Part shown: positions 1 through 44,311 of the stretch, piece by piece | How the letters are laid out: each line of letters opens with the position of its first letter | Position numbering within the stretch: the first letter of the stretch is position 1 | Assembly: GCA_000991645.1 (NCBI GenBank) | Contig: LBRX01000002.1 | Span: 1 to 44,311, forward strand | Direction: 5' to 3' | DNA from: Candidatus Moranbacteria bacterium GW2011_GWE2_36_40 | Lineage (GTDB): Bacteria; Patescibacteriota; Minisyncoccia; Moranbacterales; GWC2-37-73 | DNA: 44,311 nt | Program-made: the position numbers and the translations under genes | Notes under the pieces: generated by a model | Database searches by the model: none | What the model saw: the letters and a program-made list of their open reading frames with translations, nothing else | Told to the model about the DNA's origin: nothing

Positions 1-2
1 TG

Positions 3-71
3 GTGGCAACTGCTAGAAAGTTTTTAAGGTTTATGCACGCTCATTATTTCAGAGAAATGCAAACAGTATAA
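3..71 (+). CDS. C-terminal fragment of an ORF open at the left edge (…VATARKFLRFMHAHYFREMQTV*); identity uncertain
   Basis: Frame 3 is open from the window edge to TAA at 69-71; too short to assign. Confidence 0.3.
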   Translation: MATARKFLRFMHAHYFREMQTV

Positions 72-97
72 TTTGACAAGTTACTATAATAGGACTC

Positions 98-160
98 TGT
101 CTTGAGTACAAGACATCTCTCCTTAACAAAGGAGAGAAAGATATTGAAGAAAACTATCGT
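98..160 (+). repeat. Double-hairpin repeat (TGTCTTGAGTACAAGACA + CTCTCCTTAACAAAGGAGAG + ATATTGAAGAAAA), copy A
   Basis: Near-identical ~60 nt block at 16277-16338, including the trailing TATTGAAGAAA and following ATGCC. Confidence 0.8.
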
Positions 161-496
161 ATGCCAACAAAAACAAAACAAACCAGTCACTCGCGAGCGA
201 CTGGTCAAAATAAAAAAGAAACAAAAAGCACTGATTGGAAAGGTTTGGTGCAAGGATTTGTTGGTAACATGCTTGAGCAATTGAATGAAAATGTGACAAA
301 TCGTGTTCACGCTTGGACAAAACAAATGAAACGAAGAGCAATTGGCGGGGTTGTGATGGTCCTTGGTGCTTCATATTTGCTGACGGGCATTTCATCTTAT
401 GCGGAATCAACATTAGGAAAAAATATTCCAGGACTTGGTTATATGGCAATCGGAACAGTTGCGTTGTTAATAGGCTACTTAGTTAGTAGGAAATAA
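161..496 (+). CDS. Small membrane protein, two predicted TM segments (holin/phage-holin-like topology)
   Basis: 111-aa ORF; hydrophobic segments AIGGVVMVLGASYLLTGI and GLGYMAIGTVALLIGYLVS. Confidence 0.7.
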   Translation: MPTKTKQTSHSRATGQNKKETKSTDWKGLVQGFVGNMLEQLNENVTNRVHAWTKQMKRRAIGGVVMVLGASYLLTGISSYAESTLGKNIPGLGYMAIGTVALLIGYLVSRK

Positions 497-517
497 AAAT
501 AATTAATAATAAAAAAT

Positions 518-554
518 CCTAGTTAAATAGTATGGAATACCATAATTTAACCAG
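518..554 (+). repeat. GTTAAAT…ATTTAAC palindromic repeat, copy 1
   Basis: cctagttaaatagtatggaataccataatttaaccag; inverted arms GTTAAAT/ATTTAAC and TATGG/CCATA. Confidence 0.8.
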
Positions 555-597
555 CCTCGACTAGACGTCAAGTCTAGGCGGGCGGGACAAGAACAAC

Positions 598-900
598 ATG
601 AACAAAAAACAAATTCACCCTGTTAAATCCGCCAAAAGCGGTGCGAAGCAATTAAACAGGGTAAAAAAAGTTGTGAAAAAAAATGTGGAAAAGGCACAAG
701 CATCAGGAGCTGAACTTCAAAAAATGGCTCTTAAGGAATATGACAAAATCAAAAAACAAATGGATGCAACTTCAAAAAAAGTTGAAGTTTATGTGAAAAA
801 GAATCCAGCTAAAGCCGCAGCAATCTCTGCCGGTATCGGTATGGCTCTCGGCGCAGTCGCCGGAATCCTGGCTGCTGGAGGAGAAAAGAAGAAGAAATAA
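598..900 (+). CDS. YqjD/ElaB/DUF883-like membrane-anchored protein
   Basis: 100 aa; basic helical N-part, YVKKNPAKAAAISAGIGMALGAVAGILAAGG C-terminal TM typical of YqjD/ElaB-type proteins. Confidence 0.7.
   Translation: MNKKQIHPVKSAKSGAKQLNRVKKVVKKNVEKAQASGAELQKMALKEYDKIKKQMDATSKKVEVYVKKNPAKAAAISAGIGMALGAVAGILAAGGEKKKK
618..666 (+). repeat. CCCTGTTAAAT…ATTAAACAGGGTAAA repeat located inside a CDS
   Basis: ccctgttaaatccgcc…ggtgcgaagcaattaaacagggtaaaa; encodes PVKSAKSGAKQLNRVKK. Confidence 0.75.
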
Positions 901-1026
901 CCTGTCGCTCACGAGACACGTCACTCACGAATGACATGTCGAGCGACGGGTTAAACCAGTTAGTCAAGACTGACAGGTTAAGGTTCATATAACATAAAAC
1001 ATAGAACACGAAGCAAAATACAAAAT

Positions 1027-1066
1027 TAAAAAAGCCTGCTCTGTTTCGATGGTGCAGGCTTTTGCT
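1027..1066 (+). terminator. Rho-independent terminator
   Basis: aaaaaaGCCTGC tctgtttcgatggt GCAGGCtttttgc hairpin with T-tract. Confidence 0.75.
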
Positions 1067-1088
1067 GTGGAATAAAAAATGTTATTAT

Positions 1089-1829
1089 ATGGATATGGAT
1101 AAAGAAGAATTTATTAAAAATAGTAGAGATTGGATTAAAACAAATAAAAAAGAAATTATCAAAAAATTTGCTAATGATATTTTGCCAATCCCAAATGTTA
1201 AGCCTTTTGTGATATTTATGGCTGGATCTCCAGGGGCAGGCAAGACAGAAACTTCAAAAAACTTCATCACTGAATTTGAACAATTATATTATAGTAAATC
1301 AGGAAAGAAACATCCTTCAATTCATGTAGTAAGAATAGACCCTGATGAAATAAGAGAAATGATTCCTGGTTATGATGGAGCGAATGCAGAATTGTTTCAA
1401 GGTCCGGCTTCGCTCGGAGTTGAGAAGGTATATGATTATGTTATGAAAAAAGATCTTAGCGTTATTGTTGATGGTACTTTAGCCAGTTATAGTGTTGCAT
1501 ATAAAAATATAGAAATTGCACTGCGAAAAAAAAGAAACGTTGCTATATTTTATGTTTATCAAGACCCCTTAATCGCTTGGAAATTTACCAAGGCAAGGGA
1601 AGATGAGGATGGGAGACATATTTCTAAAGCAAGATTCGTGGAAGCATTTTTTAAAGCAAAAATAAATACTAATAAATTGAAAAAAGAATTTGGTAATAGA
1701 ATTCAAGTTTTCCTAATTATAAAAAACTATAGTAATGCAACTGAAAAGACTGAATTTAACATAGAGAATATTGACAATTATTTGAAAGTTAACTATACTA
1801 AGCAATCATTAATGAAAAAAATATGTTGA
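1089..1829 (+). CDS. Zeta-toxin-family P-loop kinase
   Basis: FVIFMAGSPGAGKTETSKNF Walker A, RIDPDEIREMIPGY, …VDGTLASY.. pattern typical of zeta-toxin-like kinases. ATG at 1089 preferred over ORF-track start 1062. Confidence 0.75.
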   Translation: MDMDKEEFIKNSRDWIKTNKKEIIKKFANDILPIPNVKPFVIFMAGSPGAGKTETSKNFITEFEQLYYSKSGKKHPSIHVVRIDPDEIREMIPGYDGANAELFQGPASLGVEKVYDYVMKKDLSVIVDGTLASYSVAYKNIEIALRKKRNVAIFYVYQDPLIAWKFTKAREDEDGRHISKARFVEAFFKAKINTNKLKKEFGNRIQVFLIIKNYSNATEKTEFNIENIDNYLKVNYTKQSLMKKIC

Positions 1830-2002
1830 ATATATTTAAGAAAAAAATTGATAAAAAACTTGATTTTTTTGAATTGCCTTCTGGTGAACAAAAGAAGCTT
1901 ATTAAGCGTGCTGTTAATGGTGCTAATAAGGATCAGATGGAGCTTGTTAAACGGTATGAAAAAAAATATAAAAACCTCGAGTTGCATGAATGTGTGAGAT
2001 AA
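1823..2002 (+). CDS. Small basic protein overlapping the end of the zeta-like gene (MLNIFKKKIDKKLDFFELPSGEQKKLIKRAVNGANKDQMELVKRYEKKYKNLELHECVR)
   Basis: 59-aa ORF, ATG overlaps the kinase TGA stop by 7 nt; below the ORF-track cutoff; amphipathic charged composition. Confidence 0.6.
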   Translation: MLNIFKKKIDKKLDFFELPSGEQKKLIKRAVNGANKDQMELVKRYEKKYKNLELHECVR

Positions 2003-2085
2003 TATTTTGAAATTTAGTACTATTGACACTTTTTTAAATCTGTGTTAACTTACTTGTACATTCACGACTTAGGATTGAGACTCCA

Positions 2086-2129
2086 CCCTAGTTAAATAGT
2101 CAGCTGGTGCTGAATTTAACGGGGTAAAC
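2086..2129 (+). repeat. GTTAAAT…ATTTAAC palindromic repeat, copy 3
   Basis: ccctagttaaatagtcagctggtgctgaatttaacggggtaaact. Confidence 0.85.
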
Positions 2130-2167
2130 TTTTTGCATTGTTTTTGGGTGAAAACAGCGCACAAACT

Positions 2168-2208
2168 CCGGTTAAATAGATGGCTACGCCGTATTTAACA
2201 GGGTAAAC
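2168..2208 (+). repeat. GTTAAAT…ATTTAAC palindromic repeat, copy 4
   Basis: ccggttaaatagatggctacgccgtatttaacagggtaaac, 40 nt after the previous copy. Confidence 0.85.
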
Positions 2209-2376
2209 TTTTTGTCAAATCAGAGCTTTAAAAAGTCTCTGTTTGAAGAATTATTCTCGCAAGTAATGAGAATCAAGGACGCACAAATTTAATAGCCTTA
2301 ATTTAAACTCGCTGCTGAGCTCTTCGCTTTCGGACATTGATCCAAAGCAAGGAGAGAACTGGTGAGGGTTGTTTTT

Positions 2377-5300
2377 ATGGTCAAAGAAAAGAAAGCCCTA
2401 AAAGTGAAGGAATCGTACGGTGCGTCTTCCTCGCTGTCTCGAAGAAAGTTTTTCAAAAAACAATTAATGGTGTCATTGCCAAACCTTATTGAAGGTCAAA
2501 TTGATGCCTACCAGTGGTTTTTGGATAGAGGTCTTCGAGAATTGTTTGATGAAATAAATCCTATTGGCGATTTTACTGGCAAGGATTTGGAGCTTTCTCT
2601 CACGGACTATTATCTTGATGAGCCAAAAACAGACGAGCTTACTGCGAAAAATAAAAATATTTCATATGAAGCTCCTCTTCGAGCAAAGGCGCGTTTGACC
2701 ATTAAAAAAACTGGTGAAATAAAGGAGCAAGAGATTTATCTTGGAGACTTTCCTGTGATGACTCCTCGCGGAACATTCATTATTAATGGTGTTGAACGTG
2801 TTGTTGTTTCTCAACTTATCCGTTCTTCTGGAGTTTTCTTTACAATGGAATATTCCAAGGGAAAGAAATTGTTTGGAGCAAAACTTATTCCAAATCGTGG
2901 AGCATGGATAGAAATTGATACAGGTTTGGATGGCGTGCTTAATGTTCGCATTGATCGCAAACGAAAAATACCAGTAACTGCATTGCTGAGGGCTTTTGGT
3001 ATGGAAAAAAATGAGGAAATTTTGAAAGCTTTCGAAGGTGCTGACAATGGAGAAACAAAATTCATTGAAGAATCTTTGGCCAAGGATATTACCAAAACTC
3101 AAGCTGAGGGATATAAGGAAATTTACAAAAGAATTAGACCAGGCGATTTGGCTACACCAGAAAATGCAAAACAATTGGTCAATGGAATGTTTTTCAATTT
3201 TGAAAAATATGATTTTGGATCAGTGGGGCGCTATCGCTTGAATCAAAGACTTTTGATTGATAGACCAGACAATGAAGAAAACAGAATTTTATTGGTGGAA
3301 GATTTGTTGCTTATTATTAAGGAAATTATTCGTCTTAATAATAATCCTCAGGCAATTGCTGATGATATTGATCATCTTGGAAATAGAAGAGTTAGAGGTG
3401 TCGGAGAATTGGTTCAAAACAAACTTCGCATTGGTATGGCTCGCATGGCTCGCAATATTAAAGACAGAATGAGTACTTGTGACATTGAAACAGTTGTTCC
3501 AGGACAACTTATCAACTCTCGTCCAGTTGCTGCTGCAATTAAAGAATTTTTCTCAAGTTCACAACTTTCACAATTCATGGATCAGGTGAATCCCTTGGCT
3601 GAACTTGAACACAAAAGAAGACTTTCAGCGATGGGACCGGGAGGACTTACCAGGGAACGCGCAGGCTTTGAAGTTCGAGATGTGCATCATTCTCATTATG
3701 GAAGAATTTGTCCGATTGAAACTCCTGAAGGTCCAAATATTGGATTGGTTGGACATATGGCATCATATGCCAGAATCAATGATTTTGGATTTTTGGAAAC
3801 ACCTTATATTAAGTTATATAAAGAGATTCCAAATACTGTTGCTGATTTGACAAATAGGGTTTTGAATGAGGATGTGGCTGGTGGAAAGGGTGGAGAATTA
3901 ATCAGTGAAGAATTGGCCAAAAAAATTGCCAAAACTCCTGCCAAGACTATTAAAATCAAACCATATATTTCTGATGAAATTGAATATATAAATGCAACAG
4001 TTGAAGATCGCTGCGTGATTACACATGCTCGTGTTAATGCAGATGAAAATAGGAATATTGTTGATAGAATTGTGGAAGCTCGCGTAAAAGGACATCCTGA
4101 AATGATTGAAACGGATAAGTTGGATTATATGGATGTGAGTGCAAAGCAATGCATCTCAGTTGCAACCTCTCTTATCCCATTTTTGGAACATGATGATGCA
4201 AACCGTGCATTGATGGGTTCAAACATGCAACGTCAAGCTGTTCCTTGTATTGTGCCACAAGCTCCATTTGTTGGAACTGGTATTGAAGACAAGGCTGCTG
4301 CTGATTCGGGACAAGTTGTTCTGGCTTTAAATGATGGAGAAGTTGTGGAAGTTGATGGAGCACACATTACGATCAAAGAAAATGCTCCTATTGGTGCTAA
4401 AAAAGATAATTTCAAGCGTGAATATTGTTTGCAAAGTTTTGCAAAATCAAATGCTTTCACGTCGATGAGTCAATTACCACGAGTTGAAAAAGGTAAAATG
4501 GTAAAAAAGGGTGACTTGTTGGCTGATGGAGCTGCGACAGAAAATGGAGAATTGGCACTTGGACAAAATCCATTGGTGGCTTTTATTCCATGGGACGGAT
4601 ATAACTTTGAAGATGCTATCATTCTTTCAGAAAGACTTTTGAAAGAAGATTGGTATAGTTCAATTCATATTGAGGATTTTTCAATCGACGTGCGCGACAC
4701 AAAGCTTGGGCCGGAGGTTGTGACTCGTGATATTCCAAACATCGGAGAAGAAAGATTGAAGAATCTTGATGAAACAGGAATCATCCGTATCGGAGCAGAA
4801 GTTTCTTCTGGCGATATTCTTTGTGGAAAAATCACTCCAAAAGGAGAAGGAGATCTTACTCCAGAAGAAAGATTGCTTCGCGCTATTTTTGGTGAAAAAT
4901 CTAAGGATGTTAAAGATTCATCTTTGTATCTTCCACATGGAGAGCACGGAAAAGTTGTTGATATTAAAATTCTTTCAAGAGAACAAGGTGACAAACTTTC
5001 AACTGGTGTTATAAAGCAAATTCAAGTTTCAGTTGCTCAACTTCGAAAAGTTTCCGTTGGAGACAAGTTGGCTGGACGACATGGAAACAAAGGTGTGATC
5101 TCACGTATTGCTCCTGTTGAAGACATGCCATATCTTCCAGATGGAACTCCAATTGATGTTATCCTAAATCCATTGGGAGTTATCTCTCGTATGAATATCG
5201 GACAGATTTTGGAAACACATCTTGGATGGGCAGCTCTTAAGCTTGGTTACAAAGCAGCAACTCCTGCATTGGATGGAATCACTGAGGAAGATATTAAGGG

Positions 5301-5811
5301 TGAACTTAAGAAAGCTGGACTTCCTGAAAGTGGAAAGATTAGATTGATTGATGGAAAGACTGGTGAGTCTTTCGATAATGAAACAACTGTTGGTGTTATG
5401 TATATCATGAAATTGAACCATTTGGTGGAAGACAAATTACACATGCGTTCAATCGGACCATATTCATTGATTACCCAACAACCACTTGGAGGAAAAGCTC
5501 AATTTGGAGGACAGCGTTTTGGAGAAATGGAAGTATGGGCACTCGAAGGATACGGCGCAGCATATACATTGCAAGAAATGCTCACAATCAAATCTGATGA
5601 TGTGCTTGGAAGATCAAAAGCATATGAATCAATTATTAAAGGTGAGAAGATAAAGAGTCCAAATATTCCTGCATCATTCCATGTGCTTGTTAATGAGCTC
5701 AAAGGATTGTGTTTGGATGTTGAATTGGTTGATTCCAAAATGAAGGAAGATGAGCATGATGATGAAATTGGTGGATATGACAAGCCAGAAGAAGACGTTG
5801 ATCAAATTTAA
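2377..5811 (+). CDS. rpoB: DNA-directed RNA polymerase subunit beta
   Basis: Hallmarks: GVFFT, RRVRGVGELVQNKLRIGM, HYGRICPIETPEGPNIGL, GRHGNKGVISRI, GGKAQFGGQRFGEMEVWALEGYGA. ATG 2377 preceded by an SD-like ggtgagg. Confidence 0.98.
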   Translation: MVKEKKALKVKESYGASSSLSRRKFFKKQLMVSLPNLIEGQIDAYQWFLDRGLRELFDEINPIGDFTGKDLELSLTDYYLDEPKTDELTAKNKNISYEAPLRAKARLTIKKTGEIKEQEIYLGDFPVMTPRGTFIINGVERVVVSQLIRSSGVFFTMEYSKGKKLFGAKLIPNRGAWIEIDTGLDGVLNVRIDRKRKIPVTALLRAFGMEKNEEILKAFEGADNGETKFIEESLAKDITKTQAEGYKEIYKRIRPGDLATPENAKQLVNGMFFNFEKYDFGSVGRYRLNQRLLIDRPDNEENRILLVEDLLLIIKEIIRLNNNPQAIADDIDHLGNRRVRGVGELVQNKLRIGMARMARNIKDRMSTCDIETVVPGQLINSRPVAAAIKEFFSSSQLSQFMDQVNPLAELEHKRRLSAMGPGGLTRERAGFEVRDVHHSHYGRICPIETPEGPNIGLVGHMASYARINDFGFLETPYIKLYKEIPNTVADLTNRVLNEDVAGGKGGELISEELAKKIAKTPAKTIKIKPYISDEIEYINATVEDRCVITHARVNADENRNIVDRIVEARVKGHPEMIETDKLDYMDVSAKQCISVATSLIPFLEHDDANRALMGSNMQRQAVPCIVPQAPFVGTGIEDKAAADSGQVVLALNDGEVVEVDGAHITIKENAPIGAKKDNFKREYCLQSFAKSNAFTSMSQLPRVEKGKMVKKGDLLADGAATENGELALGQNPLVAFIPWDGYNFEDAIILSERLLKEDWYSSIHIEDFSIDVRDTKLGPEVVTRDIPNIGEERLKNLDETGIIRIGAEVSSGDILCGKITPKGEGDLTPEERLLRAIFGEKSKDVKDSSLYLPHGEHGKVVDIKILSREQGDKLSTGVIKQIQVSVAQLRKVSVGDKLAGRHGNKGVISRIAPVEDMPYLPDGTPIDVILNPLGVISRMNIGQILETHLGWAALKLGYKAATPALDGITEEDIKGELKKAGLPESGKIRLIDGKTGESFDNETTVGVMYIMKLNHLVEDKLHMRSIGPYSLITQQPLGGKAQFGGQRFGEMEVWALEGYGAAYTLQEMLTIKSDDVLGRSKAYESIIKGEKIKSPNIPASFHVLVNELKGLCLDVELVDSKMKEDEHDDEIGGYDKPEEDVDQI

Positions 5812-5841
5812 TCTATAAACTTTGTAATAAATATCTAAAAA

Positions 5842-5903
5842 CCCCTTAACCTCATCCGTCCCGATTGCTATCGGGGCACCTTCTCCTTAAAAGGAGAAGG
5901 GGG
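5842..5903 (+). repeat. Palindromic repeat between rpoB and rpoC (CCCGAT…ATCGGGG; CTTCTCCTTAAAAGGAGAAGG)
   Basis: Two adjacent hairpins, same family as the 98, 10818, 16277, 22940 and 25493 elements. Confidence 0.75.
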
Positions 5904-5923
5904 GTAGGGAAGAAATCATTTTT

Positions 5924-8900
5924 ATGGAAAATATTACTAAAGTGAGCGATTTCAATAGCGTCAGACTTCGATTGGCAAGTCCTGACGCAATCATGAACTG
6001 GTCTCACGGAGAAATAACAAAGCCTGAAACAATTAATTATAGAACTCAGCGATACGAAAAAGATGGTCTGTTTTGTGAAAAAATATTTGGACCATCAAAA
6101 GATTGGGAGTGTTATTGCGGAAAGTATAAAAGAATCAGATATAAAGGGATAGTTTGTGATAAATGTGGAGTTGAGGTAACTCGCTCAATTGTGCGTCGCG
6201 AAAGAATGGGTCACATCAAATTGGCTGTGCCTGTTTCGCATATTTGGTTTTTGCGAGGTGTGCCTTCAAAAATTGGCTCAGCTCTTGGACTTGGAGTGCA
6301 GGATTTGGAAAAAGTTATTTATTTTTCTGCCTATATTATTAAGGATGTTAATGAAGCTGAGCGTACACGCGTAATTGATCAATTGGAGCAGGAATATAAA
6401 TCAAAGCAAAAAGAAATTAAGGGCGGAAAAACAGAAAATGAACGTGGGGCAGAGGCAATGCTGGATGAACTTCGTGATCAATATAAAGGTGTTAAAGATG
6501 ACCTTAAAAACTTGAAGCCAATGCAGATTCTTTCTGAGTTGGAATATTTCAATTTGTCATCACGTTTTGGTCAGGTTTTTTCTGCTGGAATTGGAGCTGA
6601 AGCGGTTCGCGCAGTGCTTGAATCAATGGACATCGAAAAGATGATCAAGCATGTTAAAAAAGAATTGGAAAATGAAGATACTGCTGACAAAAAGAAGCTT
6701 TTCAAGCGAATGAAATTGTTCCAAGGTTTCAAAAAAGCTAGTCTTAAACTTGAATGGATGCTTCCAACAGCTATTCCAGTTATTCCACCAGATTTGCGAC
6801 CGATGGTTGCTCTTGATGGAGGACGCTTTGCAACTTCAGATTTGAATGATCTTTATCGTCGTATTATTAACAGGAATAATCGTTTGAAAAAATTGATTGA
6901 TCTTGGTGCTCCTGAAGTTATTACTCGAAATGAAAAAAGAATGTTACAGGAAGCTGTGGATGCCCTTTTTGACAATTCTGCTCGCAAAGGACAATCATCA
7001 GTAGCTGCTTCAACAGGGCAACGAAGACCACTTCGTTCATTGGCTGATGCTCTCAAAGGAAAACAAGGACGTTTCCGTCAAAACTTGCTTGGAAAACGCG
7101 TGGATTATTCTGGACGATCTGTGATTGTGGTTGGACCGCAGCTTAAACTTCATCAAGCTGGTTTGCCGAAGAAGATGGCTTTGGAACTTTTCAAACCGTT
7201 TATTATCAATAAGCTTATTGAAAAAGAATTTGCACATAATGTTAGAACTGCTGGACGAATGGTGGATGCTGAAGCTGAAGAAGCATATGAAATTTTGGAT
7301 GAAATTATTGAGCATCACTACGTGCTTCTCAATCGTGCGCCAACTTTGCATCGCTTGTCTATCCAGGCTTTTCAACCAGTATTGATTGAAGGAAAAGCTA
7401 TTCAGGTTCATCCTATGGTTTGTGCTGCTTTCAATGCTGATTTCGATGGAGATCAGATGGCGGTGCATGTTCCTTTGACTGATCAAGCACGCGAGGAAAG
7501 TGCGAATATCATGCTTTCTTCAAAAAATCTTTTGAAACCTGCTTCTGGAGAACCGATAGCAGTGCCTTCAAAAGATATTGTGCTTGGAATATATTTCATT
7601 ACTCACATCAAGGCAGGAGTAAAAGGAGAGGGAAAGATTTTTGCTACTGATGAAGAGGCTATACTTGCTTACCAAATGGGATTTATTGCAGTTAATGCAA
7701 AAATAAAAGTTGATATTAATGGAGAGATTTTGGAAACTTCTGCTGGAAGAATTATGCTTAATGATATTCTTCCTGAGGAACTACGTTTTGTTAATGAAGA
7801 GTTGACTCAAAAAGAAATCAAGCAATTGGTTGCAAAAATGTTGCGCATGAAGGGACAAGAAGAAACTGCTGCTTTCATTGATCGCATCAAGGCACTTGGA
7901 TTCAAAATGGCTGGACGCTCTGGTATCAGTTGGGGTATGGATGATTTGAAACAATCTCCAGTAAAGAAGGATGCTATGGTAAAAGCTGAAGAAGAAGTTG
8001 CAACAATTAATGGTCAGTATGCTGTAGGACTTCTTACTGAAGAAGAAAGAAAAAATCGTGTTATTGAGATCTGGAATCGAACCAAGAATTTGATTGCTGA
8101 TGACGTTAAGGCCTCTCTTGATAAAGAAGGATCAGTGTATACCATGGTTCATTCAAAAGCTCGTGGATCTGAATCAGTTGTGGTGCAAATGATGGGTATG
8201 AAGGGACTTGTGGCTGGACCAACTGGAGAAACGATTGAATTGCCAGTAAAAAGCTCTTTCAAGGAAGGTTTCAATGTGTTGGAATATTTCATTTCAACTC
8301 ATGGAGCTCGAAAAGGTATGGCTGATACAGCTCTTCGAACTGCGACTGCTGGATATCTAACACGTCGCCTCGTGGATGTTTCTCAGGATATTATTGTTCG
8401 TGATGAAGACTGTGGTGATGTTGAAGGGGCATATATGTATAAAGAAGATTCAGACCGTGTCGGACAAAGTTTTGCAGTTCGCGTGGAGGGAAGATATCTT
8501 GTTGAAGATGTTATTGACCCCGCAACCAAAAAGGTTATCGTGAAAGCTGGCACCATGGCAACCAAGGAAGATGGCTTGGCTGTTGAAACTGCCAATGTTG
8601 AAAAAGTTAAAATTCGAAGCGTGGTAACATGCAAAAGCAAACGAGGAATTTGTCGACATTGTTACGGGATTGACCTTGGACGAAGCGAGTTGGTAAAAAT
8701 TGGACAAGCTGTTGGTGTTGTGGCTGCTCAAGCTATTGGAGAACCTGGAACACAGTTGACTATGCGTACTTTTCATACTGGAGGTGTTGCTGGTGGATCT
8801 GATATTACACAAGGACTTCCACGTGTTGAAGAAATTTTTGAATGCAGACCTCCAAAGGGAGAAGCGGTTATTTCTGAAGTTGATGGAAAAATTGTTGAAA

Positions 8901-9502
8901 TAGTAAGTGAGAACAAAAAAACTGTTACTATCAAAATTGAAACTGTTGACGGAGAAATTACAGAATGCCAAGTTCCAAGCGAATCAACATTAGTTGTTTC
9001 AAAAGGACAACTGATTGGTAAAGGAACACAATTTAATGAGGGTCATATTGATCTTAAAAAGTTGTTTGAGACCATGGGGCAAGAGGCAATCCAGCGCTAT
9101 GTTATTGGAGAAGTTAAGGAGATTTATGCTGCACAAGGAGAACCTCTTCAAGACAAACATGTTGAAGTTATCATTCGTCAAATGCTTTCTCGTGTGAAAG
9201 TTTTGACTGCTGGTGACACTGATCTTTTGCCTGGAGACATTGTTGAAAAAGATCAATTTGAAGAATCTAATAATGAAGCAATTGCTGCTAAAGAAGAAAT
9301 TGCAACTGGTGAGCAACTCATTATGGGAATCACCAAGGTTGCTCTTTCAACCGAATCATTCCTTTCAGCTGCATCCTTCCAAGAAACTGCTCGCGTCCTC
9401 ATTAACGCTGCAGTAACCGGAAAAGATGATCGTCTACGAGGACTTAAGGAAAATGTAATTATCGGACGCTTGATTCCTGCGGGAACTGGATACCGAAAGT
9501 AA
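5924..9502 (+). CDS. rpoC: DNA-directed RNA polymerase subunit beta'
   Basis: CYCGKYKRIRYKGIVCDKCGVEV zinc site, NADFDGDQMAVHVPL catalytic motif, GEPGTQLTMRTFHTGG. Confidence 0.98.
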   Translation: MENITKVSDFNSVRLRLASPDAIMNWSHGEITKPETINYRTQRYEKDGLFCEKIFGPSKDWECYCGKYKRIRYKGIVCDKCGVEVTRSIVRRERMGHIKLAVPVSHIWFLRGVPSKIGSALGLGVQDLEKVIYFSAYIIKDVNEAERTRVIDQLEQEYKSKQKEIKGGKTENERGAEAMLDELRDQYKGVKDDLKNLKPMQILSELEYFNLSSRFGQVFSAGIGAEAVRAVLESMDIEKMIKHVKKELENEDTADKKKLFKRMKLFQGFKKASLKLEWMLPTAIPVIPPDLRPMVALDGGRFATSDLNDLYRRIINRNNRLKKLIDLGAPEVITRNEKRMLQEAVDALFDNSARKGQSSVAASTGQRRPLRSLADALKGKQGRFRQNLLGKRVDYSGRSVIVVGPQLKLHQAGLPKKMALELFKPFIINKLIEKEFAHNVRTAGRMVDAEAEEAYEILDEIIEHHYVLLNRAPTLHRLSIQAFQPVLIEGKAIQVHPMVCAAFNADFDGDQMAVHVPLTDQAREESANIMLSSKNLLKPASGEPIAVPSKDIVLGIYFITHIKAGVKGEGKIFATDEEAILAYQMGFIAVNAKIKVDINGEILETSAGRIMLNDILPEELRFVNEELTQKEIKQLVAKMLRMKGQEETAAFIDRIKALGFKMAGRSGISWGMDDLKQSPVKKDAMVKAEEEVATINGQYAVGLLTEEERKNRVIEIWNRTKNLIADDVKASLDKEGSVYTMVHSKARGSESVVVQMMGMKGLVAGPTGETIELPVKSSFKEGFNVLEYFISTHGARKGMADTALRTATAGYLTRRLVDVSQDIIVRDEDCGDVEGAYMYKEDSDRVGQSFAVRVEGRYLVEDVIDPATKKVIVKAGTMATKEDGLAVETANVEKVKIRSVVTCKSKRGICRHCYGIDLGRSELVKIGQAVGVVAAQAIGEPGTQLTMRTFHTGGVAGGSDITQGLPRVEEIFECRPPKGEAVISEVDGKIVEIVSENKKTVTIKIETVDGEITECQVPSESTLVVSKGQLIGKGTQFNEGHIDLKKLFETMGQEAIQRYVIGEVKEIYAAQGEPLQDKHVEVIIRQMLSRVKVLTAGDTDLLPGDIVEKDQFEESNNEAIAAKEEIATGEQLIMGITKVALSTESFLSAASFQETARVLINAAVTGKDDRLRGLKENVIIGRLIPAGTGYRK

Positions 9503-9560
9503 TAGACAGCTTATTAGGCATTAGCTTTTTAGCTTCTTAGGGAATACGAAATACTTATAA

Positions 9561-9592
9561 CCTGTCATTCCTGCGTAGGCGGGAATCCAGGA
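9561..9592 (+). repeat. GTCATTCCTGCGTAGGCGGGAATCCAGG palindromic repeat
   Basis: ATTCCtGCgtagGCgGGAAT hairpin; resembles the REP-like element found in many genomes. Confidence 0.6.
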
Positions 9593-9635
9593 CCTTAGCA
9601 CAACTTTGCTCAGTATAGAGCAGTATGGAAACATC

Positions 9636-9666
9636 AAACGTCTCACGAAAGTGGGGCGTTTTTTGT
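9636..9666 (+). terminator. Rho-independent terminator
   Basis: AACGTCTCAC gaaa GTGGGGCGTT TTTTG. Confidence 0.75.
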
Positions 9667-9750
9667 GTTGACAGAAGATTATTTTTTATGCAATAATATG
9701 GAGTCGGTGCTTCATTGAAAGCATCAATATTCCAAGGGAGGGAACAAAAA

Positions 9751-9921
9751 ATGAAATGTCCAGTATGTGAGACTAGGAATGAAATTGATCTTGGTAAGTC
9801 AGACGGTTATTCTTCGGAGTCGCCAGTAAAAGAATGTGGTAAATGCGGCTTGGTATGGCGCATTGTGCCAGATGGAAATGATGGTGGTAGGCTCGATATT
9901 ATACATCAACCACAGCCATAG
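9751..9921 (+). CDS. Small zinc-ribbon protein
   Basis: MKCPVCETRNEIDLGKSDGYSSESPVKECGKCGLVWRI…; CPxC…CGKCG; SD aagggaggg upstream of ATG 9751. Confidence 0.7.
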   Translation: MKCPVCETRNEIDLGKSDGYSSESPVKECGKCGLVWRIVPDGNDGGRLDIIHQPQP

Positions 9922-9968
9922 ACAGCAAAAATAATTTATATTTTTTGTGTGCATTGTTCATATGAAAA

Positions 9969-10005
9969 ATGAAAAACCTTAGCAAAAAATGCTGAGGTTT
10001 TTTGC
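9969..10005 (+). terminator. Rho-independent terminator
   Basis: AAAAACCTTAGC aaaaaat GCTGAGGTTTTTTGC. Confidence 0.8.
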
Positions 10006-10132
10006 TTTAAAGACGGCTTAACGAGCACTTATCCACAGTGTTTTCTTGCAGTGTTAATATAGTAGTGATATAATAGTATTGTTAGGAAGAAAATAATAAT
10101 AAAAATTTAATTTAATAATTTACAAAAAAAAT

Positions 10133-10801
10133 ATGGAAGTGAAGTTGACTGCGAAACAAAAAAACATTCTCGAATCAATTCGAGAACTCACCATGCAAAA
10201 AGGTGAAAAACCAACCAGCTATCGTGTTTGCAAACATCTTGTTGCTCAAGGAGCAAAAGAGAGCATGAAATCAGTGATGCAAGTAATTGAATCATTGGAA
10301 AAAAAGGAACTCATTACTCGCGATGATAAAAAGAAAATTTATCTCGTAGAAAATGATAGTTATGGCGACGCTCAAAACGTTATGTCTATTCCACTTTATG
10401 GTTTGGCATCTTGTGGAGAGGCTTTGGCTTATGCTGATGATAGTGGCACTGATGATTTCTTGCAACTTTCAAGGAGCTTGTTTCAACGCCCTGAGCCAGA
10501 AAAATTGTTTGCAGTTAAAGCTCTAGGAGATTCCATGAATAAAGAGGGAATTAGTGATGGAGACTATGTGATCTTTGAAAAAGCCGAAGGACAAAGTGAT
10601 TTTGAGGGCAAGATCGTGGTTGCTGTGATCAACGGGATGGCCACCATTAAACGTTATAAAAATGTTGGAAAGGGGATTATTGGTCTTTTCCCTCATTCCA
10701 CCAATTTTACTCATCATCCAATCTATCTTTCTGAGGCGGATGTAGTTTTTATTGCTGGGATTTTTAAGAAAGTGTTGCCTGTAAAATTTGTTAGTTTATA
10801 A
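10133..10801 (+). CDS. lexA: LexA-like transcriptional regulator (wHTH + S24 peptidase domain)
   Basis: Winged-HTH N-part; S24 core with GLASCGEAL cleavage-like site, KALGDSMNKEGISDGDYV (Ser) and ATIKRYK (Lys). Confidence 0.8.
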   Translation: MEVKLTAKQKNILESIRELTMQKGEKPTSYRVCKHLVAQGAKESMKSVMQVIESLEKKELITRDDKKKIYLVENDSYGDAQNVMSIPLYGLASCGEALAYADDSGTDDFLQLSRSLFQRPEPEKLFAVKALGDSMNKEGISDGDYVIFEKAEGQSDFEGKIVVAVINGMATIKRYKNVGKGIIGLFPHSTNFTHHPIYLSEADVVFIAGIFKKVLPVKFVSL

Positions 10802-10817
10802 TATATTTCTTCCATGT

Positions 10818-10864
10818 CTTTCTCTCCTCAGTTGAGGAGAGATGTCCGTAGGACAGAGAGGTTG
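10818..10864 (+). repeat. CTCTCCTCAGTTGAGGAGAG + TGTCCgtaGGACA palindromic repeat
   Basis: Close copy at 25493-25543 (ctctcctcagatgaggagagatgtcccgata…tcgggacagagaggtt). Confidence 0.85.
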
Positions 10865-11081
10865 ATATGAGCATGAAAGAAGTGAGGTGATTTATTTTAG
10901 AAAATTTATTGTTAATAGAAAAAAGTACCTTAAAAATAAAACAGAATAATAAAAAGTAGAAGTAAATCTTGATATGTGCTAAAATAAGCATGTTATGTTT
11001 AAAAAGGTGCATATTATCCAATCTAGATTCAGTTGAATTCTTGTGGCGTTTACGCCATTTGAGTTTGCAAACATATATAGT

Positions 11082-13454
11082 ATGGGAAGACGAAAAAAAC
11101 AAGAAGTTGAAGTTGAAAAGGAGGAATTATTTTCCATTATGCATGGTGATGCCAAGCGAAGTGTGGCAGCAATTTTTTTGTTCACTTTTGCAGTGTTGTT
11201 TGTGCTAGGATTCTTGGCTGATGCAAAAATTATCGGAAGCGGACTTTTGTTGGATTGGCTTAATCTGTTGGCGGGGCTGATTTTTGGAATAGGAAAATAT
11301 ATTTCTCCGGTAGTTTTGGTAATTGCTGGAATAATTTTACTTTTTCGCAAGGAAACATTGTTTTATGTTTCAAAATTATTGGGCCTTACAATTGCATTCT
11401 CTAGTGTTTTGGGATTAATTCATATTTTGGCCTATGATGGTGAGAAAATGTTGAGTATTGCAAAGGCTGGAGAAGGCGGTGGTTTTATTGGATATATTTT
11501 TGCAATAATTTTTCTGAAATTAGCTGGGACAATAGGAGGAAGTGTTATTTTGGTTTCTCTTTTTTTAATTGGTGTTATTGTTGCTTTCAATTTTTCATTG
11601 ATAACTTTGCTTAAGAAATTTATTAAGGAAAAAGTTGATCAGGAAAAAGTGGAAGCAGAAGATAATGAAATTGTTGATGATGTTGATGAAGATTCAGAAG
11701 AAGATGTCGATGAAGATCCAATTATTGAAGTTGAAAATGAAAATCTTTCCAAAAAAACAGAGTTTGTGCAAGATCCAAATGAGGACGAAGAAAAAGAGAG
11801 TCGCATGGCTAATGTGCTCAAGAAAGCTGCAGCCTGGAAGCCTAAGGGAGAAAAAAATAAAGAAAAGAAAGAGCAGATTGAGGATCTTGATTGGGAGCTC
11901 CCTCCAGTTTCACTTTTGGAATCTTCTATCGAGAAAGCGCAAGGGGGAGATGTTGAAAAAAATGCAAAAATTATTCAAGAAACCTTGCTTAATTTTGGTA
12001 TTGAGGTTGAATTGGGCGAAATTAAAACTGGTCCAACCGTAACTCAGTATAGTTTTCGTCCTGCTGTTGGTGTGAAATTAAGCAGAATCACAACGCTCAG
12101 TAGCGACTTGGCTTTGCGTTTGGCGGCACGTCAGGTTCGCATAGAAGCTCCAATTCCAGGAAGATCATTGGTTGGAATAGAAGTTCCAAACAAAACAACT
12201 GCCACAATAAGATTGCCAGAGCTTTTGCAAGCCTTGGAATTTGAAAATAGGAAATCAAATTTGTTGTTGGCGCTAGGAAAGGACGTTAGTGGAAATTATA
12301 TTTTTGGAGATTTGAAAAAGATGCCACATTTGTTGATTGCTGGTTCTACTGGCAGTGGAAAAAGTGTTTGCGTCAACACAATTTTAATATCGATGCTGTA
12401 TCAAAATTCTCCTCAGGATTTGAAGTTGATATTGGTTGATCCAAAGCGTGTTGAGCTTACTCCATATAATGGAATTCCACATTTATTGACTGACGTGATT
12501 GTTGAAAATGGGAAGGTTTTGAGTGCATTAAAATGGGCCATTGGAGAGATGGAACGTCGATACAAGATCTTGCAAAAGGTTGGTTCTAAAGATATTTCTT
12601 CTTTCAATAAAAAAGCTGAGAGTGGAGAGCTGTTCAAAAATATTAATACTGAAACAGGTGAAATAACTGAAGAATGTGTTGAAAAAATTCCATATATTGT
12701 TATTGTTATTGATGAATTGGCTGATTTGATGGCATCTCATGGAAAAGAGGTTGAGGGAGCTATCATACGCTTGGCTCAAATGGCTAGAGCAGTAGGAATT
12801 CATTTGATTCTTAGTACTCAAAAACCAATAGTGACTGTTATCACAAGTCTTATCAAATCAAACATACCAACACGTATTGCATTTCGTGTTCCGTCATTGA
12901 TGGATTCTAGAACAATTTTGGATGCAAGTGGTGCCGAAAAACTTCTGGGAAATGGTGACATGCTTTTTTCTGCAGCTGAGGCTGTTGATCTTAGGCGCGT
13001 GCAAGGAGTTTTTGTTTCAGAAGAAGAAGTTAAAAGGGTTGTCGAATTCATTAAAGGTCAAAGATCTGAAAAAATGGAGGATAACTTGGATGATGAAATA
13101 GTTGTTGGTGAATCAAAACCTGAAGGAAACAAAAATGGGGAAGTGAAAACCGTGCAATATGCTGATAAAATAGATTTTGATTCCATTGAGGCTAGTGACC
13201 AAGAAGATTTATTGTACGATGAAGCCAAAAAAATCGTCATTCAATCTGGGAAAGCGTCATCATCTCTTTTGCAAAGAAGACTCAGGGTTGGATATTCAAG
13301 GGCTGCACGATTGATTGATATGTTGGAGGAAAGAGGTATTATAGGTGCGGCTGATGGAGCTAAACCTCGTGAAATCCTGGTTGGCAACAATGATCAGCCA
13401 CAATATGAAGAACCAATGATGGACCAAGTAGCGAGGGATAAATGGCAAATGTAA
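11082..13454 (+). CDS. ftsK: DNA translocase FtsK/SpoIIIE
   Basis: N-terminal TM segments; IAGSTGSGKSVCVNTIL Walker A; VIVIDELADLM Walker B; gamma domain at C-terminus (LLQRRLRVGYSRAARLIDMLEERGIIG). ATG 11082 preferred. Confidence 0.96.
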   Translation: MGRRKKQEVEVEKEELFSIMHGDAKRSVAAIFLFTFAVLFVLGFLADAKIIGSGLLLDWLNLLAGLIFGIGKYISPVVLVIAGIILLFRKETLFYVSKLLGLTIAFSSVLGLIHILAYDGEKMLSIAKAGEGGGFIGYIFAIIFLKLAGTIGGSVILVSLFLIGVIVAFNFSLITLLKKFIKEKVDQEKVEAEDNEIVDDVDEDSEEDVDEDPIIEVENENLSKKTEFVQDPNEDEEKESRMANVLKKAAAWKPKGEKNKEKKEQIEDLDWELPPVSLLESSIEKAQGGDVEKNAKIIQETLLNFGIEVELGEIKTGPTVTQYSFRPAVGVKLSRITTLSSDLALRLAARQVRIEAPIPGRSLVGIEVPNKTTATIRLPELLQALEFENRKSNLLLALGKDVSGNYIFGDLKKMPHLLIAGSTGSGKSVCVNTILISMLYQNSPQDLKLILVDPKRVELTPYNGIPHLLTDVIVENGKVLSALKWAIGEMERRYKILQKVGSKDISSFNKKAESGELFKNINTETGEITEECVEKIPYIVIVIDELADLMASHGKEVEGAIIRLAQMARAVGIHLILSTQKPIVTVITSLIKSNIPTRIAFRVPSLMDSRTILDASGAEKLLGNGDMLFSAAEAVDLRRVQGVFVSEEEVKRVVEFIKGQRSEKMEDNLDDEIVVGESKPEGNKNGEVKTVQYADKIDFDSIEASDQEDLLYDEAKKIVIQSGKASSSLLQRRLRVGYSRAARLIDMLEERGIIGAADGAKPREILVGNNDQPQYEEPMMDQVARDKWQM

Positions 13455-13456
13455 AA

Positions 13457-13552
13457 AACACGATTCGAAACTACGAATGGCATTCGAATCTACGAACAAA
13501 CGCAAATTTTTTTCGTAGATTCGTATATGTTTAGTAGTTTCGTATCGGTATG
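13457..13552 (+). repeat. Imperfect long inverted repeat built of TTCGTAGATTCGTA/TAGTAGTTTCGTATCGG units
   Basis: cgattcgaaactacgaatggcattcgaatctacgaa…ttcgtagattcgtatatgtttagtagtttcgtatcgg; right arm recurs at 14634-14676. Confidence 0.75.
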
Positions 13553-13555
13553 TGT

Positions 13556-14566
13556 ATGGTTAGATTCACCACTAAAAAGATAGATTCATTGACCCTTGGA
13601 GAGCGCATGAAAAAGTTGAGAGATGAGCGCAGACTAAGCTTGATGGAAATTTCAAAGCATACCAAAATTCAAGTAAAATATCTTGAATATATTGAAGATG
13701 GTGTGTACGCCAAACTCCCAGCTGATGTTTACGTGAAGGGATTTTTGAGAAGCTATGCAATTTTTATGGGCTTGAGTGAATCAAACATAATTAAACAATT
13801 TGAACGAGAAAAGGGTATTCATAAAAATATCAAAAAAGTTGTCGAAGATGAAAATGTGGGAAAACCTTTGAAATTTTCAAGTTTGGTTATCACACCAAAA
13901 ATGATTATTGTGACATCCATATTATTGCTAGTAGCGTCTAGTTTTGTTTATTTGTATATGCAAGTGAATAATTTCGTTTCCAAGCCTAGATTGGTAATAA
14001 TGGCTCCATCTGATGGATCAAGGGTAAATGGAAATTCTGTGCATGTTACTGGAATTGCTGAGAAAGATGCATTGGTCTTCATAAATGATCAGCCAATACT
14101 AGTAAGTGAAAAAGGAGAATTCAGTGAGGATGTTGGACTCACGCCAGGAGTAAATAGCATAAGTATTAAGGCGCGAAGTAAATTCAACAAAGAAGCTGTC
14201 GAGTCTATTATTGTTAATGCTGATTTTGAAAACAATGTTTCTGAGCAGTCAGACAATGCTATTGTTGACGAGCTGAATCAGCAAATTCAACCAGTTCAAT
14301 CATTGGAACCAATAAAACTTGAAATTCACGTAAGTCCTAATCCAACTTGGATGTCAATTGAAGCTGATGGAAATCTTGTTTATAGCGGCGTTCTTTTGCC
14401 GGATTCTGTTCAAGCATTTGATGCTAATGAGAATGTTAGCATAACATCTGGAAAAGGAAATGAAACTTTTGTTAAAATAAACGGTAAAGAGTTTGGTGCA
14501 CTTAGCACTGATGGTACTGTTGTGCGTGATGTCAAATATAATGCGAAGGGGAAGATTGAAAATTAA
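13556..14566 (+). CDS. RodZ-like membrane protein: HTH_25 domain, one TM, extracytoplasmic Ig-like domain
   Basis: LGERMKKLRDERRLSLMEISKHTKIQVKYLEYIEDGVYAKLPADVYVKGFLRSYA HTH; TM MIIVTSILLLVASSFVYLYM. Confidence 0.75.
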   Translation: MVRFTTKKIDSLTLGERMKKLRDERRLSLMEISKHTKIQVKYLEYIEDGVYAKLPADVYVKGFLRSYAIFMGLSESNIIKQFEREKGIHKNIKKVVEDENVGKPLKFSSLVITPKMIIVTSILLLVASSFVYLYMQVNNFVSKPRLVIMAPSDGSRVNGNSVHVTGIAEKDALVFINDQPILVSEKGEFSEDVGLTPGVNSISIKARSKFNKEAVESIIVNADFENNVSEQSDNAIVDELNQQIQPVQSLEPIKLEIHVSPNPTWMSIEADGNLVYSGVLLPDSVQAFDANENVSITSGKGNETFVKINGKEFGALSTDGTVVRDVKYNAKGKIEN

Positions 14567-14633
14567 TAAAATTAAAAAAAATAAATACGATCAAAAACAA
14601 CAAACTATTCTTTAATCTCCAAAAATTATTTTG

Positions 14634-14676
14634 TGTAGATTCGGATATATTTTGTAGTTTGGTATCGGTATACAAA
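14634..14676 (+). repeat. Second copy of the TGTAGATTCGGATATATTTTGTAGTTTGGTATCGGTATAC leader repeat, abutting recA
   Basis: Aligns with 13514-13552 with few differences. Confidence 0.7.
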
Positions 14677-14677
14677 A

Positions 14678-15712
14678 ATGGCGAAAGAAAAAAAGGCACC
14701 AAAGGATGCCGTGGAAAAACACAAGCAAGCTGATAAAAAAGATATAGATAAATTGGTTGATGATATGCAGGAAAAATTTGGGGAAGGAATGTTGATGAAA
14801 TTGGGAGATGTAAAAAGAGTTGATGTTGAATCTATCCCAACAGGATCTATTTCTTTGGATATAGCTATGGGGATAGGCGGTGTTCCTCGCGGAAGAATTG
14901 TTGAGATTTATGGACCTGAATCTTCTGGAAAAACAACCTTAACTTTACATATTGTTGCTAATGCTCAAAAAAATGGCGGAACAGCTGCATTCGTTGATGC
15001 GGAACATGCTCTTGATCCTGAATATGCCCAAAAGATCGGTGTCGATATTAAAAACCTATTAGTTTCTCAGCCAGATACTGGCGAACAAGCTTTGGACATT
15101 GTTGAATCATTGGTGCGCTCAAGTATGGTGGATGTGATTGTGGTGGACTCTGTGGCGGCGTTGGTTCCAAAGGCTGAGATTGAGGGGGAGATGGGAGATC
15201 AGCATGTTGGACGTCAAGCAAGGTTGATGAGTCAAGCCTTGAGAAAACTTACAGCAATTATTTCTCGTTCAAATACGACAGTGATTTTCATTAATCAGAT
15301 TCGTATGAAAATTGGAGTGATGTTTGGAAATCCTGAGACAACAACTGGTGGACAAGCTTTAAAATTTTATTCTTCAGTGCGAGTTGAAGTTCGTCGAGCT
15401 GCTCAAATTAAAAAAGGAGAGGATGTTGTTGGAAATCGCGTGAAAGTTAAGATTGTAAAAAACAAAGTTGCGCCACCTTTTAAAACTGCTGAATTTGATA
15501 TTATGTACAACGAAGGAATTTCTTTGGCTGGAGATTTGCTGGATGCGGGAGTGAAGTTTGAGATAGTAAAAAAATCCGGCAATTCTCTTTCTTATGGGGA
15601 AACAAAGCTTGGAGCTGGTCGTGAAAGTGCCAAGGTATTTTTAAAAGAAAATTCTAAAATTGCTGATAAGATTTTCAAGGAAATCTCAGAAAAAGCCAAG
15701 CTTGCAGCATAA
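14678..15712 (+). CDS. recA: Recombinase RecA
   Basis: [72 protein letters not shown]. Confidence 0.98.
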
Positions 15713-15801
15713 AAATTTTAAGATTATGTTTTTTTTGAAAATTGTCTGCCAGCCAAGCAGGCAAGAAAATTCTGAAGTTATAATTTCAGCAAAAAGTACA
15801 T

Positions 15802-15830
15802 TTGACTTTTTGCTGATTTGGGTGTATAAT
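15802..15830 (+). promoter_or_regulatory. Sigma70-type promoter (TTGACT-17-TATAAT)
   Basis: Near-consensus boxes with 17-nt spacer; -35 lies in a perfect inverted repeat AGCAAAAAGT/ACTTTTTGCT (15788-15797/15805-15814). Confidence 0.75.
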
Positions 15831-15844
15831 GTATTTATAGGGAT

Positions 15845-15880
15845 AAGAACCGGGTGATTTATTGCCACGGTTCTTTTCTT
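15845..15880 (+). terminator. Hairpin with U-rich tail just after the predicted TSS (terminator/attenuator-like)
   Basis: AAGAACCG ggtgatttattgcca CGGTTCTT TTCTTT. Confidence 0.55.
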
Positions 15881-15941
15881 TAAGATAAAAGTAAATAATA
15901 AATAAATCATTAATTTTTGCTCGGGGGAGCAATAAAAACAT

Positions 15942-15984
15942 CCCAGTTAAATAGTGCGGAGTACCGCAATTTAACAGGGTAAAC
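15942..15984 (+). repeat. GTTAAAT…ATTTAAC palindromic repeat, copy 5
   Basis: cccagttaaatagtgcggagtaccgcaatttaacagggtaaac. Confidence 0.85.
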
Positions 15985-15990
15985 AAAAAT

Positions 15991-16131
15991 ATGGAGACAA
16001 CACACAAGTGTCCTCATTGTGACAAAAGAGCCAAGCATGAGGCACAACAAGAGGAATTTAATTTGGCAGTTTTGGTTTCACTGGTTCCTCTGATGGTTTT
16101 CACTCTATTTGGACAAATTGGACTTTTCTAA
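15991..16131 (+). CDS. 46-aa small membrane protein with CxxC (METTHKCPHCDKRAKHEAQQEEFNLAVLVSLVPLMVFTLFGQIGLF)
   Basis: ORF below the track cutoff; CPHC plus one TM segment; promoter upstream and terminator 7 nt downstream. Confidence 0.6.
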   Translation: METTHKCPHCDKRAKHEAQQEEFNLAVLVSLVPLMVFTLFGQIGLF

Positions 16132-16137
16132 GCCCAA

Positions 16138-16173
16138 ATTGAAATCCCGCTTTCGTGCGGGGTTTTTGTTTTT
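16138..16173 (+). terminator. Rho-independent terminator
   Basis: aaatCCCGC tttcgt GCGGGgtttttg. Confidence 0.8.
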
Positions 16174-16226
16174 GGTTTGTATCTGTTATATTTTTTTATT
16201 TCTTGATTGCAGTATATTTTTATAGC

Positions 16227-16256
16227 AAAAAACCATCCTTGAGGATGGTTTTTTTG
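16227..16256. terminator. Terminator hairpin (possibly bidirectional)
   Basis: AAAAAACCATCC ttga GGATGGTTTTTT. Confidence 0.75.
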
Positions 16257-16276
16257 TGGCTTGTTTTTACCTCACA

Positions 16277-16338
16277 TGTCATGAGTACATGACATCCTCT
16301 CCTTATCAAAGGAGAGGAAACTATTGAAGAAAGTTATT
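16277..16338 (+). repeat. Double-hairpin repeat, copy B (TGTCATGAGTACATGACA + CCTCTCCTTATCAAAGGAGAGG)
   Basis: Near-identical to 98-160. Confidence 0.8.
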
Positions 16339-16896
16339 TTATGCCCTCGATACGTATTGGCCTTTTTCGGTATTGATGATGATCTTGTCGCCTTCGTTGA
16401 CGAAAAGAGGAGTTGTGACCTTGAGGCCGGTTTCAAGAGTAACAACTTTGTCGCCGCCAGAAGAAGTGTCACCTTTGACTCCTGGTGGAGCTTCGGTTAC
16501 CAATAGCGTTACCTTTATTGGTAGCTCGATGTTGACTGGAATTTCATTGAAGTTAAGCACACTTACTTCGGTTCCTTCCAAAAGATACAAGTATGAATCT
16601 CCAATTACATCTTTTGCAAGAGTAAATTGGTCATAGGTTGTCATATCCATAAACACGAATCCATCTTGTTCAGCATAGAGGTATTGTGCTTTTGATTTTG
16701 ACATGTCAGCCTCATCAGCCTTGTCTGATCCATTGAAAGTTTTTTCCAATACACTTCCGTTGAGAAGATTTTTGAGCTTGGTTCGAAGTACTGCGCCAGC
16801 ACGTCCCGTCTTGGAATGCTCAGCAGATAGCACTACATATGGGGAACCTTCCCAGAGAATGTTTTTGCCAGCTTTGATATCACTTATTCCTAACAT
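16339..16896 (-). CDS. efp: Elongation factor P
   Basis: GISDIKAGKNILWEGSPYVVLSAEHSKTGRAGAVLRTKLKNLL…GFVFMDMTTYDQ…APPGVKGDTSSGGDKVVTLETG. Internal ATG at 16896 matches the normal EF-P start better than 16935. Confidence 0.93.
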   Translation of the reverse strand: MLGISDIKAGKNILWEGSPYVVLSAEHSKTGRAGAVLRTKLKNLLNGSVLEKTFNGSDKADEADMSKSKAQYLYAEQDGFVFMDMTTYDQFTLAKDVIGDSYLYLLEGTEVSVLNFNEIPVNIELPIKVTLLVTEAPPGVKGDTSSGGDKVVTLETGLKVTTPLFVNEGDKIIINTEKGQYVSRA

Positions 16897-16907
16897 ATTT
16901 TTGACTA

Positions 16908-16976
16908 ACAACTGACAACAATCAACTAACAACAAGTGATGAGTTGTAAGTTGTGAGTTGTAAGTTGTTTGTTATT
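16908..16976. repeat. Imperfect inverted repeat of AGTTGTTAGTTGT/ACAACTAACAACT units
   Basis: actaacaactgacaacaatcaactaacaacaag…gttgtaagttgtgagttgtaagttgtttgtt. Confidence 0.7.
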
Positions 16977-17178
16977 TAACTACAAAAGGTGCAAGTGCCA
17001 TCACGCGAGCACGCTTGATTGCTTGAGAAAGTGTTCGTTGGTGTTTTGTGCAAATCCCATGTCTTTTTGGTGGGTAGATTTTTCCTTGTGAGTTCATAAA
17101 TCTGCGAATTAGATAAGCATCTTTGTAGTCGATCTTATCCATTTTTTCATCACAGAAATAACATTGTTTTCGTTCCAT
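16972..17178 (-). CDS. rpsR: 30S ribosomal protein bS18
   Basis: IDYKDAYLIRRFMNSQGKIYPPKRHGICTKHQRTLSQAIKRARVMALAPFV; extra N-terminal CYFC zinc pair. Confidence 0.96.
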   Translation of the reverse strand: MERKQCYFCDEKMDKIDYKDAYLIRRFMNSQGKIYPPKRHGICTKHQRTLSQAIKRARVMALAPFVVK

Positions 17179-17184
17179 AGATTT

Positions 17185-17272
17185 TAGTTGAGTGGTTGAT
17201 TAGTTGATTTGTTAATTAGGAATTTTTTGAATTTAACCTATTTAACTAATTAACTAAGTGACTGTTTAACTT
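17185..17272. repeat. TTAGTTGATTAGTTG…TTAACTAATTAACTA inverted repeat
   Basis: Similar copies at 17764-17845 and 38500-38575. Confidence 0.65.
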
Positions 17273-17274
17273 AT

Positions 17275-17763
17275 TTAGAAGGGTACGTCTTCAATTCTAA
17301 CTTCATCAGTTTCTTCATCAAGATTGATGGTTGGAATTTCTTCTGCTATCGGTGCTTGTTGTTGAGAAGCTGGACGAGATGCTGCAGCGGCTGCACCCAT
17401 CGTTGCTGGAGCTGGTCTTGGTCCGGATGAACCTTGCGCACGCTGTCCCATCTGCATGTTTTCAGCAATTATTTCTGTTGTTTTCCTTTCGACTCCGTCT
17501 TTGCCGGTAAAGGAATTTGTTTCGAGTCTTCCTTCGAAATATGCTTCTTGTCCTTTGGTTAGATATTGTCCAGCAATTTCAGCTAAACGTCCCCAAATTA
17601 CAATGTTGTGAAATTCCGTTTTCTCTTGTTTTTGTCCAGCTTTATCATTCCAAGTTCGGTTTGTTGCGATTCCAACTCTAGTCACTGTTTGGCCAGAAGG
17701 AGTGGTGCGCAATTCAGGGTCTCTAGTTAAACGTCCGATGAGTTGAACTTTGTTTAAATTCAT
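17275..17763 (-). CDS. ssb: Single-stranded DNA-binding protein
   Basis: MNLNKVQLIGRLTRDPELRTTPSGQTVTRVGIATNRTW…; acidic tail ending DVPF. Confidence 0.96.
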   Translation of the reverse strand: MNLNKVQLIGRLTRDPELRTTPSGQTVTRVGIATNRTWNDKAGQKQEKTEFHNIVIWGRLAEIAGQYLTKGQEAYFEGRLETNSFTGKDGVERKTTEIIAENMQMGQRAQGSSGPRPAPATMGAAAAASRPASQQQAPIAEEIPTINLDEETDEVRIEDVPF

Positions 17764-17845
17764 AGTAGTTGATTAGTTGATTAGTTGCATAGTTGATTAG
17801 GAATTTTTCCTATTTAACTAGTAAGCTAATTAACTATTTAACTTT
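17764..17845. repeat. AGTTGATTAGTTGCATAGTTGATTAGGAATTTTTCCTATTTAACTA…AATTAACT inverted repeat
   Basis: Same family as 17185-17272 and 38500-38575. Confidence 0.65.
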
Positions 17846-17868
17846 TTAAATTTGTTTAACGAATTTAA

Positions 17869-18426
17869 TTAAATATTGAGTAGCTCATCCAATTGCTTGT
17901 CGATGTTTTTTGATTCTTCTTTTGGAGTTTCAATTTTTTTTGCTGGAGCAGCAGTTGGGGTTGTTTGACGTTGAACAGGTCGTTGTGCTGGACGATAATT
18001 GTTGTCGCGTCGATCATTGTTTCTTGTTTGTGGTCTTTGTGCTCCTTGTGGTTTTTGCGAATTCATTTCTTGTGCTTTGCGACGATCTTTAGCACCGAGA
18101 TCTGGCAAATCTTTTGTTTTTACTATTATGAATCGCAAAACATCATTATTAAGATTCATCTTGTTTGTGATGGCGCTGATTCCAAATTCTTTTTCTCCAT
18201 TTGCTTCATCTGCCCAAAAGTCATTTTCGGGAAGTTCGAAACGTCTGGTAATATAGATCCCTTTGTTTTGGTGCTTGATTTCATAAGCGAGTTTTCTTTT
18301 TTCGCTTAATTCTTCTCCAACCATTGTGGCATTTTCCAATGCCAAGATTGCATTAACTCCTTCTTTGATTGCGGGCAGGTTTGCTTCTTGGCGTTCGCCA
18401 ACAAGGTAAAACAGTTCGTATTGCAT
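17869..18426 (-). CDS. rpsF: 30S ribosomal protein bS6 with long low-complexity C-terminal extension
   Basis: MQYELFYLVGERQEANLPAIKEGVNAIL…KRKLAYEIKHQNKGIYITRRFELP…NNDVLRFIIVK; tail rich in Q/R/P/N. Confidence 0.9.
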   Translation of the reverse strand: MQYELFYLVGERQEANLPAIKEGVNAILALENATMVGEELSEKRKLAYEIKHQNKGIYITRRFELPENDFWADEANGEKEFGISAITNKMNLNNDVLRFIIVKTKDLPDLGAKDRRKAQEMNSQKPQGAQRPQTRNNDRRDNNYRPAQRPVQRQTTPTAAPAKKIETPKEESKNIDKQLDELLNI

Positions 18427-18479
18427 ACGCGTTTTGTTTAATTAATTATAATTGATCAATAAAATTGTGAAAACTTTTT

Positions 18480-18604
18480 ATTGAAATAATTTTGAATTTC
18501 TAATTTTGAATTTCGAATCAAACTTGAATGATAGAATGTTTAAAACATTAAATCATTAAAAATTAAAAATTGATTCGAAATTCGAGTTTCAAAATTCAAA
18601 ATTT
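18480..18604. repeat. AT-rich inverted repeat (AATTTTGAATTTCGAATCAA…TTGATTCGAAATTC…AATTCAAAATTT)
   Basis: Self-complementary arms; related AAAATTGAAAATT blocks at 19000-19130 and 44025-44160. Confidence 0.6.
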
Positions 18605-18608
18605 CTAC

Positions 18609-18710
18609 AAAAAAATTCCACCAAACAAGAAAATCCTTGCTTTTAGTGGAGCATTCCAACCTATCCGTTTTTGGCTCAACGGCGGGCTAGATTCGGACTT
18701 TCTTAGTTGT
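18609..18710 (-). ncRNA. Candidate ~100-nt structured small RNA
   Basis: Minus-strand promoter TTGCCA-16-TATAAT at 18744-18717, hairpin CCGTT/AACGG, 3' hairpin TCCACTAAA…TTTGGTGGA followed by a T7 run; no plausible CDS. Confidence 0.5.
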
Positions 18711-18716
18711 GAATAA

Positions 18717-18744
18717 ATTATAGCAGGTTTTGGGGATTTGGCAA
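18717..18744 (-). promoter_or_regulatory. Promoter for the candidate sRNA (TTGCCA-16-TATAAT)
   Basis: Boxes read on the minus strand. Confidence 0.55.
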
Positions 18745-18749
18745 GAGTT

Positions 18750-18782
18750 AAGGCGCTTTCACGATGGAAAGCGCCTTTTGGT
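18750..18782. terminator. Strong GC-rich hairpin
   Basis: AAGGCGCTTTC acgatg GAAAGCGCCTTTTG. Confidence 0.65.
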
Positions 18783-18828
18783 TTAAATCCATTTGTCCAC
18801 AGTGCACCTCCTGATTGTGTTTGGATTC

Positions 18829-18882
18829 CTAAGCTCCTTTGTCGACCATCGGATCTCTGTGTCTGCAACCTTTCTCTTTCAT
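18829..18882 (-). CDS. 17-aa ORF (MKEKGCRHRDPMVDKGA) with strong SD
   Basis: Minus strand AAAGGAGG 8 nt upstream of ATG; promoter TTGACA-18-TAATAT at 18953-18924. Confidence 0.4.
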   Translation of the reverse strand: MKEKGCRHRDPMVDKGA

Positions 18883-18923
18883 GATCGTTTCCTCCTTTAA
18901 ATGGATGACAACTTTGTATTGAT

Positions 18924-18953
18924 ATATTATCAATTTTGATGAGTAATTGTCAA
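18924..18953 (-). promoter_or_regulatory. Sigma70-type promoter (TTGACA-18-TAATAT)
   Basis: Consensus -35 on the minus strand upstream of the SD/17-aa ORF. Confidence 0.55.
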
Positions 18954-18999
18954 ATTGATGTTTGTGGACATTTTTATAATAAAATTGTAGTATTAGATA

Positions 19000-19130
19000 T
19001 CAATTTTCAATTTTTAATTTTCAATTTTCAAACAAATCTCAATGATTCAATGTTATAATTTTCAAACATTGAGAAATTAAGTCATTGGAAATTGTTTAGA
19101 AATTAGAAATTGAAAATTAGAAATTATTAA
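19000..19130. repeat. AT-rich imperfect inverted repeat (CAATTTTCAATTTTTAATTTTC…GAAATTGAAAATTAGAAATT)
   Basis: Self-complementary; same style as 44025-44160. Confidence 0.65.
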
Positions 19131-19173
19131 TCTATGAAATTTGAAATTAACTCAAAATATAAACCTGCTGGCG

Positions 19174-19216
19174 ACCCCAGTAGCAGATCCGTCTGCTGAC
19201 GGCTCGCTACGGGGCA
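19174..19216. repeat. Palindrome GACCCCAGTAGCAGATCCGTCTGCTGACGGCTCGCTACGGGG
   Basis: CCCC…TAGC/GCTA…GGGG with inner AGCAGA/TCTGCT. Confidence 0.6.
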
Positions 19217-19245
19217 AGCCAACCTCAATTCTATAAAATATTACT

Positions 19246-21204
19246 ATGAAATTCATAATCGATAGTAAATTTAAGCCAAGTGGAGATCAACCGGGGGCGA
19301 TTGAGCTTCTTGTGCATGGATTGAATCATCATAAAAAATTTCAGACATTGATGGGTGTTACTGGTTCGGGAAAAACTTTCACAATTGCCAATGTTATTGA
19401 GGCTGTGCAGAAGCCGACATTGGTAATAGCGCCAAACAAAACTCTTGCGGCGCAGTTGGTGCAAGAGTTTCGAACTTTTTTTCCAAAAAATGCTGTGGAA
19501 TATTTTGTTTCATATTATGATTATTATCAGCCGGAAGCATACATTGCTTCATCGGACACTTATATTGAAAAAGAAGTGCAAATCAATGAAGAAATTGACC
19601 GATTGCGTCATGCCGCGACCAGTGGACTTTTGTCTAGGCGAGATGTAATTATTGTGGCTTCTGTTTCTTGTATCTATGGATTGGGATCGCCGGATTATTA
19701 TCGTGAAGGTACGGTTGAAGTGGAAGTAGGCAAAGAAAACTCGCGCGAAAAAATCATGCAAAAGATGGTGGACATGCAATATCATCGCAGCGAAGTTTTG
19801 GAACGAGGAAAATTTCGCGTCACAGGCGACACGATTGAAGTTATCACTCCGGGACGGGAAATTGTGACGCGCATTGAGTTGGAAGGAGGCTTGGTAAAAC
19901 GCATCCATGAATATGATTTGCTGACGGGTGAAAAATTGGGAGATTTGGAAAAAACATTGATTTATCCAGCGAAACATTTTGTGGTGCCGGAACCAGTAAT
20001 GCAAGAAGCATTAGCTGAAATAGAAGCGGATGCTAAGGAGAGAGTGAAATATTTCAAAGATAAGGGTAAACTTTTGGAGGCTGAAAGAATCGGACGACGC
20101 ACTGAGCAAGATCTGGAAATGATGCGAGAGGTTGGTTATTGCAATGGTATTGAAAATTATTCGCGTTATCTGACAGATAGATTGGCTGGCGAAGCCCCAT
20201 ATACCTTAATGGATTATTTCCCCAAGGACTTTTTGTTGGTGGTGGATGAATCGCATGTGACCATTCCGCAAATTGGTGCCATGTATCATGGCGATCGCTC
20301 TCGCAAAGAAGCTTTGATTGAAAATGGATTTCGTCTTCCGAGCGCCTTTGATAATCGTCCACTTAAATTTGAAGAATTTGAAGAACATATTAATCAGATG
20401 ATTTTTACGTCAGCCACACCTTCGAAATATGAAAAAGAAAATTCTACTGCAATTGCTCAACAAATTATTCGTCCAACCGGCTTAATTGATCCAGAGCTCA
20501 TTATTAAAAGTGCCAAGGGACAAGTAAAGGATGTTTTTGTTGAAATTGAAAAAGTGGTGGCTAAAAATGAGAGAGTGTTGATTACAACTCTGACTAAAAA
20601 AATGGCCGAGGATCTGACGGAGTTTTTGAAAGAGAATGGAATCAAATGTGAATATGTTCATTCTGATGTTGACACTTTGGATCGTGTGCGAATTTTGGAA
20701 GGGCTTCGACGTGGAGAATTTGACGTGTTGGTGGGAGTAAATCTTCTTCGTGAGGGACTTGATTTGCCAGAGGTTTCTCTTGTGGCTATTTTGGATGCTG
20801 ACAAAGAAGGTTTTTTGCGAAGTGAGACATCACTTATTCAAACAATTGGACGAGCTGCTAGAAATATTAATGGACGTGTTATTTTGTATGCAGATAGTGT
20901 TACAGGCTCAATGAAACGCGCTATTGATGAAACAAATCGTCGACGTGAAATTCAAATGGCTTATAACAAAAAACATCACATTACACCAAAAACAATTCAA
21001 AAAAATATCAAATCAATTGTTGATCACGAGATTAATCCTGAAATTGCAATGGATTTTTCAAGACTTGAATCCTTGGAGGATATTGGTGGATATATTAAAC
21101 AGAAAGAAAAAGAAATGAAAGAAGCAGCCAGGGGTCTTCAATTTGAAAAGGCTGCCTTGATTCGCGATGAGATTTCAACTTTGCGAAAATTGCAATTAAA
21201 GTAA
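19246..21204 (+). CDS. uvrB: Excinuclease ABC subunit B
   Basis: [29 protein letters not shown] beta-hairpin, TIGRAARN, C-terminal UVR domain. Confidence 0.98.
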
Positions 21205-21331
21205 GTTTAATTTTTTCGTATCGCATATTACGCTTAGTCTTGTGCGATTTTGAATAACCCTGTAAAATAGGACAAGTGTTAAAAGGACACTATTTTAATA
21301 AAAAATTTAAGTATTAAAAAGTACGTATTTT

Positions 21332-22426
21332 ATGGAAAATGAAAACAAGTTGGAAGATAAAATATTAGAAGCTTCTGAAACAAAAATTGATCAAGAAAAA
21401 GTTGAAAGCAAAAAAGATGCGAATTGTTTTATGAATAAATTGTGTTGCAAGGATGGTCTTTGCAAATGTGGTAAAGGCAAATGGGTAGCATTAGCTGCTG
21501 TGGTATTGATTATTGCAGTTGCTGGATCTTATCTTTATAAAATTAAAAAAACAGATATTGGAGTTGATGGTGCAAAAGCAAAAGTTGAGCAATTCATTAA
21601 GGAAAATACTCCTGAAAATGGAAAGGGAATTGAAATTAAGGAGGTTATTAAAGAGGCTGGATTGTATAAGGTGACAATTGATGCTAATAAGCAAGAAATA
21701 GTTGCTTATATTGCAATCGATGGTAGCAAGTTTTTCCCGCAGGCAATAGATTTGAACAAGAAAGATGAAGCAGCAGCAGATAAAGCTGCGCAAGCTCCTG
21801 AAAAAACTGAAGCTGAAAATAAGACAGATGTGCCAACCGTTGACTTGTTTGTGATGAGTTATTGCCCATATGGACTTCAAATGGAAAGAGGCATTTTGCC
21901 TGCAGTTGAAGCATTGGGTAATAAAATTAAATTTAACTTAAAATTTGTTGACTATGCCTTGCACGGACAAAAAGAAGTGGATGAGAACTTGAATCAATAT
22001 TGCATCAGTAAAACACAGCCAACGAAATTAAACAGTTATTTGAAATGTTTTTGGAAGGATAGCAAGGGAGCGAGCGCTGCCTGCATGAAAACTTTGGGAA
22101 TAAATGCTGCACAAATTTCAACTTGCGTTAGTGATGCAGTTAAACAATTTGGTTCTACGGAAAAGTCTCTTGGGGTTAACAAGGAAGAGGGGGTGCAATT
22201 TGGAGTGCAAGGTTCTCCAACATTGGTTGTTAATGAAACAACAATTGCATCTGGTCGTGACAGCGCTAGTGTTTTGAAGGCAATCTGTTCAGGATTTGCA
22301 AATCAGCCAAAAGAATGTCAGGCAAAACTATCCGCAACTTCTCCAGTGGCTGGATTTGATGATCAAGCATCTGCTTCCGCAGGCGGAAGTGCACCAGCCG
22401 CTTCATGTGAAACGCCAGCAAAGTAA
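21332..22426 (+). CDS. Membrane-anchored thioredoxin-fold protein with MSYCPYG motif (DsbA/GILT-like)
   Basis: Cys-rich N-terminus, TM WVALAAVVLIIAVAGSYLY, VDLFVMSYCPYGLQMERGILP, VQGSPTLVVNETTI cis-Pro region. Confidence 0.75.
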   Translation: MENENKLEDKILEASETKIDQEKVESKKDANCFMNKLCCKDGLCKCGKGKWVALAAVVLIIAVAGSYLYKIKKTDIGVDGAKAKVEQFIKENTPENGKGIEIKEVIKEAGLYKVTIDANKQEIVAYIAIDGSKFFPQAIDLNKKDEAAADKAAQAPEKTEAENKTDVPTVDLFVMSYCPYGLQMERGILPAVEALGNKIKFNLKFVDYALHGQKEVDENLNQYCISKTQPTKLNSYLKCFWKDSKGASAACMKTLGINAAQISTCVSDAVKQFGSTEKSLGVNKEEGVQFGVQGSPTLVVNETTIASGRDSASVLKAICSGFANQPKECQAKLSATSPVAGFDDQASASAGGSAPAASCETPAK

Positions 22427-22445
22427 TATTACAAAATTGATTTCT

Positions 22446-22483
22446 TCTTAAAAGCGTAGTACTATGTATTACGCTTTTAAATT
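22446..22483 (+). terminator. Terminator hairpin
   Basis: CTTAAAAGCGTA gtactatg TATTACGCTTTTAA. Confidence 0.65.
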
Positions 22484-22501
22484 TGTGATTTAATTTTAAA
22501 T

Positions 22502-25471
22502 ATGCAGGAAAATAAAATAGTCATCAAGGGTGCGCGTGAGCATAACCTAAAAAATATAGATTTGGAGTTGCCTCGAAATAAGTTTATCGTGTTTACGGGG
22601 CTTTCTGGTAGTGGAAAATCAACATTGGCATTTGACACTATCTTTGCGGAAGGTCAGAGAAGATATTTGGAAAGTTTGTCGAGTTATGCTAGGCAATTTT
22701 TGGGACAAATGGATAAGCCTGATGTTGACTATATTGAAGGACTTTCGCCTGCTATTTCTATTGATCAAAAATCAACATCTCACAATCCACGTTCAACGGT
22801 TGGAACTGTAACAGAAATTCATGATTATCTGAGACTTCTTTATGCAAAGATTGGAATTCCACATTGTCCAGAATGTGGACGTGAAATTTCCAAGCTTTCA
22901 ACTGATGAAATTGTGGACAGAATTTTGAATCTCACTGAACCTCACCCCGACCCTCTCCTTAAAAAGGAGAGGGGGGAAAATGGAAACGCGAATACGCGCA
23001 ACGTTTCTATCGAAATTCTTTCACCGTTGGTGCGTGAGCGAAAGGGCGAATATTTGGCGATCCTTGATGATATGTGGAAGCGTGGATTTTCTGAGGCGAT
23101 TGTGGATGGAAAATTATTGCGCCTGGAAGATTTTAAAGATGTAAAGCTTGAGCGATATAAAAAACATAGCATTGATATCATTGTTGATCGTGTTGAAATA
23201 AATGATGAAAATTTGACGCGAATTTTTGAAGGAGTGGAAAAAGCTCTTAGGCTTTCACATGGGATTGTAAAAGTAAAATGTCAAAAACAACAGACAGCAG
23301 ACAATAAACAACAAACAACAAAAAATTCTAAATCCAAAAATTCAGATGAGTGTGAGGTTGAGCAGATTTTTAATCAGAATTTATCTTGTCCAATTCATGA
23401 TATTGAATTTCCAGATTTGGAACCTCGATTGTTTTCATTTAATTCTCCATTTGGTGCCTGTGAAGCTTGTGAGGGATTGGGTGTGAAGAAAGAAATTGAT
23501 CCTGCAAGAATAATGCCAGACAAAAATAAAACCATTGCCGAAGGAGGTTTGATGCCTTGGAGTTATAAAAAAAATAATTATATTGGTTCAGTGCTTAAGG
23601 CGGTTTGTGAATTTTATTATATACCAGACAATAAACGTTTGCGTGACCTGACCAAAACTCAATTGGATTTGTTGCTTTATGGTCATAGTGATGAGGATGT
23701 AATTAGGGTAAAGTTTTTTGCACGCGGGGGTGGAGGACATTTTAATGTGACATGGAAAGGCGTGATCTTTTGGATGCAAGAGCGCTATAGAACAACAACT
23801 TCAGATGCAATTAGACAAGACATTGAAAAATACATGTCTCAAAAGTCTTGTAGTGTTTGCCATGGTTCACGTTATAAAAGTCAGGTGCTTTTAGTTACAG
23901 TTGGACAAAAAAATATTCATGAAACCTCAATTCAAAGCATAAAAGAATGCATATCTTTTTTTGAGCATATTAAACTTACACATCGTGAAGAATTAATTGC
24001 AGGAAGAATCCTCAAGGAAATTGTTGCACGTTTGGTATTTTTGAATAATGTTGGATTGGATTATTTGACATTGCAAAGAGCTGCTTATTCTTTGTCAGGA
24101 GGAGAGTCCCAGCGCATTCGCTTGGCATCACAAATTGGCTCACAATTGGTTGGCGTGCTGTACATTTTGGATGAACCATCTATTGGTCTTCATGCACGTG
24201 ATAATATTAAGCTTATTGACGCATTGCGTCATCTGCAAAAAATAGGAAACACTTTGATTGTTATTGAGCATGATGAAGAAATGATGCGCAGTGCTGATTG
24301 GCTTGTGGATATTGGACCACGTGCCGGAAAACATGGTGGGGAAATTGTTGCTCAAGGAACACCAAATGAGGTTATTAACAATCCCAATTCTCTTACTGGT
24401 CAGTATCTTAGAGGAGAATTGCAAATTGAAATTCCTAAGGTTCGTCGCTCTATAAATAAGAAGAGATCTATTACTGTGCGTGGTGCGAGTGAACACAATC
24501 TTAAGAATGTGACAGTTGAATTTCCACTTAAAGTTTTCACTTGCGTGACTGGAGTTTCTGGCTCTGGAAAATCAACGCTGGTTGAGGACACCTTGTATAA
24601 AGCCTTGGCCAATAAGCTTCATCGTGCACTTGATGTGCCAGCACATCACAATGAAATTATTGGAATTGAGAATATAAACAAAGTAATCATGATTGATCAG
24701 TCACCGATTGGAAGAACACCACGATCAAATCCTGCTACCTATACCGGACTTTTTACACATATTCGTGAATTGTTCGCTAAAACAAAGGATGCTAAATTGC
24801 GAGGATATGGACCAGGACGTTTTTCTTTTAACGTTGCTGGTGGACGTTGTGATAATTGCAGTGGAGAAGGATATTTGAAAATCGAAATGCAATTTATGCC
24901 TGATGTTTATTTGCCGTGTGATGTTTGTCATGGAAAAAGATATAATAGTGAAACACTTCAAGTGAAATTCAAAGGTAAAAATATTGCAGAAGTATTGGGA
25001 ATGACTGTTTCGGAAGGTGTTGAATTTTTTTCCTCAATTTCAAAAATTTCTGATCCTTTGAAAATTTTGGAAGATGTTGGCTTGGGATATATCGAACTTG
25101 GTCAAAGTGCTACCACGCTTTCTGGCGGGGAAGCGCAAAGAATAAAACTCGCCTCTGAACTTTCCCGTCGTGCTACTGGGGACACGTTGTATATCCTGGA
25201 TGAACCAACCACAGGGCTGCATTTTGATGATATAAAAAAATTATTGGAAGTACTTAATCGTCTTGTAAATGCTGGCAACACCGTTGTTGTAATTGAACAT
25301 AATATGGATGTTATTAAAACTGCTGACTGGATTATTGATATGGGGCCAGAGGGTGGAGATGGTGGCGGAAAGATTATCGTTACTGGCCCACCGGAAGAAA
25401 TCATCAAATATTATAAAGAAAGCTACACCGCCAAATATTTGCGGCAAGTTTTGAAACCGAAAAGTCTATAA
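22502..25471 (+). CDS. uvrA: Excinuclease ABC subunit A (copy 1)
   Basis: [45 protein letters not shown]; two ABC signatures ([22 protein letters not shown]); CxxC zinc sites. Confidence 0.97.
22940..22978 (+). repeat. CCTCACCCCGACCCTCTCCTTAAAAAGGAGAGGGGGG repeat inside uvrA
   Basis: Perfect CCCTCTCCTT/AAGGAGAGGG hairpin; encodes [15 protein letters not shown]. Confidence 0.8.
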
Positions 25472-25492
25472 TAGCTTTTTTCTTTATCTTTC

Positions 25493-25543
25493 TCTCCTCA
25501 GATGAGGAGAGATGTCCCGATACGGAATCGGGACAGAGAGGTT
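25493..25543 (+). repeat. CTCTCCTCAGATGAGGAGAG + TGTCCCGATacggAATCGGGACA palindromic repeat
   Basis: Close copy of 10818-10864. Confidence 0.85.
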
Positions 25544-25567
25544 TGATTCGCTGTAAGAAAACAAAAA

Positions 25568-25609
25568 AAACCAAAACACAAGCGGTCGTATGATTTTTGG
25601 TTTTTTTGA
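25568..25609. terminator. Terminator hairpin
   Basis: aaaaaaaACCAAAA…TTTTTGGTTTTTTT. Confidence 0.6.
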
Positions 25610-25667
25610 AAAATAAAAAGGTATTTGCGCATATTAGGCAAATACCTTGGATCGTTCCTTTGTTTTT

Positions 25668-26069
25668 TTAGACTGTCTCGTGTTTGTTGTGTAGTTTCAG
25701 GTGGTTTAGGCAAACAAACATTGAGATGAAAATTGTTCTTATTGCCCATGATATGTTGGGTAGGTCATCCTTATTTGTCGTCCTCAAGATGTATTTTATT
25801 TCTTCTTCAGCTGAGATGGCAGGCATATTTCTGCGTGGCTTGCATGTCAACAATGATGCCGATACATGTATGCACGCAGTTATGATGCATTCATCAAAAA
25901 GGATTCCTTTTTGGGCCTTGGATGCATTGTCCAAAAAGTATTCAAATTCTCCATACTCTGTTACATATCTGAATAATAATGGATGAATATTCTCCAAATC
26001 AAGTTTGTCTACATGTTTGAGAACAGCCACACATGTTTCTATGGATACAAGATTATCATTGTTTTGCAT
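25668..26069 (-). CDS. Hypothetical protein, 133 aa
   Basis: SD AAGGAGG upstream of ATG; minus-strand promoter TTGACA-17-TATCAT at 26154-26126. Confidence 0.6.
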   Translation of the reverse strand: MQNNDNLVSIETCVAVLKHVDKLDLENIHPLLFRYVTEYGEFEYFLDNASKAQKGILFDECIITACIHVSASLLTCKPRRNMPAISAEEEIKYILRTTNKDDLPNISWAIRTIFISMFVCLNHLKLHNKHETV

Positions 26070-26125
26070 CGCGCTTCCTCCTTGAGAATGTTGTTTTGTA
26101 AGAACTATTGATACTTCAAAATAAT

Positions 26126-26154
26126 ATGATATATTAAATTGATATTAATGTCAA
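26126..26154 (-). promoter_or_regulatory. Promoter for the 133-aa gene (TTGACA-17-TATCAT)
   Basis: Consensus -35, 17-nt spacer. Confidence 0.6.
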
Positions 26155-26167
26155 TAATTATTTAATC

Positions 26168-27646
26168 ATGAAAAGAAATAATTTTCAAGATATTGTCAAA
26201 AAATTACCACAAGCACTAGGGGTGTATTTTTTTCGTGGGGGAAAAGGCAAAATTTTGTATATTGGCAAAGCCACAAATTTGCGAAGTCGAGTGGCTTCAT
26301 ATTTTCGCGGGCAGGGTTCGGAGTCCGACTCCGAATTTCGGAGTCGGACTCCGATCACACCACTTAGCGTGGCAGGTCGAAGTGAGTGGATTGGCTTGAT
26401 GGTTTCTCAAGTGGTCAACATTGATTTCGAGCAGACCGATTCTGTGCTGGAGGCTTTAATTTTGGAAAGCAACTCAATCAAAAAACATCAGCCAAAATAT
26501 AATACACTGGAAAAAGATGATAAAAGTTTTTCATATTTTGTTGTGACTAAAGAAGAATTTCCAAAAGTTTTGATTGTGAGGAAAACCGACTTGAAAAATT
26601 ATGTCATTCCGAACTTGTTTCGGAATCTAGAAGAGCCCAGCGAGATCCCTGAGCTAAATTCAGTGCAGGCTCTGAAACAAGTTCAGGATGGCAAAAAAAC
26701 AAACACTAAGAAGCTAATGCCTGAAAAGCTAAAAGCTATTTACGGTCCTTACACAAGCAAGCAGCAGATGCAGATTGCGCTTAAGATTATTCGCAGAATT
26801 TTTCCATTCCATGCTGGCAAACAAAAAACTGAAAAAGGTTGTTTGGATTTTCAAATAGGGATGTGTCCTGGGCCTTATGCGGATGCAATTTCCAAAGTTG
26901 ATTACAGGAAAAATATCTGTGGAATCGAAATGATTTTGCAGGGAAAGAAAAAAAGTTTGATTTCAAGAATGGAAAAAGAAATGCAGACTTTTTCCAAAAG
27001 AAACGAATTTGAAAAAGCGGCAGTCCTCCGAAATAAAATTTTTGCATTGCAACACATTCGCGACGTGGCGCTGATGACAAGAGATTTTGAGCCTGTTGAA
27101 TTTTCTAAAAAGCTAACGCCTAATAAGCTAAAGCCTGCCCGCATTGAGGCTTACGACATCTCTAATATTTCAGGCGATCACGCTGTGGGCTCGATGGTAG
27201 TTTTTTCCGCCAAAGGCGGATCCGCCTTTGGCGGAGAAAACTGGCTGCCGGAAAAATCGCAGTATCGAAAATTCAAAATTAAAACAGTAGAAGGTTCAAA
27301 TGATGTGGCGATGATGAAAGAAGTTTTGTCGCGAAGATTTAATAATGACTGGACAATGCCAGACTTGATTTTGTTAGATGGTGGACAGGGACACGTTAAT
27401 ATGGCAGGGGACTTAGTACGCGAATTAGGACTAGATGTATTGATTGTTGGTGTAGCTAAGGGTAAGACGCGTAAAAATCTCAATTTCCAATTTCCAATTT
27501 CCAATAAAATCCAAATGACTCAATTTCCAAGGGAATTGCAGGATTTTTTGAATGATAAAAATTCAGTAAAGCACATAATGGATGAGGCGCATCGTTTTGC
27601 AATCTCTTATCACCGAAAATTACGCAGCAAAAACTCTTTAAAATAG
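26168..27646 (+). CDS. uvrC: Excinuclease ABC subunit C, apparently lacking C-terminal HhH2
   Basis: GIY-YIG (GVYFFRGGKGKILYIGKATNLRSRV), UVR motif (NEFEKAAVLRNKIFAL), RNase-H-like YDISNISGDHAVGSMVVF…DLILLDGGQGHVN. Confidence 0.93.
   Translation: MKRNNFQDIVKKLPQALGVYFFRGGKGKILYIGKATNLRSRVASYFRGQGSESDSEFRSRTPITPLSVAGRSEWIGLMVSQVVNIDFEQTDSVLEALILESNSIKKHQPKYNTLEKDDKSFSYFVVTKEEFPKVLIVRKTDLKNYVIPNLFRNLEEPSEIPELNSVQALKQVQDGKKTNTKKLMPEKLKAIYGPYTSKQQMQIALKIIRRIFPFHAGKQKTEKGCLDFQIGMCPGPYADAISKVDYRKNICGIEMILQGKKKSLISRMEKEMQTFSKRNEFEKAAVLRNKIFALQHIRDVALMTRDFEPVEFSKKLTPNKLKPARIEAYDISNISGDHAVGSMVVFSAKGGSAFGGENWLPEKSQYRKFKIKTVEGSNDVAMMKEVLSRRFNNDWTMPDLILLDGGQGHVNMAGDLVRELGLDVLIVGVAKGKTRKNLNFQFPISNKIQMTQFPRELQDFLNDKNSVKHIMDEAHRFAISYHRKLRSKNSLK
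26319..26353 (+). repeat. Perfect 15-bp inverted arms CGGAGTCCGACTCCG/CGGAGTCGGACTCCG inside uvrC
   Basis: 5-nt spacer AATTT; encodes the GSESDSEFRSRTP segment. Confidence 0.9.
26603..26692 (+). repeat. GTCATTCCGAACTTGTTTCGGAAT…CTGAAACAAGTTCAGGATGGC composite palindromic repeat inside uvrC
   Basis: Shares GAACTTGTTTC/GAAACAAGTTC with argS 36998-37076; encodes VIPNLFRNL…ALKQVQDG. Confidence 0.85.
27206..27235 (+). repeat. 30-bp perfect palindrome TCCGCCAAAGGCGGATCCGCCTTTGGCGGA inside uvrC
   Basis: Exactly self-complementary; encodes SAKGGSAFGGE. Confidence 0.95.
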
Positions 27647-27740
27647 TTGAAAGACAGTTACTGTTGTTGCGTATCAATAAATACAAATCAAGACTGAACT
27701 TCGGGAGGATAGGCGGAGCTCAGTTTTGTGCAATGGAAAT

Positions 27741-28187
27741 ATGATTCAAAAAATATCACGAAATTTTTTATCAAGTTTTTTGTTGGCTGCAATCCTTTTG
27801 GTTGCTTCTGGTTTTTCTGATGGAACGATTGCTCTCGCCTCGAATCGACAAGATGTCTCATCGAGTCGAAGCGGGTCAGCTGCCATGAATTCAATGGATA
27901 ATAATATTACATTGGATCAAACAATGCATGCTGTAACTGGAGCAGTAATGATCATGCATCAAGATGAAACTTCAGATAATAATGCATTGAAGCCTTGCTG
28001 TGAAGATAAACAAGGTGGTGCGTCAGCAATTCAATCCTCTGCTTTCAATCAAAATATTAAATTTTTTCCTCTTGGCACCGAAACAATTATTGATCCAAAT
28101 TATATTTTTCAATATAAATTAATAGAATTATCTTCTGCTTCGCCACCGAAGCCAGATATTATTTCTTCCGTCCTCTTGAAAGAATAA
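27741..28187 (+). CDS. Secreted Met/His/Cys-containing protein preceding the copper genes
   Basis: Signal-peptide-like MIQKISRNFLSSFLLAAILLVASGFS; MNSMDNN…MHAVTGAVMIMHQ…CCEDK. Confidence 0.6.
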   Translation: MIQKISRNFLSSFLLAAILLVASGFSDGTIALASNRQDVSSSRSGSAAMNSMDNNITLDQTMHAVTGAVMIMHQDETSDNNALKPCCEDKQGGASAIQSSAFNQNIKFFPLGTETIIDPNYIFQYKLIELSSASPPKPDIISSVLLKE

Positions 28188-28259
28188 ATCATTTTCTTTG
28201 TTTGCCCTTTTTAAATCAAGGGTTGTTTTTGGTATACTTAAAAAATAAAATTGTATAAT

Positions 28260-29744
28260 ATGCAAAAAATAATAGTTTCTATTGGTGGTATGCATTGTCG
28301 ATCTTGTGAAATATTGGTAGAGGAAAAACTTTCTGAAATTTCTAAAATTAAAAAAATAGAAGTTAACCATAAAAAAGGTGAAGCTGAAATTTTTTATGAT
28401 TCTCAAAAACCCAGCATGATGGAAATTGAGAATGCAATCAGGGAATCGGGATATACTATTGGGGTAATTGAAAAAAAACCATTGTTCAGTAAAAACGTTA
28501 GTGATTATAAGGACCTGGGAATCGCATTCCTGTTTCTTTTTGGTATCTATATTGTAGCAAAAAATTTGGGCTTGACTGATATTGGTATTGGTAACACAAG
28601 CAATCCGTCTAGTCTTGGAGTAGTTTTCTTGGTGGGAATCACTGCTGGAATTTCAACTTGCATGGCATTGGTTGGCGGTTTGATTCTGGGAATTTCTGCT
28701 CGTCATAGTGAAAAAAACCCTGAAGCTACACCTGCACAAAAGTTTCGTCCGCATTTATTTTTCAATGCCGGCAGAATCGCAATCTATGCGTTGTTGGGAG
28801 GTGTGCTCGGACTTATTGGGTCATCATTTCAGTTGTCAGGAATGACTCTGGGAATTTTGACAATCACAGTTGGCATTGTGATGTTAATTCTTGGATTAAA
28901 ATTAATTGGAATTTTTCCCAGATTGGAGAATGGTGGAATTACATTGCCGAAAAGTATTAGCAGTGCGCTTGGTATAAAAAAAAGCACCAAAGAATATAGT
29001 CACAAAAACTCGTTCCTCATGGGCGGGCTGACATTTTTTCTGCCATGCGGATTTACACAGGCAATGCAGCTTTACGCTGTAAGTAGTGGAAGTTTCACTC
29101 AGGGAGCTTTGATTATGGGAATATTCGCACTTGGAACTGCTCCGGGACTTTTGGGAGTCGGTGGGCTTGCCAGTGTGGTGCGTGGAATTTTTGCCAAGCG
29201 CTTCTTTAAATTCTCTGGAATACTGGTAATATTTTTGGCTATATTTAATATGGCTAATGGGTATAATCTGACAGGTTGGCAATTATTAACTAACAACTCA
29301 CAACCCACAACTAGTAACCTGCCTACCGGACAGGCAGGCAAACAAAATGATCCGAATGTGACGATGGAAAATGGAGTGCAGGTTGTGAGGATGAAAGAAA
29401 TAGCAAGCGGTTATTCGCCGAACAAATTTACCATCAAAAAGGGTGTGCCGGTCAAATGGATTATTGATGCTCAGGCACCATATTCATGTGCTAGTAGTTT
29501 GGTGGTTTCAAGCTTGAAAATTCAAAAAACTTTGAAAGCCAGTGAAAATATTATTGAATTTACCCCAAAAGAGACTGGTAAAATCCCATTCTCTTGCAGT
29601 ATGGGGATGTATACGGGACTTTTTAATGTTGTTGATGAAAATGGTGGCAGCGAAATTGTCGAAGAAATAAGTGACAAGGACAAAACTCCTAATGGAATAT
29701 GTAATATGCAAGGATGTACAATAAATAAGGATCAAACTAAATAA
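28260..29744 (+). CDS. HMA domain + TauE/SafE (DsbD-like) membrane domain + cupredoxin-like domain fusion
   Basis: [38 protein letters not shown] and [17 protein letters not shown]-terminal [16 protein letters not shown] Cu-site-like motif. Confidence 0.85.
29318..29338 (+). repeat. CCTGCCTaccggacAGGCAGG hairpin in the TauE fusion CDS
   Basis: Encodes LPTGQAG. Confidence 0.8.
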
Positions 29745-29755
29745 TTAAAATTATT

Positions 29756-32215
29756 ATGAAAAGAATAAACTTATCACTTTCTGGTATGCACTGCGCGTCG
29801 TGTGCAATGTTAATTGAGCGAACATTGGGAAAAACGCCAGGTGTTCAAAAAGCCACCGTTAATTTTGCAGCTGAAAAAGTATTAATAGATTTTGATGAAA
29901 AGTTGACCGATCCGCAGAAATTGATTGCTGCTATAGTGAAGGGTGGATATGGTGCTCAGGAAATTGATGCTAAAGACAGTGAATTTGAAAAGAAAAAAAG
30001 AGACCATGAAGTCTCGGAATATTTTTCGAAATTTATTTTTAGCGCCTTGCTCAGTGCACCGATGTTGTATTTTATGTTAGGTGATTTTTTCAAATGGCTT
30101 CCTGGCGCAAAACCAGTTATGCCATATGTTGCAATGATATCCTTGTTGCTGACAATTCCGATACAGTTTTTTATTGGCAAAGGTTTTTATAAGGGTGCAT
30201 GGGCAGCGTTGAAAATGAAAACTTTCAACATGGATAGTTTGGTGGCAATTGGAACTTCAACCGCATTTTTATATAGTTTGATTAACTATATTTTGTTTGC
30301 AGTGAAAAATCATACAATATTTGGAATTGGCGGCGAAATGGTTCCAGATTTATATTTTGAAACTGCAGCCTATTTGATTACGTTTGTAATCTTGGGTAAG
30401 TGGTTGGAAATAAGAACAAAAGGAAAAACCTCTGATGCAATCAAGAAGTTGATGGGACTTCAAGCGAAAACTGCTCGTGTGATCCGCGATGGTCAAACAC
30501 TCGACATTGCTATTGATGATGTGATTCATGGTGATATTATTATTGTTCGTCCGGGAGAGAAAGTTCCAGTGGATGGAAAAATTACCAAGGGTTCTTCTGC
30601 TGTGGATGAATCTATGATTACTGGGGAAAGCTTGCCAGTGGAAAAAACTATCGGTAGTAATGTTGTTGGAGGAACAATCAATAAAACTGGAAGTTTTGAA
30701 TTTGAGGCTACAAAAATAGGATCAGAAACAACGTTGGCGCAGATTATTCGCTTGATTGAAGAAGCGCAAGGTTCGAAAGCACCAATTCAAAATTTTGCTG
30801 ATAGTATTTCTGCCTGGTTTGTGCCAGTAGTAATTATTTTAGCTATCTTAACATTTGGAGTATGGTATTTTGTTCTTGGTTCAACGTTAGCTTTCGCTCT
30901 GATGGCGTTCACATCGGTTATAGTAATCGCATGTCCATGTGCGCTTGGTTTGGCAACGCCAACCTCTCTTATGGTAGGAACGGGCAAAGGTGCTGAATAC
31001 GGAGTGCTTGTGAAGGGTGGAGAAGCCCTGGAGGCAGCCAGTAATATCTCAGCTGTAATTTTTGATAAGACGGGAACACTTACTCATGGAAAACCAGAGG
31101 TTACTGATATTCTTGTATTTAGCACGCAAGATGAGGATGAAATTTTGGCAATAGCTGCAAGTTTGGAAAAACTCTCAGAGCATCCATTGGCTGAAGCTAT
31201 TTGCAATCACGCAGACGAGGAAAATATTGATCTAAAAGAAGTTCAAAATTTCAACTCAATAACTGGACGAGGTGTACAAGGAGATATTGATGGAACAACA
31301 TATTTTATTGGAACGCGCAAGTTGATGATTGAAACTTTAAATTTGGAAAATAAAGAGATTGACCCTGTTAAATATGGTCCGCTTATGGCGGAATTTAACA
31401 GGGTAAACCGAAAAATGGTACGTCTAGAAGAACAGGGCAAGACCGCGATGATTTTGGCAACCAAAGAGGGAATAGTTGGAATCATTGCAGTTGCAGACAC
31501 TGTTAAAGAAACATCTCGCGAAGCGGTGGAAAAATTAAAGAAAATGGGAATAGAGGTATTCATGATAACAGGTGACAACAAAAGGACTGCAAATGCGATT
31601 GCCAAAATTGTAGGCATTGATGATGCTCATGTTCTTGCTGAAATATTACCTGAAGACAAAGCTAAAGTAGTAAAAGCTCTGCAGGATGGAAATATAAATA
31701 AATTCAATCCATTATTTCAAAATTCAAAATTCGAAATTCAAAATTTAGGAGTGAAGCGACGAGTGGCTATGGTTGGAGATGGCGTTAATGATGCTCCAGC
31801 ACTTGCTCAGGCCAATGTTGGAATTGCAATGGGATCAGGAACTGATGTTGCCATGGAAGCAGGCGACATTGTGATTATGAAAAGTGACCTCAATGACGTT
31901 GTTACTTCGTTTCAGCTTTCAAAAGAAACGATGTCGAAAATAAAACAAAATATGTTTTTTGCTTTGTTTTATAATGTGATTGGAATTCCGATTGCGGCTC
32001 GCGTGTTCTTTGCATTCGGATTAGTTTTGAAGCCAGAACTAGCAGGACTTGCGATGGCATTGAGTTCTATTTCAGTGGTTGGTAACTCATTGTTGCTTAA
32101 ACTTTTTAAACCAAATAAACGGAATTATATATCCTTGCTTGCACCGTTTGTGATGATGGCAGTGTTTACATACGGATTTATTTTGTTTGCACAGTTGAGC
32201 AGTAGCATGAAATAA
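29756..32215 (+). CDS. copA: Copper-translocating P-type ATPase
   Basis: [62 protein letters not shown]. Confidence 0.95.
31363..31408 (+). repeat. CCCTGTTAAAT…ATTTAACAGGGTAAAC palindromic repeat inside copA
   Basis: ccctgttaaatatggtccgcttatggcggaatttaacagggtaaacc; encodes [17 protein letters not shown]. Confidence 0.9.
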
Positions 32216-32241
32216 AATATCATTTAAAAAATAAATAAATA

Positions 32242-32275
32242 ATCAGGTCAATCTTTTGATTGATCTGATTTTTGT
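32242..32275 (+). terminator. copA terminator hairpin
   Basis: ATCAGGTCAATC tttt GATTGATCTGAT TTTTG. Confidence 0.7.
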
Positions 32276-32299
32276 TACGTAATATATTACGTAACAAAA
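32270..32299. promoter_or_regulatory. 30-bp perfect palindrome TTTTGTTACGTAATATATTACGTAACAAAA
   Basis: Exactly self-complementary, with two TTACGTAA half-elements. Confidence 0.85.
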
Positions 32300-32372
32300 C
32301 TTGATATTTTTAGGTTATTTGCATTTAGATTGGTATCCTTTACATTTCACGTTTTTTCTGATATCATTCCCC

Positions 32373-32473
32373 GCAGTAGAAATTCGAACTTTTCTATGTA
32401 ATCAAAAATTTTTGTAGCAGCTAGGGTATAGTATTCATGCAGATTTTTATTAGATAATTTCGAATTTCACTGC
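32373..32473. repeat. Long inverted repeat GCAGTAGAAATTCGAA … TTCGAATTTCACTGC
   Basis: 16/15-nt arms differing by one deletion, ~70-nt loop. Confidence 0.65.
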
Positions 32474-32527
32474 ATGGGTAAACTCTAGACAATTTTCAAT
32501 TTACAATTCATAAATTTTCAACATAAT

Positions 32528-35320
32528 ATGGCTTCCAAGAAAGATAATTTGAAAACAACTGGTGAAATAGTTATTAAAGGTGCGCGAGTTAATAATTTGA
32601 AGAATATTGACGTAAATATTCCACGGGATAAGTTTGTTGTTATTACTGGACTTTCTGGTTCAGGAAAATCTTCATTGGCATTTGATACTATTTATGCTGA
32701 AGGTAATCGTCGATATATGGAGGGTCTTTCAACTTATGCTAGGAATTTTCTTGATCCTCAGGCTAAGCCTGACGTGGATAAGATCGAAAATCTTTCACCC
32801 CCTATTTCTATTGATCAAAAAAGTATTTCTCGTTCTCCGCGCTCAACCGTTGGAACATTGACGGAGGTGTATGATTATTTGCGCATTATGTATGCAAAAA
32901 TAGGTGTGTTGCATTGTCCTGAATGTGGAACATCAATGCAGAAAAGAAGCAGCCAGGAAATCTTGGATGAAATCTTAACTTTCTCTCATCATACTCAGAT
33001 AGCATTTTTATCAAAACCCAAAGATAAAAACCAAGGCAAGGAACTCTTAAAACAAATTGCTCAAATGGGCTATGCTAGAGTTCGTTTTAATGGAAAAATG
33101 TTTACTGTTGCTGAATCAATGATGCTTGAGGAAAATTCATTTGAAACTGATATTGAGGTTGTTATTGACAGGATTGTTTTGGACAAAAAAAAGCCTGATA
33201 TTGAAAGGATGCTGGATTCAATTGAAACTGCAATGAAGATTGGAGGTGCTTCCATGAAACTTTTATTTGATAACACTGAAGAGAGAAGCTATAACCAAGA
33301 TTTTTTTTGTAGTAAATGTGGTATAAAAATAAAAGAAGTAACACCAAGACACTTTTCATTTAATAGTCCGGAGGGTGCATGTGATACCTGCGCTGGTCTT
33401 GGTTATACATTGAAGGTTAACGAAGAACTCATTATTCCAAATAAAAATCTTTCATTAATTGAAGGAGCAATTCAACCATGGAGTAAATCTGGAGGAAAAA
33501 TAAGTGGACAAAGTGTCCAGTTGTTGACATTGAAAGATGTTGCAAAAAAACACAAGTTTTCAATGAATGTGCCAGTTAAAAAATTGTCATCCCAACAACT
33601 TGCAATAGTGTTGTACGGTGGTAATGATTTTGAAGGTGTTATTCCTGCTTTGGAAAAGAAATATCGTGAAACAAAGTCTGATTATGTTCGAACAGAAATT
33701 GAAAAGTACATGACTGCGTACACATGTCCAGCTTGCGATGGTAAGCGTTTGAAAAAGGAATTTTTGGCAGTTGAGGTACAGGGAAAAACTATTGATGAAA
33801 TGGTCGGTTTGAGTATTATGCATCTTAGGGAATTTTTTAAAAATTTTGAAAATTGGACTATTGGTTCTCAAGAAAAAAGTGTTGCGCAACCAATTGTGCG
33901 TGAAGTTTTGCAGCGTCTTTTTGCCCTAGAAAATGTTGGTCTCGAATATTTAAATCTTGGAAGAAGTGCCCAAACAATTTCTGGAGGTGAGGCACAACGA
34001 ATTCGTTTGGCAGCACAACTCAACTCTCAGTTAATGGGAATTGTATATGTGTTGGATGAACCTTCAATTGGGCTTCATTCTCGTGACACGGAAAAATTGG
34101 TTGCAACAATTAAAGCGCTTCAAAGCATCGGCAATTCATTGATTGTTGTTGAGCATGACGAAAGTATTATTAAGGCAGCTGATTGGATTGTTGATATGGG
34201 TCCTGGAGCTGGTGAAGAAGGGGGAGTTGTCGTTTTTGAGGGAAACTATGATCAACTTTTAAAATCCAAAAACCTTACCGCTCAATATATTTCTAAAAAG
34301 AAAAAAGTTTCCGACAAGAAAAAAATAAGATCAGGTAGTGGAAAATTTATTGAAATTTTTGGAGCTGAAGAAAATAATTTAAAAAATGTTGATTTGGCTA
34401 TTCCATTGGATAAATTCGTTGTAATTTGCGGTGTTTCAGGCAGCGGAAAATCAACTTTGGTAAAAAATATTTTAGCTAAAGCGTTATCGCGACATTTTTA
34501 TAACACCAAGGATTTGCCAGGAAAACACAAAAAAATTAAGGGATTTGAACATATTAAAAAAGTTATCAGTATAAATCAAAATCCTATTGGTCGCACACCA
34601 CGCTCTAATGCTGCAACATACACAGGAGTTTTCTCTCATATTCGTGATCTTTTTGCTGAGGTTGAAGAAGCAAAAAACAGAGGATATACTGCTAGTCGCT
34701 TTTCTTTCAATATGAAGGGTGGACGTTGTGAAGTTTGTCAGGGAGATGGATCAAAGAAAATTGAAATGCATCTTTTGCCGGATATGTATGTGAAATGTGA
34801 AGCTTGTGGTGGAACAAGGTTTAGTAAAAAAACTTTGGAAATTGAATATAAAGGATTTAATATTGCTCAAATTTTAGATATGGATGTGCGTTTGGCACTT
34901 CGATTTTTTGCACGGCATCCGCTTATTGCAGAAAAATTGAAAACCATGGAAGATGTTGGTCTTGGATATTTGAAACTTGGACAAAGTGCCACAAATCTTT
35001 CTGGTGGAGAAGCACAGCGCATAAAATTGGCGACTGAACTGGCTCGTAAATCAACAGGAAGCACATTGTATATCTTGGATGAGCCAACCGCTGGCCTTCA
35101 TTTTGATGATATTCGCAGATTGCTTGGAGTTTTGAATGCATTGGTGGATAAAGGAAATTCTGTAATTGTTGTTGAACATAATTTGGATGTTATTCGTGAT
35201 GCTGATCATGTGATTGAGCTTGGGCCAGATGGTGGGGAGCTTGGTGGTTATCTTACTTTTGCCGGCACGCCAGATCAACTCAAAAAAGACAAGAAAAGTT
35301 GGACCGCGAAATACCTCTAA
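32528..35320 (+). CDS. uvrA: Excinuclease ABC subunit A (copy 2)
   Basis: [45 protein letters not shown]; both ABC modules and zinc sites present. Confidence 0.96.
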
Positions 35321-35445
35321 AAAATTGAGTGAAAATTTATTCGAATACATTTTTATTTTTGTCACGGAGAAATAATTGCAACTTTTGACATAGCGCCAAG
35401 GAGACTCATTTCTAGTGAAAAAATAAAAAGTATTCTCAAAATTTT

Positions 35446-35907
35446 CTACAATAATAAAAGTGTAATTGCACCGAGCGAGAAAATAATGTCATTAAGCACA
35501 TTTCGGAGTGTCCATGCTCGCTCAGGTGATCCATCGGCAAAGCGGCCGTGCACAAATTGATGAAATTCGTATATTTTTTCTAAGAATTTGAAATTAAGTT
35601 TCCAATAGAGTACTGTTAATAAATCGGGAAACATTGAGATGAGCGCACCTGTGATCATTGAGATGGAAATTGCGGATGATATATTTTTAGCATAAATTGC
35701 AACAAGAATAATCACACCGCCAACAAAAAGATCGAGAGTTACCTTCCAAGTTGTATTTTTGAAAGTTGATTTTTTGTTTAAATATTCTCCATGACGAAAA
35801 ATATCCAAGGCATAATGCAGGGGGATTAAGATAGTTGTTAAAACTAAGGGATTATGAATATATTTTCCAACAGCAGCGCCGACTAGCGCATGAGTAGTTA
35901 AAATCAT
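35446..35907 (-). CDS. Polytopic membrane protein (metal-dependent-hydrolase/DUF457-like)
   Basis: MILTTHALVGAAVGKYI…PLHYALDIFRHGEYL…FPDLLTVLYW; several TM segments. Confidence 0.6.
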   Translation of the reverse strand: MILTTHALVGAAVGKYIHNPLVLTTILIPLHYALDIFRHGEYLNKKSTFKNTTWKVTLDLFVGGVIILVAIYAKNISSAISISMITGALISMFPDLLTVLYWKLNFKFLEKIYEFHQFVHGRFADGSPERAWTLRNVLNDIIFSLGAITLLLL

Positions 35908-35921
35908 AAATTAAATTCAGA

Positions 35922-36019
35922 ACCACTGATTAACACTTGATTATTTTGATTACACATGATTTTTAAATCAGTGAAATCATGTGATCTCATGTGATCTCAT
36001 GTGATAATCAATGGTTCAG
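35922..36019. repeat. Inverted repeat containing tandem ATCTCATGTG units
   Basis: aatcatgtgatctcatgtgatctcatgtgataatcaatggttcag vs ttcagaaccactgattaacacttgatta…acacatgattt. Confidence 0.7.
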
Positions 36020-36029
36020 ATTATTAGGT

Positions 36030-36698
36030 ATGCAGGGAAAATTATTTATCGTCGCTACTCCAATTGGTAATCTTGAAGATATTACTATTCGAGCACTGCG
36101 CGTGCTCAAGGAGGCTGATATGGTGGCGTGTGAAGATACTAGAGTTACCAGAAAATTGCTTAATCATTATAACATAGAGACCAAGGCAATTGTATATCAT
36201 CAGCATACCAAGGATGATAAAATCGAAAAAATTATTGATGAAATTTTGGCTGGCAAAAATGTGGCAGTTGTTACTGATGCTGGCACGCCGGGCGTTTCTG
36301 ATCCTGGAAATATTTTAGTAGCCGAAGCCGTTGCTAACAATATTGTTGTTTTGCCAATTCCAGGAGCTTCAGCACTAGCTTCTGTTATAAGTATAGCTGG
36401 AATTGATATGCAGCAGTTTACATTTTTGGGTTTTCCTCCGCACAAAAAAGGACGAGAAACATATTTTAAAAAAGTGGCAGCAAGCGTTATCCCAGTCATT
36501 TATTATGAATCACCTCATCGTGTTATTAAAAATTTAACAATGCTTTTAGAATTTGCTCCCGAAAAAAAGATTATTCTCGGACGCGAACTAACTAAAATGT
36601 TTGAAGAAGTGGTGCGCGGAAACGTTTCAGAAGTGTTGGAATATTTTACAAAAAATCCTTCAAAAATAAAAGGGGAGTTTGTTATTGTTGTCCATTAA
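36030..36698 (+). CDS. rsmI: 16S rRNA 2'-O-ribose C1402 methyltransferase
   Basis: GKLFIVATPIGNLEDITIRALRVLKEADMVACEDTRVTRKLL; VTDAGTPGVSDPG; PGASALASVISIAG. Confidence 0.95.
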   Translation: MQGKLFIVATPIGNLEDITIRALRVLKEADMVACEDTRVTRKLLNHYNIETKAIVYHQHTKDDKIEKIIDEILAGKNVAVVTDAGTPGVSDPGNILVAEAVANNIVVLPIPGASALASVISIAGIDMQQFTFLGFPPHKKGRETYFKKVAASVIPVIYYESPHRVIKNLTMLLEFAPEKKIILGRELTKMFEEVVRGNVSEVLEYFTKNPSKIKGEFVIVVH

Positions 36699-36718
36699 AG
36701 AAGTAACTATCATAATAT

Positions 36719-36749
36719 TCGAAAAATCCCGCAAAAGCGGGTTTTTCTA
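36719..36749 (+). terminator. Rho-independent terminator
   Basis: AAAAATCCCGC aaaa GCGGGTTTTTCT. Confidence 0.8.
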
Positions 36750-36783
36750 TTGCTCAAATCTAGCTAGCATGTATAATTAAGGT

Positions 36784-38298
36784 ATGAAGAAAAACATCCA
36801 AAAAATTATTAAAAGTGCCTTAACTGAGGCAAAAAAGTCCAATGGCTGGCCTGATTTTGAGTTGAATGAAATTATAGTGGACTACCCAAAAAGCGAGCAA
36901 TTTGGGGATTATACTTCAAATATTGCCATGATTCTAGCCAAGAAAATTGGTAAAAATCCAATGGAAACGGCAAATTATCTCAAGGAGATTATTTGTCGTC
37001 CTGAACTTGTTTCAGGATCCCGTGATGTTACGAATGGCGCGCAAAGCATAGAGATGCTGAAACAAGTTCAGCATGACATGACAGGGATTTTTGAAAAAAT
37101 AGAGGTGGCTCAGCCGGGATATCTTAATTTCTATCTTTCTAAAAAATATTTGCAAGATATTGTTGAAAAAATAAATACTGAGAAAGAGAAATTTGGAAAT
37201 TCTGAAGTTGGAAAAAATATTAAAATTAACAATGAGTTTATTTCTGCCAATCCGACCGGACCACTTCATCTTGGAAATGGACGTGGTGGATTTTATGGAG
37301 ATTCTCTTTCACGCGTTTTGCGAAAGGCTGGATTTGAGGTAACGAATGAATATTACGTTAATGATGCTGGTGGGCAAGTTGAAAAATTAGGGCATAGTGT
37401 TTTGAAAGACGAAGAGGCTTCATACACTGGAGAATATATTGATGAGCTTAATAAGAAGTATGCAAAGCTAAAAGATGTACGAGAGATTGGAAAAATTGCA
37501 GCTCGTGAAGTTTTGGAAAATATCATCAAAAAAACTACCAAAGAAAAAATGCAAATTTCTTTTGATGAATGGACAAGTGAACAAAAACTTAGTGATGAGG
37601 GATATGATAAGCGCGCTATTTCATTGCTCAAGGAAAAAGGATTAACCTATGAATCAGAAGGTGCGCTGTGGCTTAAGACTACTGACTTTGGTGATGATAA
37701 AGACAGGGTTTTAATTAAAAAAGATGGTAAAAATGCTTATATAGCTGGAGATTGTGGTTATATGCTCAATAAAATTGAAAGAGGGTATTCGCGATTAATT
37801 ATGGGACTTGGTGCTGATCATCACGGATATGTGTCGCGGCTTAAAGCAGTGGCGTTAGCGCTTGGATTTAATGAAGATTTTAGAATAATTATTTCACAAT
37901 TGGTTAGGTTGATAAAGGATGGTAAAGAAGCCCGCATGAGTAAACGCGCAGGAAATGTTATTAATCTTGATGATTTGATTGATGAAATAGGACACGATGT
38001 AACAATATTTTTCTTCTTGATGTATTCTCCTGATACTCATATGAATTTTGATTTGGGATTAGCAAAAGAGCGTAGTTCTAAAAATCCTGTTTTTTATGTG
38101 CAGTATGCACATGCGAGAATCGCCAGTATTCTTGCAAAGTCACAAATAACTAACAATCTACAACAAACAACAGAAAAAACAAAAAATTTGAATTTTGACC
38201 GTAGTAAGTCGTTAGTTGTTAGTTGTGGGTTATTGACTCATGAAAAGGAATTGAGTTTGAAAGTTATGAGGTTCACAAACTTCCGCAATATGCAATGA
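36784..38298 (+). CDS. argS: Arginyl-tRNA synthetase, truncated by frame change (C-terminus continues in another frame to 38459)
   Basis: ISANPTGPLHLGNGRGGFYGDSL (HIGH-like), MSKRAGN; anticodon-binding domain continues as ESYEVHKLPQYAMKLADKFHSFYDACKVIDENNEELTIARLSLINAVRIVLAEVLELIGVGAPSKM in a different frame. Confidence 0.9.
   Translation: MKKNIQKIIKSALTEAKKSNGWPDFELNEIIVDYPKSEQFGDYTSNIAMILAKKIGKNPMETANYLKEIICRPELVSGSRDVTNGAQSIEMLKQVQHDMTGIFEKIEVAQPGYLNFYLSKKYLQDIVEKINTEKEKFGNSEVGKNIKINNEFISANPTGPLHLGNGRGGFYGDSLSRVLRKAGFEVTNEYYVNDAGGQVEKLGHSVLKDEEASYTGEYIDELNKKYAKLKDVREIGKIAAREVLENIIKKTTKEKMQISFDEWTSEQKLSDEGYDKRAISLLKEKGLTYESEGALWLKTTDFGDDKDRVLIKKDGKNAYIAGDCGYMLNKIERGYSRLIMGLGADHHGYVSRLKAVALALGFNEDFRIIISQLVRLIKDGKEARMSKRAGNVINLDDLIDEIGHDVTIFFFLMYSPDTHMNFDLGLAKERSSKNPVFYVQYAHARIASILAKSQITNNLQQTTEKTKNLNFDRSKSLVVSCGLLTHEKELSLKVMRFTNFRNMQ
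36998..37076 (+). repeat. GTCCTGAACTTGTTTCAGGATCC … GATGCTGAAACAAGTTCAGCATGAC composite palindromic repeat inside argS
   Basis: Two inverted hairpins; encodes RPELVSGSRD…EMLKQVQHDMT. Confidence 0.9.
38146..38237 (+). repeat. TAACTAACAA…TTAGTTGTTAGTT repeat inside argS
   Basis: caaataactaacaatctacaacaaacaacag…gtcgttagttgttagttgtgggttattg; same motif as 16908-16976 and 29283-29312. Confidence 0.65.
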
Positions 38299-38499
38299 AA
38301 TTGGCTGACAAATTTCATAGTTTTTATGATGCATGTAAGGTTATTGATGAGAATAATGAAGAGTTAACAATCGCTAGACTTTCTTTGATAAATGCTGTTA
38401 GAATAGTGTTAGCTGAAGTCCTTGAGCTTATTGGGGTGGGTGCACCTTCTAAGATGTAAAATTAGCTTAAAAGGTGGTTTAAATTGAAAATTATGAGAA

Positions 38500-38575
38500 G
38501 TTAATTAGTTGCATAGGTAATTAGTTAGATAGGAATTCCTAATTAACTAATAAACTAATTAACCAATCAACTAAA
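38500..38575. repeat. AGTTAATTAGTTGCATAGGTAATTAGTTAGATAGGAATTCCTAATTAACTAATAAACTAATTAACC inverted repeat
   Basis: Same family as 17185-17272 and 17764-17845. Confidence 0.7.
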
Positions 38576-38578
38576 TAT

Positions 38579-39760
38579 ATGAGAATTGGAATTGATGCAC
38601 GCTCGATTTTGAATCCTGAAAAAGGAGATGCTATTGGAGTTGGACACTACACTTATCAACTAATTCGTCATCTGCTCAAGATAGACAAGGAAAACGAATA
38701 TGTTATTTTCTTTGATTTTCGTGTTCGCGAAAAGGATGTTAAAAAATTTGCACAGCCAAATGTTAAGATAAAATTCTATCCTTTTTCTGATTATAAAAAA
38801 TATCTTCCAGGTGCTTATAGTGAAATTTTGGGTACTGCTACTTTGCAGAAAGAAAAATTGGATGTTCTTCATTCAACATCATCTTTTAATCGTATTCCGA
38901 TGAGTTATGGTGGAAAAGTTGCTGTGACTTTTCATGATATGTCCATGTTTAATATCCCGGAATATCTTTCTGCAATGAAAAGAACTCGCAACAAAGCAAT
39001 TGCAAGATTGATGGCAAAAAAGGCTGACAAAATAATTGCAGTTTCGAATTCCATTCAAGCTGATTTGCAGAAATTTCTTAATGTGTCATTGGAGAAAATA
39101 GATGTTATTTATAGTGGGTTGGATCATCGTTTTTTTGATGAATCAGAAATTGATGCTGGAAAAATATTGGTTAAATATGATATTACAAAAAAATATATTC
39201 TTTTTCTTGGAACCCTGGAACCTTCCAAAAATATCGCTAGACTCTTGGAGTCTTTTGCAAAATTTAAATTTACTCAAAAGAAAAAAAGTGGTGGAAAATT
39301 TGAATACCAATTAGTTTTGGCTGGTAAACGTGGTTGGCTTGCTCAAGAATATCAACAAATTATTAAAGACCTGGGACTTTCAAAGGATGTGGTTTTTACT
39401 GGTTATGTAATTGGTGATGAACTTGTTCCGCTTTTTAAGGGGGCAGAATTTTTTGTAATGCCATCTCTCTATGAAGGTTTTGGAATGACTGTTTTGGAAG
39501 CTTTTGCGACAAAAACACCAGCAATTATTTCCCAAGTTGCATCATTGCCTGAATTGGCAGGAGAAGCAGCTTATTATATTAATCCTTTGGATACTGTTGA
39601 AATGGCAAAGGCTTTTGAAGAATTTTCCTCAAATACTGAGTTGCGCCGTGAATATGTTGCCAGAGGCACAGAACAGGTTAAGAAATTCGATTGGGAAAAA
39701 ACTGCCCGTGAAACATTAGAAGTTTATAAACAATTAGCTGAAAAAAACAAAAATGTTTAA
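38579..39760 (+). CDS. Glycosyltransferase family 4 protein
   Basis: MRIGIDARSIL…GVGHYTYQLIRHLL; ILFLGTLEPSKNIARLLESF; PSLYEGFGMTVLEAFATKTPAI. Confidence 0.9.
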   Translation: MRIGIDARSILNPEKGDAIGVGHYTYQLIRHLLKIDKENEYVIFFDFRVREKDVKKFAQPNVKIKFYPFSDYKKYLPGAYSEILGTATLQKEKLDVLHSTSSFNRIPMSYGGKVAVTFHDMSMFNIPEYLSAMKRTRNKAIARLMAKKADKIIAVSNSIQADLQKFLNVSLEKIDVIYSGLDHRFFDESEIDAGKILVKYDITKKYILFLGTLEPSKNIARLLESFAKFKFTQKKKSGGKFEYQLVLAGKRGWLAQEYQQIIKDLGLSKDVVFTGYVIGDELVPLFKGAEFFVMPSLYEGFGMTVLEAFATKTPAIISQVASLPELAGEAAYYINPLDTVEMAKAFEEFSSNTELRREYVARGTEQVKKFDWEKTARETLEVYKQLAEKNKNV

Positions 39761-42659
39761 AAAAGTTGATCCAAAACAGAGCTTGCCAGAAATGGAAAAA
39801 GAAATTTTGAAATTTTGGGAGAAAGAAAAAATATTTGAAAAATCGCTGGATATTCGTAAAGATAATCAAGAGTATTCTTTTTTTGATGGACCTCCTTTTG
39901 CAACAGGCACGCCGCATTATGGCCATTTGGTTGGCTCAACAATGAAAGATGTGGTGCCGCGTTATTGGACGATGCGTGGATTTCATGTGGAAAGAAAATG
40001 GGGATGGGATTGCCATGGACTTCCAATTGAAAATATTGTGGAAAAAGAACTTGGCTCAAAAGCAAAGAGTGATATTGAAAAAATGGGAATTGAAAAGTTT
40101 AATGAGCTTTGTCGCTCAAAGGTTCTTAAATATGTTGATGAATGGAAGGTTGTAATAAATCGCTTGGGGCGCTGGGCTGACATGGACAATGCCTACAGGA
40201 CAATGGATCTTTCATATATGGAATCGGTATGGTGGGTTTTTAAGGAGCTTTGGGATAAGGGTCTGATTTATGAAGGATATCGCTCAATGCACGTTTGTCC
40301 GCGCTGCGAAACCACTCTTTCTCAAATGGAAGTTAGTGAGGGATATCAAGACATAAAAGATTTATCGGTAACTGCAAAGTTTGAATTGATGGATGAACCT
40401 GGCGTGTACGTTTTGGCTTGGACGACCACTCCATGGACGTTAATTGGGAATGTAGCATTGGCTGTAAATCCTGAAATTGAATATGTCTACGTGGAGATGG
40501 TTAATATTGAAAATGATGGAGAATTTAGGGAGGAAGTTTTTGTGGTGGCAAAAAATCGCGTTGCTGATTTGTTTAAAGATAAAAAGATTGAAATTGTGAG
40601 GACAATTTTTGGTAGGGATTTGATCGGAAAAAAGTATAAACCTCTTTTTGAATATTATGCTAAGCCAGAGTTGGAAAATTTTTCCAATGGATGGCAAGTG
40701 GTTGGTGGAGATTTTGTTGGCGCTGAAGATGGAACAGGAGTTGTTCATATTGCACCAGCTTTTGGTGAGGACGATTTGAATCTTGGTAAAGAAAAGGATC
40801 TGCCATTTGTGCAGCATGTTGGGATGGATGGCATAATCAAGTCAGGCGCAGGAGAGTTTTCAGGGTTAAGCGTCAAGCCAGCAGGAGATCATACTTCGAC
40901 TGATGTTGAAATAATAAAACATCTTGCCAAAATTGAGAGACTTTTTGCTAAATCAAAATATGAACATAGTTATCCTCATTGCTGGAGATGCGATACTCCT
41001 CTTATAAACTACGCAACTTCTTCTTGGTTTGTGAATGTTGCTGACATTAAGCCTAAAGCACTTGAATTAGCAAAAGAAATAAATTGGTCCCCGGAAAATA
41101 TTAAAGAAGGTCGTTTTGGAAAATGGCTGGAAGGTGCGCGTGATTGGTCAATTTCTCGTCAGCGATTTTGGGCCTCTGTTATTCCTGTTTGGCGTTGTGA
41201 ATGTGGAGAGGTGAAAGTTTTTGGATCAGTTTCCGAGCTCGAACAAGCAAGTAATCAAAAAATAGAGGATATTCATAAACATGTGGTGGACAAAATTCTT
41301 GTTGACTGTGTTGAATGCGGAAAGCAGATGAAAAGAGTTCCAGATGTGTTGGATACATGGTTTGATTCAGGTTCAATGCCATATGCGCAGCAGCATTATC
41401 CTTTTGAAAATGGTGAAAAATTTGAAAAAAGTTTTCCAGCTGAATTTATTGCAGAAGGTGTGGATCAAACACGCGCTTGGTTTTATTATCAACATATTAT
41501 TGCAAGTGCTATTAAAAAATCCGTGGCTTTTAAAAATGTGATTGTGAATGGAACAGTTTTGGCAGAAGATGGAAAAAAAATGAGCAAACGTCTTTCCAAT
41601 TATCCTGATCCAATGTTGATGTTTGATAAATATGGAGCTGATTCAATAAGATTTTATTTGATGAGTTCTCCTGTGGTGGCCGCACAAAACTTGAATTTTT
41701 CAGAAAAAGATGTTGCTGAGTTTACTCGTGGTCCAATGAGGATGCTTTGGAATTCGTATTCCTTTTTCGTGCTATACGCAAATATTGATCAATGGAAACA
41801 CACTGATTATTTCAAGCATTCAGTTGCTTCCAATTTGCTTGATAGATGGATTCTCTCAGAGCTTAATACTCTTATTGTTTCAGTGCATGATGGAATGGAA
41901 AATTATAAATTGCATCAAGCAGCACGTTCTTTTCCAAAATTCATTGACGATCTTTCCAACTGGTACGTGCGTAGAAGCAGAAAGCGTTTTTGGAAAAGTG
42001 AAAACGATGTTGATAAAAATGAAGCATATGCAACTTTGCATCATGTGTTGGTAAATTTGTCAAAAATGATGGCTCCGTTCGCACCTTTTATTAGTGAAGA
42101 AATCTATAAAAATCTTACTGGGAAAGAATCTGTGCATCTTGCTGATCTGCCAACAGGTGATCGTCATCATGTGGATGAGTTTTTGAATGACAAAATGCGC
42201 AGCGTGCGAGAAATTGTGACTCATGGTTTGCAACTTCGCTCCCAAGCAAAAATTAAAGTTCGTCAGCCATTGTCCAAGGTTACAGTCAAGGAAGTCTTTG
42301 AAGATGAATTGGTGGAGATAATTAAGGATGAACTTAATGTTAAAGAAGTTTGTGTTGATGCTGAACAAGAGGATAGAATTTTGCTTGAAACTGAAATAAC
42401 CGAAGAATTAGCATTGGAAGGGGTGGCTCGTGAAATTGTGCGGCACATTCAAGAGATGCGCAAAGAGGCAGGCTATGATGTTGACAATCACATCAAAGTG
42501 TGCTATAATGGACAATCGGATGTGTTTGAAAAATTTGGTGACCTTATTGCTAAAGAAACGCTTTCCGATGCCATTTACAAGGAAATCTCTGAAGATGGTG
42601 ATTTGATAAAAACAATCGTGCTTGATGGAAATGAATTTTTAATTTCCATCAAAAGATGA
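39753..42659 (+). CDS. ileS: Isoleucyl-tRNA synthetase
   Basis: FFDGPPFATGTPHYGHLVGSTMKDVVPRY; ENIVEKELGSK; GKKMSKRLSNYPDP (KMSKR). Overlaps the upstream gene by 8 nt. Confidence 0.97.
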   Translation: MFKKVDPKQSLPEMEKEILKFWEKEKIFEKSLDIRKDNQEYSFFDGPPFATGTPHYGHLVGSTMKDVVPRYWTMRGFHVERKWGWDCHGLPIENIVEKELGSKAKSDIEKMGIEKFNELCRSKVLKYVDEWKVVINRLGRWADMDNAYRTMDLSYMESVWWVFKELWDKGLIYEGYRSMHVCPRCETTLSQMEVSEGYQDIKDLSVTAKFELMDEPGVYVLAWTTTPWTLIGNVALAVNPEIEYVYVEMVNIENDGEFREEVFVVAKNRVADLFKDKKIEIVRTIFGRDLIGKKYKPLFEYYAKPELENFSNGWQVVGGDFVGAEDGTGVVHIAPAFGEDDLNLGKEKDLPFVQHVGMDGIIKSGAGEFSGLSVKPAGDHTSTDVEIIKHLAKIERLFAKSKYEHSYPHCWRCDTPLINYATSSWFVNVADIKPKALELAKEINWSPENIKEGRFGKWLEGARDWSISRQRFWASVIPVWRCECGEVKVFGSVSELEQASNQKIEDIHKHVVDKILVDCVECGKQMKRVPDVLDTWFDSGSMPYAQQHYPFENGEKFEKSFPAEFIAEGVDQTRAWFYYQHIIASAIKKSVAFKNVIVNGTVLAEDGKKMSKRLSNYPDPMLMFDKYGADSIRFYLMSSPVVAAQNLNFSEKDVAEFTRGPMRMLWNSYSFFVLYANIDQWKHTDYFKHSVASNLLDRWILSELNTLIVSVHDGMENYKLHQAARSFPKFIDDLSNWYVRRSRKRFWKSENDVDKNEAYATLHHVLVNLSKMMAPFAPFISEEIYKNLTGKESVHLADLPTGDRHHVDEFLNDKMRSVREIVTHGLQLRSQAKIKVRQPLSKVTVKEVFEDELVEIIKDELNVKEVCVDAEQEDRILLETEITEELALEGVAREIVRHIQEMRKEAGYDVDNHIKVCYNGQSDVFEKFGDLIAKETLSDAIYKEISEDGDLIKTIVLDGNEFLISIKR

Positions 42660-42748
42660 TAAAATAAATCCATAAAGATAGTTCTTTTTGGATATTAGAA
42701 GGGGAAATTCAACCATGCCTGGAAAAACCAGGAGAAAGGAAGTGAAAA

Positions 42749-43021
42749 ATGAAATATGCAAATGCAGTAGGAGTCAAAAGGCAGGGAAGGCTTGGCGATA
42801 TAGTAGCTTCTCTGGAAAGAATTTCGGAGATATTCTTTCTGATTGTTCTTTCTATTGCAATGATTGCTGTGTATTTTTTTGTCGGCACATTTCTTTTTGA
42901 TCATGTTGTTTTGGTCAAAAAAGGCTTGCTTGCACTTTTCGCCTTCTTTCTTTTTCTCTTTTTTTTAAATTCGCTTACGCAAGATTTTTTTAGTGAGCGT
43001 GAGCAAATTTACTGGGAGTGA
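42749..43021 (+). CDS. Small two-TM membrane protein
   Basis: 90 aa; SD aggagaaagg upstream; FFLIVLSIAMIAVYFFVGTFL and GLLALFAFFLFLFFLNSL. Confidence 0.65.
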   Translation: MKYANAVGVKRQGRLGDIVASLERISEIFFLIVLSIAMIAVYFFVGTFLFDHVVLVKKGLLALFAFFLFLFFLNSLTQDFFSEREQIYWE

Positions 43022-43041
43022 TTTGATTTTTCCAAAATTTT

Positions 43042-43076
43042 TTTGGTTACCGGCAACTTGTCGGTAACCTTTTTTT
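43042..43076 (+). terminator. Rho-independent terminator
   Basis: TTGGTTACCG gcaactt GTCGGTAACC TTTTTTT. Confidence 0.8.
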
Positions 43077-43264
43077 ATTTTCCACAAACATGGTTATACA
43101 CGACGTATGGTTTGTTAGTTGGCTTTTGATTTGCTTGTTTCCTTTTTCGGCACGCTCTTGGTCAAAATTCATGGCCAATCGCTCTTAATTTCCTGTCGTC
43201 ATTAAACGGCCTCGAAAGAAAACAGCCAAATCAAAAGCTGGGAGTTATTTTTTGAAACCAGATA

Positions 43265-43294
43265 TTGCGCAGGACCCAACAAGCACCCTATAAT
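43265..43294 (+). promoter_or_regulatory. Promoter TTGCGC-18-TATAAT directly in front of recO
   Basis: -10 box ends 6 nt before the ATG at 43301. Confidence 0.5.
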
Positions 43295-43300
43295 GAAAAG

Positions 43301-44023
43301 ATGGAATATAAATACACTGGCATTATTTTAAATAAGCGTGATGCGGGAGAAACTGACAGGATTTGCACAATCTATACTCTTGAAGGTGGCAAAATTCGTT
43401 CATTGGCTAAAGGTGTTCGCAAAGCTCAGGCCAAACTGGCTGCTTCATTGGAAAATATCACTTTGGCTGATATCACAATTGTTAGAGCTAGAGGTTTAGG
43501 TAAGATAACAGGTTCTATTGTGGAAAATAATTTTTCTTTTCTTAAACAAGATATTGATGCATTGACGGAAGCTTTTGGAGGACTAGCCATCTTTGATAAA
43601 ATGGTTGACTATGAACATCCTGATGATGCAGTGTTTGTCTTGCTCAAGGAATATCTTGAGGCGGTTGAAATTGCTGCCGTGGAAAAATTGTCGGAAAAAC
43701 AAATTTTGTTGCGGCTTGGTTTTACAATAAAATTATTGGATTCTCTTGGCTATGCGCTTGAGGTTGATAAGTGTGTTGCTTGCGGGGGAAAATTAAACGA
43801 AAAATCAATTTCTTTTAATTCTCGCTCTGGCGGTGTTTTGTGTGGAAATTGTCCTTCGCAGCATGATGATTCCCTGAGTTTGCCCATAAGCTCTAATGCT
43901 ATAAAAATGATAAGATTATTTTTGGCAAACAATATGGCCACACTTGGAAAAATAAAAGCTTCTCGTCAGGATTATGACAGTGTTCGTTTGGTGGTGGATG
44001 ACTTTTTGAGATGGACACTATAA
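43301..44023 (+). CDS. recO: DNA repair protein RecO
   Basis: YTGIILNKRDAGETDRICTIYTLEGGKIRSLAKGVRK; CVACGGKL…GGVLCGNC zinc module. Confidence 0.9.
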   Translation: MEYKYTGIILNKRDAGETDRICTIYTLEGGKIRSLAKGVRKAQAKLAASLENITLADITIVRARGLGKITGSIVENNFSFLKQDIDALTEAFGGLAIFDKMVDYEHPDDAVFVLLKEYLEAVEIAAVEKLSEKQILLRLGFTIKLLDSLGYALEVDKCVACGGKLNEKSISFNSRSGGVLCGNCPSQHDDSLSLPISSNAIKMIRLFLANNMATLGKIKASRQDYDSVRLVVDDFLRWTL

Positions 44024-44024
44024 A

Positions 44025-44160
44025 AATTTTTAATTTTCAATTTTTAATTTCTAAACAATCCGCCAGCTGGCGAACTAGTGACTTAACTTTAAAATTTTTA
44101 AAAAATTGATGCATTGGAACATTGAGATTTGTTTGAAAATTGAAAATTGTGAATTGTAAA
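44025..44160. repeat. AT-rich inverted repeat with AATTTTCAATTTTTAATTTC … GAAAATTGAAAATTGTGAATTG
   Basis: Same style as 19000-19130; includes TCCGCCAGCTGGCGAA. Confidence 0.65.
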
Positions 44161-44177
44161 TTATTGATAACGTTATT

Positions 44178-44205
44178 TTGAAAAAGCTTTATTTTATAGT
44201 ATAAT
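44178..44205 (+). promoter_or_regulatory. Promoter (TTGAAA-16-TATAAT) for the gene at the right edge
   Basis: Read directly from the sequence. Confidence 0.5.
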
Positions 44206-44277
44206 AATAATAAATTGAACTGGTCTAAAGTAATCATAGATTTTTCCCGAATATTGACCGAAAGTTAATCATAGAAA

Positions 44278-44311
44278 ATGCCAGATAATGAAATCCTAGA
44301 AAAGTGCATTG
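44278..44311 (+). CDS. Start of a truncated ORF (MPDNEILEKCI…)
   Basis: ATG at 44278 open to the right edge; possibly sigma-factor-like but too short to assign. Confidence 0.35.
   Translation, partial: MPDNEILEKCI

What the first reader, a model, noticed from the sequence alone, without database searches (positions are those of the whole stretch)
18609..18744. Candidate standalone ~100-nt sRNA upstream of rpsF-ssb-rpsR-efp
On the minus strand, TTGCCA-16-TATAAT is followed by AACTAAGAAAGTCCGAATCTAGCCCGCCGTTGAGCCAAAAACGGATAGGTTGGAATGCTCCACTAAAAGCAAGGATTTTCTTGTTTGGTGGAATTTTTTT. It has a small CCGTT/AACGG hairpin, a long terminator hairpin and a U-tract. I could not match it to tRNA, SRP, RNase P, tmRNA or 6S motifs by eye.
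Basis: partly seen in the sequence, partly recalled or inferred. Interest (0 to 1): 0.7.

Follow-up and report, generated by a model that had tools for sequence, protein, structure and literature searches.

The report
Terminator-switch leader of rpsF operon
The 'small RNA' is really the first 100 nucleotides of the messenger RNA for ribosomal protein S6: a folded switch, kept by nearly a whole order of tiny bacteria, that most likely lets excess S6:S18 protein stop transcription of its own genes.

Summary
The sequence features are real: promoter, about 100-nt structured RNA, terminator hairpin and U-tract (18744-18609, minus strand). The 'standalone sRNA' reading is not supported. The element lies directly upstream of rpsF in nearly every genome of the same order (108 of 123 rpsF upstreams by a structure-only search); outside that order I did not find it. 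It folds into a two-part hairpin (P1/P2, internal loop YCG/ANnA) with very strong covariation. It also has two mutually exclusive pairings that covary: the transcript's 5' end pairs with the terminator's 3' arm (antiterminator, default fold), or the terminator forms. No Rfam family matches. In 37 of 102 leaders the U-tract ends within 45 nt of the rpsF start, so the RNA is in cis. The 5' strand carries AAAGNCC, which resembles the conserved AGNCC element of the known S6:S18 leader, but placed at the other end of the structure. Best explanation: a ribosomal-protein leader in which S6:S18 binding holds the 5' strand and lets the terminator form. Leader, switch and conservation are shown computationally; ligand and direction of control are inferred. 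New variant of a known kind.

The parts
18717..18744 (-). sigma-70-type promoter: -35 TTGCCA 18744-18739, -10 TATAAT 18722-18717
   Evidence: across the order a TAnnnT -10 lies 4-8 nt upstream of the conserved box in 98/104 leaders (14/104 in shuffles) and 96 of those 98 have a TTG -35
18609..18710 (-). leader RNA, about 102 nt, predicted +1 at about 18710 (ACAAC...)
   Evidence: CM R1 matches 18611-18710
18695..18710 (-). 5' strand ACAACUAAGAAAGUCC: antiterminator 5' half; AAAGUCC (18701-18695) is the conserved box AAAGNCC
   Evidence: AAAGNCC found in 99/108 leaders located without using it
18685..18691 (-). P1 5' strand UCUAGCC
   Evidence: pairs with 18661-18655; all 7 pairs show two-sided changes over 79 leaders
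18683..18684 (-). internal loop 5' side CG (with the preceding Y: YCG triplet)
   Evidence: present in nearly every leader of the order
18665..18682 (-). P2 hairpin CCGUU...AACGG
   Evidence: all 5 pairs with two-sided changes; loop tolerates large inserts
18662..18664 (-). internal loop 3' side AUA (A-N(1,2)-A in relatives)
18655..18661 (-). P1 3' strand GGUUGGA
18617..18650 (-). intrinsic terminator hairpin UCCACUAAAAGCAAG-GAUUUU-CUUGUUUGGUGGA
   Evidence: hairpin plus T-run found in 102/106 parsed leaders
18627..18636 (-). antiterminator 3' half GGAUUUUCUU, pairs with AAGAAAGUCC 18704-18695; overlaps the terminator's 3' arm
   Evidence: cognate duplex -12.7 against -10.3 kcal/mol non-cognate, 0/2000 permutations; overlaps terminator 3' arm in 95% of leaders
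18609..18615 (-). U-tract
17869..18426 (-). rpsF (ribosomal protein S6)
   Evidence: PF01250, E 1.7e-12
17275..17763 (-). ssb
   Evidence: PF00436
16972..17178 (-). rpsR (ribosomal protein S18)
   Evidence: PF01084
16339..16935 (-). efp (elongation factor P)
   Evidence: PF09285, PF08207, PF01132

Best explanation
A cis-acting ribosomal-protein leader of the rpsF-ssb-rpsR-efp operon that works by transcription attenuation. Transcription starts at about 18710. P1/P2 folds first. The 5' strand (AAGAAAGUCC) then pairs with GGAUUUUCUU as it emerges, forming an antiterminator before the terminator's 3' arm is complete, so the default is read-through. When S6:S18 exceeds its rRNA sites, the dimer most likely binds the AAAGNCC strand together with the adjacent P1/P2 hairpin. 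This holds the strand back from antiterminator pairing, the terminator forms, and transcription stops after about 100 nt. Shown by computation: leader position, covarying P1/P2, covarying and mutually exclusive antiterminator and terminator, promoter position. Inferred: transcription itself, S6:S18 as ligand (about 0.75), repression by favouring the terminator (about 0.7), AAAGNCC as the contact (about 0.6).
For: Directly upstream of rpsF in every family homolog and across the order. Structure-only search finds the P1/P2 core in 108/123 rpsF upstreams against 15% of shuffles. 79 leaders: 92.4% of pair cells standard (shuffled 72.8), 20/23 pairs with two-sided changes, slid controls collapse. 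P1 located by sequence anchors only: 6.3/7 cognate pairs against 4.3 between families, 0/2000 permutations. Antiterminator duplex -12.7 cognate, -10.3 non-cognate, -5.7 kcal/mol shuffled, 0/2000, with compensatory sets such as CAAGAGAG/CUCUCUUG and CAAAAGAG/CUCUUUUG. Window energies: antiterminator fold -30.5, terminator fold -28.1; the antiterminator appears at nt 82 of the growing chain. U-tract to start codon <= 45 nt in 37/102. In 16 named rpsF leaders from other lineages the CC just 5' of the helix strand is present in all and AGNCC in 10; mutating two highly conserved cytosines of the E. coli leader to adenines abolishes S6:S18 control (PMC4647458). AAAGNCC persists where its AAA no longer pairs (G799, G067, G080), and N varies while AAAG and CC do not.
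Against: No transcript or binding data. AGNCC is short, and in the canonical leader it lies 3' of the hairpin, not 5'. That the mutated cytosines of the E. coli paper are the CC of this element is my reading of the sequences (the figure is not held). The Rfam S6:S18 model (RF02893) does not match, though it also misses Bacillus and most other controls. The energies of the two folds differ by only 2.4 kcal/mol, so the default state is not certain. A promoter-like TTTTCA-17-TATAAT lies at 18473-18445, between terminator and rpsF in this window.
Confidence: 0.75

Rival explanations
1. Same attenuator architecture, but the ligand is something else: SSB or EF-P from the same operon, S18 alone, or a small molecule.
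For: The operon encodes ssb and efp as well. The P1/P2 internal loop (YCG / A-N(1,2)-A) looks like a binding site in its own right, and the strand order does not copy the canonical S6:S18 leader.
Against: First gene is rpsF with rpsR in the operon, and the studied rpsF leaders respond to S6:S18 (PMC4647458, PMC10931766). The AGNCC element is shared with them.
Confidence: 0.17
2. Attenuator with the opposite logic or none: the ligand stabilises the antiterminator, or the leader is a constitutive partial terminator without a ligand.
For: The two folds are close in energy. Ligand and direction cannot be read from sequence.
Against: Known r-protein leaders repress (PMC7247131). Conservation of AAAGNCC and YCG beyond pairing needs argues for a ligand.
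Confidence: 0.15
3. Standalone trans-acting sRNA that happens to lie upstream of rpsF; rpsF has its own promoter.
For: Own promoter and terminator; a promoter-like site at 18473-18445 in this window.
Against: Linked to rpsF in nearly the whole order; 26 leaders end within 30 nt of the start codon; promoter-like sites in longer gaps 8/59 against 15/59 in shuffles; the conserved antiterminator has no role in a plain sRNA.
Confidence: 0.04
4. Short protein-coding sequence (87-codon ORF 18868-18605).
For: An open frame exists.
Against: TTG start; relatives vary by indels not in multiples of three, and the P2 loop carries inserts of any length; the changes are base-pair compensations.
Confidence: 0.01

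Closest known systems
Widespread S6:S18 leader (Matelska 2013; Fu 2014; Rfam RF02893 RpsF_leader for the gammaproteobacterial form)
   Same: In front of rpsF; hairpin plus stem; A-G-N-CC element a few nt 5' of a helix strand; presumed S6:S18 ligand.
   Different: Canonical: CC is on the 3' side, H1 contains the Shine-Dalgarno sequence, translation is repressed in E. coli. Here: AAAGNCC is at the very 5' end, the SD is not involved, the output is an intrinsic terminator with a covarying antiterminator, and there is an extra YCG/ANnA internal loop.
Chlorobi S6:S18 leader (PMC7247131)
   Same: A lineage-specific r-leader in front of rpsF with no match to the widespread motif.
   Different: Restricted to Chlorobi; described there as not resembling rRNA. 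Not compared here by model beyond the general Rfam scan.
B. subtilis L10(L12)4 leader (rplJL attenuator; PMC4538822)
   Same: Works alike: r-protein binding to a leader controls transcription attenuation.
   Different: Different genes, ligand and RNA; no sequence relation tested.

Membership tests
Transcription attenuator / r-protein leader (class of mechanism) | Promoter-proximal structured RNA directly upstream of an r-protein operon, conserved with it | tested here: met
Transcription attenuator / r-protein leader (class of mechanism) | Mutually exclusive antiterminator and intrinsic terminator, both conserved | tested here: met
Transcription attenuator / r-protein leader (class of mechanism) | Regulated termination in response to a ligand | not testable with these tools
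   needs in vitro transcription or RNA-seq
Rfam RF02893 RpsF_leader | Score above the family's gathering threshold (37 bits) | tested here: not met
   0/20 relatives. The model also finds only E. coli among 14 controls
Widespread S6:S18 leader motif | Conserved CC (A-G-N-CC) next to a helix, bound by S18 | tested here: inconclusive
   AAAGNCC in 99/108 leaders and canonical AGNCC in 10/16, CC in 16/16, but position and strand order differ
Widespread S6:S18 leader motif | H1 stem sequestering the SD with the CC bulge on its 3' side | tested here: not met
   leader ends in a terminator 6-269 nt before the start codon; no SD in P1
Widespread S6:S18 leader motif | Binding of S6:S18 | not testable with these tools
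   needs EMSA or filter binding
Standalone sRNA | Own transcription unit independent of the downstream gene | tested here: not met
   cis linkage in the whole order

The most novel reading that the evidence does not exclude
The leader is a circularly permuted S6:S18 site in which the protein's recognition strand (AAAGNCC) is itself the antiterminator strand, so protein binding and antitermination compete for the same seven nucleotides.
Probability: 0.4. Interest if true: 0.7.

Novelty: new variant of a known kind. Interest (0 to 1): 0.55.

Why it matters
Gene regulation in these roughly 1-Mb, apparently uncultured genomes is almost unknown. A switch kept in front of one operon across an order of at least 11 families is a directly testable case of ribosomal-protein autocontrol by transcription termination. 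It would extend S6:S18 control, shown as translational in E. coli, to attenuation, as Babina et al. (PMC4647458) expected could happen. It would also add another RNA solution for the same ligand, useful for studying how RNA-protein recognition is reinvented.

Tried and rejected
Rfam at gathering and at E <= 10: no meaningful hit. RNase P-like 5' string (AGAAAGUCCG) considered from memory; not matched by Rfam and rejected by context. RF02893 over relatives: none. 16S of the own genome: no SSU match in the assembly, so a direct comparison with its own S6:S18 rRNA site was not possible. A logo made with a regex that itself required AAAGNCC and YCGY is circular and is not used as evidence; one search replaces it. 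The original papers of Matelska and Fu are not held, so the canonical motif was rebuilt from 16 rpsF loci. Marginal CM hits in other families of the class (for example G272, G256, G262) are short partial matches and look like chance; 26 rpsF upstreams from other orders had no box plus core.

Full report
Observation. The promoter, the RNA and the terminator are in the sequence as described. The RNA folds better than shuffles (z = -3.0) and matches no Rfam family.

Context. Downstream on the same strand are rpsF, ssb, rpsR and efp; uvrB is divergent. A DNA search in relatives found strong homologs in all five other genomes of the genus searched and in most of the family. Every one of them that was read lies upstream of rpsF. 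I then located rpsF in the whole order (126 of 132 genomes) and read the upstream DNA of essentially all of them. Nearly all carry the same layout: promoter, ACAAYUNAGAAAGUCC, P1, YCG, P2, A-N(1,2)-A, P1', terminator whose top contains GGACUUUCUU or a variant, U-tract, rpsF. Family f9 is the most divergent and the weakest case. rpsF upstreams from other orders of the class do not have it (0 of 26), and a covariance model finds nothing convincing elsewhere in the phylum (that model was built from one family and may miss distant forms).

Structure. In 13 family sequences P1 pairs in 98.9% of cells with 5 of 7 pairs changed on both sides, and P2 in 96.9% with 3 of 5. In 79 sequences of the order 20 of 23 pairs have two-sided changes, 92.4% of cells pair against 72.8% in shuffles, and sliding the partners by one column drops pairing to 51-65%. 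That alignment was fitted to the structure, so I also located P1 by sequence anchors only: 6.3 of 7 pairs with the cognate partner, 4.3 with partners from other families, 0 of 2000 permutations as good. A search by structure alone, without the 5' box, found the core in 108 of 123 upstreams (15% of shuffles), and AAAGNCC then appeared in the 28 nt before P1 in 99 of the 108.

Switch. The terminator hairpin with a T-run was found in 102 of 106 parsed leaders. The 5' strand pairs with the terminator's 3' part at -12.7 kcal/mol on average in cognate pairs, -10.3 with partners from other families and -5.7 with shuffled partners, 0 of 2000 permutations as good, and the pairing covers part of the terminator's 3' arm in 95% of leaders. 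Some clades changed both strands together (CAAGAGAG/CUCUCUUG, CAAAAGAG/CUCUUUUG). In the window leader the antiterminator fold is at -30.5 and the terminator fold at -28.1 kcal/mol. In a growing-chain calculation the antiterminator forms at nt 82, before the terminator's 3' arm is out. So read-through is the likely default and something must favour the terminator.

Leader, not sRNA. A -10 box lies 4-8 nt before ACAA in 98 of 104 leaders, with a -35 in 96 of those, so the box is at the transcript's 5' end. The U-tract ends 45 nt or less before the start codon in 37 of 102 leaders (cases at or below 35 nt come from eight families), and longer gaps have no excess of promoter-like sites.

Ligand. 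E. coli and B. subtilis rpsF leaders bind S6:S18, and in E. coli the dimer represses translation; changing two conserved cytosines abolishes control (PMC4647458; review PMC10931766). From 16 named rpsF loci of other lineages I rebuilt the conserved element as A-G-N-CC-R two to four nt before the SD-containing helix strand: CC in 16 of 16, AGNCC in 10 of 16. The order's leaders have AAAG-N-CC zero to six nt before P1, with the same variable N (U 85, C 11, A 2, G 1). AAAGNCC is kept even where its AAA is no longer part of the antiterminator pairing. This suggests a second constraint, most simply protein binding. The element is at the opposite end of the structure from the canonical one, so I do not file the leader as a member of that family; I say that it probably answers to the same protein. 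The YCG/ANnA internal loop is an alternative or additional contact.

Mechanism committed to: default antitermination; excess S6:S18 takes the AAAGNCC strand and P1/P2; the terminator forms; the operon is off. Confidence 0.75 in the statement as a whole, above 0.9 that this is a cis-acting rpsF attenuator.

Limits. No transcripts, no binding data, no organism names (the named-genome search did not complete). The small genomes of the whole phylum suggest Patescibacteria (CPR); this is inference. The paper library found no report of such a leader in these bacteria, but the library holds open-licence papers only.

Noticed in passing
window 18953-18750 (-): Upstream of the leader: TTGACA-16-GATAAT, strong SD, a 17-codon ORF (MKEKGCRHRDPMVDKGA, ATG at 18882) and an 11-bp hairpin at 18777-18750. 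Found in no other fetched genome; could be a tiny gene or leader peptide, or chance.
   Followed up: partly
window 18476-18615: A+T-rich imperfect inverted repeats (54-nt arms, 78% complementary) fill the gap between the terminator and rpsF; gap length varies from 6 to 269 nt in relatives.
   Followed up: partly
L083, L085, L098, L059 (upstream of rpsF); L015:1545-1690: The P2 loop carries large inserts, in one family repeated CTTGTCACGCCGTAGC...GGCGGACC units that look like mobile intergenic repeats, without breaking P1 or the switch.
   Followed up: no
L147 and L155, within about 150 nt before rpsF: In other orders of the class rpsF has a different leader: a long hairpin GCCCAGUAAUACAAC...GUUGAUAUACUGGGUAUG whose 3' arm runs up to the start codon, suggesting translational control.
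   Followed up: no
L021, L177-L184, L188 (rpsF leaders of named species): Rfam RF02893 RpsF_leader finds only E. coli among 14 control genomes and misses Bacillus, Paenibacillus, Priestia and Halomonas rpsF leaders, so a missing Rfam hit says little about S6:S18 leaders.
   Followed up: yes

What the first reader, a model, noticed from the sequence alone, without database searches (positions are those of the whole stretch)
26168..27646. uvrC carries at least five different repeat-type insertions yet stays open
In one 492-codon gene: 15-bp inverted arms (26319-26353), the GAACTTGTTTC composite (26603-26692), two AAGCTAA(T/C)GCCT(G/A)A(A/T)AAGCTAAA units (26702-26740, 27109-27138), a 30-bp perfect palindrome (27206-27235) and a CAATTTCCAATTTCCAATTTCC block (27477-27530). 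Several separate families converge on the same gene while the GIY-YIG and nuclease motifs are kept.
Basis: partly seen in the sequence, partly recalled or inferred. Interest (0 to 1): 0.75.

Follow-up and report, generated by a model that had tools for sequence, protein, structure and literature searches.

The report
Dispersed DNA repeats inside working uvrC
In this small-genome bacterium several unrelated families of short, genome-wide DNA repeats have slipped in frame into the floppy loops of an intact DNA-repair gene (uvrC) and of many other housekeeping genes, and relatives have filled the same loops with other repeats: a well-resolved new example of a known but rare phenomenon.

Summary
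The window is from a Moranbacteria (Patescibacteria) draft genome. Its single uvrC (492 aa) passes the UvrC equivalog model, keeps its catalytic motifs and is under purifying selection (pN/pS about 0.2). All five repeat blocks are real. Two palindromic ones (aa 50-66, 143-173) are clean in-frame insertions relative to a sister species; a third (27206-27235) is a 30-bp mini-hairpin pair. The other two are 7-bp ('heptad') tandem blocks in hypervariable loops, older and partly shared with relatives. In 38 Moranbacteria UvrCs the same few sites hold different repeats: 31% of non-core bases are repeat-like against 3.4% of core bases, and AlphaFold's low-confidence segments fall on these sites. But uvrC is not special: of 73 clean in-frame insertions in 432 conserved genes, 47% have further copies in the genome against 2.2% of controls (hosts: polA, ligA, uvrA, argS, pheS/T, rpoD, atpA/G, tsaD...). 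Best explanation: small mobile-like repeats land widely, and only in-frame, stop-free copies in tolerant loops survive. Closest precedents: Rickettsia RPEs and intragenic REPs. Apparently new: the lineage, heptad-armed inverted elements, and reuse of one loop by unrelated families. The mobilising enzyme is unknown.

The parts
26168..27646 (+). uvrC, 492 aa: GIY-YIG, UVR and RNase H endonuclease domains
   Evidence: TIGR00194 304 bits (cut-off 285); Pfam domains; single copy; pN/pS 0.19-0.27 against seven relatives
26315..26365 (+). Insertion 1 (aa 50-66) after the GIY-YIG motif, holding the F37 palindrome GGAGTCCGACTCCG..CGGAGTCGGACTCC at 26318-26354
   Evidence: absent from sister L033/G005; 6 copies in the genome, 3 genic, none in G005; AlphaFold low-confidence segment 58-70
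26594..26686 (+). Insertion 2 (aa 143-173), GTCATTCCGAACTTG..CAAGTTCAGGATGGC inverted-repeat element (inverted arms 26599-26696), linker after the GIY-YIG domain
   Evidence: absent from L033 and L037, a different palindrome in L032; 10 copies, 6 genic; 21 other matching places; low-confidence 157-185
26702..26747 (+). AAGCTAA/GCCTGA heptad-like block in the same linker
   Evidence: L033 and L037 have AAGCTA units here too
27105..27138 (+). AAGCTAACGCCTAATAAGCTAAAGCC heptad-like block in the UVR to RNase H linker
   Evidence: shared with L033 as part of a 70-bp identical run; other lineages have other heptads here; low-confidence 305-320
27206..27235 (.). F30 element: two 15-bp mini-hairpins, in a loop of the RNase H domain
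   Evidence: absent from L032, L033 and L037 (L033 has another short palindrome), close variant in L042; 6 copies, 5 genic; in 30 of 54 relatives; low-confidence 351-355
27474..27530 (.). CAATTTC heptad array plus a further CAATTTCC, resembling one arm and part of the centre of a heptad-armed element, in a loop of the RNase H domain
   Evidence: period-7 array; arm consensus; other repeats in the same loop in other species
18998..19118 (.). Intergenic full heptad-armed inverted element in this window (comparison copy)
36994..37078 (.). argS insert of the same GTCATCC..GGATGAC family as insertion 2 (comparison copy)

Best explanation
uvrC is a working gene whose linkers and surface loops have collected several members of the genome's small dispersed repeat families: GC-rich mini-palindromes (21, 30, 37, 45 and 56-110 bp) and AT-rich elements whose inverted arms are made of about four 7-bp units. 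The repeats spread through the genome by some copying or transposition process. Copies that land in genes survive only if they are in frame, stop-free and in a tolerant loop, so a few loops are filled again and again by different families in different lineages. Shown here: dispersal, in-frame empty sites, loop positions, constraint on the gene. Inferred: that the spread is transposition-like (clean insertion without target duplication, as with single-strand HUH/Y1 copying of hairpins, the enzyme being lost, divergent or missed), and that the inserts are neutral or slightly harmful rather than useful.
For: Clean in-frame insertions against a sister genome. 34 of 73 such insertions in conserved genes have other copies in the genome against 16 of 730 core controls. 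Exact 45-bp and 30-bp empty sites without target duplication. Repeats concentrated in non-core UvrC, 31% against 3.4% in 38 species, and the same sites reused by other families. AlphaFold low-confidence segments at 58-70, 157-185, 305-320, 351-355 and 444-447 coincide with the sites. pN/pS about 0.2 and conserved catalytic residues. Genic arrays favour the stop-free strand, p 0.0003.
Against: No Y1 transposase in this genome or in four congeners, so the mover is not identified. About half of the clean insertions had no detectable second copy, and structure-based detectors explain only 21 of 125 indels in conserved genes. Two heptad blocks are more conserved in DNA than the rest of the gene, which simple neutral decay does not predict.
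Confidence: 0.82

Rival explanations
1. The inserts are useful: added linker peptides tune UvrC (partner or DNA binding, damage tolerance), or REP-type insertion in repair genes is selected because it raises the mutation rate, as speculated for REPs in uvrABCD and polymerases (PMC3733652).
For: uvrA, uvrC, polA and ligA all carry inserts here; DNA of two heptad blocks is unusually conserved.
Against: Most hosts are translation and metabolic genes; the inserted peptides differ completely between species at the same site; they fall in low-confidence, probably disordered loops.
Confidence: 0.08
2. The heptad blocks arise in place by replication slippage of 7-bp units and are not dispersed elements; only the palindromes are mobile.
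For: Heptanucleotide repeats are the commonest 5-11 nt class in many genomes and slippage has been proposed (cited in PMC4679880); array units vary; many different heptamers occur.
Against: Arrays come in opposed pairs (59 neighbours within 150 bp against 10.9 expected) with a shared non-repeated inner sequence AAACAAT..CAATGA that recurs in 36 of 54 relatives with no hit for the reversed control pattern. Slippage alone gives neither inversion nor shared inner sequence. It may still apply to solo arrays such as AAGCTAA.
Confidence: 0.07
3. Assembly artefact or decaying pseudogene.
For: Draft metagenome-assembled genome; unusual length variation of the protein.
Against: No stops; pN/pS about 0.2; catalytic residues kept; independently assembled relatives show the same pattern at the same sites; copies of a family differ from each other.
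Confidence: 0.03

Closest known systems
Rickettsia and Wolbachia palindromic elements, RPE/WPE (Ogata, Claverie and co-workers; R. japonica PMC3767692; review PMC2229807)
   Same: Dispersed palindromic repeats inserted in frame in conserved protein genes, mapped to solvent-exposed places; different groups reported at or near one locus in orthologs; ATGAC motif frequent in RPE-4/6/7, and GTCAT..ATGAC ends are seen in most copies of the family of insertion 2 here.
   Different: Another phylum; shorter units (21-45 bp besides 56-110 bp); several families in one gene; the same loops refilled in many genera; no sequence homology to RPEs was tested.
REP elements inside genes (Di Nocera et al. 2013, PMC3733652)
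   Same: Small palindromes within uvrA, uvrB, DNA polymerase I, DNA ligase and other repair genes; proposed to sit in linkers or loops.
   Different: Those REPs carry GTAG or CGTC tags; the GTAG ones are linked to RAYT transposases, the CGTC ones apparently lack a dedicated transposase. Here hosts are mostly not repair genes and no Y1 transposase was found.
Heptanucleotide direct repeats (TAACTGA in Beggiatoaceae, PMC4679880; STRRs in cyanobacteria, from memory)
   Same: Genome-wide 7-bp direct repeats, a few units per set.
   Different: The TAACTGA sets are one heptamer, mostly intergenic; here many heptamers, often as inverted arms of one element, and 52 of 162 arrays lie inside genes.

Membership tests
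UvrC (TIGR00194) | Score above the curated equivalog cut-off | tested here: met
   304.2 bits against 285.45
UvrC (TIGR00194) | GIY-YIG and RNase H catalytic residues | tested here: met
   Y20, Y31, G33, R41, E100, D330 and D404 invariant, H475 nearly so, in 49 sequences; alignment to PDB 3c65 and 8b0q; fold matches
UvrC (TIGR00194) | C-terminal helix-hairpin-helix region | tested here: not met
   No such Pfam hit; the protein ends after the RNase H domain and relatives end at the same place
Protein-coding palindromic repeat (RPE-like) | Palindromic, multi-copy, in frame inside conserved genes | tested here: met
Protein-coding palindromic repeat (RPE-like) | Insert in exposed or disordered position | tested here: met
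   AlphaFold low-confidence segments coincide with the sites; surface area not computed
Rickettsia RPE proper | Sequence homology to RPE families | not tested
   only the ATGAC-type ends resemble RPE-4/6/7; no RPE model at hand
REP/RAYT system | Y1 (RAYT) transposase in the genome | tested here: not met
   PF01797: none in G000-G004, found in 34 of 54 relatives; the draft is 94.6% complete
Classical MITE | Target-site duplication | tested here: not met
   F45 and F30: net 45 and 30 bp, no duplicated flank at empty sites in G005; heptad elements not testable this way

The most novel reading that the evidence does not exclude
The heptad-armed inverted elements (two opposed arrays of about four 7-bp units around a centre of roughly 5-80 bp, tens of copies per genome, full or part copies translated inside TsaD, TsaE, a glycosyltransferase and UvrC) are an undescribed class of mobile or amplifying DNA in Patescibacteria, and a few UvrC loops act as landing pads that unrelated repeat families have entered independently in many lineages.
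Probability: 0.4. Interest if true: 0.68.

Novelty: new variant of a known kind. Interest (0 to 1): 0.5.

Why it matters
Patescibacteria are usually described as streamlined, yet here about half of the recent clean in-frame insertions in conserved proteins are dispersed repeats. UvrC across one order is a natural insertion scan: it shows which loops of a two-nuclease repair enzyme tolerate 5-75 extra residues. It also gives a clean system (exact 30- and 45-bp empty sites between species of one genus) for asking how protein-coding palindromes move, which has been open since the Rickettsia elements were described in 2000. Practically, odd peptides such as [20 protein letters not shown] or LKQVQHD in annotated proteins of this group can be read as repeat DNA rather than as functional motifs.

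Tried and rejected
RAYT/Y1 transposase as a resident mover: none found in the own genome or in G001-G004. Rfam: no family in the window; two sub-threshold chance matches in uvrC. A pattern for the 45-bp family over 380 genomes of the phylum was mis-spaced (it missed even the own genome), so that search says nothing. Long elements with heptad arms flanking a gene: no clear case; arms 600-3000 bp apart were about as many as arm density predicts by rough estimate. 'uvrC is uniquely targeted': rejected; 2 clean insertions where 0.25 is expected by length, but 13 genes have two or more. 'Repair genes are preferred': not supported, since most hosts are translation or metabolic genes, but no formal background count was made. 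Pseudogene: rejected.

Full report
WHAT THE GENE IS. The window is contig 2 of a 1.006-Mb, 63-contig draft genome, 94.6% complete. The nearest named relatives of its uvrC are Candidatus Moraniibacteriota / Moranbacteria. The ORF 26168-27646 is the only UvrC in the genome, scores 304 bits against the TIGR00194 cut-off of 285 and has GIY-YIG, UVR and RNase H domains. Solved UvrC halves match by sequence and by fold. Catalytic residues are invariant or nearly so among 49 relatives. Core pN/pS against seven relatives is 0.19-0.27, so the gene is under purifying selection.

THE FIVE BLOCKS ARE REAL. The repeat finder gives 18-nt perfect inverted arms at 26318-26354, 26-nt arms (81%) at 26599-26696, a 44-nt near-perfect palindrome around the 30-bp 27206-27235, and the heptad blocks. 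In a second-order shuffled genome there were no palindromes of score >=16, against 63 in the real genome. Period-7 arrays numbered 101 against 1, while period 6 gave 4 and period 8 gave 27.

INSERTION OR NOT. Codon-guided alignment with relatives and a gene-by-gene comparison with the sister genome G005 (597 reciprocal best hits, median 81% identity) show that aa 50-66 and aa 143-173 are clean in-frame insertions. The 30-bp palindrome is absent from L032, L033 and L037, but L042 has a close variant at the same place and L033 a different short palindrome ([10 protein letters not shown]). The AAGCTAA blocks sit in the two interdomain linkers: L033 and L037 also have AAGCTA units at the first, and L033 shares the second within a 70-bp identical run. 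The CAATTTCC block fills a loop whose length is not unusual and is shared with other species and genera.

SAME LOOPS, DIFFERENT REPEATS. In 38 distinct Moranbacteria UvrCs, non-core bases are 31% repeat-like against 3.4% for the core (the palindrome threshold is lax, so read it as a contrast). Site 1 holds a GGAGTCC palindrome here and GTCATCCCGAACTCG..CAAGTTCAGCATGAC in L032. The UVR to RNase H linker holds AAGCTAA, AACATGG/AAATACC, CCTAAAA/CCTAATA or GTCATCG heptads depending on lineage. The RNase H loop at 27474 holds CAATTTC arrays, an F30-like hairpin pair (L006), a GTAGAGACGC-type palindrome (L048) or the AATTTCTAATTTCTAAACAATTTCC arm (L022). An AlphaFold2 model from our own alignment (mean pLDDT 79.6, pTM 0.59) has its low-confidence segments at 58-70, 157-185, 305-320, 351-355 and 444-447, that is, at these sites.

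THE PHENOMENON IS GENOME-WIDE. Of 73 clean in-frame insertions of five or more residues in 432 orthologs at >=70% identity, 34 (47%) have another copy elsewhere in the genome at >=36 bits, against 16 of 730 (2.2%) length-matched core segments. By structure alone (heptads or palindromes) only 21 of 125 indels in these genes, and 31 of 510 in all orthologs, were recognised, so the copy test is the more sensitive one and half of the insertions remain unexplained. Hosts named by NCBIfam include PolA, LigA, PheS, PheT, ArgS, LeuS, RpoD, AtpA, AtpG, TsaD, MiaA, DusB, Elp3, PrmC, FolC, MurE, RNase III, RNase J, GrpE, PorB, PorD and TatD, besides UvrA and UvrC; some of these had weaker second copies. 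uvrC has 2 clean insertions where 0.25 is expected by length; 13 genes have two or more where 6.8 are expected. It is in the upper tail but not alone.

THE ELEMENTS. F45 (CCCGCCTCG..CGAGGCGGG) has 16 copies, 8 genic, 13 of them with the same 43-bp core length; four genic copies have 45-bp empty sites in G005 without target duplication. F30 has 6 copies, 5 genic, with exact 30-bp empty sites at two genes. A CCTGCC..GGCAGG family of about 21 bp also occurs. F37 and F30 are absent from G005, so these families are young here or were lost there. F30 copies in relatives show paired changes within each 15-bp half (TCCGCC/GGCGGA to TCAGCC/GGCTGA, TGCGCC/GGCGCA, TCGGCC/GGCCGA), so the unit looks like a doubled mini-hairpin of 6-bp stem and 3-nt loop (read from the list, not formally scored). 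The heptad arrays come in opposed pairs: 59 neighbours within 150 bp against 10.9 expected, 42 of them opposed. Aligned copies run AATTTCNAATTTCNAATTTCNAATTTCNAAACAATNNCAATGA...TCATTGGAAATTGTTTAGAAATTAGAAATTGAAAATTAGAAATT. This arm motif occurs in 36 of 54 relatives with no hit for the reversed control pattern. Paired arrays are read through in TsaD (C32), a glycosyltransferase (C3) and TsaE (C18). Genic arrays prefer the stop-free strand (36 of 52, against 72 of 178 strand readings of intergenic arrays, p 0.0003), as expected if stop-making insertions are purged.

MECHANISM. Shown: dispersal, clean in-frame empty sites, tolerated loops, constraint on the host gene. Inferred: movement by copying of hairpin DNA without target duplication, as HUH/Y1 enzymes do (general knowledge), followed by purifying selection. 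The inference is weak because no Y1 gene was found in this genome or four congeners, although the draft is incomplete and 34 of 54 relatives have one. What does not fit well: the DNA of two heptad blocks is more conserved between species than the rest of the gene (52- and 70-bp identical runs). Gene conversion between copies, or constraint on the DNA itself, are possible.

COMPARISON WITH THE KNOWN. Rickettsia and Wolbachia palindromic elements are inserted in frame in conserved genes, in exposed positions, sometimes with different groups at one locus (PMC3767692, PMC2229807). REPs inside uvrA, uvrB, DNA polymerase I, DNA ligase and other repair genes of unrelated bacteria have been described (PMC3733652). 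Heptanucleotide arrays are known as mostly intergenic sets (PMC4679880). In the open-access library searched I found no report of either in Patescibacteria; subscription papers are not held. The case is therefore a new variant of a known kind, with the heptad-armed inverted elements as its most novel part.

Noticed in passing
window 27600-27646 (C-terminus of uvrC) and relatives: UvrC ends right after the RNase H domain and lacks the C-terminal helix-hairpin-helix region; all Moranbacteria relatives aligned end at the same place.
   Followed up: partly
window 27072-27141 and 27461-27512: Two heptad blocks are the longest identical DNA runs in uvrC between species (70 bp with L008/L033, 52 bp with L003/L032, 36 bp with another genus), above the conservation of the rest of the gene.
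   Followed up: partly
L152:3318-3432 (tsaD), L115:15921-16036 (glycosyltransferase), L138:887-979 (tsaE): Paired opposed heptad arrays are translated through inside conserved genes.
   Followed up: partly
window 44024-44157; contig 3 57309-57432; contig 43 1592-1727: Heptad-armed elements carry smaller palindromes in their centre (CCGCCAGCTGGCG, CCTGCCTGCCAGAGGCAGG, TTCGCCAATTGGCGAA), as if repeats insert into repeats.
   Followed up: no
own genome, period-8 arrays such as AACTAATC; window 38499-38577: A separate class of 8-bp tandem arrays, 35 of 43 intergenic; the commonest units contain stop codons.
   Followed up: no
contig 5 of the own genome (18598, 35144, 36837, 37255, 38924), contigs 9 and 34: Near-perfect 28-bp palindrome GTAGAGACGCATTGCAATGCGTCTCTAC, 8 copies, six of them on one contig, none in G005; a relative (L048) has a similar palindrome inside uvrC.
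   Followed up: partly
window 22502-25471 (uvrA), about 22934-22984: uvrA carries its own 17-aa insert [17 protein letters not shown] (palindrome CCCTCTCCTTAAAAAGGAGAGGG, one of 7 copies) plus a heptad array at 23291-23326.
   Followed up: partly
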